Source of the DNA: a virus
IMG/VR virus record: IMGVR_UViG_3300017963_000481
Coordinates: 1 to 37,893 of that record
Length of the DNA stretch: 37,893 bases
Direction: 5' to 3' (one strand)
Positions 1 to 37,893 of the stretch are shown here, piece by piece (the stretch's first letter is position 1; each line of letters opens with the position of its first letter). The position numbers and the translations under genes are program-made. The notes beneath the pieces are model-generated. The model was not told the DNA's origin and made no database searches. It worked only from the letters and a program-made list of their open reading frames with translations.

Positions 1-1
1 T

Positions 2-97
2 TACGAAGCCCACCGCTCAACATGTCCCACATTTCCACACCCCTTTACAGATGTAGAAGGTTGGGAGTGTATCGCATCGAATAAAGGGTTTGCCTAA
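2..97 (+). CDS. C-terminal end of an unknown protein (partial, enters from the left edge)
   Basis: Reading from base 2, 31 sense codons run to a TAA at 95-97. The peptide (it contains HRSTCPTFPHPF and later GWECIASNKGFA) has two Cys and two Trp/Phe-rich turns and reads like a protein end rather than noise. The TAA is followed within 20 bases by a GGGGAGAG ribosome-binding site and an ATG at 114, which fits the compact packing of this genome. No family is recognised and the N-terminus lies outside the window, so this could be chance. Confidence 0.35.
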   Translation, partial: YEAHRSTCPTFPHPFTDVEGWECIASNKGFA

Positions 98-113
98 ACC
101 GGGGAGAGTGAAA

Positions 114-161
114 ATGCCGATTGAGCCATATTACGACCACGGTGGAATCACCATTGACTGA
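114..161 (+). pseudogene. 15-codon remnant resembling the N-terminus of a phage DNA methyltransferase
   Basis: A good Shine-Dalgarno (GGGGAGAG, 100-108) precedes ATG 114, which encodes MPIEPYYDHGGITID and then TGA. Phage N4/N6 DNA methyltransferases commonly begin with a similar stretch (PYY, acidic residues, then ITI/TLY and a GD motif). Here the reading frame stops just where the GDC-type continuation would start, and an HNH endonuclease unit follows at once. The resemblance is from memory of the family; the inference is that the methyltransferase body was lost or displaced. It could instead be a genuine short leader peptide. Confidence 0.35.
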
Positions 162-180
162 TCCCTGTTCCAGTGATAAT

Positions 181-204
181 CTCCAGTAGAAATACTGGAG
201 GTGG
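181..204 (+). promoter_or_regulatory. RNA hairpin that sequesters the ribosome-binding site of the HNH endonuclease gene
   Basis: CTCCAGTA (181-188), loop GAAA (189-192) and TACTGGAG (193-200) form a perfect 8-bp stem closed by a GNRA-type tetraloop. The last four bases of the 3' arm are part of the Shine-Dalgarno GGAGGTGG (197-204) for the ATG at 209. A TGATAAT sequence (174-180) lies just upstream; a transcript starting about 7 bases after it would begin inside the stem-loop and leave the site free. The pairing is seen directly; the regulatory role is inferred. Confidence 0.6.
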
Positions 205-208
205 AACA

Positions 209-706
209 ATGAAAAGAGACAATTCATATCTATTAGGCAACAAGCATGCGGCTGGCAGTGGGCCTAATAAAACATCATTCAAAAAAGGATTTGTTCCGTG
301 GAACAAGGGGGTTAAGGGCTTAAGAATGAGTCCGGGAACAGAATTCAAAAAAGGCCATCAAAACACGAGAAAAATGGAAATCGGCACCATTACACAGCGA
401 AAATGCAAAAATAGAAATCGGCGAAATTTTATAAAAACAGACGAAGGATGGATCGAATTGGCAAAACATATTTGGACCACCATTCACGGGCAGATAATAA
501 AGGGTGACATTATTCACCACATAAACGGTGACCCAACAGATGACAGACCGGAGAATTTGATAGCGATGCCTCGCAGCGATCATCCTACTTTTCACAGCAG
601 GTGGGGATTGAGAGAGTTGAATGATGAACAGCGACGTTATTACCAGGAGCGTTATTGTGAAATTTCCGCCCGCCGCCTCAGCCAGGAGGTGTTGGATTTT
701 GGATAA
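209..706 (+). CDS. HNH homing-type endonuclease
   Basis: A 165-residue protein. The N-terminal half carries two basic FKKG repeats (FKKGFVPWNKG at about 24-34 and PGTEFKKGH at about 42-50) like the NUMOD-type DNA-binding motifs of homing endonucleases. The HNH core is at about 103-125: His103, His104 and Asn106 (HHINGD), then DDRPENLI and a third His at 125. These enzymes nick or cut DNA near their own insertion site and spread by recombination. I chose ATG 209 over the in-frame ATG at 173 because GGAGGTGG sits at 197-204. The gene follows a methyltransferase-like remnant and is free-standing, with no intron boundaries that I can recognise. The family call is firm; activity and target are unknown. 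Confidence 0.88.
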   Translation: MKRDNSYLLGNKHAAGSGPNKTSFKKGFVPWNKGVKGLRMSPGTEFKKGHQNTRKMEIGTITQRKCKNRNRRNFIKTDEGWIELAKHIWTTIHGQIIKGDIIHHINGDPTDDRPENLIAMPRSDHPTFHSRWGLRELNDEQRRYYQERYCEISARRLSQEVLDFG

Positions 707-717
707 GGAGAGGAGTT

Positions 718-861
718 ATGGAAAACCCACCCTATGACTACGAGCAACCGGAGGACAAGACCGGGCACTGCCAGAGGTGTTGTTATTTGCTATGTGACCG
801 TGACGAGGCGCCGTGCCTAAACTGTGACGGTGAGAATTTTGTAGAGAGGGAGGAAGAATAA
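718..861 (+). CDS. Small cysteine-rich protein, possible zinc ribbon
   Basis: A 47-residue ORF with a strong Shine-Dalgarno (AAGGAGAGGAG, 704-715) and ATG 718. It contains five Cys and one His arranged as H-C-x2-CC, then C, then CLNC, compatible with binding one zinc ion, in an acidic protein (ends in EREEE). It starts 12 bases after the endonuclease stop. No family recognised; small zinc-ribbon proteins of this kind are common in phage genomes and usually of unknown role. Confidence 0.6.
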   Translation: MENPPYDYEQPEDKTGHCQRCCYLLCDRDEAPCLNCDGENFVEREEE

Positions 862-941
862 CCCCCTTGCGATCCTTTACAAAAACCTTTACACTAGGTG
901 TGGGAGGTAGCAGAAAACAGAATGAGAACAAGGAGATGGAG

Positions 942-1184
942 ATGATAGGATTTTTAGAGGATGCGCTTTTGTGGCTTCGAGCGGCTTTCCCACTTTTAAT
1001 TATCGGAGCGATGACACTCGGTTTTATTATCACGCTCGGCGTCGCCATCGCTGCTCCGGCGCCCAAACCACCGGCCCAAATTGGGACGTGTGGTGTTAGC
1101 GTGTGTTCGGTCCAGTTGGCTGACGGCATCAGGTGTGTGTTGACCACTGCCGGCGGGCTGGACTGTGACTGGGGGGAGAAGTGA
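942..1184 (+). CDS. Small single-span membrane protein of unknown function
   Basis: An 80-residue protein from ATG 942, chosen over longer in-frame starts because AAGGAG (930-935) is ideally spaced. Residues about 10-40 form one long hydrophobic segment (LLWLRAAF, then LLIIGAMTLGFIITLGVAIAA), followed by a Pro-rich linker (PAPKPPA) and a soluble tail with four Cys that could form disulfides outside the cytoplasm. Position before the terminase and membrane topology would fit a holin-, spanin- or superinfection-type protein, but no family is recognised. The TGA stop overlaps the GTG of the next gene. Confidence 0.65.
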   Translation: MIGFLEDALLWLRAAFPLLIIGAMTLGFIITLGVAIAAPAPKPPAQIGTCGVSVCSVQLADGIRCVLTTAGGLDCDWGEK

Positions 1185-1432
1185 TTATTTACAAACCTGA
1201 TTGGATTACTTCTGGACGATATGATCGTACGTTTAATGTCGAGACAGAGGGGAACGGTTTTCGTGTCTACGTTTTGGATCAGTGGGTCAATCTTCCCAAG
1301 GAGGAATTCACCGACATGATCCACGCGTGCGCCAAACATCTCGGGTTTGACCTGATTCCTCACAACACCACCGACCTGCAGGAAATCAACCGGAAACTGA
1401 ACAGGTTGCTGACTATTGTGGAGGGCAAATAA
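1181..1432 (+). CDS. Conserved-looking hypothetical protein (83 aa)
   Basis: Starts at a GTG that overlaps the previous stop (GTGA) and ends in a TAATG overlap with the next gene, the translational coupling seen across this operon. The N-terminal half is beta-like (VYVLDQWVNLP), the C-terminal half helical with a leucine-rich end (LQEINRKLNRLLTIVE) that may be a short coiled coil. No family recognised. Confidence 0.65.
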   Translation: MIIYKPDWITSGRYDRTFNVETEGNGFRVYVLDQWVNLPKEEFTDMIHACAKHLGFDLIPHNTTDLQEINRKLNRLLTIVEGK

Positions 1433-1713
1433 TGGGTTGGCAAATCGTGAAACAACCGTCGGACGGGTGGGCTGTGTGGAGCACCATCACCGATTCGTTT
1501 TTGTGCTGGAACTGCTCACGCGAAGAGTTGATTGACTGGTGGGCTGAAAACACTGCCAATAGGGCAAGAAAAACAGCCGCTGAATGGATGGATGATATTG
1601 AGAGTCGCGGTGTGCCCAAAACACAGTTTTCGTTCGACTGGGAGTCCTGCGTTGAACTGTACGAAGCCAACCACGGTAAACCGTTTGATCCAGACGGAGG
1701 GGAGGAACAGTGA
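1432..1713 (+). CDS. Hypothetical protein (93 aa), tryptophan-rich
   Basis: ATG 1432 shares its A with the previous TAA. The protein is acidic and Trp-rich, with a beta-like start (GWQIVKQPSDGWAVWSTIT) and a helical middle (SREELIDWWAENTANRARK). The opening pattern resembles proteins that describe a conditional surface, but I do not recognise a family. It overlaps the next GTG by four bases, so it belongs to the same transcript leading into the terminase genes. Confidence 0.65.
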   Translation: MGWQIVKQPSDGWAVWSTITDSFLCWNCSREELIDWWAENTANRARKTAAEWMDDIESRGVPKTQFSFDWESCVELYEANHGKPFDPDGGEEQ

Positions 1714-1898
1714 CCACAGCAGACACATTCAAGGGCGCCAAGCGCCTTGAGGGGGAGACATGGGAGGACTACAAGGCGCGCAGGGCACGCGAGAACGCCC
1801 TGACTCGGAAGATCCTAAGGGGGAAGGTGGTGTGGGACCCGCGACGTGAGGGAAAGGCGTACACAAGGCCGGTGGATGAATCTGGTAAGCCAAGCTAG
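1710..1898 (+). CDS. Small basic hypothetical protein (62 aa)
   Basis: GTG 1710 overlaps the previous TGA, with GGAGGGGAGG just upstream. The 62 residues are highly charged (WEDYKARRARENALTRKILRGK) and probably a single amphipathic helix followed by a disordered tail. It overlaps the first eight codons of the small terminase gene. It might bind DNA or packaging proteins given the neighbourhood; no family recognised. Confidence 0.55.
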   Translation: MTTADTFKGAKRLEGETWEDYKARRARENALTRKILRGKVVWDPRREGKAYTRPVDESGKPS

Positions 1899-2532
1899 TG
1901 TTGCCAGGGGGCTCCAACTGAGCCGGCCGGCCATCGGTGAAGCGGTAAAACGTGGGGTGTTGCGCAAGGTTAAGGGATACATCGACCTCGACTGTGAATT
2001 GACAAAACTCTACATTTCGAAGGTGGAGGCGCGCAAAGGGATCACTTTCACCCACCCGAAACTGACGCAACCCAAGCCAACGCCAAAACCACCAAGGAAA
2101 AAGCGGAATCGGGTACCGGCTGAGGTTTCCAAACCGACACAATTGGCCCAGATAACTAGCGATAGTAGCAGGCTGGGCGACCCTACACTCGATAGGAGTC
2201 CCGACGAGATAGTACTGGACCGGGCCGAGCTCGAGCGCTTGAAAATCGCCGAGTCAGTTATCAAGATGCGCACCGAGACGATGGCTAAGCGAAAAGAGTT
2301 GGTCAGTCGCGACCTGAACCAGACCGTTTTCGCAAAACTGGCCGCGGTGGATACCAGTGAACTCCACCCATTGGGGGACTCCATCAGCGGCGACCTGGCT
2401 GCAGCGTTCGGACTGGACGACAACGAGGCCAGGGTTAAAGCCAAGGCCATCGTTGATAAACGGGTATTCAGGGCTCTGAAACACAGAAAGAGAATCATGG
2501 AAGACTGGATAAAGAAGATCGGCACTAAATGA
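1876..2532 (+). CDS. Terminase small subunit, Nu1-type
   Basis: A 218-residue protein directly before the large terminase, its stop overlapping the next ATG (ATGA). The N-terminus (about 1-45) looks like a winged helix-turn-helix (VSQASVARGLQLSRPAIGEAV), used by Nu1-like subunits to bind the packaging site. A Lys/Pro-rich linker (about 60-85) leads to a helical C-terminal half (ERLKIAESVIKMRTETM and onwards), probably for oligomerisation and contact with the large subunit. I used ATG 1876 rather than an upstream start at 1846 because the family begins at the DNA-binding domain. Role inferred from position and architecture; sequence similarity is modest. Confidence 0.75.
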   Translation: MNLVSQASVARGLQLSRPAIGEAVKRGVLRKVKGYIDLDCELTKLYISKVEARKGITFTHPKLTQPKPTPKPPRKKRNRVPAEVSKPTQLAQITSDSSRLGDPTLDRSPDEIVLDRAELERLKIAESVIKMRTETMAKRKELVSRDLNQTVFAKLAAVDTSELHPLGDSISGDLAAAFGLDDNEARVKAKAIVDKRVFRALKHRKRIMEDWIKKIGTK

Positions 2533-4502
2533 CCTTCGCCGCCGAGGCCCTCCGCTGGGATTCCGACTTTTTCGTTGAGCAGATGGGGCTCAGCCCCGTC
2601 GAGCCGCCGCCGTCGTCAATAGCTGACTGGATACAAGACCGGCGCGTGATGCCTGTCTCAACCCCCTTCCCGGGCTTCTGGGACAACTCCAAGACTCCGT
2701 TTTGGGTCGAGTTGATGAACGACCTATCGCCCGGTTCACCGGTGCGTCACGAGGTGCTCCTCAAGTGCGCCCAGATCGGGGCCAGTGCGGTAGCTGAGAA
2801 CGTGGTTGCGTTCTACATCGGCGCCAGCCCGTCAGAGATCCTCTATGTGTCCGCCACTATCGACGCCCTGAAAAAATGGGCCAGCAAGCGTTTAGAGCCG
2901 ATTATTGACAGTTGTGATTTGCGGCGACTGATGACCGCTGGCATCGATACCCCAGGCAACCGGCGCAGCGGCGACCTGATTCTGTCAAAAATGTTCATCG
3001 GTGGTGCGTTGGACATGGCATCGGCGCAGAGTGCATCTTCGTTGCGGTCTGACTCCAAGCGGATCCTCATCCGTGACGAGATTGACGGGGCCAAGGCTGA
3101 GCTAGACACCGGTGAGGGCAATTGGCTATCGGTGTCGGCCGCCCGGTGCAAAGCATGGGGTAGCCGGGCTAAAATCTTCGACCTGTCCACGCCTACGGTG
3201 GAGGGTAAGAGCCTCATTTATGAGCAGTATCAGTACGGCGACAAGCGAAAGTTTCTAGTGCCCTGTCCGCGGTGTGGGACGTTCCAGGTTTTGAAGTGGG
3301 GCAACGAGAGGAGCAACCACGGAGTTCGGCCAGAGAAGAAAGCCGGCAAACTGGTATCGGCATACTACATCTGTGAGCACTGCCACGACGCCATTTTTAA
3401 CCACGAAAAAACCGAGATGTTAGAGCGTGGGTATTGGGAGGCGTCACGGGAGAGCGACGAGGATTGGTACGTCAGCCGTCACATCAACGGCCTTTATCGC
3501 CCGGTCGGGATGGAGACCTGGACCGATATGTGGAGGGAATTCGAGTTAGCCCAGGACGACCCTGAGAAAATGAGAGGATTTGTTAACCTACAACTCGGCC
3601 GACCGTTCAAAGAGACGGGGGCCAGACCAAAGGCTGAAAAAGTGATTGAGTTAAAAGGAGGATACAAGAGCGGAACGATTCCCGACGGCGTGCTATTCCT
3701 CACCGCCGGGATAGACGTTCAGTGGGGCTCGAAAAAAGACACAGCCACCCCCCCACGGTTAGAAATGGAGATCGTTGGACACGGTGAGAGGTTTAGAACC
3801 TGGTCAATTCAGTATCTTAGAATAGAGGGAGCAGTCGACGACGAAAACGCCGGGGCCTGGGCTGAATTGGCAAAGATGGATCTCGATGGCAAATTCAGGT
3901 TCAAACGTGACGATGGGCGCATTTTTGGCCTAAATTTTGTACTAATTGACTCAGGAGACGGTAAAACGACCGACACAGTGTATAAATTTTGCAGTGGGTG
4001 GATGAACACCTACCCGTCCAAAGGGTTTCGCTGGATCAAGACCAAAAAAGAGGATCCACACGATAAGTTTATCGCCGGTAGTTTTCACAAGCGGTACAAC
4101 ATGTCGAAGGTGGGCGGAGATGTCGAGTTGTACACGATCGGCACGGTGCTCTACAAAACCCAGTTGTACAAAAACCTTAAGATCCTACCCAGCCCAACCG
4201 GCGATAACCCGCCCGGGTTTTGCGCATTCCCAGCCGATTATGGTCAAAAATTCTTCGATATGCTCACCGCAGAGGAGAGGCTATCAGACGGCAGCTACGA
4301 AAACTATGGGCGTAGAAACGAGGCGCTCGACTGTCGCGTGATGGCGCTATGCGCTTGTGATATCTACTTAAAGAAGAAAATCGAACAGCTTAAGACGTTT
4401 TACAGACAAGAGAAAAAGTGGAACGCTGATCAGGTCGCAAAGATCGATTTTACCTTCGCTCTCAAGATGTTGGAGGCGTCCACCCGCCGAAAAATCAAGT
4501 AA
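2529..4502 (+). CDS. terL: Terminase large subunit, GpA family
   Basis: A 657-residue packaging motor and cos-cleaving nuclease of the lambda gpA type. The ATPase domain shows a Walker-A-like stretch KCAQIGASA at about 79-87 that lacks the usual GKT lysine, and Walker B ILIRDEID at about 179-186. A four-cysteine zinc knuckle follows (Cys246, Cys249, Cys282, Cys285). The nuclease domain has its three acidic positions in AGIDVQ (Asp396), VLIDSGD (Asp474) and LDCRVMALCA (Asp601). Length matches the family. It acts with the small subunit and docks on the portal encoded just downstream. Confidence 0.96.
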   Translation: MTFAAEALRWDSDFFVEQMGLSPVEPPPSSIADWIQDRRVMPVSTPFPGFWDNSKTPFWVELMNDLSPGSPVRHEVLLKCAQIGASAVAENVVAFYIGASPSEILYVSATIDALKKWASKRLEPIIDSCDLRRLMTAGIDTPGNRRSGDLILSKMFIGGALDMASAQSASSLRSDSKRILIRDEIDGAKAELDTGEGNWLSVSAARCKAWGSRAKIFDLSTPTVEGKSLIYEQYQYGDKRKFLVPCPRCGTFQVLKWGNERSNHGVRPEKKAGKLVSAYYICEHCHDAIFNHEKTEMLERGYWEASRESDEDWYVSRHINGLYRPVGMETWTDMWREFELAQDDPEKMRGFVNLQLGRPFKETGARPKAEKVIELKGGYKSGTIPDGVLFLTAGIDVQWGSKKDTATPPRLEMEIVGHGERFRTWSIQYLRIEGAVDDENAGAWAELAKMDLDGKFRFKRDDGRIFGLNFVLIDSGDGKTTDTVYKFCSGWMNTYPSKGFRWIKTKKEDPHDKFIAGSFHKRYNMSKVGGDVELYTIGTVLYKTQLYKNLKILPSPTGDNPPGFCAFPADYGQKFFDMLTAEERLSDGSYENYGRRNEALDCRVMALCACDIYLKKKIEQLKTFYRQEKKWNADQVAKIDFTFALKMLEASTRRKIK

Positions 4503-4505
4503 TTG

Positions 4506-4534
4506 TTGATAATCCGTTTGGAGCGCGGTACAAT
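4506..4534 (+). promoter_or_regulatory. Sigma70-type promoter after the terminase gene
   Basis: TTGATA (4506-4511) and TACAAT (4529-4534) are separated by exactly 17 bases, a close match to the bacterial consensus. Transcription would start near 4541. The box starts just after the terminase stop. It would produce only about 53 nucleotides before the terminator at 4567-4593, unless readthrough feeds the head genes. Confidence 0.6.
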
Positions 4535-4540
4535 TTCCGT

Positions 4541-4593
4541 GTCACAGTTTCTCATTTCTGTCTCCTGGCCGCCACCTCCCCGGCGGCCTTTTT
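4541..4593 (+). ncRNA. Candidate short RNA ending in a terminator with a CCUCC-type loop
   Basis: The interval between the predicted start at about 4541 and the U-tract is about 53 bases and holds no ORF with a ribosome-binding site. Its terminator loop reads ACCTCCCC, complementary to Shine-Dalgarno sequences, and GTCTCCTG at 4560-4567 is also complementary to AGGAGAC-type sites such as that of the lipoprotein gene at 28721. Small RNAs with C-rich loops that mask ribosome-binding sites are known in bacteria; whether this is one is inference. Confidence 0.3.
4567..4593 (+). terminator. Rho-independent terminator downstream of terL
   Basis: GGCCGCC (4567-4573) and GGCGGCC (4582-4588) form a perfect 7-bp GC stem around the loop ACCTCCCC, followed by five T. 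It should end transcripts from the terminase genes and from the promoter at 4506. A weaker hairpin with T5 (GCTAC 4603-4607, GTAGC 4613-4617) follows. Head genes from 4663 on must then rely on antitermination, readthrough or another promoter. Confidence 0.85.
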
Positions 4594-4662
4594 ATTTTCG
4601 GTGCTACTCATCGTAGCTTTTTCCGCTTGTATTTAAATCGGCATTGACGTACCCTTTAACCT

Positions 4663-4941
4663 ATGACGCGTTTATCCGCAGAACGTCGAACATTTTACGA
4701 AGAGCAAAAGGCCATCAAAATTATACAGTTGGCTGCAGCAAATGAGGCGCTGACCGACGTTATCGGCTCGCCGGCGGATTACACGTTTGACTCTGGCGAA
4801 GGCTCACAGCGGACGAAAGCTCAGCGGCTTGATTATCTCTACACGCTGATTAATAGCCTTGAGGCCGAAATAGACCGGCTAATTCGGCTGTTGGCCGGTG
4901 GTGGAGGACTGGTGCACATTAACCTACGGAGGCGCATCTGA
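4663..4941 (+). CDS. Small head protein in the gpW (head-tail connector) position
   Basis: A 92-residue mostly helical protein located between large terminase and portal, exactly where lambda-type genomes place gpW. It has an N-terminal helix (RRTFYEEQKAIKIIQLAAANEAL), a short beta-like turn (ADYTFDSGEGSQ) and a C-terminal helix (LDYLYTLINSLEAEIDRLIRLL), the alpha-beta-alpha pattern of gpW-like and related connectors, though it is longer than gpW (68 residues). The Shine-Dalgarno is poor; the ATG is kept because the frame fits. It overlaps the portal start (TGATG). Function from position, not clear similarity. Confidence 0.6.
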   Translation: MTRLSAERRTFYEEQKAIKIIQLAAANEALTDVIGSPADYTFDSGEGSQRTKAQRLDYLYTLINSLEAEIDRLIRLLAGGGGLVHINLRRRI

Positions 4942-6575
4942 TGGGACTGCTAGATAAAATCAAAGAGATCTGGCACTCTGGGACGTCTCCGGTCACCCAA
5001 ATGGTTCCAGTTCGCACCGGTGCCTATTTCGGGGGCACTGGCACAATAGGCCCATACGGCGCAGGATATTTCGACGGGGCAAAGTGGCCAGGTGGGTTGA
5101 GCTCATCAGGCCGCGGGATGATTCTCGACAACAAGGTTTTGCGCCAAAACGCACGAACCACCGTCCAGGAGACGCCACAAGCCAAGGCGGTAGTTACCAG
5201 GTTTGTCGATACCGTTGTTGACTGCGGTCTGATTCTTGACTCTCAGCCGATGGCGACGATACTCGGGTTAGATCCAGAGGATGCGCGAGCATGGGGCGAG
5301 GACGTCGCAAGGCGGTTCCACTTGTGGGCCGTGTCTAAAAAGTGCTCCGTCGACGAGATAGACAATTTTTACCAACTCCAGCGGCTAGCCGGTCTACAAC
5401 AGATCCGGGACGGTGAGTTTTTCGTGAGGCTCCATTATTCTGGGCGCTCAGATTTGTCGAACCCGCTGCAACTCCAGATGATTGACGCCGACCAGATCGA
5501 CGGTTGTGGGTTTACGTCCACTTTTGGCGTCCAGTTTCGTGACGACGGTATCAGCCGGGACAAAAACGGCCGAGAGACCGGCTACCTGGTGAGCTTCTCA
5601 GACCTAGACGGCAACTATAAGCAGATCGTCGTGCCGGCCTACGGGCCGAAATCCAAACGCCGATTTATGCTCCATGCGTTTACGCGTGAGTTTGCTGGGC
5701 AGGGCCGCGGGCTGACTAGGTTTTCCCACATGATTCAGGAGTTTGAAAACATCACCGATTACTCGAGCGCCGAAATCAAAAAGGCGATCAACCAGAGTCA
5801 ATTTACGATGTTTGTCGAGCCGAGCGACACCGCCGATGCGAGCAGCCCGCTTGATAATATGGTCAGTGAGTACGCCGGTGTTGCCAGCGCAGCATACGGG
5901 GCTTACCCAACGTCATCGCCAGACGGTGAGACGCCGGTACCGTTCGATGAGTTGATGCGATACGTACCGCTACCAGAGGCCACCGACAGGGTGCCAGGCA
6001 GCGTTGGGTTGTTTAACCTGCACGCCGGAGAGACAGTCAAACCGTTTGAATCCACAGCGCCTAGCCAACAGTTTGACTCTTTTGTGGACAGCTTCACCGG
6101 ACATCTGGCTGCCTCTGTGTCGATGCCGATAGAAGTGCTCTTGATGAAGTTTGGCACGAGCTACAGCGCCTCCAGGGCCGCATTGGTGCTGTTTTGGCGC
6201 GTGGCTCAAATTCAACAAATGGAACTCGCCGCCGATTTTCTCGACTGCGTCTTTGAGGCTTGGTTATCGGAGGAGATCGCCAGGGGGAGCATCAGCGCGC
6301 CGGGCTGGCAGGATCCGATGTTGCGGCAGGCCTGGTTGAACAACACTTGGATCGGCGCCCCGATGCCATCGATTGACCCGCTCAAGGCCGCCAAGGCCGA
6401 AAAAGAATACGCCGCCCTGGGTGCCAAGGATCTCGATACTATCGCCCGAGAGGTAAACGGATCAGACGGCCGAGTGAATCGGGCGAAATTAACAAAACAA
6501 TACGAGGAGCTTCCGGTAGCACCTTGGGACGACAAAACAGGAGGGGAGTCAGATGGCGAACCCGGTAATAGTTGA
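4941..6575 (+). CDS. Portal protein, lambda gpB family
   Basis: A 544-residue member of the lambda-type portal family that forms the dodecameric ring at one capsid vertex through which DNA enters and leaves. Family-like segments include the early NARTTVQETPQAKAVVTRFV helix, the MIDADQIDG stretch, the RGLTRFSHMI segment, the SASRAALVLFWRV helix and the C-terminal WIGAPMPSIDPLKAAKAE stretch typical of gpB. Length matches. It sits between terminase/connector and, unusually, six unknown genes before the protease. The last 23 bases overlap the next gene. Confidence 0.94.
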   Translation: MGLLDKIKEIWHSGTSPVTQMVPVRTGAYFGGTGTIGPYGAGYFDGAKWPGGLSSSGRGMILDNKVLRQNARTTVQETPQAKAVVTRFVDTVVDCGLILDSQPMATILGLDPEDARAWGEDVARRFHLWAVSKKCSVDEIDNFYQLQRLAGLQQIRDGEFFVRLHYSGRSDLSNPLQLQMIDADQIDGCGFTSTFGVQFRDDGISRDKNGRETGYLVSFSDLDGNYKQIVVPAYGPKSKRRFMLHAFTREFAGQGRGLTRFSHMIQEFENITDYSSAEIKKAINQSQFTMFVEPSDTADASSPLDNMVSEYAGVASAAYGAYPTSSPDGETPVPFDELMRYVPLPEATDRVPGSVGLFNLHAGETVKPFESTAPSQQFDSFVDSFTGHLAASVSMPIEVLLMKFGTSYSASRAALVLFWRVAQIQQMELAADFLDCVFEAWLSEEIARGSISAPGWQDPMLRQAWLNNTWIGAPMPSIDPLKAAKAEKEYAALGAKDLDTIAREVNGSDGRVNRAKLTKQYEELPVAPWDDKTGGESDGEPGNS

Positions 6576-6822
6576 TATCACCCCTAAGGACACGTGGGTG
6601 AAAGTGGCCACCGCGGTCACCTATGGGGAGGTGTGGGTCATCAACAATGATCCGAACTACCTCCACACCTATAAACTGACCGGTGAGGCTGCCCCCAACG
6701 ACACCACCGACCGGCCCAAAGCGGTCAATCTGGACATCAACGCATCAATCGCACATGACGCCCTGATTGACGTCTACGTGATGGCAACCGGCGCCGTGGG
6801 GCAAGTAAGGGTGGACCTATGA
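6553..6822 (+). CDS. Small beta-rich protein of the portal-protease block (89 aa)
   Basis: Starts inside the portal gene 3' end with GAGGGGAG just upstream, and ends in an ATGA overlap with the next gene. The sequence alternates short hydrophobic strands (VIVDITPKDTWVKVATAV, then EVWVINND) like a compact beta-sandwich, with no Cys and no membrane segment. A structural or decoration role in the virion is plausible from position. No family recognised. Confidence 0.65.
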   Translation: MANPVIVDITPKDTWVKVATAVTYGEVWVINNDPNYLHTYKLTGEAAPNDTTDRPKAVNLDINASIAHDALIDVYVMATGAVGQVRVDL

Positions 6823-7427
6823 GCGGCACAGACGATTGTAGCAAACCGATTGGCAATGGCGTTAGGACGGTAGCGACACAGGGCAACCCAAGTCCGACAG
6901 CAACACCGGTCCAGGTTGGGGCAATCGCGAAGGCCGCCGAGCCGACAGCGGTAACCGCGGAGACGCTCAACTCACTCATCACCGACCTGTATCAACAGTT
7001 GGTCACCGCGGCGTTCGAGTGGGCAACCAGATCCGACCGGACCACCGAGCAGGATCCGATCTCTACACACTACAACCCTGAAAGCACTACGTCCACTGGA
7101 GCGGTGGCAAACGGCACACCGTACGACCTGATTATTGACATGGATGGCTATCGCGGGTGTGAGGTACAAATCGAGAACACTGTGGCAGGTGTGGGTGATA
7201 CGTTTGCTGTCACATATCACGCTAGCGTCGAGGGAGTCGATCCAAGCGATGCATGGCTGGACGCCACGACGAACGGCTGGAACCTTGTCGCCGGTGCCAC
7301 TCTGGCGGTGGACCATATCATGGCAGCCGAGCCGTTCCACGTGCCGCGGGGGCACATGGTGAGGATCACTACAGCTGGCGGAAACAATGATCTGGAGTTC
7401 GATATCCATGTCAAAACTTTGTATTAG
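6819..7427 (+). CDS. Hypothetical structural protein with a beta-sandwich-like C-terminal half (202 aa)
   Basis: Residues 1-75 are low-complexity and helical (rich in Thr, Ala and Pro), perhaps an anchor; residues about 85-202 read as beta strands (GYRGCEVQIENT, DTFAVTYHASVEG, HMVRITTAGGNN, LEFDIHVKTLY), similar in style to jelly-roll virion proteins. Translationally coupled to the preceding gene. The C-terminus resembles small trimerising virion proteins in general pattern only. No family recognised. Confidence 0.65.
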   Translation: MSGTDDCSKPIGNGVRTVATQGNPSPTATPVQVGAIAKAAEPTAVTAETLNSLITDLYQQLVTAAFEWATRSDRTTEQDPISTHYNPESTTSTGAVANGTPYDLIIDMDGYRGCEVQIENTVAGVGDTFAVTYHASVEGVDPSDAWLDATTNGWNLVAGATLAVDHIMAAEPFHVPRGHMVRITTAGGNNDLEFDIHVKTLY

Positions 7428-7439
7428 GGGGGTGGGGCG

Positions 7440-7757
7440 ATGGCAACCTTGCAAGATTATCTCGACGCAGCGCCTACAATAATGGCCCTTGGTGAGTTCA
7501 CGGTGAGTCAGATCAAAAACAAATTCACATCACTTCCTGACCCACCTCAACCCGGCACACCGGCGCCGATTGAAAAACAGACCGTGATTGATATTTTCAA
7601 TCAACTGTTTGCCTGTCCTGACATCGACACCGCGCTGAAACGCGCAAACGGCTACAGTGCGCTAGGGCGCCAACACGGGATTACCAAAAACCAGGCCAAG
7701 ACCATCGTCACCGAATTACGGGCGATGTTTGCAATATTTTCACAACAGGGGGAATAG
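7440..7757 (+). CDS. Small helical protein of the portal-protease block (105 aa)
   Basis: Preceded by GGGGGGTGGGG and coupled directly to the next ATG, which starts the base after its stop. Predicted as several helices (LQDYLDAAPTIMALGEF, KQTVIDIFNQLF, TKNQAKTIVTELRAMFAIF) separated by a Pro-rich loop (PDPPQPGTPAP). It is the only clearly helical protein in an otherwise beta-rich block, so it might be an adaptor. No family recognised. Confidence 0.6.
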   Translation: MATLQDYLDAAPTIMALGEFTVSQIKNKFTSLPDPPQPGTPAPIEKQTVIDIFNQLFACPDIDTALKRANGYSALGRQHGITKNQAKTIVTELRAMFAIFSQQGE

Positions 7758-8285
7758 ATGGGCGGCTGCAAATCCTCGGTTTTTATGTGTCAGCAGACGG
7801 TTAGCGCTGAGCTGTCGATAATCTTCGAGGGCAAAGCCTATTTCCACGTCAACGGGTTTCAACTCGACCAGGGTGACTCAAAAAAGTTCCTGATTGAAAT
7901 TCCCGGCGGTCCTAGTTTTGTTCACTTTAACTCGTTTCTGATGACTGGATTGGGCGCCACTTTGCAGGTGTGTGAGGGAGCCGACAGAAGTGGCGTAACT
8001 ACCAAAACGCCGTTGAATTCGAACCGAAACAAACCCGACATCGCTCTGACCTCACTCTATGAGGGGACCAGCGGCGGGACTACGGACGGCACGCCGATCA
8101 AAACCTATTTTATTGGGGCCAACACCGGAAACCCACTGGTTGACGCCGGCGGGATGGCAAACGATATGCCCAAGGTGATTTTGCAACAGAACACAAAATA
8201 CTGTCTAGATATTACATCTCAGAGCGACGGAAACAATATTACTCTCGGGCTGTGGTGGTTTGAATTTGATTCGAGGGCTTCCTAA
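7758..8285 (+). CDS. Beta-rich virion protein, paralogue of the next gene (175 aa)
   Basis: Residues about 15-175 form repeating strands (ELSIIFEGKAYFHVNGF, FVHFNSFLMTGLGATLQV). The C-terminal stretch (ILQQNTKYCLDITSQSDGNN, then GLWWFEF) aligns by eye with the end of the neighbouring 172-residue protein (ILASNTIYLFRITSAANDN, then AEWYEH); both also share an FxIxYEG or LQVCEG-type strand near the middle. The pair therefore arose by duplication. The N-terminal Cys pair (GGCKSSVFMC) is absent from its partner. Probably a decoration, fibre or receptor-contact protein; inferred. Confidence 0.7.
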   Translation: MGGCKSSVFMCQQTVSAELSIIFEGKAYFHVNGFQLDQGDSKKFLIEIPGGPSFVHFNSFLMTGLGATLQVCEGADRSGVTTKTPLNSNRNKPDIALTSLYEGTSGGTTDGTPIKTYFIGANTGNPLVDAGGMANDMPKVILQQNTKYCLDITSQSDGNNITLGLWWFEFDSRAS

Positions 8286-8803
8286 TGGGCCGCGACAAAA
8301 GCACACGGGCAGAAATTGCCATCGGTTACGAGCACCACGAGATTCATGGTGGAAGTCATTTTTTCATCGAGGATCACGCCACTTTGGCATCCGCGGCGAC
8401 CATAGATTTCGGCATACAGACAGCCAACTCGAGCAAGCATTTACACATCGTGTGGGATATCCAGTCACAGGCTGAATTTTTGTTCGATATTTACGAGGGA
8501 TCGACGATCACGTTTGACGGGGCGGATATCGAAGCGTTCAACAACGATCGCAACTCGTCAAATGTGACTAACCTGGTGCAGTTGCAAATGGATCCCACTG
8601 TGACGGCGGTCGGAACTCGTCTCGGTGGGTTTGATGTTGGTACAGCGACGAATCCAGCAACTCAAATACCCGGCGCAGGTAATAGAGATCGCGAGATTAT
8701 CCTCGCGTCGAACACAATTTATCTATTCAGGATCACCAGCGCAGCCAACGACAATACGATCTCGTATCTCGCTGAATGGTACGAGCACACGGTGAAAAGT
8801 TGA
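8285..8803 (+). CDS. Beta-rich virion protein, paralogue of the preceding gene (172 aa)
   Basis: Its ATG shares a base with the previous stop. It shows the same run of strands and the same C-terminal motif (NTxYxxxITSxxxxN, then a W-aromatic-E ending) as the preceding protein. The middle carries FLFDIYEGSTITFDGADIEAFNN, matching the partner's central strand and loop. Tandem paralogues suggest a hetero-oligomer or successive copies adapted to different contacts. Its TGA overlaps the probable TTG start of the next gene. Confidence 0.7.
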   Translation: MGRDKSTRAEIAIGYEHHEIHGGSHFFIEDHATLASAATIDFGIQTANSSKHLHIVWDIQSQAEFLFDIYEGSTITFDGADIEAFNNDRNSSNVTNLVQLQMDPTVTAVGTRLGGFDVGTATNPATQIPGAGNRDREIILASNTIYLFRITSAANDNTISYLAEWYEHTVKS

Positions 8804-10074
8804 GCTACTTGATCCCAAATAGCACCCCGGCTCAACGGGCCAGAGGCCAGTCGTTCGGAGAGAAGTTCATCTCCTCGGCCAAGGTTGGGCTGAACCGCGG
8901 GACCATTTACGGCACACCTACGATTGATTTCGGGGCGACTCTCAATGGGACGACGGATTATATTCAGTACCAGCTCAACGGCACTGAGTTTGACAGCCCA
9001 GAGATTTCTATGTTTGGTGAATTTTGGCCGTATTTTGACACGGACATTAACCAAAATGTAAGACTAATTTCTGCTGGCTCTGCTTCCGATTACACGATAC
9101 TAAAAAGGGCGAATTCCGGGAGCAATGAGCTAAGAATAAAACTCGGAAACTCTCTGCTGATCGACATAGCCGAAGCAGTGTACTCTCCCTATTGGGTTAC
9201 CAGTGGGCGAAACCAGATTTTTGTCGTTGGCGACTCCGCTACACCTTTGACGTTGGTTTATCTTAATACGCATTTGATCGGCAGTAGTAGCGTTCCGTGG
9301 GTACCAACAGCAGTTACAGCCCTATCGATAGGTGCAGACATTGGCGGCGGGTCATATTTCTCGGGCAAATGGACGGAGTTCAAGGTTTTCAAGTCCCTCC
9401 TGATCGAGCAGGAAATCAGCGACTTTTGGAACAACACCACATACAACTACCGAAACCGCGCGGTGCTAGACTTACCGATGCTCAACGCGCAGCATCAGGA
9501 AGGGATCCAGACTCTGGACGTCAGTGGCAACAACAACCATGCGGTGTTTGGAGGTGGGGCCGCTGACCCTACGAAGCTTTCCAAGCGTGGTTATTCGTTT
9601 ATCGGCGACTATATGACTCTGACTGACAATCTGTCATCACAATCGTCGCTGTGCATTTGCGGGATGATAAAACTCCTAAATCTTCCAGGGATTCGGTATA
9701 TTTGGACGATCAGAGAGGACGATGCAGACATTGGAGTTGCTTTATCTGTGTCTAGTAGTGGCGCTTTGCAGTGGCTCCACAACTCAGGAGGGTCTTTTGC
9801 AAATTCTGGCGAGGCAATAGATGCATCTCGTCCACATAGTTTTGTTGCATGTATCGACAGTTCGGACAATGCAAAGATCGCGATAGATGGCGGCGACTAT
9901 TCTGCGCCTGACTCTCTCACGATAGCAAATCGAGACGGAGAGTTTTTTCTGACGCGGAATTCGTCTGCTGCTCAGTGCTATTATTATCAGTTTTTGGTAT
10001 TCCCCTTCGCCCTAACCCCCCTCCAGGTAGCCGACCTGCACGGCAAGATGATGAGGAGCATCCAAAGAGTATGA
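8800..10074 (+). CDS. LamG/concanavalin-A-like two-domain protein, probable glycan-binding virion component
   Basis: About 424 residues. Two LamG-like lectin folds are suggested: the first about 30-215, ending in a family-like stretch (FSGKWTEFKVFKSLLIEQEI), the second about 225-420, with LDVSGNNNHA, GYMTLTD-type strand and the terminal FALTPLQVADLHGK. Such domains bind carbohydrates or other ligands. I prefer TTG 8800 (GGTGAAAAG upstream, stop-start overlap TTGA) to ATG 8776; both are possible. Placement between portal and protease suggests a capsid-side rather than tail-side adhesin. The second half is AT-richer than its neighbours. Its stop overlaps the protease ATG. Confidence 0.72.
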   Translation: MSYLIPNSTPAQRARGQSFGEKFISSAKVGLNRGTIYGTPTIDFGATLNGTTDYIQYQLNGTEFDSPEISMFGEFWPYFDTDINQNVRLISAGSASDYTILKRANSGSNELRIKLGNSLLIDIAEAVYSPYWVTSGRNQIFVVGDSATPLTLVYLNTHLIGSSSVPWVPTAVTALSIGADIGGGSYFSGKWTEFKVFKSLLIEQEISDFWNNTTYNYRNRAVLDLPMLNAQHQEGIQTLDVSGNNNHAVFGGGAADPTKLSKRGYSFIGDYMTLTDNLSSQSSLCICGMIKLLNLPGIRYIWTIREDDADIGVALSVSSSGALQWLHNSGGSFANSGEAIDASRPHSFVACIDSSDNAKIAIDGGDYSAPDSLTIANRDGEFFLTRNSSAAQCYYYQFLVFPFALTPLQVADLHGKMMRSIQRV

Positions 10075-11363
10075 AACATCTACTCAACAAAATAGCATCG
10101 AGTCGTTGGGCTATCACACCTGAGGCGCTGGAGGCCATTTGGAAACTGGCGAGCCGGGAGTGGACAGCCGCCGATTACGAGACGTTTCACGCGGCCAGCA
10201 AGGGCGACCTGATGGCGCTCACCGCCGACCTAGGGGAACCATTTGGAGAGTCGAACAACGCCTTTGTACGCGGTGACACCGGAGTGTTGCTCATCGATGG
10301 GCCTATCATTCCGAGGGCAGACAACCTCGACGCATCGTCTGGGCTAATCGGTATTAACCGCATCAGTGAGGATTTCAGGGCGCTGGAGGCGGACGACAGT
10401 GTTAAACGGATCGTTATGCTGCTTGATACCCCTGGCGGTGAGGTAACCGGAGTCGCCGATTTCGCCGATATGGTTCGGGCGTCGAAGAAGAAAACGATCT
10501 CGTACGTGTACGGCATGGCGGCCAGCGCTGGATACTGGATTGGTAGCGCAGCGGATGAGGTGGTGAGCACCAAAACCGGGATGGTCGGCAGTATCGGCGT
10601 TGTGTCGATTTTCCGCAAGGACGACGACGACACGATCGAAATAGTGTCTGACCAATCACCACTGAAACGGGCAAACCCAGAGACCGACGACGGGCGCGCC
10701 TCGATACAAGAAATGCTCAACGACCTGGCTGATGTGTTCGTAGCCGACGTCGCTGTCAATATGGGCGTCAAACCTAAAAAAGTTCTATCAGATTTTGGTC
10801 AGGGCGCGGTGGTGGTTGCTGCCAGGGCGCTCAAGGCTGGCATGATTGACCAAATCAACACACTGGACGAACTAATGTTCAGTTTTTCAAAACCCGCTAC
10901 GGGCGGGGACAACAGGAGGATTCCAATGAATCTTACCCAATTTCTGGCCGAAAACCCCGCGGCCGCTGCAGAGTTGGAGGGCCGACTCCGGGCAGAGTTT
11001 GAGCGGGGAAAAACAGAGGGGCAAGCGGCCGGCGAGACAATCGCCAAGACAAAGATTGCACGGGTAAAACCGTATCTCGCCGCTGATAGCCCTTATGGTG
11101 ATGCCGTGCGCGCGCTGTCTCTCAAGGTGCTTGACGGTGATAGCTCCATCGAGGCGCTTGACACTGTAATCACGGTGTTGGACACGCAAAAAGAGCAGTC
11201 GAATAGCACCGCTGCGAAGCAAGAGACAGCAGATATCGGCGAGACCACGCCAGAGGCGCCGGAGTCTGTTGGCGATGCTGACAGCCTGGAGATGAGCGTC
11301 AAGGACGAGGCGGTTTTTATCGAGGCCGAGCGCAAACGGCTTGGCATCGTGAGGGAGGCGTAA
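10071..11363 (+). CDS. S49-family head maturation protease with C-terminal scaffold (gpC-like)
   Basis: 430 residues; ATG 10071 overlaps the previous stop, and a further-upstream in-frame ATG (9975) lies inside the LamG gene. The protease domain is typical of SppA/lambda gpC enzymes: LLDTPGGEV at about 117-125, catalytic Ser152 in MAASAGYW, GMVGSIGVVSIF at about 170-181, and a probable Lys partner near 199 (SPLK). After about residue 286 the protein becomes a charged helical scaffold segment. It processes head proteins and itself during capsid assembly. The order protease, decoration, capsid is that of lambda C-D-E. Confidence 0.92.
   Translation: MKHLLNKIASSRWAITPEALEAIWKLASREWTAADYETFHAASKGDLMALTADLGEPFGESNNAFVRGDTGVLLIDGPIIPRADNLDASSGLIGINRISEDFRALEADDSVKRIVMLLDTPGGEVTGVADFADMVRASKKKTISYVYGMAASAGYWIGSAADEVVSTKTGMVGSIGVVSIFRKDDDDTIEIVSDQSPLKRANPETDDGRASIQEMLNDLADVFVADVAVNMGVKPKKVLSDFGQGAVVVAARALKAGMIDQINTLDELMFSFSKPATGGDNRRIPMNLTQFLAENPAAAAELEGRLRAEFERGKTEGQAAGETIAKTKIARVKPYLAADSPYGDAVRALSLKVLDGDSSIEALDTVITVLDTQKEQSNSTAAKQETADIGETTPEAPESVGDADSLEMSVKDEAVFIEAERKRLGIVREA
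10926..11363 (+). CDS. Nested in-frame scaffold protein (Nu3-like)
   Basis: Within the protease gene, AGGAGG (10914-10919) lies six bases before an in-frame ATG at 10926, an unusually strong internal ribosome-binding site. It would give a 145-residue protein: helical, Ala/Glu-rich, beginning MNLTQFLAENPAAAAELE, with a disordered Thr/Glu-rich linker and a final helix (AVFIEAERKRLG). Lambda encodes its scaffold Nu3 in the same way within gene C. The internal site is seen directly; the scaffold role is inferred from the family. Confidence 0.75.
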   Translation: MNLTQFLAENPAAAAELEGRLRAEFERGKTEGQAAGETIAKTKIARVKPYLAADSPYGDAVRALSLKVLDGDSSIEALDTVITVLDTQKEQSNSTAAKQETADIGETTPEAPESVGDADSLEMSVKDEAVFIEAERKRLGIVREA

Positions 11364-11819
11364 ATGGCTGCCAACGAGACACGACAAAACAACGATGTCA
11401 GATCATTTTATCAGTTTGGCGATGCGTTCGAGGAGTCCAACGAGACGATCCTCACAGACGGGAGCCGCTCCGGTGATCTGGTAGCGTTTACCCTGATGGC
11501 GTACAACCCCACCTCGAAAAAGTGGGTACCGTTCACCGATGAGACCGCCACAGATGGCACTGGCTACCCTGCCGGGTTCGTCCTCCAGACCTACACCGAG
11601 GCGGCGATTAAAGCCGGTGACGTGGTGGACGTGCCGATGGTAGTCGGTGGGCGCGGGCTCGGAATCGATAAAAACCGGTTGACGATCGAGAACTCCAAAA
11701 CGCTAGACACGATCATCAACGTACCGGCGGGAGTCAATACCACTGTAGAGCGAGAGCTACGCAAAATCGGTATTTTCGTTGTCAACACCAGCGACGCAAA
11801 CGCGTATCAAAACAGCTAA
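11364..11819 (+). CDS. Head decoration protein, gpD-like
   Basis: 151 residues starting the base after the protease stop. It has a flexible N-terminus followed by a compact beta fold (GDLVAFTLMAYNPTSKKWVPF, TGYPAGFVLQTYTEAAIKAG, VVDVPMVVGGRG), matching the HDPD family whose trimers sit on the three-fold axes and stabilise the packed capsid. The slightly longer N-terminus than lambda gpD (110 residues) is not unusual. Directly upstream of the capsid gene, 12 bases apart. Confidence 0.82.
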   Translation: MAANETRQNNDVRSFYQFGDAFEESNETILTDGSRSGDLVAFTLMAYNPTSKKWVPFTDETATDGTGYPAGFVLQTYTEAAIKAGDVVDVPMVVGGRGLGIDKNRLTIENSKTLDTIINVPAGVNTTVERELRKIGIFVVNTSDANAYQNS

Positions 11820-11831
11820 GGAGGCTAAAAA

Positions 11832-13055
11832 ATGGTACAGTCACTAGCACCAACGGCCGCCGACCAATTTAGCCGCATTTTTGCGTCTTTGTTCGACGAG
11901 ACAACCGTCCCGCCGGTTACCACGGCGTTTCAGGCGTTCTTCGGCGACCCGGCGCAGGGTGGATCCCAAAACATCTGGAGTACGGACTCCAGCACGGTGG
12001 ATATCGATATCGTTCGGGCCAACGGTGAGCAGATCGCTGCACTGGTACCGCGGGGCGGGGATAGCACCAAATTGGGCACCGCGAAGAAAAACATCCAGTT
12101 GCCTGAATGGACCGCCGAGTCCCGCAAATGGCCGCTGTTTGAGGAGGAGGGGCCGATCCAGTCATCTGAGCTTTTACTCCGCAACCCTGGCGAGAATCCG
12201 TACTCAGTTCAAGACAGGCGGTCGAGAATGCGCGATCGTGCGATGAAAATCTTTCGCGAGGGCACAACGCGCATCATGCGTGCCCGCGAAGTGCTCGCCG
12301 CGCAGTCGATTCTCACCGGCAAACAGGATCTGATTTTCGGCACGAGTAACACCGATCTCCAGTACGATTTCAAGCGCACCAGCGCCCTGAACTGGACAGT
12401 CGCGACGGACTGGGCGACCATCACAACCGACATCGGGGCCGATGTAGACACGGCGTGCGATTTGGTTCGGCAGTATGGACACATGACACCGGACGCGATG
12501 TTTCTCGGTGGGACCGCCATCAAATCGATCCAAAAGAACACCGAGCAAAAATCACTGGCCGAAAATAGGCGCTTCGAAGTCCTGTGGGTTTCCAAGGACA
12601 TGACGATGCCGGCACGGTTCCAGCGCTACGTCGACGCTGGCTGGGACTTCCGCGGGAAATTCGTGACGTTCAAGGGTCGCACCTTGTACATGTTCAGCAA
12701 CAACGAGATCTACACAAATCTCGCAGGGTCGACCACAAACTACATGCCGCTGACAAAAGCATTCGTTGTCGCTACAAACGCCCGTCGTGACCGCTACATC
12801 GGGCCGCCTGAGCGCCTCCCGATGACACCGAGCGAGATGGCGTTTTTCACCGAGTTGTTTGGGTTTTCCCCGTCGACCGGAGTACGGCCGCCGAACCTGA
12901 GCGCACCGGGGAACATCTTTGTGCCGCAGCATTTTTACTACGACGCGTACGTGAGTCCCGACAAAAAGAACGTGACTTGTCGCGTTCAGCACGCGCCTAT
13001 TTTCGCGATGACCCAGACAGACGCGATTAGCGTTATCGAAACAGACAAACCCTAA
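11832..13055 (+). CDS. Major capsid protein, gpE family
   Basis: 407 residues with a very strong Shine-Dalgarno (AAGGAGG, 11819-11825). The Phage_cap_E fold is supported by the SVQDRRSRMRDRAMKIFREG helix, AREVLAAQSILTG, the PDAMFLGGTAIKSIQKN stretch and GRTLYMFSNNEIYTN, ending in RVQHAPIFAMTQTDAI. It forms the icosahedral shell with the decoration protein. The TAA overlaps the next ATG. Longer than lambda gpE (341). Confidence 0.93.
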   Translation: MVQSLAPTAADQFSRIFASLFDETTVPPVTTAFQAFFGDPAQGGSQNIWSTDSSTVDIDIVRANGEQIAALVPRGGDSTKLGTAKKNIQLPEWTAESRKWPLFEEEGPIQSSELLLRNPGENPYSVQDRRSRMRDRAMKIFREGTTRIMRAREVLAAQSILTGKQDLIFGTSNTDLQYDFKRTSALNWTVATDWATITTDIGADVDTACDLVRQYGHMTPDAMFLGGTAIKSIQKNTEQKSLAENRRFEVLWVSKDMTMPARFQRYVDAGWDFRGKFVTFKGRTLYMFSNNEIYTNLAGSTTNYMPLTKAFVVATNARRDRYIGPPERLPMTPSEMAFFTELFGFSPSTGVRPPNLSAPGNIFVPQHFYYDAYVSPDKKNVTCRVQHAPIFAMTQTDAISVIETDKP

Positions 13056-13282
13056 TGTTTGTCTGGAACCATAAGGACAGCCTCCACAGTGCAAAAGACG
13101 AGAACAAGTTTTTTGCACTGGGGGAGGTAGTGCCCCGTGAACACCTCGCCAGCCCAGAGCGCATCAAGGCGTTGGTAGACGCCGGCGCGCTAAAGGTCGA
13201 AGAGGACGAAAACGACAGTCCAAAAGTCGAAGAGAAACCGGCGCCAAAACGTAGAGGCCGGCCGAAAAAAGGGAGTAAATGA
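13055..13282 (+). CDS. Small head-region protein with an AT-hook-like C-terminus (75 aa)
   Basis: Starts in TAATG overlap with the capsid gene. The N-terminal 45 residues (FFALGEVVPREHLASPERIKALVDAGAL) look like a small structured domain seen after capsid genes in other phages; the C-terminus is disordered and ends in KRRGRPKK, matching the AT-hook core RGRP that inserts into AT-rich minor grooves. This could be DNA contact inside the head or coincidence of a basic tail. Unknown family. Confidence 0.65.
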   Translation: MFVWNHKDSLHSAKDENKFFALGEVVPREHLASPERIKALVDAGALKVEEDENDSPKVEEKPAPKRRGRPKKGSK

Positions 13283-13563
13283 TGTATGTCAAAATGCCCC
13301 GACTGATGAAAGTCAACAGAGGTCGGGCCACATATGACCGACAGATCAAGACGGCGATCCTAAAGGAGATGCCGGCGCTGGTCGAGCAGGGGATCAAACT
13401 GTTCGGACCAGAGATCGCCGACATCGAGACGGCGTTGAAAGATGCAACCGATGAGGCTTACAAGGCCGAACTTGAGAAAGAGTTGGCTGCGGTGAAACAG
13501 GGTCTCGCCGATTTTCAAAAATTGGCGCCCAAGCCGGTGGCCAAGGCGTCGAAGGGTAAATAG
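13279..13563 (+). CDS. Hypothetical head-region protein (94 aa), mostly helical
   Basis: ATG 13279 overlaps the previous stop. The protein is a long charged helix or coiled coil (FGPEIADIETALKDATDEAYKAE to ELAAVKQGLADFQKL) followed by a Lys/Ala-rich tail. It lies between capsid and FII-like genes, so a connector or assembly role is likely. No family recognised. Confidence 0.62.
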   Translation: MMYVKMPRLMKVNRGRATYDRQIKTAILKEMPALVEQGIKLFGPEIADIETALKDATDEAYKAELEKELAAVKQGLADFQKLAPKPVAKASKGK

Positions 13564-13949
13564 TGAGCCTACGGTATCGCATAGAGTCAGATCTGCAGTA
13601 CTCCACAAAAGATTGGGGGCTGCCGGTGGAAATCATCAGCGCTGTCGATGGGTCAACACAGACCAAATCAGCAAACGATGCCACCGAAGACTTGAAAGCG
13701 CTTATGATCCTATACGATACACGAACAGTTGACCCCGGGACCGGTTTGGATGTCGTTGCCAAAAAGCCAATCGTGGTCATGCGGATAACCGACCTCGACG
13801 CCATACCGGCGCGGGGTTGGGCCGTCCGTATACCTACGACGCCGATTGAAAACGCTCCACTGGTCACTCACTATATCGAGCGTGCGTCAGAGGATGGTGG
13901 GAGCATTGGTTTTATCCGTCTGTACTGCGGGAAGGTGGTCCAGGAATGA
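13563..13949 (+). CDS. Head-tail joining protein, gpFII-like
   Basis: 128 residues from a GTG start. The C-terminal half resembles lambda gpFII: a strand and turn before IPARGWAVRIP, then VTHYIERASEDGGSIGFIRLYCG, where lambda has a similar run of W-V-D-R-V, DDGGS and a terminal Leu-x-Gly. gpFII-like proteins attach to the portal/connector and create the tail docking surface. Position (after the capsid, before tail genes) agrees. Resemblance is by eye. Confidence 0.65.
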   Translation: MSLRYRIESDLQYSTKDWGLPVEIISAVDGSTQTKSANDATEDLKALMILYDTRTVDPGTGLDVVAKKPIVVMRITDLDAIPARGWAVRIPTTPIENAPLVTHYIERASEDGGSIGFIRLYCGKVVQE

Positions 13950-14587
13950 CGATGCAATTTAGGACGCTGGCCGACTCTATTTCCACTCTGTTGAGCGGCG
14001 CCGCGGCGGGGCAGTATCGGGTAATCGGATACCCAACGCGGTCCGTGTCAGACGATGAGGTGGACGACGCAAACCGATTGGTGCAGGTGTTTTACAACAC
14101 CGGCGATTTTCCAAAGAGTTCCGGCAGCCTGAGCGGGCCGACGATGCACTCAATTACGTTTGGTCTCGAGCTCACGGTGAGCCAGGCAGCCGAGGGCGAT
14201 TTAGTCACTCTCGACGATGCCCTCTCAACGCCGGCGCAACTGCAAACGGCGCTGGCGAATATCAAGGGCGCTGAGTACCTGGCAAATAAAAGCTGGGATG
14301 AAACTGCCGATCTTATCTGGAATACGCTGATGGATGCACGCAATCGCGGACTGGGACTGTCTACAAATGAGGTGGCCAGCAGGTGGGTCGACAGGTTCGC
14401 AAAAGAGAGGCCGCTGCGGCACGGATCGCTGGTGGTTGTAACTGGAATAATTGATCTGTCGGCACGGGTCGAGGAACAACCGTCAGGAGAGACACCAACG
14501 CCGATCGCTCAGATAGATACAGACGTCGAACTCAACGATTCAGGCGATGCGTTGGCCGGAACACGAAACACAGATTTCACGCCCTAG
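13946..14587 (+). CDS. Probable tail terminator/completion protein (213 aa)
   Basis: Lies between the FII-like connector and the sheath, where contractile-tailed phages encode the tail terminator. It opens with a helix (FRTLADSISTLLSG) and strands (YRVIGYPTRSV, RLVQVFYNTGD) and contains HSITFGLELTVSQAAEGD, a pattern seen in gpU-like terminators; the central helices are followed by SLVVVTGIIDLSARVEE. The last 40 residues are disordered. The identification is from position and fold pattern only. Confidence 0.55.
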   Translation: MTMQFRTLADSISTLLSGAAAGQYRVIGYPTRSVSDDEVDDANRLVQVFYNTGDFPKSSGSLSGPTMHSITFGLELTVSQAAEGDLVTLDDALSTPAQLQTALANIKGAEYLANKSWDETADLIWNTLMDARNRGLGLSTNEVASRWVDRFAKERPLRHGSLVVVTGIIDLSARVEEQPSGETPTPIAQIDTDVELNDSGDALAGTRNTDFTP

Positions 14588-14603
14588 GGGCAAGGAGCAA
14601 TAA

Positions 14604-16169
14604 ATGCCATTAGATTCAACGACCGAGGTGGCTACCGTTGGGTCCGCTGCAGTAAACACGCAGTTTGCCCCGGTGGCCTCGAACATTCCGTCACGCATTT
14701 TGGTGATCGCCAATTATAGCGTGGCAAAAACAGCAATTGTTCAAAACACCGTCTACCAGGTGCTTAGCCCCGAGCAGGCGGGTGATCTGTTTGGGTTTGG
14801 GTTTCAGGCACACCGACTGGTCAAAGCCGCCTGGAAGGGCTCACAGGGCGTCCCAGTTTACGTCATGCCGGTAGATGACGACGCGGCTGGGGCGGCTGCG
14901 ACTGGTACAATTACAATCACCGCAACCAGCGCCGACGCCGGAAATATCTACCTGTACATTTCAGGCGAGCCGGTGACCATCCCAGTTTCCAAGGGCGACG
15001 ACGCGACGGCGATTGGCGCGACGATCGAAACGAAGATCAACGCCGACACGAACTTGCCCGTAACCGCGTCAAATCTCGCGGGTGTGGTTACCGTCACCGC
15101 AAAGGATCTCAACGCTGATACAAACGACATCAGCATGACCGTCAACGAGATTCTTGGACAGGAGACCGCTGGCGGTGTCACGGTTGCAATCGTTGCGATG
15201 AGTGGTGGTGTGGGCGTTATGCTTAATGACATGGCTACGGCCCTAAACGCCCTGGGCACCGGTGACCAACAAAACGCCGACTACTACACCGAGGTTATCC
15301 ACGGGTGGAGCGTCGTGACCGCGGTGCTAGATGACATCTCGGAATACAACGGCGAGGGCAACGACAAGGTTGGCAACTGGTCGGCCACTGTCCACAGACC
15401 GTTTCGAACTATCAGCGGCGATGTCGTAGCCGATGCCGCCGGACTGACCGCCGCCAAGGCGCTCGGCAACGGACGGAAAACCCTGGACAGAACAAACGGT
15501 TTGGTTAGTGTGCCGGGTTCCCCGAATCATCCCGCAGAGATTGCGGCGACGGTGCTTGGCTACATGGCGCGGTTCAACCAGGAGGATCCCAACCGGACCA
15601 TGAACGGCGTGGCCCTCTCCGGCGTGTTACCTGGCAAGGGCGACGACGACTGGACCCGTAACACCGACAGCAGCAACGATGCGGTTCTTGCCGGTGTGAG
15701 CCCGACAAAGGTGGTCGGAGGCGCGGTTGAGTGTCGAAACATTCTGACCTTCTACCATCCCGACTCGGTGAGCAGGTCGAGCAACGGCTACAAAAGCCAG
15801 TTTTCAATCTCCAAAGTGCGAAACATCACGCACAACAACTGGTCGAACTTCAATCGTCAGGACTGGAAACAAGTGACCGTCGTTGAAGATAAATCACGGG
15901 TGACCGACCCCAGCGCCAAACTCAAAGTGCGCGATACCAAGGACGTCAAAGGCGAGCTCATCGCGCTGGCAGAGGCCTACGCGGACAAGGGCTGGCTCTA
16001 TACCGATTCGTTCACCATCGACCGCATTCAAAACGATCCAACGCTGGTAGTGCTACGGGTTGGCACAGACGGTTGGACAATCACATTCCCGGCGCTGATT
16101 TCTGGCGAGGGCAACGTTTTCGACATGACCACGATATTTGATACGTCGGTCACGATCCTAAACCAATAG
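14604..16169 (+). CDS. Contractile tail sheath protein (Mu gpL-like)
   Basis: 521 residues with GGGGCAAGGAGC before ATG 14604. The sheath family pattern is clear: an N-terminal subdomain (residues about 1-90), an inserted Thr/Ala-rich beta domain (about 95-200), then the conserved core (DMATALNALGTGDQQNADYYTEVIHGW, NHPAEIAATVLGYMA), and the C-terminal KDVKGELIALAEAYADKGWLYTD and FDMTTIFDTSVTILNQ. It surrounds the tube and contracts on infection. Followed at 11 bases by the tube gene. Confidence 0.94.
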   Translation: MPLDSTTEVATVGSAAVNTQFAPVASNIPSRILVIANYSVAKTAIVQNTVYQVLSPEQAGDLFGFGFQAHRLVKAAWKGSQGVPVYVMPVDDDAAGAAATGTITITATSADAGNIYLYISGEPVTIPVSKGDDATAIGATIETKINADTNLPVTASNLAGVVTVTAKDLNADTNDISMTVNEILGQETAGGVTVAIVAMSGGVGVMLNDMATALNALGTGDQQNADYYTEVIHGWSVVTAVLDDISEYNGEGNDKVGNWSATVHRPFRTISGDVVADAAGLTAAKALGNGRKTLDRTNGLVSVPGSPNHPAEIAATVLGYMARFNQEDPNRTMNGVALSGVLPGKGDDDWTRNTDSSNDAVLAGVSPTKVVGGAVECRNILTFYHPDSVSRSSNGYKSQFSISKVRNITHNNWSNFNRQDWKQVTVVEDKSRVTDPSAKLKVRDTKDVKGELIALAEAYADKGWLYTDSFTIDRIQNDPTLVVLRVGTDGWTITFPALISGEGNVFDMTTIFDTSVTILNQ

Positions 16170-16179
16170 GAGGGCCTAA

Positions 16180-16554
16180 ATGGCGATCTCTGGATCATTA
16201 CAAGACTTGAGCATTGCAGGCCAGACGTTCAGCGTTGCGGCCGACACCAACTTTAGCGCGCAGTTGTCCGGTTTTGAAAATAGTCGGACACCACACAGCG
16301 GCGGATCGATGAAAAAGATGATTCGTCGGGTGAGGGAAATCGAGAATGTCGTGTGCATATGCAACGGCAACGAGCGAGACGCGCTGAAAAACCTCTCCGA
16401 GGCAACAGATGATTTTATCATCTCATTTACGGACGCCAGCGGGGACAACTATCAAGGGCTTGGGAGCATCAACCTCGAGCCATGGGAAAACGAAGAAAAC
16501 CGGGTTAGCGTGACGCTGCAGCCGGCAAAAGACTGGACGGCGTTGCTGTCCTAA
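16180..16554 (+). CDS. Tail tube protein (Mu gpM-like)
   Basis: 124 residues, AGGAGG ribosome-binding site. The small beta-barrel pattern (LSIAGQTFSVAADTNFSAQLSGFEN, FIISFTDASGDNYQGLGSINL) and position right after the sheath identify the tube, which stacks as hexameric rings along the tail under the sheath. Length is as expected for Mu-like phages. Confidence 0.85.
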   Translation: MAISGSLQDLSIAGQTFSVAADTNFSAQLSGFENSRTPHSGGSMKKMIRRVREIENVVCICNGNERDALKNLSEATDDFIISFTDASGDNYQGLGSINLEPWENEENRVSVTLQPAKDWTALLS

Positions 16555-16568
16555 CACGAGGAGGAACT

Positions 16569-17036
16569 GTGACAGAGGAGACCAAATTAAAACCGGGTTG
16601 TGTGATCGACCGCAAACGCGCGGGCGAAATCGTCGACGAATTTTTGTATTACTACATGGTGGATTTCGATGATTTTGACACGCGAGACGACGATGACAAG
16701 GAGACGTTATCGGGACTCAAAAGTGCGCGTCGGGTGTTGGTCAAAGCGGTTGAACGCGGGATGCTCGAGTTCAAAATGGAGACCGATAAAAAGGGTATTG
16801 ACCGCATGATCACATATCAATACCTGACACACGACATGGACAACCCGATTAAATACAACGAATTCAACGCGCGGGCGCTCATCCAAATGAAAAACGTTCA
16901 CGAGAAAGACTCTGTCGGAAAAATACATGCGGTGATGGCGAGTCTGTCGGAGAAACCACCGAAGTTCATCGGCGGACTCTACAATTTCGATGAGAAAATT
17001 ATGCGCAACCTCGGCACAATTTTTTTAGCGCAGTAG
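16569..17036 (+). CDS. Tail assembly chaperone, zero-frame product
   Basis: 155 residues from GTG 16569 (GAGGAGGAACT before it). Acidic and helical (KRAGEIVDEFLYYYMVDFDDFD, SARRVLVKAVERGMLEF, MDNPIKYNEFNARALIQMKN), located between tube and tape measure, the standard site for the chaperone that coats the tape measure. It ends at TAG 17034-17036, nine bases after the heptamer T TTT TTA (17021-17027) in frame for a -1 slip. Most ribosomes should make this short form. Confidence 0.82.
   Translation: MTEETKLKPGCVIDRKRAGEIVDEFLYYYMVDFDDFDTRDDDDKETLSGLKSARRVLVKAVERGMLEFKMETDKKGIDRMITYQYLTHDMDNPIKYNEFNARALIQMKNVHEKDSVGKIHAVMASLSEKPPKFIGGLYNFDEKIMRNLGTIFLAQ
17021..17027 (+). promoter_or_regulatory. 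Programmed -1 ribosomal frameshift site
   Basis: The heptamer T TTT TTA fits X XXY YYZ in the zero frame of the chaperone gene (codons TTT and TTA). A -1 shift leads into an open frame that runs from 17027 to TAA at 17186-17188. Frameshifting at this exact place, between tube and tape measure, is conserved in many phage tails. No obvious downstream pseudoknot was found by eye. Confidence 0.78.
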
Positions 17037-17188
17037 TGGCCACGGTTGAGCAATACTCGATTGATATGTTCTACCACGGCCTGTCGCCATCGGAGATTGA
17101 AAGCATGTCTATAACACAGCTCGAGCATTACGATGGCTATTTTCAGATCATTCAAAAGGCGATGAAGCCAAAGGACAAACGTGGCTAA
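17027..17188 (+). CDS. Frameshift extension of the tail assembly chaperone (G-T-type)
   Basis: After a -1 slip, 53 more residues (SAVVATVEQYSIDMFYHGLS to KAMKPKDKRG) are added, giving a product of about 206 residues. The extension is helical and too short to be independent, though GTG at 17036 could also start it. The extended form normally bridges tape measure and tube subunits. Its last eight bases overlap the tape measure start. Confidence 0.72.
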   Translation, partial: SAVVATVEQYSIDMFYHGLSPSEIESMSITQLEHYDGYFQIIQKAMKPKDKRG

Positions 17189-19256
17189 CGTTTTTGTAGT
17201 CAAGACCCAATTCAAAGGGGCCGACCGGCTCAGCCCGGTACTAAAGCGCATCGGTATAAACGTCGAGCGCACGGGTCGGACTGCGACAAAATCGTTCAAG
17301 CGCGCGACGAAGGCCGCGTCTGTCTTTGGCGGTGTTCTCAAGGGTAATTTGGTTGCCGGGGCGATTCAGCGCGGGGCGATGGCGGCGAACAACGCGATCA
17401 GGGGGCTCACCGAGGAGTTCGTCGAGTTTGACAAGAATATCACAAAGGCAATTGTCAGATTGCCTGGAGGCTTAGACAGGTCGTCGGATGCTTTTCAAAA
17501 ATTCGGCGACATAGCACGCAGGGAAGCAAAGAGGACTGAATTTACAGCTGGTGAGGCAGCTGCAGCTGTCGAACAATTGGCACTTGCAGGGTTCGACTTA
17601 GACACTGTTTCTGCAACTTTGCCAGGGGTCCTTAACCTTGCAACCAATGCAGAAGCAGACTTGGCTAGCGCGACAACTATGGCAGTCAAGACAATGGGCG
17701 CGTTTTCCCTCAAAGGTGGCAACGCAGCTGACAAAGCTAGGGAGCTAACGCGCGTCAATAATGTATTTTCGAAGTCAATTAGTTCAGCCGCAATTGATAT
17801 GGAAAATCTTTTTGAGGTTATAAAATTCGGTGGTCCGGCGGCTGATTCTGCGGGGGTGAAGCTTGAGGAGTTTGTTGCTGTTGCTCAAATTCTAGCAGAC
17901 GCGTCAATTGACTCCAGTGTTGCAGGCACCAGTATGCGTACCATGTTCACCAGCCTTGCGAAGCTATCACCAAAGGCTACCGCAGAATTGAGAAAGATGG
18001 GCGTCAAGGTCAAAGATAATCGCATTGAATTTGATAAGTTCGAGGATGTCATAGGAAAAATAGAAAAAGCTACATCGAAGATGGGCAAACAGCAACGGCT
18101 TGGTGCGTTGAAAACTATTTTTGGGAAAACAGCTGTAAACGCTGCGACTAAGATAATTGCCAAAGGCGCAGAAGGTGTAAAGAGGTATACAAAAGAATTA
18201 AGCGGACTTACTGACGAATCTGAGAGGATGGCTAAGACTATCCGCACATCTATCGAAGGCCGGCTGAAGCGGCTTAAATCTGCACTGGTAGAAGTCGGTT
18301 TTAAATTCATCGAGGCATTCAACCAAAACGCCGGCGACAGTATCGAGGGGCTAATCAAGACGGTTAGTAAATTCGATGTCAAACCGGTGGTGAAAGCACT
18401 AAAAGACATCATCAGTTTCAGCAAGGAGTTGTTTTTCACGTTGAAACCGTTTTTGTCATTCATGCCTACATTTATCGCGATGTGGGTGGCGTATAAGGCC
18501 GCGATGTTGGCTGTGACGGTTGTTCAGGCTGCTCAATTCTTCGTCCAGGTAGCGACGGCGATGAAGACCGCAGCCGCAGCGCAGGGCGCTCTAAATCTGG
18601 TCATGGCCGCGAATCCGATAGCCCTGGTGACGATCGCCATCGTTGGGCTCACTGCTGCGCTGGCGATCTTGATAACAAAAAACGATGATGTTGTGGTTTC
18701 GTGGGAATCAATGTTTAGCGATATCGAATCGTTCGCCAGCAGTTCAATTGCGTTTATCCTCGGCAAGCTGGCAGATTTGACCGAAGCTCTGGCCAGTGTT
18801 GGGAAATTTCTTGGATTTGAAGGAACAGCAAACATTGAATTTGCTTCTGGGCTGAGAAGCATGCAGAAAAATTTTGAGATGGCTTCTAAGGACGCTGACA
18901 GGCGCTCCAGGGAGGCACTTGAGGAGCGGGCAGGGTTAGGTGTTCAACGCGGTATTGCTGGCATCAGGGGGGCTACTGCTGGACCTGGCGTCAAAGCACC
19001 GGTCAGCAAGTTCCAAATCGCAAAGGCTGCGAAGCTTAGATCGATTAATCCTCTGGTTGGTGGATTCGCCAGTAGATTAGAGCAGAGACCCCGCGCCCCA
19101 CAGCCGCCGAACAGAACCGAGGTTGAGGCCAAACGGCAGACGATCCAAGCAACGATGGAGTTTAAAGGCGATATCCCGCGTGGTGCTACCGTTAAATCCA
19201 AACGTGGGCCGAACAATATCCCGCTGACCACCGAGGGACTGGGGGCAAACGGGTGA
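17181..19256 (+). CDS. Tail tape measure protein, TP901-type core
   Basis: 691 residues from GTG 17181. The N-terminal helical region is followed by the TP901 core (about 85-350; DIARREAKRTEFTAGEAAAAV, LPGVLNLATNAEADLASAT, and ADASIDSSVAGTSMRTM), then hydrophobic segments (about 420-500: FLSFMPTFIAMWVAYKAA, LVTIAIVGLTAALAIL) that probably insert in the host membrane on ejection. It fixes tail length; at 0.15 nm per residue it suggests a tail of about 100 nm. DNA from about 17,430 to 18,260 is AT-richer than either side. Confidence 0.92.
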   Translation: MANVFVVKTQFKGADRLSPVLKRIGINVERTGRTATKSFKRATKAASVFGGVLKGNLVAGAIQRGAMAANNAIRGLTEEFVEFDKNITKAIVRLPGGLDRSSDAFQKFGDIARREAKRTEFTAGEAAAAVEQLALAGFDLDTVSATLPGVLNLATNAEADLASATTMAVKTMGAFSLKGGNAADKARELTRVNNVFSKSISSAAIDMENLFEVIKFGGPAADSAGVKLEEFVAVAQILADASIDSSVAGTSMRTMFTSLAKLSPKATAELRKMGVKVKDNRIEFDKFEDVIGKIEKATSKMGKQQRLGALKTIFGKTAVNAATKIIAKGAEGVKRYTKELSGLTDESERMAKTIRTSIEGRLKRLKSALVEVGFKFIEAFNQNAGDSIEGLIKTVSKFDVKPVVKALKDIISFSKELFFTLKPFLSFMPTFIAMWVAYKAAMLAVTVVQAAQFFVQVATAMKTAAAAQGALNLVMAANPIALVTIAIVGLTAALAILITKNDDVVVSWESMFSDIESFASSSIAFILGKLADLTEALASVGKFLGFEGTANIEFASGLRSMQKNFEMASKDADRRSREALEERAGLGVQRGIAGIRGATAGPGVKAPVSKFQIAKAAKLRSINPLVGGFASRLEQRPRAPQPPNRTEVEAKRQTIQATMEFKGDIPRGATVKSKRGPNNIPLTTEGLGANG

Positions 19257-20542
19257 CCACTGCACGCGAAAGACTACGCCCTGAACTCGGTTTGACATCT
19301 CCAGACGGCGATGAGTTCACGGCAAAATGGATCGGTGACCCGCGGGAAGCATCTAAAAAACTCGGGACGTTTCAGTATCCCGGTGTGGTCGGGACTGTCG
19401 TTCAGGATTTGGGGCTTAATTCGTTCGACTGGCCACTGACATTTTATTTCGATGGTGGTGACCACGACCTCGAGGCCGACCGGTTCATGAAGGCCACACT
19501 CCAAACCGGACAGTGGGCAATCATTCACCCAGTGTATGGGTTCCTTGGGCTCCAACTCGTATCGGTCAGGGAAAATATCCAACCGGTGCGAGAGGGCAAT
19601 ATCAGGGAGTTTGAGACGGCGTGGATCGAGCCGATTGACCCTGACACACTTCAGACAGCAGCTCAGACAGCCGGACTCGTTGGGATACAAAAGAATCTGT
19701 TTGCCATCAACGCCGCTGACCAATTTATCAACGGTCTGAGCGCCCTGGATAGCCTAGACGACTGGTCAATCCTGAACGCAATCAACAAGGTTAACAGCGC
19801 CGTCAACAGCGTGCTGGGGCCACTGTCGAACCAACTGGCAGCCGTACAAAACGAGATGCTCCAGATCCAAGCCGGTATACAGCAAACGCTCAACGCGACG
19901 ATACTCCAACCGCTTGCCCTGGCCGGTCAGCTTCAGGCACTAGTTGAAACCCCGCTTAAGGCGATCAACGACATCAAAAGCCGCTTGGGATTCTACGCCG
20001 ATTTCGCCGAGGAGATTTTTAAAATCCAGCCGGCGCAGGATGGTAGCCAGACAAATCGCCAGGGCAAAAACACCGCGGTGATACAACAGATCGCGTTGAC
20101 CTCCACCATCTCGGCAAACGCTCAGATTGCAGCCACCGACCCGACGACGAGCGGGATCATCTCGCAACAGGAAGCGGTGGACTCTGCCAGCGGCATCAAC
20201 GATCAGTATATCGCGATCGTGAATAACCTAGATGAGACACAGACCCTGTTCGAAAATGAGGACATCGACGAACAACATTTTTCGCAGTCCCAGAGTCACA
20301 CGGATGCGGCACAGATCACAGCAACGGCAATCCAGGCGCTCTATATCAGCAGCTACGATCTCAAAAAGGAGATTCGTTTCACACTCGAGCGACCGCGGGT
20401 ACCGGCCGAGATAGCGATCACATCGTACCGCGGGCCGGGTGAGAACGACGCCAATATTGATCTGTTCATCTCATCCAACAAGTTAGTCGGTAACGATATC
20501 CTGTTGTTGCCGTCCGGCCGCGAGGTGTTGGTCTATGCCTAA
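19253..20542 (+). CDS. DNA circularisation N-domain baseplate protein (Mu gpN/gp43-like)
   Basis: 429 residues; GTG 19253 overlaps the tape measure stop. Residues about 1-125 match the DNA_circ_N domain (ARERLRPELGLTSPDG, TKLGTFQYPGV-like segment, FDGGDHDLEADRFM, WAIIHPVYGFLGLQLV), named for an old Mu observation but now regarded as a baseplate/tail-tip component contacting the tape measure. The middle is coiled-coil (residues about 180-240). The C-terminus is beta-rich with IAITSYRGPGEND and a GNDILLLPSGREVLVY ending. Overlaps the next gene. Confidence 0.85.
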   Translation: MTTARERLRPELGLTSPDGDEFTAKWIGDPREASKKLGTFQYPGVVGTVVQDLGLNSFDWPLTFYFDGGDHDLEADRFMKATLQTGQWAIIHPVYGFLGLQLVSVRENIQPVREGNIREFETAWIEPIDPDTLQTAAQTAGLVGIQKNLFAINAADQFINGLSALDSLDDWSILNAINKVNSAVNSVLGPLSNQLAAVQNEMLQIQAGIQQTLNATILQPLALAGQLQALVETPLKAINDIKSRLGFYADFAEEIFKIQPAQDGSQTNRQGKNTAVIQQIALTSTISANAQIAATDPTTSGIISQQEAVDSASGINDQYIAIVNNLDETQTLFENEDIDEQHFSQSQSHTDAAQITATAIQALYISSYDLKKEIRFTLERPRVPAEIAITSYRGPGENDANIDLFISSNKLVGNDILLLPSGREVLVYA

Positions 20543-21794
20543 GGCAACACCAGGGGCAAATTATGTCATCGTCAAAGGTGACACCCTTTGGGGCATCGCC
20601 GGGCAGGCTTACGGTAACGTTCGCCGGTGGCCTGAGATTTGGAACGCGAACAAAGGGACTCTCAGCAGCGGTGACCCTAACCTGATATTCCCAGGCGAAG
20701 TGATCCTAATCCCCGGCGAGAAACCGCTGGTGATTGACGTCGAGGAGGACAGCGAATTACTACCAGGGCCGGAGGTAGACCCGACCGGTGTTATCCTGAC
20801 TATCGACGGGCAAGAGGTAAAAGTCGAAGCCGCGCGCGTGCTCCGTACGATGGACACCGGATCCGACCGCTGGAGCGCTGAAGTTTATTGGGATCCGAAC
20901 GACGCCGAACTAACCGAACTCTATCGGGCGTACAAGTACAAAGAAGCAAAGATGTATGTTGGCGGCCAGTTGCTTGTCACCGGGCCTCTGATGGTGTCTG
21001 AACCGGCTGTCACAAGCGATAAGGTTTCGATGAGTCTGGAGGGGTTTTCGACTACCATCGATATGGTGGATAGTCATTTAAATCCGCCGTACCAATACAA
21101 CGAGATGACCCTCAACCAGATCGCGAATGAGTTGGCCAGCCATCGAGGGATAACCGTTGTAGATGAGACGCCGGCGCTCGGGACGTTTAAAAGAATTACC
21201 GCCGAGCGCTCAGATAAAGAGTTTGATTTTCTAGCAAAACTGGCGAAACAAAAAGGCGTTCTGCTCACCTCGACGCCGAAGGGCTATCTTCTAATTACCA
21301 AGACAGCCGAGGAAAAAGACACATTTGGGTCAATCGGCGATGACCAGGCGCGTGGCCACGATTGGCGAGCTCGGTTTGATGGGCGCCAGCGATTCCGGCA
21401 ATACAGGGTGATCGGCAAACGCCGCGGTAAAAACGTCAACAGCATCACCGTTGTCGATGACGTGGTACCGAAGAGTCGGACACTAAACATTTCAGCCGGT
21501 GATCTGGTTGGTGCCGAACTCGAGCAAGCTGCAAACTGGGAAAAATCAAAGCGCATCGCCGACGCTCTAACTATCCCGTTTCCGGTTTCGGACTGGTACG
21601 CACCCGATGAACGGCTATGGCGAGAAAACAAATACGTGACCGTCGTCAGTGCGCGGATATTCGTGCCACAGGGTTTCGACTTTTTGATTCGGTCGGTGGA
21701 GTACATCTATGGGCCGGATGGGCGTAAATCAATCCTCAGCCTGGTGCCGCCCGGCGTGTTTACCGGTGAGAAAGTAGAGGAGCCATGGCTATAG
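20535..21794 (+). CDS. Baseplate hub protein with N-terminal LysM (Mu gp44/gpD-like)
   Basis: 419 residues. A LysM motif at about 9-58 (YVIVKGDTLWGIAGQAYGN, WPEIWNANKG, LIFPGEVILIP) should bind peptidoglycan. The rest resembles Mu gp44 and the late control D family: a beta-barrel with LEGFSTTIDMVDSHLNPPYQYNE, EFDFLAKLAKQKGVLLTST and RFRQYRVIGKRRG. This is the hub on which the spike and tail tube assemble. A LysM fused to the hub probably anchors the tip in the cell wall on penetration. It overlaps the next ATG. Confidence 0.88.
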   Translation: MPKATPGANYVIVKGDTLWGIAGQAYGNVRRWPEIWNANKGTLSSGDPNLIFPGEVILIPGEKPLVIDVEEDSELLPGPEVDPTGVILTIDGQEVKVEAARVLRTMDTGSDRWSAEVYWDPNDAELTELYRAYKYKEAKMYVGGQLLVTGPLMVSEPAVTSDKVSMSLEGFSTTIDMVDSHLNPPYQYNEMTLNQIANELASHRGITVVDETPALGTFKRITAERSDKEFDFLAKLAKQKGVLLTSTPKGYLLITKTAEEKDTFGSIGDDQARGHDWRARFDGRQRFRQYRVIGKRRGKNVNSITVVDDVVPKSRTLNISAGDLVGAELEQAANWEKSKRIADALTIPFPVSDWYAPDERLWRENKYVTVVSARIFVPQGFDFLIRSVEYIYGPDGRKSILSLVPPGVFTGEKVEEPWL

Positions 21795-22324
21795 AGATCG
21801 GACGCGTAACAGGTAGCGAGATAGTCGAGGATAGGGATAGCCCCGGCAAAGTGAGGATGTTGCAGGTTGAGCTCACCGACACAGATGACATTCAAAATGT
21901 CGAATTCATGCAGCCGTGCGGTGATAACTCAGCGCCTCAACCTGGTTCGTACGCGTTGATCATCGATGCCGATTCAGCGTTTCGGTTTGCCATTGGGGTA
22001 GACACGACGATTGAGCCAGACGCCGAGGCCGGTGAGCGGGAACTATTCAGCTATGATGACAACTTTTTAAAGTTGGCAAAACTGCTACTAGACAAAATCG
22101 GCAGCCTGATATTGACCCCGTCGTCAAACGGACAAATTGAGTTGGCCGGCTCAGCGCGAGACGCCTCCGGTGTGGGCGACACCATCACGATCGATGCAAC
22201 AACTGACCCGACGTTTTTTACAAATTTCATCGCGCCGGTGTCCGCACTGATTGGGTTGGTCCCACCACCAACATCTATCACCGGTAAAATCTCAAGCGGT
22301 GCAAACAAGGTGAAGTTGCCATGA
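21785..22324 (+). CDS. Baseplate spike protein (Mu gp45/gpV-like)
   Basis: 179 residues with GAGGAGCC before ATG 21785. The N-terminal OB-fold segment (GKVRMLQVELTDTDDIQNVEF, APQPGSYALIIDADSAF) and the repetitive beta-helical C-terminal part (SSNGQIELAGSARDASGVGD, ISSGANKVKL) fit the Mu gp45 membrane-piercing spike. No HxH iron-binding motif is visible at the tip. It ends in ATGA overlap with the gp46-like gene. Confidence 0.82.
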   Translation: MAIEIGRVTGSEIVEDRDSPGKVRMLQVELTDTDDIQNVEFMQPCGDNSAPQPGSYALIIDADSAFRFAIGVDTTIEPDAEAGERELFSYDDNFLKLAKLLLDKIGSLILTPSSNGQIELAGSARDASGVGDTITIDATTDPTFFTNFIAPVSALIGLVPPPTSITGKISSGANKVKLP

Positions 22325-22815
22325 GCAAGGACTACGCCAACGCCACCATTGTCAAATACCAGGGTGACCCGCGGTTATTTCTTCAGGGGGACGGCTCGTT
22401 TTTGGAGTGGCGAGGTGGCCAGCCTATCATGGATCAGGGACTGGAAAACATCGTGTTGATCCTCCTGTTTACCACTTTGGAGCCGAAAACCTCACCGCTG
22501 GGATGGTTTGGAAACTACTTAGTGCAGGAGATCAACCAGCGCCTCGGCAGCGATTACGAATACTGGGCAGGGCAGGCGATTACACTTACCGCAATCAATA
22601 ATGTGCGTGCCGCGGCGGATAAAGCGCTTGAGCGACTTATCACGATGAAACTGGCCAAAGAGGTGACGGTCACCGTTACAAATCCAGCGTACAACCGCGT
22701 TGATACGTCCGTCTATATCAAACGCCCAGACCTCACTGACCAGGAGTTGTTGTTGACCAAAAACGGCGAAAACTGGATTTACCAGACATCAGACCCAGCC
22801 CACGGGAGGCTCTAA
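22321..22815 (+). CDS. Baseplate wedge protein, GP46 family
   Basis: 164 residues. The family pattern is visible: an N-terminal hydrophobic LENIVLILLFT segment, the SPLGWFGNYLVQEI-type stretch and QRLGSDYEYWAGQAIT, then NNVRAAADKALERLI helix and beta strands to the end. Mu gp46 homologues act like T4 gp25 in starting sheath polymerisation on the baseplate. Located between spike and gp47-like genes, as in Mu. Confidence 0.88.
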   Translation: MSKDYANATIVKYQGDPRLFLQGDGSFLEWRGGQPIMDQGLENIVLILLFTTLEPKTSPLGWFGNYLVQEINQRLGSDYEYWAGQAITLTAINNVRAAADKALERLITMKLAKEVTVTVTNPAYNRVDTSVYIKRPDLTDQELLLTKNGENWIYQTSDPAHGRL

Positions 22816-22816
22816 A

Positions 22817-23989
22817 ATGGCAATGACAATCCCGAGCACCGCATCACAGACCTCGGCAAACGTTGCGTTCTTTGAGGCAAAGATTTTTCAAAGTGTACCG
22901 GCGCTCGACGTGGCCTTTGTGCGTGTGCTGTCTGCCATCATGGCGACGATGTCTACCGGTCACTACAAATATCTGACCAATCTGGCGAAGCAAAACCTGG
23001 CGTTGACTGCTGATTTCGACGCGCTTATCACTCTAGGCAATGAGTACGGCGTTGATTACAAACAGGCGGTGGCTGCAAATCTGACGTTTGAATTTTCTGC
23101 CAGCGGTGGGACGTCGATACTGGAGTCAAATTTTTTTATCGGCGACTCGAACAGTGTACGGTACAACAACGACGCCACGGCAAACGAGTCTGGTGGGACG
23201 ATTACCGTAACAGCCACGGCAGAGACCACCGGAGTCATCGGTAACCTGGAGATTGGCGATACCGTACAAATCGGTGAGGGCGTCTCTGGTGTGTCTCGGC
23301 AGGGTGATGTGACCGCGGTCAATACCACCGGCGCCGAGGCTGAAAACATTGAGGTGTACCGTCAGCGGGTACTCCAGGAGATACGTACAGTCGGCGGTGG
23401 TGGTAACAGTGCCGATTATCGTCGCTGGGCCGAGAGCGTCGAGGGCGTACTCAGGGCCTATCCATACAGCGGCAACCCAACAGGGCCCGACACGAGCGTC
23501 CCAGGCGAGCGCACGGTATATGTTGAGGCGCAGACCAGCATTGATCCAGACGGTATCCCGACACAGGCATTACTTGACCAGGTTCGCGCGGCCATCACAA
23601 CAGACCAGGATACCGGGTTAGCAAACGAGCCATTGGGATCTACAGACGAAACCCTTTACGTTGAGGCGATCACACGCACCACATTTAACATCGACATCGT
23701 CGGGTTAGAGGTGGACGCCCAGCAGGAGACGGCGCTTAAAGCCGACATCCTCACAGACGTCGGTGTGTATTTTAGGTCTGTGCTGCCGTATGTTGACGGG
23801 CTCGATGTGGCAGCTGACCGCAACGATACGATTACCACCGGTACAGTATGGCAACCGGTGCAGGGGGTACTGACAAAATACGGTGCCACTGCTCAACAGG
23901 TAACTATCGACATCGCCGGGACAGACGTGCTCGAATATCTACTTGACCAAGGCGAGATGGCAAAACTAGGGACGGTGACCTATGTCTAA
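22817..23989 (+). CDS. Baseplate J-like protein (Mu gp47-like)
   Basis: 390 residues with GGGAGG before ATG 22817. Baseplate J family segments: LALTADFDALITLGNEYGVDY, GGTITVTATAETTGVIGNLEIGD, ENIEVYRQRVLQEIRTVGGGGNSADYRRWAESVEGV (arginine/glycine-rich motif conserved in the family), VYVEAQTSIDPDGIPTQALLDQVR and the C-terminal QVTIDIAGTDV. It is the wedge protein that forms the baseplate iris. Overlaps the next gene by eight bases. Confidence 0.92.
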   Translation: MAMTIPSTASQTSANVAFFEAKIFQSVPALDVAFVRVLSAIMATMSTGHYKYLTNLAKQNLALTADFDALITLGNEYGVDYKQAVAANLTFEFSASGGTSILESNFFIGDSNSVRYNNDATANESGGTITVTATAETTGVIGNLEIGDTVQIGEGVSGVSRQGDVTAVNTTGAEAENIEVYRQRVLQEIRTVGGGGNSADYRRWAESVEGVLRAYPYSGNPTGPDTSVPGERTVYVEAQTSIDPDGIPTQALLDQVRAAITTDQDTGLANEPLGSTDETLYVEAITRTTFNIDIVGLEVDAQQETALKADILTDVGVYFRSVLPYVDGLDVAADRNDTITTGTVWQPVQGVLTKYGATAQQVTIDIAGTDVLEYLLDQGEMAKLGTVTYV

Positions 23990-24242
23990 CGAAACGCTCG
24001 ACTATGATACTCTAATCAGGGCGCTACTGCCAAAGGGTGCGGCATGGGAACCGCAGAGCTTCCAACTCGGGTCCACTCCTGGAGGTGAACTGATAGTAAA
24101 TGGTGATTTCACCGATGAGTCAGGCCCTCCAACAGGGATCGCAGGATGGACGCTATATAGCGTCACCGAAGCCGGACAAGGTGCTAGTTGCGGAATATCA
24201 CCCGGAAGCGGCCAATGCACTTTCAGCGCGTGGGCGGTGTAA
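23982..24242 (+). CDS. gp48-like baseplate protein, N-terminal piece (ends at an in-frame TAA)
   Basis: 86 residues. It opens as Mu gp48/YmfQ family proteins do (YDTLIRALLPKGAAWEP), then at about residue 33 enters a carbohydrate-binding-like module (GGELIVNGDFTDESG, then GWTLYSV). TAA at 24240-24242 stops it inside that module. The codons after the stop continue the same frame and the same domain, beginning with an ATG. Either a nonsense mutation, a sequencing error or a deliberate split; see the finding. Confidence 0.85.
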   Translation: MSNETLDYDTLIRALLPKGAAWEPQSFQLGSTPGGELIVNGDFTDESGPPTGIAGWTLYSVTEAGQGASCGISPGSGQCTFSAWAV

Positions 24243-26072
24243 ATGACCCTCTATTGTGGAATAGAACAGACGATCATCACGACTCCCGGTGTACAGTACA
24301 CTATTTCTTATGACATTAGCAGTTGGGCTGGATGGTCGGCCGCTTGGACTGAATTAAGAATTGGAACTACCCAGGGGGCCTATGATCTGTTGCAACAGAG
24401 CCTTACGGGTAATGGTTCTTTTTCTCACAATTTCACGGCCACAACTGCCCTAACCTGGGTGCTCTTCTATTCTTATGACGTTAGTACGGGGTGTAGCTTC
24501 GATATAACAAACATCTCAGTGCCGGGAACTACCACAATCGTCATAAAAGAGGGCGGACTCGCCCAGCTTATCTCTGGCATGGCCGACAGCTGGGAATCGT
24601 TGCGCCAGGTGTTGTACACAGTTGGATCAGTCCGCGACCCATACAAAACGCCTATTCTATCAGACCTCGAAAAAGAGTACGGTGTTTTCCCTGATGACGG
24701 TCTCACAGACCAGGAGAGACGTGAAAAACTGGCCGCTGTGAAATACGCACGGGCCGGCACCGGGACTATTGACGACATGCAGATTGCCCTATCTAGGGCA
24801 TTTCCAGACTCTGGGCTGACGGTCTATACCAACGACCCAGCGGCAGACCCGCGTTTTGTTTTTGGTGGCAACCTGGTCAAAGACGGCGACATGGAAGATT
24901 TTTCTGTGACGCCCCCTTGGGTTGTGGGAAATTCGGCACTATTGACGAAGAGCACGGTTGATCCAAAAAATGGTTTACGATGCCTTCGCGTGCGACGCAA
25001 TCTGGTCAATAACCCCTACGCTGAGCAAGACGTTTTAGCCATCGGTAAAACATATCGATTTTTAGGTTGGGCACGCAGTGATGGCTCGGCAATCCCATCG
25101 TTGCGCGTAGGAGGGCAGGAGATTTGGCAGGGAACCACTGGTACCGACTGGCAATACTTCAACGAGACAACGACAGTCACCGGCTCTCAGTTGTTGCGTT
25201 TGACATCAGTTACCTCAACCGGTTCTGAGTATACCGAATGGGACGAGATTTCAATCTCAGAGGTGCCTGTGCTCATCGTCAACGGTCAAATATTCGACCT
25301 GTACACAGACTGGATCGGTGGCGCTGGAGAGGTAGCCGCTCTCTGTGGTCAACCAACTAGCAACCCGACAGATCCAGGGCCGCTGGCCGGCGACAACAAC
25401 GGCATAGTGAAAGAGCTGCTTGAGTACACTCTTCCGACGAACTCTAGTCAGTGGCCGCTGTTATTTTTTATTGGTGGCCAGGCTCGTTATTATTCGCTGT
25501 TACTCGACGGAGATATGGAGCGGTCTGATATATTGGCATGGACTGCTACCACCGCCACGTTGACCAAACAGACAACCGACCCGTATCATGGTAATCGATA
25601 CCTTAGGGTAACAAGCGTGTCAGCCACAGGTGACGCTAGACAGACGGTGTTGAACGTAGGTGCAGATTACAGGGTTATCGGTTGGATGCGCGGAGACGGA
25701 ACGACAACTGCCACAGTCAGGCAAGGCGGTGGACTGCTAGCCTCGACACTGTCAACGACCTGGACTAAGGTTGACGTGGAATTCACCGCTACGGGAACGA
25801 CATTTGAGTTAGGCAAAACAGCGGCTGGCAACTATGCAGAGTTTGACGATTTTCAGGTGATCCAGACTAGTCCAGCGATTAATCAAATGGAGTGCGGCGA
25901 AGCGCTGGCCCAATGCGGCGAGGGCGATGCATATGCAGGCTCGTTCCGTGGTCAGATTATATCAATTGATACTGTCGAATTAGACGAAGCGAGACAGGCC
26001 GATTTTGAGCGACTGGTGCTGTCTGTAAAACCAATGAGGACGTGGGCGCTGGCGTTTGTCACGTATACATAG
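24243..26072 (+). CDS. gp48-like baseplate protein, main piece with two further carbohydrate-binding-like modules
   Basis: 609 residues in the same frame as the preceding piece. Residues 1-96 finish the first module. gp48 family core resumes at about 100-210 (GGLAQLISGMADSWESLRQ, DLEKEYGVFPDDGLTDQERR, YARAGTGTIDDMQIALSRAFP). A second module occupies about 210-342 and a third about 419-541; they are paralogous (GDME, LTK-x-T-x-DP, G-x-R-x-LRV, GW-x-R-x-DG). The gp48 C-terminus follows (ECGEALAQCGEGDAYAG, KPMRTWALAFVTYT). The modules probably decorate the baseplate with glycan-binding lobes. The only local Shine-Dalgarno is weak, so reinitiation from the upstream piece is possible. Confidence 0.88.
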   Translation: MTLYCGIEQTIITTPGVQYTISYDISSWAGWSAAWTELRIGTTQGAYDLLQQSLTGNGSFSHNFTATTALTWVLFYSYDVSTGCSFDITNISVPGTTTIVIKEGGLAQLISGMADSWESLRQVLYTVGSVRDPYKTPILSDLEKEYGVFPDDGLTDQERREKLAAVKYARAGTGTIDDMQIALSRAFPDSGLTVYTNDPAADPRFVFGGNLVKDGDMEDFSVTPPWVVGNSALLTKSTVDPKNGLRCLRVRRNLVNNPYAEQDVLAIGKTYRFLGWARSDGSAIPSLRVGGQEIWQGTTGTDWQYFNETTTVTGSQLLRLTSVTSTGSEYTEWDEISISEVPVLIVNGQIFDLYTDWIGGAGEVAALCGQPTSNPTDPGPLAGDNNGIVKELLEYTLPTNSSQWPLLFFIGGQARYYSLLLDGDMERSDILAWTATTATLTKQTTDPYHGNRYLRVTSVSATGDARQTVLNVGADYRVIGWMRGDGTTTATVRQGGGLLASTLSTTWTKVDVEFTATGTTFELGKTAAGNYAEFDDFQVIQTSPAINQMECGEALAQCGEGDAYAGSFRGQIISIDTVELDEARQADFERLVLSVKPMRTWALAFVTYT

Positions 26073-26080
26073 GAGCAACA

Positions 26081-26863
26081 ATGAAAGATCCAGCATCAGC
26101 ATTTGTCAATACCATAGGGAGTTTCCCAAACGTCCTGGGGCGAAATATTACCGTCCCAGGTGATGGCTTGGGGACTGAATGGATCGCCGAGTTTGTCAAT
26201 AACCACTGGGGGGCACAGCAGCACCTGCTCAATCAGGCGGGGCTGACACCAAACGGGGTGACAGAGGCGAATGGCGCGAGTCAAAATTATACGGCCATGC
26301 AACGTTGTTTTTCTTCCCCAGGTGAGGTTGTGCCGTGGATGGGGCCCGGTGACCCGTCTGCGTCCGGTAAACGGCTGCTGAAGCTAGACGGTACTGTTTT
26401 GACGATTGCCAGTTACACAGACCTGGTGTCGGAAACGTATATCGGCGACGGCAACAACGCAGATCCATCGTTCATCGGTTTCTTTAAGACCAGTGACGCC
26501 GGTGGAACCCTGCGGAGCCCGTCTGGAACATATTTCGTTTTGCCAGATATTCAGGGTCTCTTTCTTCGCGGTACAGATCCAAGCGCCATCTACGATCCAG
26601 ACGGGGCAACCAGATTGATCCCACAACTACAAAACTCAGCGTTTGAGACACACGGCCACGAGTTGCGCACGTTGAGCTCTGGCAACTATGCTACTACCGG
26701 GACGTTTACCACCACCGGCGCCTCAGCGTTTGCCCCAACGGTATCAGCCGCGGCCGATAGGCTTCAAGCGCGGGATCTCCTGGCTGAGATTGTCGGCGGT
26801 ACGCCAAACGACAACGAGACCAGACCCTACAACGTTAACTGTACCTGGTGTGTGAGGTACTAA
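26081..26863 (+). CDS. Tail fibre with collar-type C-terminal domain
   Basis: 260 residues; ATG 26081 has AGGAG at 26071-26075 and gives a natural start (the upstream in-frame ATG 26042 lies in the gp48-like gene). The C-terminal half matches tail-collar fibres: KRLLKLDGTVLTIASYTDL, GTYFVLPDIQGLFLRGTD, HGHELR and the ending ETRPYNVNCTWCVRY, where many fibres have ERPxN-x-I-x-Y. It is short for a fibre, with no visible chaperone gene after it. Position after the baseplate supports host binding. Confidence 0.85.
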   Translation: MKDPASAFVNTIGSFPNVLGRNITVPGDGLGTEWIAEFVNNHWGAQQHLLNQAGLTPNGVTEANGASQNYTAMQRCFSSPGEVVPWMGPGDPSASGKRLLKLDGTVLTIASYTDLVSETYIGDGNNADPSFIGFFKTSDAGGTLRSPSGTYFVLPDIQGLFLRGTDPSAIYDPDGATRLIPQLQNSAFETHGHELRTLSSGNYATTGTFTTTGASAFAPTVSAAADRLQARDLLAEIVGGTPNDNETRPYNVNCTWCVRY

Positions 26864-27702
26864 TGGCGTGGATCAAAACCAAATCAATCGACGGTGTTGA
26901 TGTTGTTGTTGGATTCGGTGCCCCCGGTGTCGACCCAGAGGAGACGAAAAAACGCGTTGCCAGGGATCTCGAAAAATCGGACGAGTGGAAGGCCGCAGAC
27001 AAACTACAAAAACAGGTTGACGATCAATTGTCTAACCTGGTGAAATCACAGGAGTCGATAGTTAATCAACTCAAAATATCTCGAGGTCGACGGACAAAAC
27101 ACGGCGGCGCTCAACGAAACGCACTACACGAAAAATACAAAGAGACGACGGCTGAGATTGAGCGACACAAGGAACAGATCGCCGATGCTTTGGATAAAGT
27201 ATCCAAGCGCGCCGAGGAGCTGTTCAGAACGCGACATGTACTTCTTAGAGGAGGCGGATACCGAGAGGTTGACCAGAGTGTATGGGATGACCTTAGGGCC
27301 AAATACACGGCGATGGGGCCGCGTCGGAAGCTCTTACCAAGCGGAACGGTAATAGACGATCTCAGAAAATCCAACTACCTGTACAAAACCAATGGGCGCT
27401 GGGAGTCCGGACGGATCGAAAAACTCAGCGACAAGCTTCCGGCCACCGGTAAACTCGCCGAACAGTTGACCGACGATGACAAACTCGAGATCATGATCCA
27501 AGGAAAGCGCGACACGATAGCAGAGATGGATCCTCAACAGCGGTCAAGGATGCTGAAAGATGAACTTGATTCCGCCGCGCTGCACGCCGCTCAATTGGTC
27601 ATCGCGTACGAACTCCAGGGGCGCGATGACCCAAAAGACGACGCAAAAGAGTGGCTGACCGCCGAGGAAAAACGAATCAAGGAGATCTATAATGTCGCCT
27701 GA
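26863..27702 (+). CDS. Coiled-coil protein of unknown function after the tail fibre (279 aa)
   Basis: ATG 26863 shares a base with the fibre stop (TAATG); an in-frame ATG 15 bases upstream lies in the fibre gene. Strongly charged helices at about 30-130 (PEETKKRVARDLEKSDEW, LKISRGRRTKH, EIERHKEQIADALDKVSKRAEEL) suggest coiled coil; the rest alternates turns and helices (GRWESGRIEKLSDKLPATGK). Possibly a fibre assembly or baseplate-linked protein. No family recognised. Confidence 0.6.
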   Translation: MAWIKTKSIDGVDVVVGFGAPGVDPEETKKRVARDLEKSDEWKAADKLQKQVDDQLSNLVKSQESIVNQLKISRGRRTKHGGAQRNALHEKYKETTAEIERHKEQIADALDKVSKRAEELFRTRHVLLRGGGYREVDQSVWDDLRAKYTAMGPRRKLLPSGTVIDDLRKSNYLYKTNGRWESGRIEKLSDKLPATGKLAEQLTDDDKLEIMIQGKRDTIAEMDPQQRSRMLKDELDSAALHAAQLVIAYELQGRDDPKDDAKEWLTAEEKRIKEIYNVA

Positions 27703-27907
27703 CAAAAGATGGGCCGAGTCTGAATCACTGGTAACGAGCAAATTAGACAGCCTCGAAAAAGGGTTTGACCGTCTCACCGGTGAGGTTATCAATCTCCGTG
27801 TCAATCAGGGCAAACTGGAGATGAAATCAGGTGTTTGGGGGGTGATCGGGAGCGCTATCCCTGTGGTGATTTTTTTGATTTATGAGGCGATGAAAAAGTC
27901 CGGTTAG
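27692..27907 (+). CDS. Small XhlA/holin-like membrane protein
   Basis: 71 residues with AAGGAG before ATG 27692. A charged N-terminal coiled coil (LVTSKLDSLEKGFDRLTGEV, LRVNQGKLEMKSG) leads into one transmembrane segment (VWGVIGSAIPVVIFLIYEAM) and a short basic tail. This layout is that of XhlA/hemolysin-type proteins and some holins, which permeabilise the membrane or help an endolysin. It is the last rightward gene; no endolysin follows on this strand. Confidence 0.65.
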   Translation: MSPDKRWAESESLVTSKLDSLEKGFDRLTGEVINLRVNQGKLEMKSGVWGVIGSAIPVVIFLIYEAMKKSG

Positions 27908-28497
27908 TCCTCGAGGAGATACCTAACCGCCTCGTCGACGACCTCGTTTTTGACCGTACCGCGCAACACGCCATCGCCAAAAATTTTCAAGTGTTGTTTT
28001 GTCGTCTGGACATCGCCCTCGCGGACCAGATAAGGGATCCCAGACATTTTTGAGATTTTGTTGAAGCTCGGTAGTCGCCCGGTGAACAGATAATACAGCA
28101 TCCAGTCGGCGTGCATCGCCTCAGCTTCGTAGTGGGCCCGTTTTGATCTGCTGGTTGTGTAGTAAATGGCAAAGCATGCGCCATCGTCTCGCCACTGGAG
28201 TCGGTGGATCAACTCGTGACACAGGTTGATGGCCTGACCGTCGAGGCTAAACCATTTGTTGAAATCACCTGGATTGTACGGCACGACGATGAATCGCCCA
28301 AATGTAAAAGCATATCGGTCGAGGAAATCGGCGATATCGATACCGGCGACATCAAGCATTTTGATGAACATCTCGATCTCGTCGGTCTGCGGCACGAACT
28401 GGAGGAAATCCTTGCTCTGGACGATCGTCGCGTCGAACTTGGCGCACATGTGGTAAAAGAGGCCTTCAACCTTGTCTTGAGTTAGTGTAATGGACAT
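27904..28497 (-). CDS. HExxH metallopeptidase-like protein
   Basis: 197 residues from ATG 28497 (GGAGGAGGG upstream). HELIH at about 94-98 is a zinc-binding HExxH motif with a possible third ligand in YEAEAMHADW (Glu124 or Glu126). The N-terminal half is helical and beta with FGRFIVVPYNPGDF. This is consistent with a gluzincin-type peptidase; it may be lysis-related, given the neighbouring lipoprotein, or a toxin-like protein. The family is not assigned. Its TAA overlaps the stop of the convergent rightward gene. Confidence 0.62.
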   Translation of the reverse strand: MSITLTQDKVEGLFYHMCAKFDATIVQSKDFLQFVPQTDEIEMFIKMLDVAGIDIADFLDRYAFTFGRFIVVPYNPGDFNKWFSLDGQAINLCHELIHRLQWRDDGACFAIYYTTSRSKRAHYEAEAMHADWMLYYLFTGRLPSFNKISKMSGIPYLVREGDVQTTKQHLKIFGDGVLRGTVKNEVVDEAVRYLLED

Positions 28498-28721
28498 CAA
28501 CAACCCTCCTCCCCACAATACGGGCCGCTATCGCCAACACAGCAGTAGCAGCCGCTGATGGTTTCCCACGCCTGATCGTAGTTGCAGATTTGTAATTCGG
28601 TGCCATGACATTGTGTCTCGCCGTGCTCGCACTGGATACCGTCGATCGCCCGGTGCACGAATTCAGCACCACAGCCAACGGCAAAAAATATCAAAATCAA
28701 AACTGATAGTTTTCGTTTCAT
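28497..28721 (-). CDS. Small cysteine-rich lipoprotein
   Basis: 74 residues; ATG 28721 with AGGAGACGAG upstream. A lipoprotein signal (MKRKLSVLILIFFAVGC) ends in AVGC, where the Cys near position 17 would be lipidated. The mature part has about nine Cys (ETQCHGTELQICNYD, GCYCCVGDSGPYCGEEGC), like a disulfide-rich surface knot. It could be an outer-membrane spanin-like or superinfection-exclusion lipoprotein. The stop overlaps the next start by one base. No family recognised. Confidence 0.68.
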   Translation of the reverse strand: MKRKLSVLILIFFAVGCGAEFVHRAIDGIQCEHGETQCHGTELQICNYDQAWETISGCYCCVGDSGPYCGEEGC

Positions 28722-28734
28722 CTCGTCTCCTGTT

Positions 28735-28758
28735 AAAATACCCCCTGGTGAGAGGGGG
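28735..28758 (-). terminator. Terminator on the leftward strand before the lipoprotein gene
   Basis: On the minus strand, CCCCCT and AGGGGG (plus coordinates 28753-28758 and 28741-28746) form a 6-bp GC stem with a 6-base loop, followed by TATTTT. The lipoprotein Shine-Dalgarno lies just after it, so the lipoprotein and metallopeptidase genes may be expressed through a partial terminator or from their own promoter. Confidence 0.6.
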
Positions 28759-28808
28759 CCTGAACATTCAGTTAGTGGATCGTCGTTGGCGCTCACCCGC
28801 CGGTTTTA

Positions 28809-29159
28809 TCACCTCCCTTCGCGGTACTTTTTCACCGCTCGTCTGTAGTGTCGTGCTCGCCGTTTGGCGAATTTGTAGACCGGCTTGCATCGTCCACCGG
28901 TGCCGTAATGGTTGAACGCCTCTTCGACTGTGTCGCATGTGTCTAGCGATTGACGCCAGAAACTAACGCCGGCAGCTATCTGACCATCGCGTGTGGTTAG
29001 GTCGAAGCTTTTGAAATGTTCAGGCATCAGCGCATCGGCTTTACGCTGCTCGTAGTCTCGCATCAACCTCACCGGATGTAGAAAATCTGCCACGTACCGC
29101 TCGAGCTCGGCTTGGTAGTTCGGTGCGATGACTAGGGCTAGTAGTAGGTAGATGATCAT
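28809..29159 (-). CDS. Small secreted protein with a lysozyme-like C-terminal pattern (116 aa)
   Basis: ATG 29159 overlaps the previous stop (ATGA). The N-terminal MIIYLLLALVIAP is a hydrophobic signal or anchor. The segment GQIAAGVSFWRQSL...VEEAFNHYGTGGRCKPVYKF resembles the second half of transglycosylase/SLT lysozyme folds (helix, then a YN-x-G-like turn). No obvious catalytic Glu region is present at the N-terminus, so catalysis is doubtful. A degenerate muralytic protein or spanin partner are options. Confidence 0.5.
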   Translation of the reverse strand: MIIYLLLALVIAPNYQAELERYVADFLHPVRLMRDYEQRKADALMPEHFKSFDLTTRDGQIAAGVSFWRQSLDTCDTVEEAFNHYGTGGRCKPVYKFAKRRARHYRRAVKKYREGR

Positions 29160-29761
29160 TCGACAACCTTGAATTCATAGACCCACACCCAGGGGTTTTC
29201 GTCCCACGTGCCGGGGCCGTTGATTTTGTTGATTAGATTTGCAAAATGCTCGCTAGCATAGAGGCCTGTGTAGTCGTCGCCCTGCTCGTTGACGACAGCG
29301 GTTGATTTAACTCCCTCAGCCTTCGCATCATCCTCGCTGATATCCTGCAGGTGCTCGGCGCGGACATCGGTTATTTTGAGTTTGATGCGGCTGGCCCACT
29401 CCGGCATAAATATTTTGTTGCGCCATTTGCCCAACAGTTGAAGGCTGCCACCTTTGTAATCAACAACACAACTATCTGGAAATTCAGACTGTTTACGGTT
29501 GTCAAATCTTTGTTCAACCCGCCACGCCTCTTTGACGTAAACGGTCTCGCCGACGTTGTAACGGGGTTTGTGCGTGCCGTGACCGTTGCACAATCGACCG
29601 TCCTGGAGCCACCACCACCACTCTCCGCTATTTGCATATTGGTCTAGATATGCACCAGGTAGATCGCATTTCGGCTGCACTTTCATAATTCGCCGCGTCA
29701 TGGTCTTGGTACCGTCGAGCAACATGGGAATCAACTCGTCACTGAACATTATTCCTTTCAT
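29156..29761 (-). CDS. ASCH-domain phage protein
   Basis: 201 residues, AAAGGTGAAG before ATG 29761. Pattern of phage ASCH proteins: KGIMFSDELIPMLLDGTKTMTRRIMK, VGETVYVKEAWRV, PEWASRIKLKITDVRAEHLQDI, DDAKAEGV and the terminal WDENPWVWVYEFKVVE. The PUA-like fold is thought to bind RNA or modified bases; its role in phage is not established. It lies between VRR-NUC and the lysozyme-like gene. Confidence 0.86.
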   Translation of the reverse strand: MKGIMFSDELIPMLLDGTKTMTRRIMKVQPKCDLPGAYLDQYANSGEWWWWLQDGRLCNGHGTHKPRYNVGETVYVKEAWRVEQRFDNRKQSEFPDSCVVDYKGGSLQLLGKWRNKIFMPEWASRIKLKITDVRAEHLQDISEDDAKAEGVKSTAVVNEQGDDYTGLYASEHFANLINKINGPGTWDENPWVWVYEFKVVE

Positions 29762-30132
29762 GTCGCTTCACCTTTCAAATATTCACGCACCAGATCAATC
29801 CCATCCTGAGCGTTATCGACAACGATAGTCAAAAAACCGTACGGTTTCACATCCTCGATAAAATCGCGCTGGACTTTGGAGAGTTTGCCGTTTACCGGCT
29901 CTTTGACCTCGATAAACAGCCCGTGCCAGCCGTCCCGCGCCACCGGGAGGAACAGATCTGGTACCCCTGGTAGTAGGCCCTCGCGTTTCCATCTTGCCCC
30001 ACGTGCTCGGCGCTGCGTCGGTGTGCCGCTGATCTTGAACCCGTTTGGGATGTGAAACAGGAGTTCCCCGCCGGGCATCAACCGCACACCGGCGACGATG
30101 GTCTGTTGGATCTGGGACTCGATGTGGTTCAT
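29758..30132 (-). CDS. VRR-NUC domain nuclease
   Basis: 124 residues; ATG 30132 selected (GGAG five bases upstream), with a GTG four codons earlier possible. A PD-(D/E)XK-type VRR-NUC core is clear: LPGVPDLFLPV (Asp59), LFIEVKEP (Glu75, Lys77) and KLSKVQRDF (Gln88). These small nucleases cut branched or structured DNA, as in Holliday-junction processing. It overlaps the AAA gene by four bases and probably serves recombination. Confidence 0.9.
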   Translation of the reverse strand: MNHIESQIQQTIVAGVRLMPGGELLFHIPNGFKISGTPTQRRARGARWKREGLLPGVPDLFLPVARDGWHGLFIEVKEPVNGKLSKVQRDFIEDVKPYGFLTIVVDNAQDGIDLVREYLKGEAT

Positions 30133-31547
30133 CTCTTCTCCCACTCCAACGGCTCATCGCCGACCTTGGCGACAAACGCCTGAACACCCTCCGCGTGTAT
30201 CGCGTCACACAGGATTTCGAAATTTTCGGAGTCGAGCGCCTCAGCTCCGTCAACCCAGACCACTGGCAGTTTTTTTCCTCGTGCACGCAGACAACTGATT
30301 TTCACCGCCAACTCGATTTGCTTTGCCGTGTTGACCTGGTGCCAGGGCAGGCCATTGAATTTGATCGTTTTCTCACCCACCTCCAGACCCTGGATCGGCA
30401 GGTCGTCGGCCAACCGCCGGCGGAAAGCGTCCAGCGCTGCCAGGGCCTTTGTCAATCGCTCTGATTTGGCCATCAACTCGTCTGCCTCGCGTTGGAACTC
30501 CTCGGCTTGTCGGTGGAGTGTCCGCGCCATCACAGCCTGTTTTTGTTGGTGGCGCAGTTCGGCAAGCTTGAGTTTATCGCTGTCGATTTCAGCCTGTACG
30601 GAGTTGACCACCGCCATCTCGTCATCGTATTTGTTTCGAGCCTCATCGGCAGATACCTCGATATCGCTCCGAAGCTTGGCTATTAGGTCTGCATCGTCTG
30701 CAGCCCTGGCGGCGATTTTCCGCTCTGTTTCGGCCCGCAGTTGTGCGGCGAAGGATTCCCCAGCCCGCTCGACTTTCCCGATTTCTGCTGTCAATTCTGC
30801 GCGTTTGCTCTGGATAGCCAGGTCGCGTTGTTCGGCGATGGTTCCCTCACGTCTGACAACTGACTCGGTCGCGCGGTTCGTTTTTTCGATCAGTGCCGTT
30901 ATTTTTGATTCTTGGTCCTCTGGGAGCTCGGCAGGTGTTTCCCGTCTGGTCTGCTCTGCGGCGGACTCTTTACCCTTCCGATCGACATTCACCCCAGTGC
31001 GCTCGCGGAAAATGTTTTCGCGAATCAGCCCAATCTCCTGGAGTGGGTGGAGTGTGGACGGTACTGGTGGGTAACAAGATGGTTCCAGCCCCATCTCTTC
31101 CCACAGTTGTTTCCGGTCCAATTCGATGGGGAGCGCCTCCAGGAGGAGCAACACACGCCGTTTGTCATTGGCGTTTAGGAAGTCGATAGGGTTAGCTAGG
31201 GCGCCATCATAAAGCCCGCTCAGCCAACGCTGGGGGCTTGGGACGTCCTTGAATCCCTGAGTGTTGCCGACCCGCTGTCTGACCCTGACCTTTGAACCGT
31301 CTTTTTCAATCCGAAAATGACCCTCGTCACCGTCGAGGACGAGCACAACCTCGGGTTTTGTCTCTTCGTCGTCGATTCTGGCCAGGTTGGCCAGTTTCCC
31401 ACCGCCGACTGCGGTTTTGACAGCCTCCAGCACGGATGTTTTGCCGGTTCCGTTCTTGCCACTGATTACCGTTATCTCTCCTGCCTCGATGCCCACTTCT
31501 CTGGCGCCGAGAACATCTCTAACTGTGATCTCTGTCACACGAAGCAT
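30129..31547 (-). CDS. SbcC/RecF-like AAA ATPase with coiled coil
   Basis: 472 residues from ATG 31547, chosen for GGAGG upstream over a 27-residue extension. Walker A GKNGTGKT at about 30-37, Walker B VVWVDGAE at about 429-436, and a long coiled coil (about 170-380: VDRKGKESAAEQTRRET through HRQAEEFQREADELMAKSERL) give the SMC-like arms of SbcC/RecF proteins. Such ATPases bridge DNA ends and regulate nucleases. It lacks a canonical ABC signature to the eye. Coupled to the VRR-NUC gene, it may be its regulator. Confidence 0.86.
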   Translation of the reverse strand: MLRVTEITVRDVLGAREVGIEAGEITVISGKNGTGKTSVLEAVKTAVGGGKLANLARIDDEETKPEVVLVLDGDEGHFRIEKDGSKVRVRQRVGNTQGFKDVPSPQRWLSGLYDGALANPIDFLNANDKRRVLLLLEALPIELDRKQLWEEMGLEPSCYPPVPSTLHPLQEIGLIRENIFRERTGVNVDRKGKESAAEQTRRETPAELPEDQESKITALIEKTNRATESVVRREGTIAEQRDLAIQSKRAELTAEIGKVERAGESFAAQLRAETERKIAARAADDADLIAKLRSDIEVSADEARNKYDDEMAVVNSVQAEIDSDKLKLAELRHQQKQAVMARTLHRQAEEFQREADELMAKSERLTKALAALDAFRRRLADDLPIQGLEVGEKTIKFNGLPWHQVNTAKQIELAVKISCLRARGKKLPVVWVDGAEALDSENFEILCDAIHAEGVQAFVAKVGDEPLEWEKR

Positions 31548-31750
31548 TTTCCTGTGCCTCCTCTCCTGCGATACCACGACACGGTTTTTCCATACGCCGA
31601 GTCGCGCCATTTTCCCACAAATTCCCACCCCGGTCCAAGTTGTTCAAGCAACTCTTTTTCACTCTTACCGGGTCGGATCTTGATCTGATTTACGGCCATC
31701 ACAGACAGCGTGCTGCCGTTTTTCCCCTTGGTCAATTCCGCCATTTCCAT
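31535..31750 (-). CDS. Small hypothetical protein (71 aa)
   Basis: ATG 31750 has GGGGGG five bases upstream. It overlaps the AAA start at its end and the zinc-ribbon gene at its start. The sequence is beta-like and charged (KNGSTLSVMAVNQIKIRPGK, GWEFVGKWRDSAYGKTVSWY). It looks like a small adaptor or nucleic-acid-binding fold; no family recognised. Confidence 0.6.
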   Translation of the reverse strand: MEMAELTKGKNGSTLSVMAVNQIKIRPGKSEKELLEQLGPGWEFVGKWRDSAYGKTVSWYRRRGGTGKCFV

Positions 31751-31880
31751 TTTGTCCCCCCATGTTTTCGGCATCGGCACATTCGGTGCACCGTTTAAAA
31801 GGGTACGTGGCGACGTATGCGCGAATTTCTTTTTTCGTCAGCTCTCGCCAGCATACCCAACAGAGAGTAAAACCTCTCAT
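31665..31880 (-). CDS. Zinc-ribbon protein overlapping the next gene out of frame (71 aa)
   Basis: The start overlaps the upstream stop (ATGA), with GAGGGTGAA before it. The N-terminal half holds two Cys pairs (CWVCWRELTKKEIRAY, then RCTECADAEN), a zinc ribbon. The last about 28 residues lie over the start of the next gene in another frame and look like unconstrained sequence. Likely a small nucleic-acid-binding protein of the recombination set. Confidence 0.6.
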   Translation of the reverse strand: MRGFTLCWVCWRELTKKEIRAYVATYPFKRCTECADAENMGGQNGNGGIDQGEKRQHAVCDGRKSDQDPTR

Positions 31881-32680
31881 TTGGATTCACCCTCGTTGTT
31901 CAACACGTCCAGCAGTGCGGCCGCTTGCGCTTCTGTAAGAGAGGCGCTACTCCATCCAACTTTTTTACATTGGGTATCGATCCATTTCGCCTTTTCCTGG
32001 ACACCCATTTTCTCGGACAGGGCAAACTGGAGCTCGTCAAAAACGTCCATTTGCTCTGGAACTTCAACCGGGCGCTCTGACACCTCGGCTTTGCGATCTT
32101 CGGTTGGTGACTCTGTGACTACAGTGGAATCGCCGATGTCGATGACTGGTCCAATATCGTCAATTTCATCGCGTGAGTGCATCCCCATCGACAACTCTGG
32201 GGCGAATACTCTGCACCAAAATGCCGCCGCACGATAGTGAAACATCAACTCGGGCATTGAGTTCCACTTAGGGTTATCGATCCACTTTTCTGTCTTCACC
32301 ATTTTCCAGTTGACCAGCGGCCCAACACACTCCTCACCGCTCTCCTTGTCGGTGGCATATGCACGGCATCCCCAGTCATCCTTCCCTTGTTTTCCCTCGA
32401 ACCGATATCGCAATGGTGTGAACCTGCCGCAGGCGTTGACCGTGGCGATCAGGAAAGTCGCCTCAAACGCCGGTTTGCCATGCACAATATACATTTTTTG
32501 CATAACGGCAAAAACCGAGGCGTCGATACGATTGGCCAACTCCATCGCGATCAACACGTTTGGGATGTTGTTCCGATACGCTGTAGGCACCAGGGTGCTC
32601 GATGCGTATGCCTTCGCCTGGCGTTGGGCCAGTTCAAACCCTGAGTGGTTGGCGTCTGCCACTGCTAATTTGTCGTTCAT
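31877..32680 (-). CDS. RecT-like single-strand annealing protein
   Basis: 267 residues. RecT-family pattern: PTAYRNNIPNVLIAMELANRI, FAVMQKMYIVHGKPAFEAT, FLIATVNACGRFTPLRYRFEG, ELMFHYRAAAFWCRVFAPEL, then a disordered acidic linker and a helical C-terminus. RecT anneals complementary strands produced by its partner exonuclease, here the YqaJ-type protein in the same operon. Shine-Dalgarno AGGAGGAGAG upstream. Confidence 0.83.
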   Translation of the reverse strand: MNDKLAVADANHSGFELAQRQAKAYASSTLVPTAYRNNIPNVLIAMELANRIDASVFAVMQKMYIVHGKPAFEATFLIATVNACGRFTPLRYRFEGKQGKDDWGCRAYATDKESGEECVGPLVNWKMVKTEKWIDNPKWNSMPELMFHYRAAAFWCRVFAPELSMGMHSRDEIDDIGPVIDIGDSTVVTESPTEDRKAEVSERPVEVPEQMDVFDELQFALSEKMGVQEKAKWIDTQCKKVGWSSASLTEAQAAALLDVLNNEGESK

Positions 32681-33618
32681 CTCTCCTCCTGTTTAAACTG
32701 TTTTTCCAACAGTTGCTTTTTGTACCACTCCGGCAATCCACGAATTACGCCACGTCCGACGGTTTTCCAGGCGTGGGCGAACAGTTTCGCCTTGATCTCG
32801 TCGCCGCATTCATCTTTGATGTCGCGTTGAACTTCTTTGAGAAGGGCGCCAATATCCTTCGGGCTGTTCGTCAACTCTCCGCGTTCTGCCAGATGCTGGA
32901 TTGCCTTTTGCCATCTAGCCGGCGTTCTGTATTCGTTTGCTAGCGTGGTGTAAATATCAAGTTTTTTTGGGTGCCGTTCTTTCCAGTCGCCGCGGTGCAC
33001 TTCTTTGAATTTCTCGCTGACGTGTTTCGCCATCATCACCTTGCCGTCACGCGTGAATCTGTCGTAATTCTTGATTACGACACCCTCAATTTTGCTTCCA
33101 CCGAGAATTGAGACGCGATCCATGAAACCGCTAATCATTTCGGCTGTTACTTCTTTGCCGGGACCGTCGTAGAGGACAGGGACGATTTCTACACCGAACG
33201 CAAAAGGACCGAAGAGGCGCTGCATCTCTATCCCAGTTTGAATCTGTGGCAAATCTCTAACAAATGTGCTTTCTGACGTTTCAACGTCAAATAAAACCAG
33301 ATTCATCGCTGGAACCCGGTCATAACAAATCGTGTTGTGTTTCGGTTTTTGGAGATATTCGCAGCGGTAGGTGTAGCCTTCAATCAGCAGGTGTTTGATT
33401 TTTTGAACCTGCTCGACGGCCAGTTCAAACATCTTGTGTTCTTCGCCTGGTGCAAATTCGAGACTTTTAGATCTCAATTTCAGTTCACCTCCGTGGATTC
33501 CAAAACTGAACTGTGAACCGTCGATCTTCTCCTCGATTACCACATGGCCGTCCATCACATCGGCGACTTGTGGGTGACCAACGTTATATACTTTTGGGTA
33601 ACTGTGCCAACTGCTCAT
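32677..33618 (-). CDS. RNA ligase (Rnl2/DRAT-type nucleotidyltransferase)
   Basis: 313 residues from ATG 33618 (AGGAGGAGAG). Ligase motif I EKIDGS with Lys31 as AMP acceptor, motif III-like VLFDVE, motif IV EGVVIK (178-183) and motif V MMAKHVSEKFKE (Lys198, Lys203) are all visible. It joins RNA 3'-OH and 5'-PO4 ends using ATP. In phages such ligases often repair tRNA cut by host anticodon nucleases. No polynucleotide kinase/phosphatase partner is visible nearby, and it lies between a zinc-ribbon gene and recT-like gene. Confidence 0.9.
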   Translation of the reverse strand: MSSWHSYPKVYNVGHPQVADVMDGHVVIEEKIDGSQFSFGIHGGELKLRSKSLEFAPGEEHKMFELAVEQVQKIKHLLIEGYTYRCEYLQKPKHNTICYDRVPAMNLVLFDVETSESTFVRDLPQIQTGIEMQRLFGPFAFGVEIVPVLYDGPGKEVTAEMISGFMDRVSILGGSKIEGVVIKNYDRFTRDGKVMMAKHVSEKFKEVHRGDWKERHPKKLDIYTTLANEYRTPARWQKAIQHLAERGELTNSPKDIGALLKEVQRDIKDECGDEIKAKLFAHAWKTVGRGVIRGLPEWYKKQLLEKQFKQEER

Positions 33619-33797
33619 CTCTCCTCCTGTTCGTCGTCGTCGAAGTAGTCTGGAGGGCATTCTGTACCGCAACTAGGACATGTGTGAAAACCCTTTGACC
33701 ATCCACGATCGCAGTAATCACAGTCATCTTGACTGATGTGTCTTACTTTGAGTAATTCGTTGATGTGTGGCACGTTTGTGTTGTCATATTTGCTCAT
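33615..33797 (-). CDS. Zinc-ribbon protein (60 aa)
   Basis: ATG 33797 with AAAGGGG upstream, just after the ParB-like stop; ends in ATGA overlap with the RNA ligase. Two Cys pairs (CDYCDRGWSKGF and CPSCGTECPPDYF) make a rubredoxin-like zinc ribbon, followed by an acidic tail (DDDEQEER). It may bind nucleic acid or assist the ligase; no specific family. Confidence 0.7.
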   Translation of the reverse strand: MSKYDNTNVPHINELLKVRHISQDDCDYCDRGWSKGFHTCPSCGTECPPDYFDDDEQEER

Positions 33798-33798
33798 C

Positions 33799-34431
33799 CT
33801 ATACCCCTTTCGGTAATTCTTCGATTTCTCTCAATACCCAACGCAAAACATTGGCGACCATAGGTGCTGCTTTATCGATTGCACCGCGAATCTCGCTCTT
33901 TGTCCGTGGCCCGCGCTGTCGCTCTTTTTTTGGATTAGGCGACTTACAGGTTTCCCACCGCCGGATTGTCTGCTCGGCGACTCCGAAAACCTGAGATACA
34001 TCGGAATATGAGTAACCCTGATTTAGTAGCCGCATCGCCTTGGCCGCTTTGTCTGAGACGCTGTCCTGCTTGCGCTGCTCGTTCAGGCTGAGGCTCATCG
34101 AGAACAGTTCAGAGTCGCTGCCGCGTTTTAAAATGCACGGACACTGCAGCGGCTCGGCGCCCTGGTCGGTTAGCATCTCGTTTGCGGCTCGCAGCGCATT
34201 GACACGCTGGCGACCGTCAACCACGACTGGCTCTCCGTCAACCTTGGCGATGATGACCGGCTCGAGCACCCCCTGCATTTGATAGAGCATGTTTTTTACC
34301 ATGCCGCTATTGACCGGCCAGTGGACGCGAGGGTCGAAAAACGGGCTTGACTCGTCGGTGACTAGCACGAGTTTTTCCGGCGGTAACCACAGACAGTCTG
34401 ATCGGCGCGCTTGAAATGGCGTTTTACCCAT
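33799..34431 (-). CDS. ParB/sulfiredoxin-fold protein with helix-turn-helix
   Basis: 210 residues. ParB-N-like region: LEPVIIAKVDGEPVVVDGRQRVNALRAANE with the DGRQR motif typical of this fold. Further on, a helix-turn-helix YSYSDVSQVFGVAEQTIRRWE at about 130-155, then a basic linker. Such proteins bind DNA or CTP and can regulate transcription or modify DNA. Lies directly after the exonuclease gene. Confidence 0.82.
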   Translation of the reverse strand: MGKTPFQARRSDCLWLPPEKLVLVTDESSPFFDPRVHWPVNSGMVKNMLYQMQGVLEPVIIAKVDGEPVVVDGRQRVNALRAANEMLTDQGAEPLQCPCILKRGSDSELFSMSLSLNEQRKQDSVSDKAAKAMRLLNQGYSYSDVSQVFGVAEQTIRRWETCKSPNPKKERQRGPRTKSEIRGAIDKAAPMVANVLRWVLREIEELPKGV

Positions 34432-34436
34432 AATAT

Positions 34437-35324
34437 CTATACTCCTTTCGGCCGCTTTCGCGTTAGCACCGTGTACTCCATCGGCTCGACCGTATACCCT
34501 TTTCGTTTTCGAATTTCCCGGCTCAGTATCGTCCCGTCTGGGAGGGCGGCAAAACTGGCCAATTTCATTTTCTGTCTAATCTGTGACTCTAGCGATTTGG
34601 CGTTTTTGTCATGCTCACCGCGCTCTATTTTCTCACATTCCCACCGGTCGACAAGGTCAGCCATCTCATTGTCCCAGATCTCGGTTGTGCCGTCTCCTTC
34701 GTGGTAGCAGCGCTTAACCGCCGGCAGGCTTCTGAATGAATCGTCCTTCGGTGGCGTTTTGTGCTGTACGTGCCACCAGAACACCTCCAGATGCCGGTAA
34801 ACGTCGTCCAGGTACTTCCGGTCGATTTCAAAATCAGCCCAACTGAGTCCCGCTCTTGTGGAGCCAGCGATAGACCCCCAGGTGGTCCCGTAGCAGTCCA
34901 TTTGGCCCTGGAGCTGCAGTAGGAATTTATCGGGTAGACACTCAGCCCAATCTACACCGGCGCCATAGTCGTTAACGTCTTTGAGCTCGAGCGGGCCTTT
35001 GCCATCACGCGGTGCTGGGTGATCTTTGTTGCCGATGGTTATCCTGTCCAGCGTACTGCCAAGCCACGGAATATCAGGGTGGACGAATATCTCGTAATCG
35101 CCCGGATCCCAAGTCTCCCGACCGGTCTGGATCTCGTACTCCCGAGCGGTAAAATTCTCCGTGGCTTTCCCCTTTCGCATATGGTACGTTTCGCGCTTCT
35201 CGGTCCCGTTGACCTTGTGTTCCCACAACTCAAACCTGGTCATGTACCCAAACCCCAGCACAGAGGCCCACTCACTAGTCTGTAGACGTTTCCGGCGTTC
35301 CTTCAGCCACGTTTTTTCTGTCAT
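34437..35324 (-). CDS. YqaJ-family phage exonuclease
   Basis: 295 residues, AGGAGATCAA before ATG 35324. YqaJ/lambda-exonuclease fold: RKGKATENFTAREYEIQTG, WLGSTLDRI (Asp93), GPLELKDVN (Glu113, Lys115) and LQLQGQMDCYG. Digests one strand of double-stranded DNA to make single strands for the RecT-like partner. The C-terminus is a helical extension. It begins the recombination set that runs to the VRR-NUC gene. Confidence 0.9.
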   Translation of the reverse strand: MTEKTWLKERRKRLQTSEWASVLGFGYMTRFELWEHKVNGTEKRETYHMRKGKATENFTAREYEIQTGRETWDPGDYEIFVHPDIPWLGSTLDRITIGNKDHPAPRDGKGPLELKDVNDYGAGVDWAECLPDKFLLQLQGQMDCYGTTWGSIAGSTRAGLSWADFEIDRKYLDDVYRHLEVFWWHVQHKTPPKDDSFRSLPAVKRCYHEGDGTTEIWDNEMADLVDRWECEKIERGEHDKNAKSLESQIRQKMKLASFAALPDGTILSREIRKRKGYTVEPMEYTVLTRKRPKGV

Positions 35325-35445
35325 ATTTGATCTCCTGTAAAAACCACATCAACTCCCGAAACAACCTATCGGTGGTGACGCTGGCCGCCGGCTCAACTAA
35401 AGCCTTGAGTAGCAAAAGGCGATCTATGGCGTCGGTGGGGGACAT
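35275..35445 (-). CDS. Small hypothetical protein upstream of the exonuclease (56 aa)
   Basis: ATG 35445 overlaps the previous TAA (TAATG), so it is translationally coupled. A helical leucine-rich start (DAIDRLLLLKALVEPA) and a second helix (LFRELMWFLQEIKYD) form a small helical hairpin; the end overlaps the exonuclease start by 50 bases in a different frame. No family recognised. Confidence 0.6.
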   Translation of the reverse strand: MSPTDAIDRLLLLKALVEPAASVTTDRLFRELMWFLQEIKYDRKNVAEGTPETSTD

Positions 35446-35654
35446 TAGTCGACTTTTGCCATCCACTCTTTGCAGACGAGATCCAGGTGTTTGACACCAT
35501 GATATTTCGATGCAAAAATGATTCGGTTTTTTGATTCGCCGCAATGACAGCGAGAACTCGGTTTTGGCCATTTTACGATATCCTCTCCGCCGTTACGTGA
35601 AATTTTGACTTTCCCTTGGATTTTTGCACAGTTGGCACAATTTTGATTACCCAT
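35445..35654 (-). CDS. Zinc-finger-like protein (69 aa)
   Basis: ATG 35654 has AGGAGAAG upstream. Cys pairs CANC near the start and CHCG at about 36-39 suggest zinc binding, with a beta-rich basic middle (IQGKVKISRNGGED) and KYHGVKHLDLVCKEWM at the end. Likely a small nucleic-acid-binding protein. No family recognised. Confidence 0.62.
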   Translation of the reverse strand: MGNQNCANCAKIQGKVKISRNGGEDIVKWPKPSSRCHCGESKNRIIFASKYHGVKHLDLVCKEWMAKVD

Positions 35655-35663
35655 CTTCTTCTC

Positions 35664-35945
35664 CTAAAACCTGAGTTTATCAGACGTCCACTCACCGGTG
35701 CGAATGCCGTGTTTTTGCATAAATTTCGTGATGGCCTTGTTGATGACCATCGAGTCTAGTCGCTCGCGTTTCGTCATGATATCCCCGGCGCTGGACGGCA
35801 ACACAGACGGCTCTGGCTGCTCGTCTGGACCCATCAGACACTCACGACAGAGATATTCTCCCTTGTACCTGTCAACGGCCTGGACGCCGCAGGAGCACCA
35901 ATGGATCTCCATGTCAGCGGCGGCTGTTTTCTTGTATCTTGCCAC
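35664..35945 (-). CDS. Small Cys-rich hypothetical protein (93 aa)
   Basis: I use GTG 35945, which has GGAGGG four bases upstream and lies just after a terminator; an upstream ATG frame would cross the terminator. Cysteines CSCG and CREC (about 17-40) make a zinc ribbon. The C-terminal half is helical (KRERLDSMVINKAITKFMQK). No family recognised. Confidence 0.62.
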   Translation of the reverse strand: MARYKKTAAADMEIHWCSCGVQAVDRYKGEYLCRECLMGPDEQPEPSVLPSSAGDIMTKRERLDSMVINKAITKFMQKHGIRTGEWTSDKLRF

Positions 35946-35959
35946 AGTTCCCTCCGTAT

Positions 35960-35995
35960 AAAAAAGCCCCGGGGGGCGAGGCATGCCCCCCAGGG
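35960..35995 (-). terminator. Strong leftward terminator in front of the Cys-rich gene
   Basis: On the minus strand GGGGGGC pairs with GCCCCCC, extended by a CCC/GGG pair across a mismatch, with a 7-base loop and then six T (plus positions 35965-35960). It should cut early transcription between the 36,005 gene and the rest of the operon. Its base is part of a 28-base direct repeat (see repeat entries). Confidence 0.82.
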
Positions 35996-36013
35996 CAGGA
36001 GAAGCTAGTTAGT
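35986..36013. repeat. Direct repeat copy 1, 28 bp (covers a stop codon and terminator arm)
   Basis: The same 28 bases occur at 36415-36442. Each copy begins with six C of a terminator arm, contains GGCAGGAGAAGC, and ends with CTAGTTAGT, which supplies the stop codon of the leftward gene on its right. The identity is exact by eye and too long to be chance. Confidence 0.85.
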
Positions 36014-36220
36014 CATTTTCTCTATGTCGATTTCGACGCTTTCGATCTTGCCGTCGATCGGCTTGAATCCCCAGCGGTCCCAGTAGGCGATCGGCTCACC
36101 GTTGAGGTATATGCATGTCTGGTGGTTTTTGTCCCCGCGCATCTGTGCAGCGATGTGCCTTATCGGGTTTGTTTGGCTATCAGTACCGGGCTTGACTTTT
36201 ACTATGATATTGACGTTCAT
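36005..36220 (-). CDS. Small beta-rich early protein (71 aa)
   Basis: ATG 36220 has AAGGAGAAG upstream. The protein reads as a small alpha/beta fold (NVNIIVKVKPGTDSQ, then CIYLNGEPIAYWDRWGF, KIESVEIDIEKM). No family recognised. It has a 28-base repeat at its 3' end together with a terminator, so it forms its own short unit. Confidence 0.6.
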   Translation of the reverse strand: MNVNIIVKVKPGTDSQTNPIRHIAAQMRGDKNHQTCIYLNGEPIAYWDRWGFKPIDGKIESVEIDIEKMTN

Positions 36221-36279
36221 CTGTCTTCTCCTTAATTTGTTTCTGACTGCCTCGTCAGTGCCGGTAGTCAACCCGGCAG

Positions 36280-36295
36280 ACGCCCAGGAGGGCGT
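36280..36295. repeat. Inverted repeats in the leader of the 36,005 gene
   Basis: ACGCCC (36280-36285) pairs with GGGCGT (36290-36295) around AGGA, and GCCGG (36260-36264) with CCGGC (36273-36277). They lie in a 217-base stretch without a confident gene between 36,220 and 36,438. The T-runs are too weak for a terminator on either strand; a regulatory structure is possible. Confidence 0.4.
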
Positions 36296-36325
36296 TTCGG
36301 CTAAAAAATCTTAGTCAACTCCTTG

Positions 36326-36376
36326 TTAAACGCACCGGTCACTTTCGGCCTGTTTTTTTGCAACTTTGGGTTTCAT
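36326..36376 (-). CDS. Possible 16-residue peptide with a frame-shift-prone A7 run
   Basis: GGAGG precedes an ATG at 36376 that encodes MKPKVAKKQAESDRCV. Inside is a run of seven A (plus 36353-36359). Shifting one base there gives instead a frame ending at 36301 (RPKVTGAFNKELTKIF), which looks more protein-like. Either a leader peptide, a frameshifted gene or a homopolymer length error. Confidence 0.3.
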   Translation of the reverse strand: MKPKVAKKQAESDRCV

Positions 36377-36390
36377 TTTACCTCCGGCAT

Positions 36391-36420
36391 AAAAAAACCC
36401 CAGGTGGCTGGCGACCCCCC
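36391..36420 (-). terminator. Leftward terminator-like hairpin after the 36,438 gene
   Basis: On the minus strand CCCTGG near 36424-36415 can pair with the CCTGGGG run near 36402-36397, followed by seven T (36397-36391 on the plus strand as A7). The stem is imperfect, with weak internal pairs. The start is part of the 28-base direct repeat. Confidence 0.5.
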
Positions 36421-36442
36421 AGGGCAGGAGAAGCTAGTTAGT
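36415..36442. repeat. Direct repeat copy 2, 28 bp
   Basis: Exact copy of 35986-36013, again spanning the stop codon of the leftward gene (TAA here at 36438-36440) and the first arm of a terminator. Two early genes share the same 3' end, suggesting duplication of a gene-ending cassette. Confidence 0.85.
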
Positions 36443-36665
36443 ACCCGTACTGCTTTGATTCTTGGTTGATCCTGATTAGGAGAGATTCTGCAGCCACGTC
36501 TGCGTATTCCAGGGAAGGCGCTTCAAGGCCTTCACTTGTTGCGTTTTGCTCGTGCAGCCTGATCTCATCTATCAGGCGCGGGGCGATTCGCTGGTTGAAC
36601 CTTGTTCTTTTCGGAGCATTTTCGATCATTGTCTCTGCTTTTTTGATTATCTCTTCGCGCGTCAT
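36438..36665 (-). CDS. Small helical early protein (75 aa)
   Basis: ATG 36665 with AAGGAGAAG upstream. Two amphipathic helices (REEIIKKAETMIENAP and QRIAPRLIDEIRLHEQNA) separated by a basic turn, then LEYADVAAESLLIRINQE. Predicted as a small helical, possibly DNA-binding, protein. No family recognised. Confidence 0.6.
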   Translation of the reverse strand: MTREEIIKKAETMIENAPKRTRFNQRIAPRLIDEIRLHEQNATSEGLEAPSLEYADVAAESLLIRINQESKQYGY

Positions 36666-36703
36666 TTTTCTTCTCCTTGTGTTTCGGCGTTATTGCCGTG
36701 CCT

Positions 36704-37093
36704 CTACTCATCCATATTTTCGATGCAGTCAACTGGAAAAACCAGTTGCTCATCGTCGCTACCAGTGACCGGCAACAGGATACCTTTTACGGTGACCCTG
36801 TTTCTGTCAGTCATCAGAAAACTTTTCCAGGTGGACTCGATGCCGTCGATTTTGGCCATGCTGCAGCCGCCCTCAGACTCGTCGGTCTGATAATTACGGC
36901 TAACACCAAACTCGGGGACAGCACCGTATCTCCAGCCTGTTACAACATCACAATCGGCGATTGATACGCCGGATTTCCCCAGGTCGTAGGCAGCCTGCAA
37001 CAGCGGGGAGTAGTAATTCCAAAAAGTGTCGGTGTCAGAGTGGCGGATGCCTGCTGCGTTTGTTTTTTTGAGTTGTGTCGCTGTAATAAGCAT
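36704..37093 (-). CDS. Hypothetical early protein (129 aa), first gene of the leftward operon
   Basis: ATG 37093 lies just after CAGGT, next to the divergent control region. Predicted alpha/beta (NYYSPLLQAAYDLGKSGVSIA, GWRYGAVPEFGVSRNYQT, VTVKGILLPVTGSDDEQLVF). The helical segment followed by VSIADCDVVTGWRY is notable. Probably expressed first after infection; role unknown. Confidence 0.62.
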   Translation of the reverse strand: MLITATQLKKTNAAGIRHSDTDTFWNYYSPLLQAAYDLGKSGVSIADCDVVTGWRYGAVPEFGVSRNYQTDESEGGCSMAKIDGIESTWKSFLMTDRNRVTVKGILLPVTGSDDEQLVFPVDCIENMDE

Positions 37094-37331
37094 ACCTGGT
37101 TATTAGTGCAATTGGTGTGCCACATTGTAGTGGACCGAATCATTGACTTTTTTTGGTACCGACTACTATGAATCACGCAATCTTTTCATAGTTTCAGCTA
37201 TGCAAACTTTGCGTAGTGAAAAATGTTAATGATTGTAGCAACTTACGATTGCGATATTTTGCGCACTGCCGCATTATTTTCGATTGGACACTTTTATATA
37301 ATGAAAACACTTTGTATATAGACGTTGTACC

Positions 37332-37374
37332 ACTCCAAAATCATTAGATTAGTGCGATTTTGCCAGATTGGAGT
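37332..37374 (+). promoter_or_regulatory. Nested inverted repeats in the leader RNA
   Basis: ACTCC (37332-37336) pairs with GGAGT (37370-37374), and inside it AAAATC (37337-37342) pairs with GATTTT (37356-37361) around a 13-base loop. A leader RNA could form this stacked stem before the terminator-like hairpin at 37426. The pairing is seen; function is inferred. Confidence 0.4.
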
Positions 37375-37425
37375 TGGCACGGGTTTTGTAGTACTCTCAG
37401 ACTATGTTTAACCAACCCACCATCG

Positions 37426-37489
37426 GCGGTCTCGGTGGCTCAGCGACCTGCAGCCCTGCCACACACGTCACCGAGACCGCTGTTTTTTT
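37426..37489 (+). terminator. Terminator-like hairpin (attenuator candidate) before the pentapeptide gene
   Basis: GCGGTCTCGGTG (37426-37437) pairs perfectly over 12 bases with CACCGAGACCGC (37469-37480), enclosing 31 bases, followed by TG and seven T (37483-37489). The Shine-Dalgarno GGAGG begins the very next base (37490). Normal terminators are rarely placed directly before a gene start, so a conditional read-through switch is plausible. Confidence 0.7.
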
Positions 37490-37501
37490 GGAGGAAAAAC
37501 T

Positions 37502-37893
37502 GTGAAAACCGAAGAACTATTGAAAAAGTATGAAAATGGAGAACGATATTTTGGCGAGGCCAACCTGAGCGGGTCCAACCTGTATAGGGCGGACCTGAGC
37601 GGGGCGAACCTGCGCAGGGCGGATCTGAGCGGGGCGTACCTGAGCGGGGCGAACCTGAGCGGGGCGAACCTGAGTGAGGCGAACCTGATCGGGGCGGACC
37701 TGAGCGGGGCGAACCTGATCGGGGCGGACCTGCGTTGGGCGAACCTGATCGGGGCGGACCTGAGCGGGGCGAACCTGAGCGGGGCGGACCTGAGCGGGGC
37801 GAACCTGAGCGGGGCGAACCTGAGTGAGGCGAACCTGAGCGGGGCGAACCTGAGCTGGGCGGATCTGAGTGATGCGAACCTGAGTGGGGCGAA
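37502..37893 (+). CDS. Pentapeptide-repeat protein (partial, runs off the right end)
   Basis: GTG 37502 has GGAGG eight bases before it. After a short helical start ([20 protein letters not shown]) at least 22 repeats of the A(N/D)LSG type follow without a stop, giving the right-handed square beta-helix known from DNA-mimic and gyrase-protection proteins. The C-terminus is missing. The leader hairpin before it suggests controlled expression. Function unknown; DNA mimicry is one option. Confidence 0.9.
37561..37893 (+). repeat. 15-bp tandem repeats coding for pentapeptides
   Basis: The unit is close to GAGCGGGGCGAACCT and varies at few positions (GAACCTG or GGACCTG; AGCGGGGC or ATCGGGGC). Larger blocks recur too, as in the ATCGGGGCGGACCTG unit near 37,687-37,760. 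Near-identical DNA, not just protein, points to recent expansion or frequent slippage. Confidence 0.88.

Follow-up and report, generated by a model that had tools for sequence, protein, structure and literature searches.

A putative head-linked spike or fibre cassette in the portal-protease interval of an uncultured phage

Introduction

What do six genes packed between a portal gene and a head protease gene contribute to a tailed phage? The question is raised by an uncultured virus of bacteria, IMG/VR virus record IMGVR_UViG_3300017963_000481, whose 37,893 bases make up the window analysed here. At positions 6553-10074 of its plus strand, six open reading frames (gp1 to gp6) fill the space between the portal and an S49-type head protease. 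An earlier note, made from the sequence alone, had read them as one beta-rich unit and as a possibly undescribed decoration or adhesion apparatus. On balance we favour, with reservation, a head-linked spike or fibre cassette that occupies an accessory slot between portal and protease. The features on which the argument turns are as follows.

4941-6575, plus strand: portal, lambda-type, left boundary of the slot (PF05136, 6e-57; phrog_21)
6553-6822, plus strand: gp1, 89 aa, proposed spike-base or anchor protein
6819-7427, plus strand: gp2, 202 aa, proposed docked fibre or display protein
6849-6860, plus strand: IGNG codons of gp2 (residues 11-14), proposed docking peptide
7440-7757, plus strand: gp3, 105 aa, helical look by eye
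7758-8285, plus strand: gp4, 175 aa, diverged paralogue of gp5 (phrog_5335)
8285-8803, plus strand: gp5, 172 aa, putative display domain, jelly-roll-like
8776-10074, plus strand: gp6, two LamG/concanavalin-type domains, ATG at 8776
10071-11363, plus strand: S49-type head maturation protease, right boundary of the slot (phrog_53, 1e-67; PF01343, 1e-18)

Results

The six genes lie on the same strand and, as had been stated before, overlap or abut at most junctions. The portal and gp1 share 23 nt, gp1 and gp2 overlap by ATGA, gp3 and gp4 abut, gp4 and gp5 overlap by 1 nt, gp5 and gp6 also overlap, and gp6 runs through a second ATGA into the protease, whose ATG lies at 10071; the 12 bp between gp2 and gp3 form the only gap. 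On the 3' side of the block, the protease is followed by a weak head-decoration match and then by a Phage_cap_E-type major capsid protein. A contractile tail is encoded (sheath, tube, tape measure, hub, and wedge), with fibre genes of its own at about 26 kb. A nucleotide-level search of the block against phages and plasmids returned no match. A role in defence, as an anti-phage moron, was considered and rejected, since 0/6 block proteins match any PADLOC model.

The slot was surveyed by a gp1 scan and then by a scan for the portal family, giving 58 loci, redundancy removed, in which portal and protease are both present. A gp1 homologue lies inside the interval in 40 of these 58 complete intervals, and 38 of the 40 homologues start less than 40 bp from the portal stop (-37 to +33 bp). 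Behind gp1 come anywhere from zero to about ten genes, which vary between relatives, and of the 18 intervals that lack gp1, about 7 have essentially nothing in them. In L018, L082, and L099, gp1 sits between TerL and the portal. An occupied interval is the rule among relatives of the window portal, contrary to the rarity implied by the earlier note, and the search for the same block in other phages recovered gp1 at its place with variable cargo instead of the six-gene set. The block occupies an accessory slot, whose one constant gene is gp1, and is not a unique insertion; the notion that the six genes form one unit has to be given up, the remaining genes being exchangeable cargo.

This cargo comprises LamG lectins, jelly-roll-like proteins of the gp5 family, fibre-like proteins, and, in places, lysis genes. 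In a tally of Pfam domains over 102 slot proteins, LamG ranks first (4/102); F5/8 type C, beta-helix, and fibre-type domains occur as well. In relatives, the slot can further contain amidases, endolysins, a GTA-type holin, and homing endonucleases (HNH and GIY-YIG), so that a shared function of the neighbours is not required. In L165, L167, L134, and L171, about 5 to 8 small genes, mostly of 130 to 240 aa, lie between gp1 and the protease. The contractile-tailed phage L018 (IMGVR_UViG_3300021347_000005, 6380-9498) has another type of portal and capsid (phrog_146, phrog_264) and carries, between terminase and portal, gp1, an SGNH/lipase-like gene, a holin-like gene, and two gp5-family paralogues; hence, the cassette crosses head types.

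AlphaFold2 models the constant protein, gp1, as an all-beta protein of six strands (pLDDT 84.7). Compared with solved structures in Foldseek, the model matched single jelly rolls weakly (best TM about 0.6, none with E<0.001), among them a pentameric phage capsid protein (4dmi/4e27) and a subunit of the Ena endospore appendage, and it resembles numerous phage proteins, uncharacterised and about 90 residues long (TM about 0.7). No match to gp1 was found in Pfam, PHROGs, NCBIfam, or PADLOC, the libraries searched for its family, nor did the family profile match any PDB sequence, and direct tblastn of gp1 and gp2 against named phages gave no usable match. We propose that gp1 is a small jelly-roll-like anchor, probably oligomeric. 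A kinship with the N-terminal domain of the gp5-family fusions of Artemius and 41E34.2, an idea formed by eye, came down to a match of just 18 residues and is not claimed.

The proteins encoded directly 3' of gp1 tend to share a short N-terminal motif. In the window, gp2 begins with MSGTDDCSKPIGNG, where the motif takes the form IGNG (MSGTDDCSKP-IGNG), and the corresponding genes of relatives typically open with MIGPG, MIGTG, MIIGDG, or MSDFIGNG. The pattern IG.G (hereafter IGxG) occurs within the first 30 residues in 27/41 of these genes versus 24/1916 other genes (Fisher p 1e-36), a comparison for which the motif had been noticed in the data beforehand and in which the test set overlaps the discovery set in part. 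It was first seen in 21 gp1 loci; most loci of the portal scan were examined later, and the motif is present there too. Internal 30-residue windows of the same proteins contain it in 8/238 cases. Because related proteins inflate raw motif counts, the comparison was repeated on clusters built from sequences stripped of their first 30 residues, and the motif was found in 17 of 25 gp1-next clusters versus 21 of 981 others (p about 1e-20). Within the gp5 family, four of ten members carry it when the locus has gp1, compared with one of 53 when it does not (p 0.0016), and this single member (L112) also occupies the portal-protease slot. The position of the motif ranges from residue 2 to about residue 25, and because its distance to the start varies, an origin as a by-product of the ribosome-binding site or of the ATGA overlap was ruled out.

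No match to gp2 was found in Pfam, PHROGs, NCBIfam, or PADLOC, but a protein of L060 is related to its C-terminal part (phmmer 4.8e-8). A gp2-like domain in the fusion proteins of L016 and L019 was suspected by eye, was missed by the gp2 profile, and is not claimed. In L099 (3325-4860), gp1 is present in two tandem copies, each with its own IGxG protein (gp1-cargo-gp1-cargo), an arrangement that suggests a duplicated two-gene unit.

The description of the block as beta-rich holds for gp1 and gp5, whose models are all-beta, but not for gp3, which reads as helical by eye and matched no family in Pfam or PHROGs. The LamG-like two-domain protein recognised from the sequence is gp6, with two Laminin_G_3 (PF13385) stretches (3.7e-14; 53.6 bits against a gathering cut-off of 27.6). 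Its true start is probably TTG 8800 or 8809, later than ATG 8776, because that ATG falls within the conserved WYEH end of gp5. No relatives of gp6 were found in viral contigs and phages, the LamG proteins of other slots showing likeness at the domain level only.

The two paralogues reported in the earlier note are gp4 and gp5, which both match phrog_5335 (3.9e-8 and 2e-12, respectively), a PHROG with no assigned function; gp4 also matches the gp5 family profile (5e-43). In the window, two diverged copies lie in the gp1 slot. Marked by the signatures GYEHHEIH and WYEH, gp5 is predicted with confidence as an all-beta fold (pLDDT 92.6), for which the PDB yielded just weak jelly-roll matches (TM at most about 0.4); a PDB sequence search with the family profile gave no match. 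Assignments as a TNF-like lectin or a tail-fibre CBD, which derive from such weak fold matches, were not adopted and serve as leads only.

Scans for the gp5 family returned 65 viral loci and two loci from genome collections, with the domain found alone or as the C terminus of longer proteins. Two tandem copies directly precede a tail-tube-like gene in L002, family members adjoin head-tail joining genes in L003 and Vibrio phage Artemius, one lies between terminase and portal in MEP301, and in other podoviruses they are found among late lysis or terminase genes. In six loci (L016, L017, L019, L040, L047, and L056), the domain forms the C-terminal end of proteins of 346 to 649 aa, two of which have a long N-terminal region of coiled-coil look; these fusions look like fibre proteins tipped with a gp5 domain. 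A further family member (L077) lies on a contig assigned to a Woesearchaeota MAG, probably through misbinning of a phage contig.

Discussion

The closest known system to the gp1 cassette is the head spike of RcGTA. RcGTA carries eleven such spikes, placed on capsid pentamers, in which a pentamer of the 84-aa jelly-roll protein Rcc01079 forms the base and grips the N-terminal IALGLGLGL peptide of the fibre, and the spike fibres allow the particle to attach to the polysaccharide capsule (PMC7296036). Our reference for this spike was the base Rcc01079/GhsA and the fibre Rcc01080/GhsB (NF048002; PDB 6tb9, 6tba, 6tsu, and 6tui). Like the RcGTA base, gp1 is small (89 versus 84 aa) and, in its model, all-beta with six strands, its gene lies directly 5' of, and start-stop overlaps, a gene with an N-terminal hydrophobic-glycine segment, and its proposed role is the binding of surface polysaccharide. 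The presence of such a peptide in the gene next to the base extends to the relatives (27/41 genes, 17/25 clusters).

The two systems also differ. No sequence homology to Rcc01079 is detectable in gp1, the motif of the gp1 slot is IGxG, often a few residues in, whereas RcGTA has a long (LG)n run, and gp1 is encoded behind the portal in the head operon and followed by several display proteins. At the level of sequence, membership of gp1 in the Rcc01079 family was rejected, as hhalign of the two families gave <1% probability, and the NF048002 profile recovered the base of phage RcapNL (7.9e-31) and gave no match to gp1. The 50 Foldseek matches listed for the gp1 model did not include the RcGTA base. 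In RcapNL, the 85-aa base matches Rcc01079 (2.9e-30) and overlaps a fibre gene that opens with MGLGLGIGLGL; other Rcc01079-type relatives precede MIGVGVGI and MRIGTGLGL, peptides that bridge the RcGTA form to IGxG. By analogy, then, the comparison supports the view that the gp1 cassette works like a head spike and does not support its being an Rcc01079-type spike.

In a head-linked cassette of this kind, gp1 would be an anchor on the finished particle, most likely at the capsid vertices, and gp2 a fibre or display protein held in gp1 via its N-terminal hydrophobic-glycine peptide (IGNG). We propose these roles because size, six predicted strands, gene overlap, and the class of the downstream peptide all parallel RcGTA, and on account of the same parallel a head vertex appears the likeliest site. 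The products of gp4, gp5, and the double-LamG gp6 may add further beta display modules or a second layer, co-translated with the head genes; this is probable and at the same time the weakest step, since none of these three carries IGxG in the window. The particle could then attach to surface polysaccharides at a stage when the contractile tail, with its own fibres, has yet to engage. The physical docking, the sugar binding, and the membership of gp4 to gp6 in the same structure are all put forward here as proposals.

Alternatively, anchor and fibre might sit on the neck or portal vertex, or on the tail, instead of on head vertices, a reading that we judge unlikely. Its model is the neck fibre of Anabaena phage A-1(L), which consists of a trimeric gp82 foot, repeated gp81 beads, and a distal gp80, resembles our block as a beta fibre built from several genes of a single operon, with a carbohydrate-binding module at its distal end, and attaches as a co-encoded bead chain at the neck ring, at a pentadecamer (PMC10966104). 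The coupling of gp1 to the portal rather than to the capsid genes would fit such a location, as would the gp5-family members among neck or tail genes in L002, L003, and Artemius. However, the A-1(L) fibre genes lie far from other structural genes and no IGxG/base pair is reported for them in the part of the account consulted (PMC10966104), and the chemistry of the motif fits the RcGTA vertex spike, not gp82.

Slightly less probable again is that the interval is a late moron-like region in which gp1 serves as an accessory of the head, structural or regulatory, and its neighbours are insertions unrelated to one another that form no common structure. The great diversity of the cargo, the endolysin, holin, HNH, and GIY-YIG genes of some slots, and the shifting of gp5 relatives between genome positions are what such a region would produce, but it would leave the strict position of gp1 and the gp1-linked N-terminal motif of otherwise unrelated proteins to be accounted for. 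That IGxG directs proteins into the head during assembly (as internal or ejected proteins, or through contact with protease or scaffold) is very improbable: while the slot adjoins the protease/scaffold gene and an N-terminal tag on diverse cargo would suit a packaging signal as well, the cargo domains are lectin-, jelly-roll-, and fibre-like, and the nearest experimentally seen hydrophobic-glycine N terminus, that of RcGTA, is external (PMC7296036).

Returning to the head-linked cassette, the Ig-like head decorations Hoc of T4, pb10 of T5, and gp17 of N4 are likewise accessory proteins with a beta-sandwich fold and a presumed part in adhesion (PMC7602432). They differ in being single proteins placed directly on capsomers, with no separate anchor that takes exchangeable plug-in cargo. 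The decoration or adhesion apparatus suspected at the outset survives in outline, resting on a small beta protein behind the portal, cargo of carbohydrate-binding type, a shared motif, and the RcGTA parallel. The claim that the system is undescribed survives in part: it would appear to work like the described RcGTA spike, while the gp1 family is in none of the libraries searched. In a literature search that took in few subscription journals, no paper on the portal-protease slot or the IGxG rule was found.

A broader reading, which we hold tentatively, is that many uncultured phages display proteins by plug and socket, a second kind of spike base accepting diverse proteins via an N-terminal IGxG plug. 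Such a base would share no sequence kinship with Rcc01079, and its gene would almost always follow the portal directly. If this is true, several cargo proteins per genome could give mixed sets of adhesins on single virions, and any protein might become cargo by gaining the plug, as members of the gp5 family appear to have been converted. A short N-terminal tag and a 90-residue base would then be a widespread route by which tailed phages acquire exchangeable binding proteins. The frequent unannotated genes between portal and protease would fall into a predictable functional category, with adhesion modules that can be found by rule, and many free phages would turn out to have a system linked to the RcGTA head spikes by convergence or by very remote kinship. 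There is a real chance that the gp1 cassette is such a widespread convergent system.

In L106 (5027-5947), a protein adjacent to gp1 has three or more motifs of the IGPG/IGPD type within its first 50 residues, a repetition that recalls the multi-Leu fibre peptide of RcGTA.
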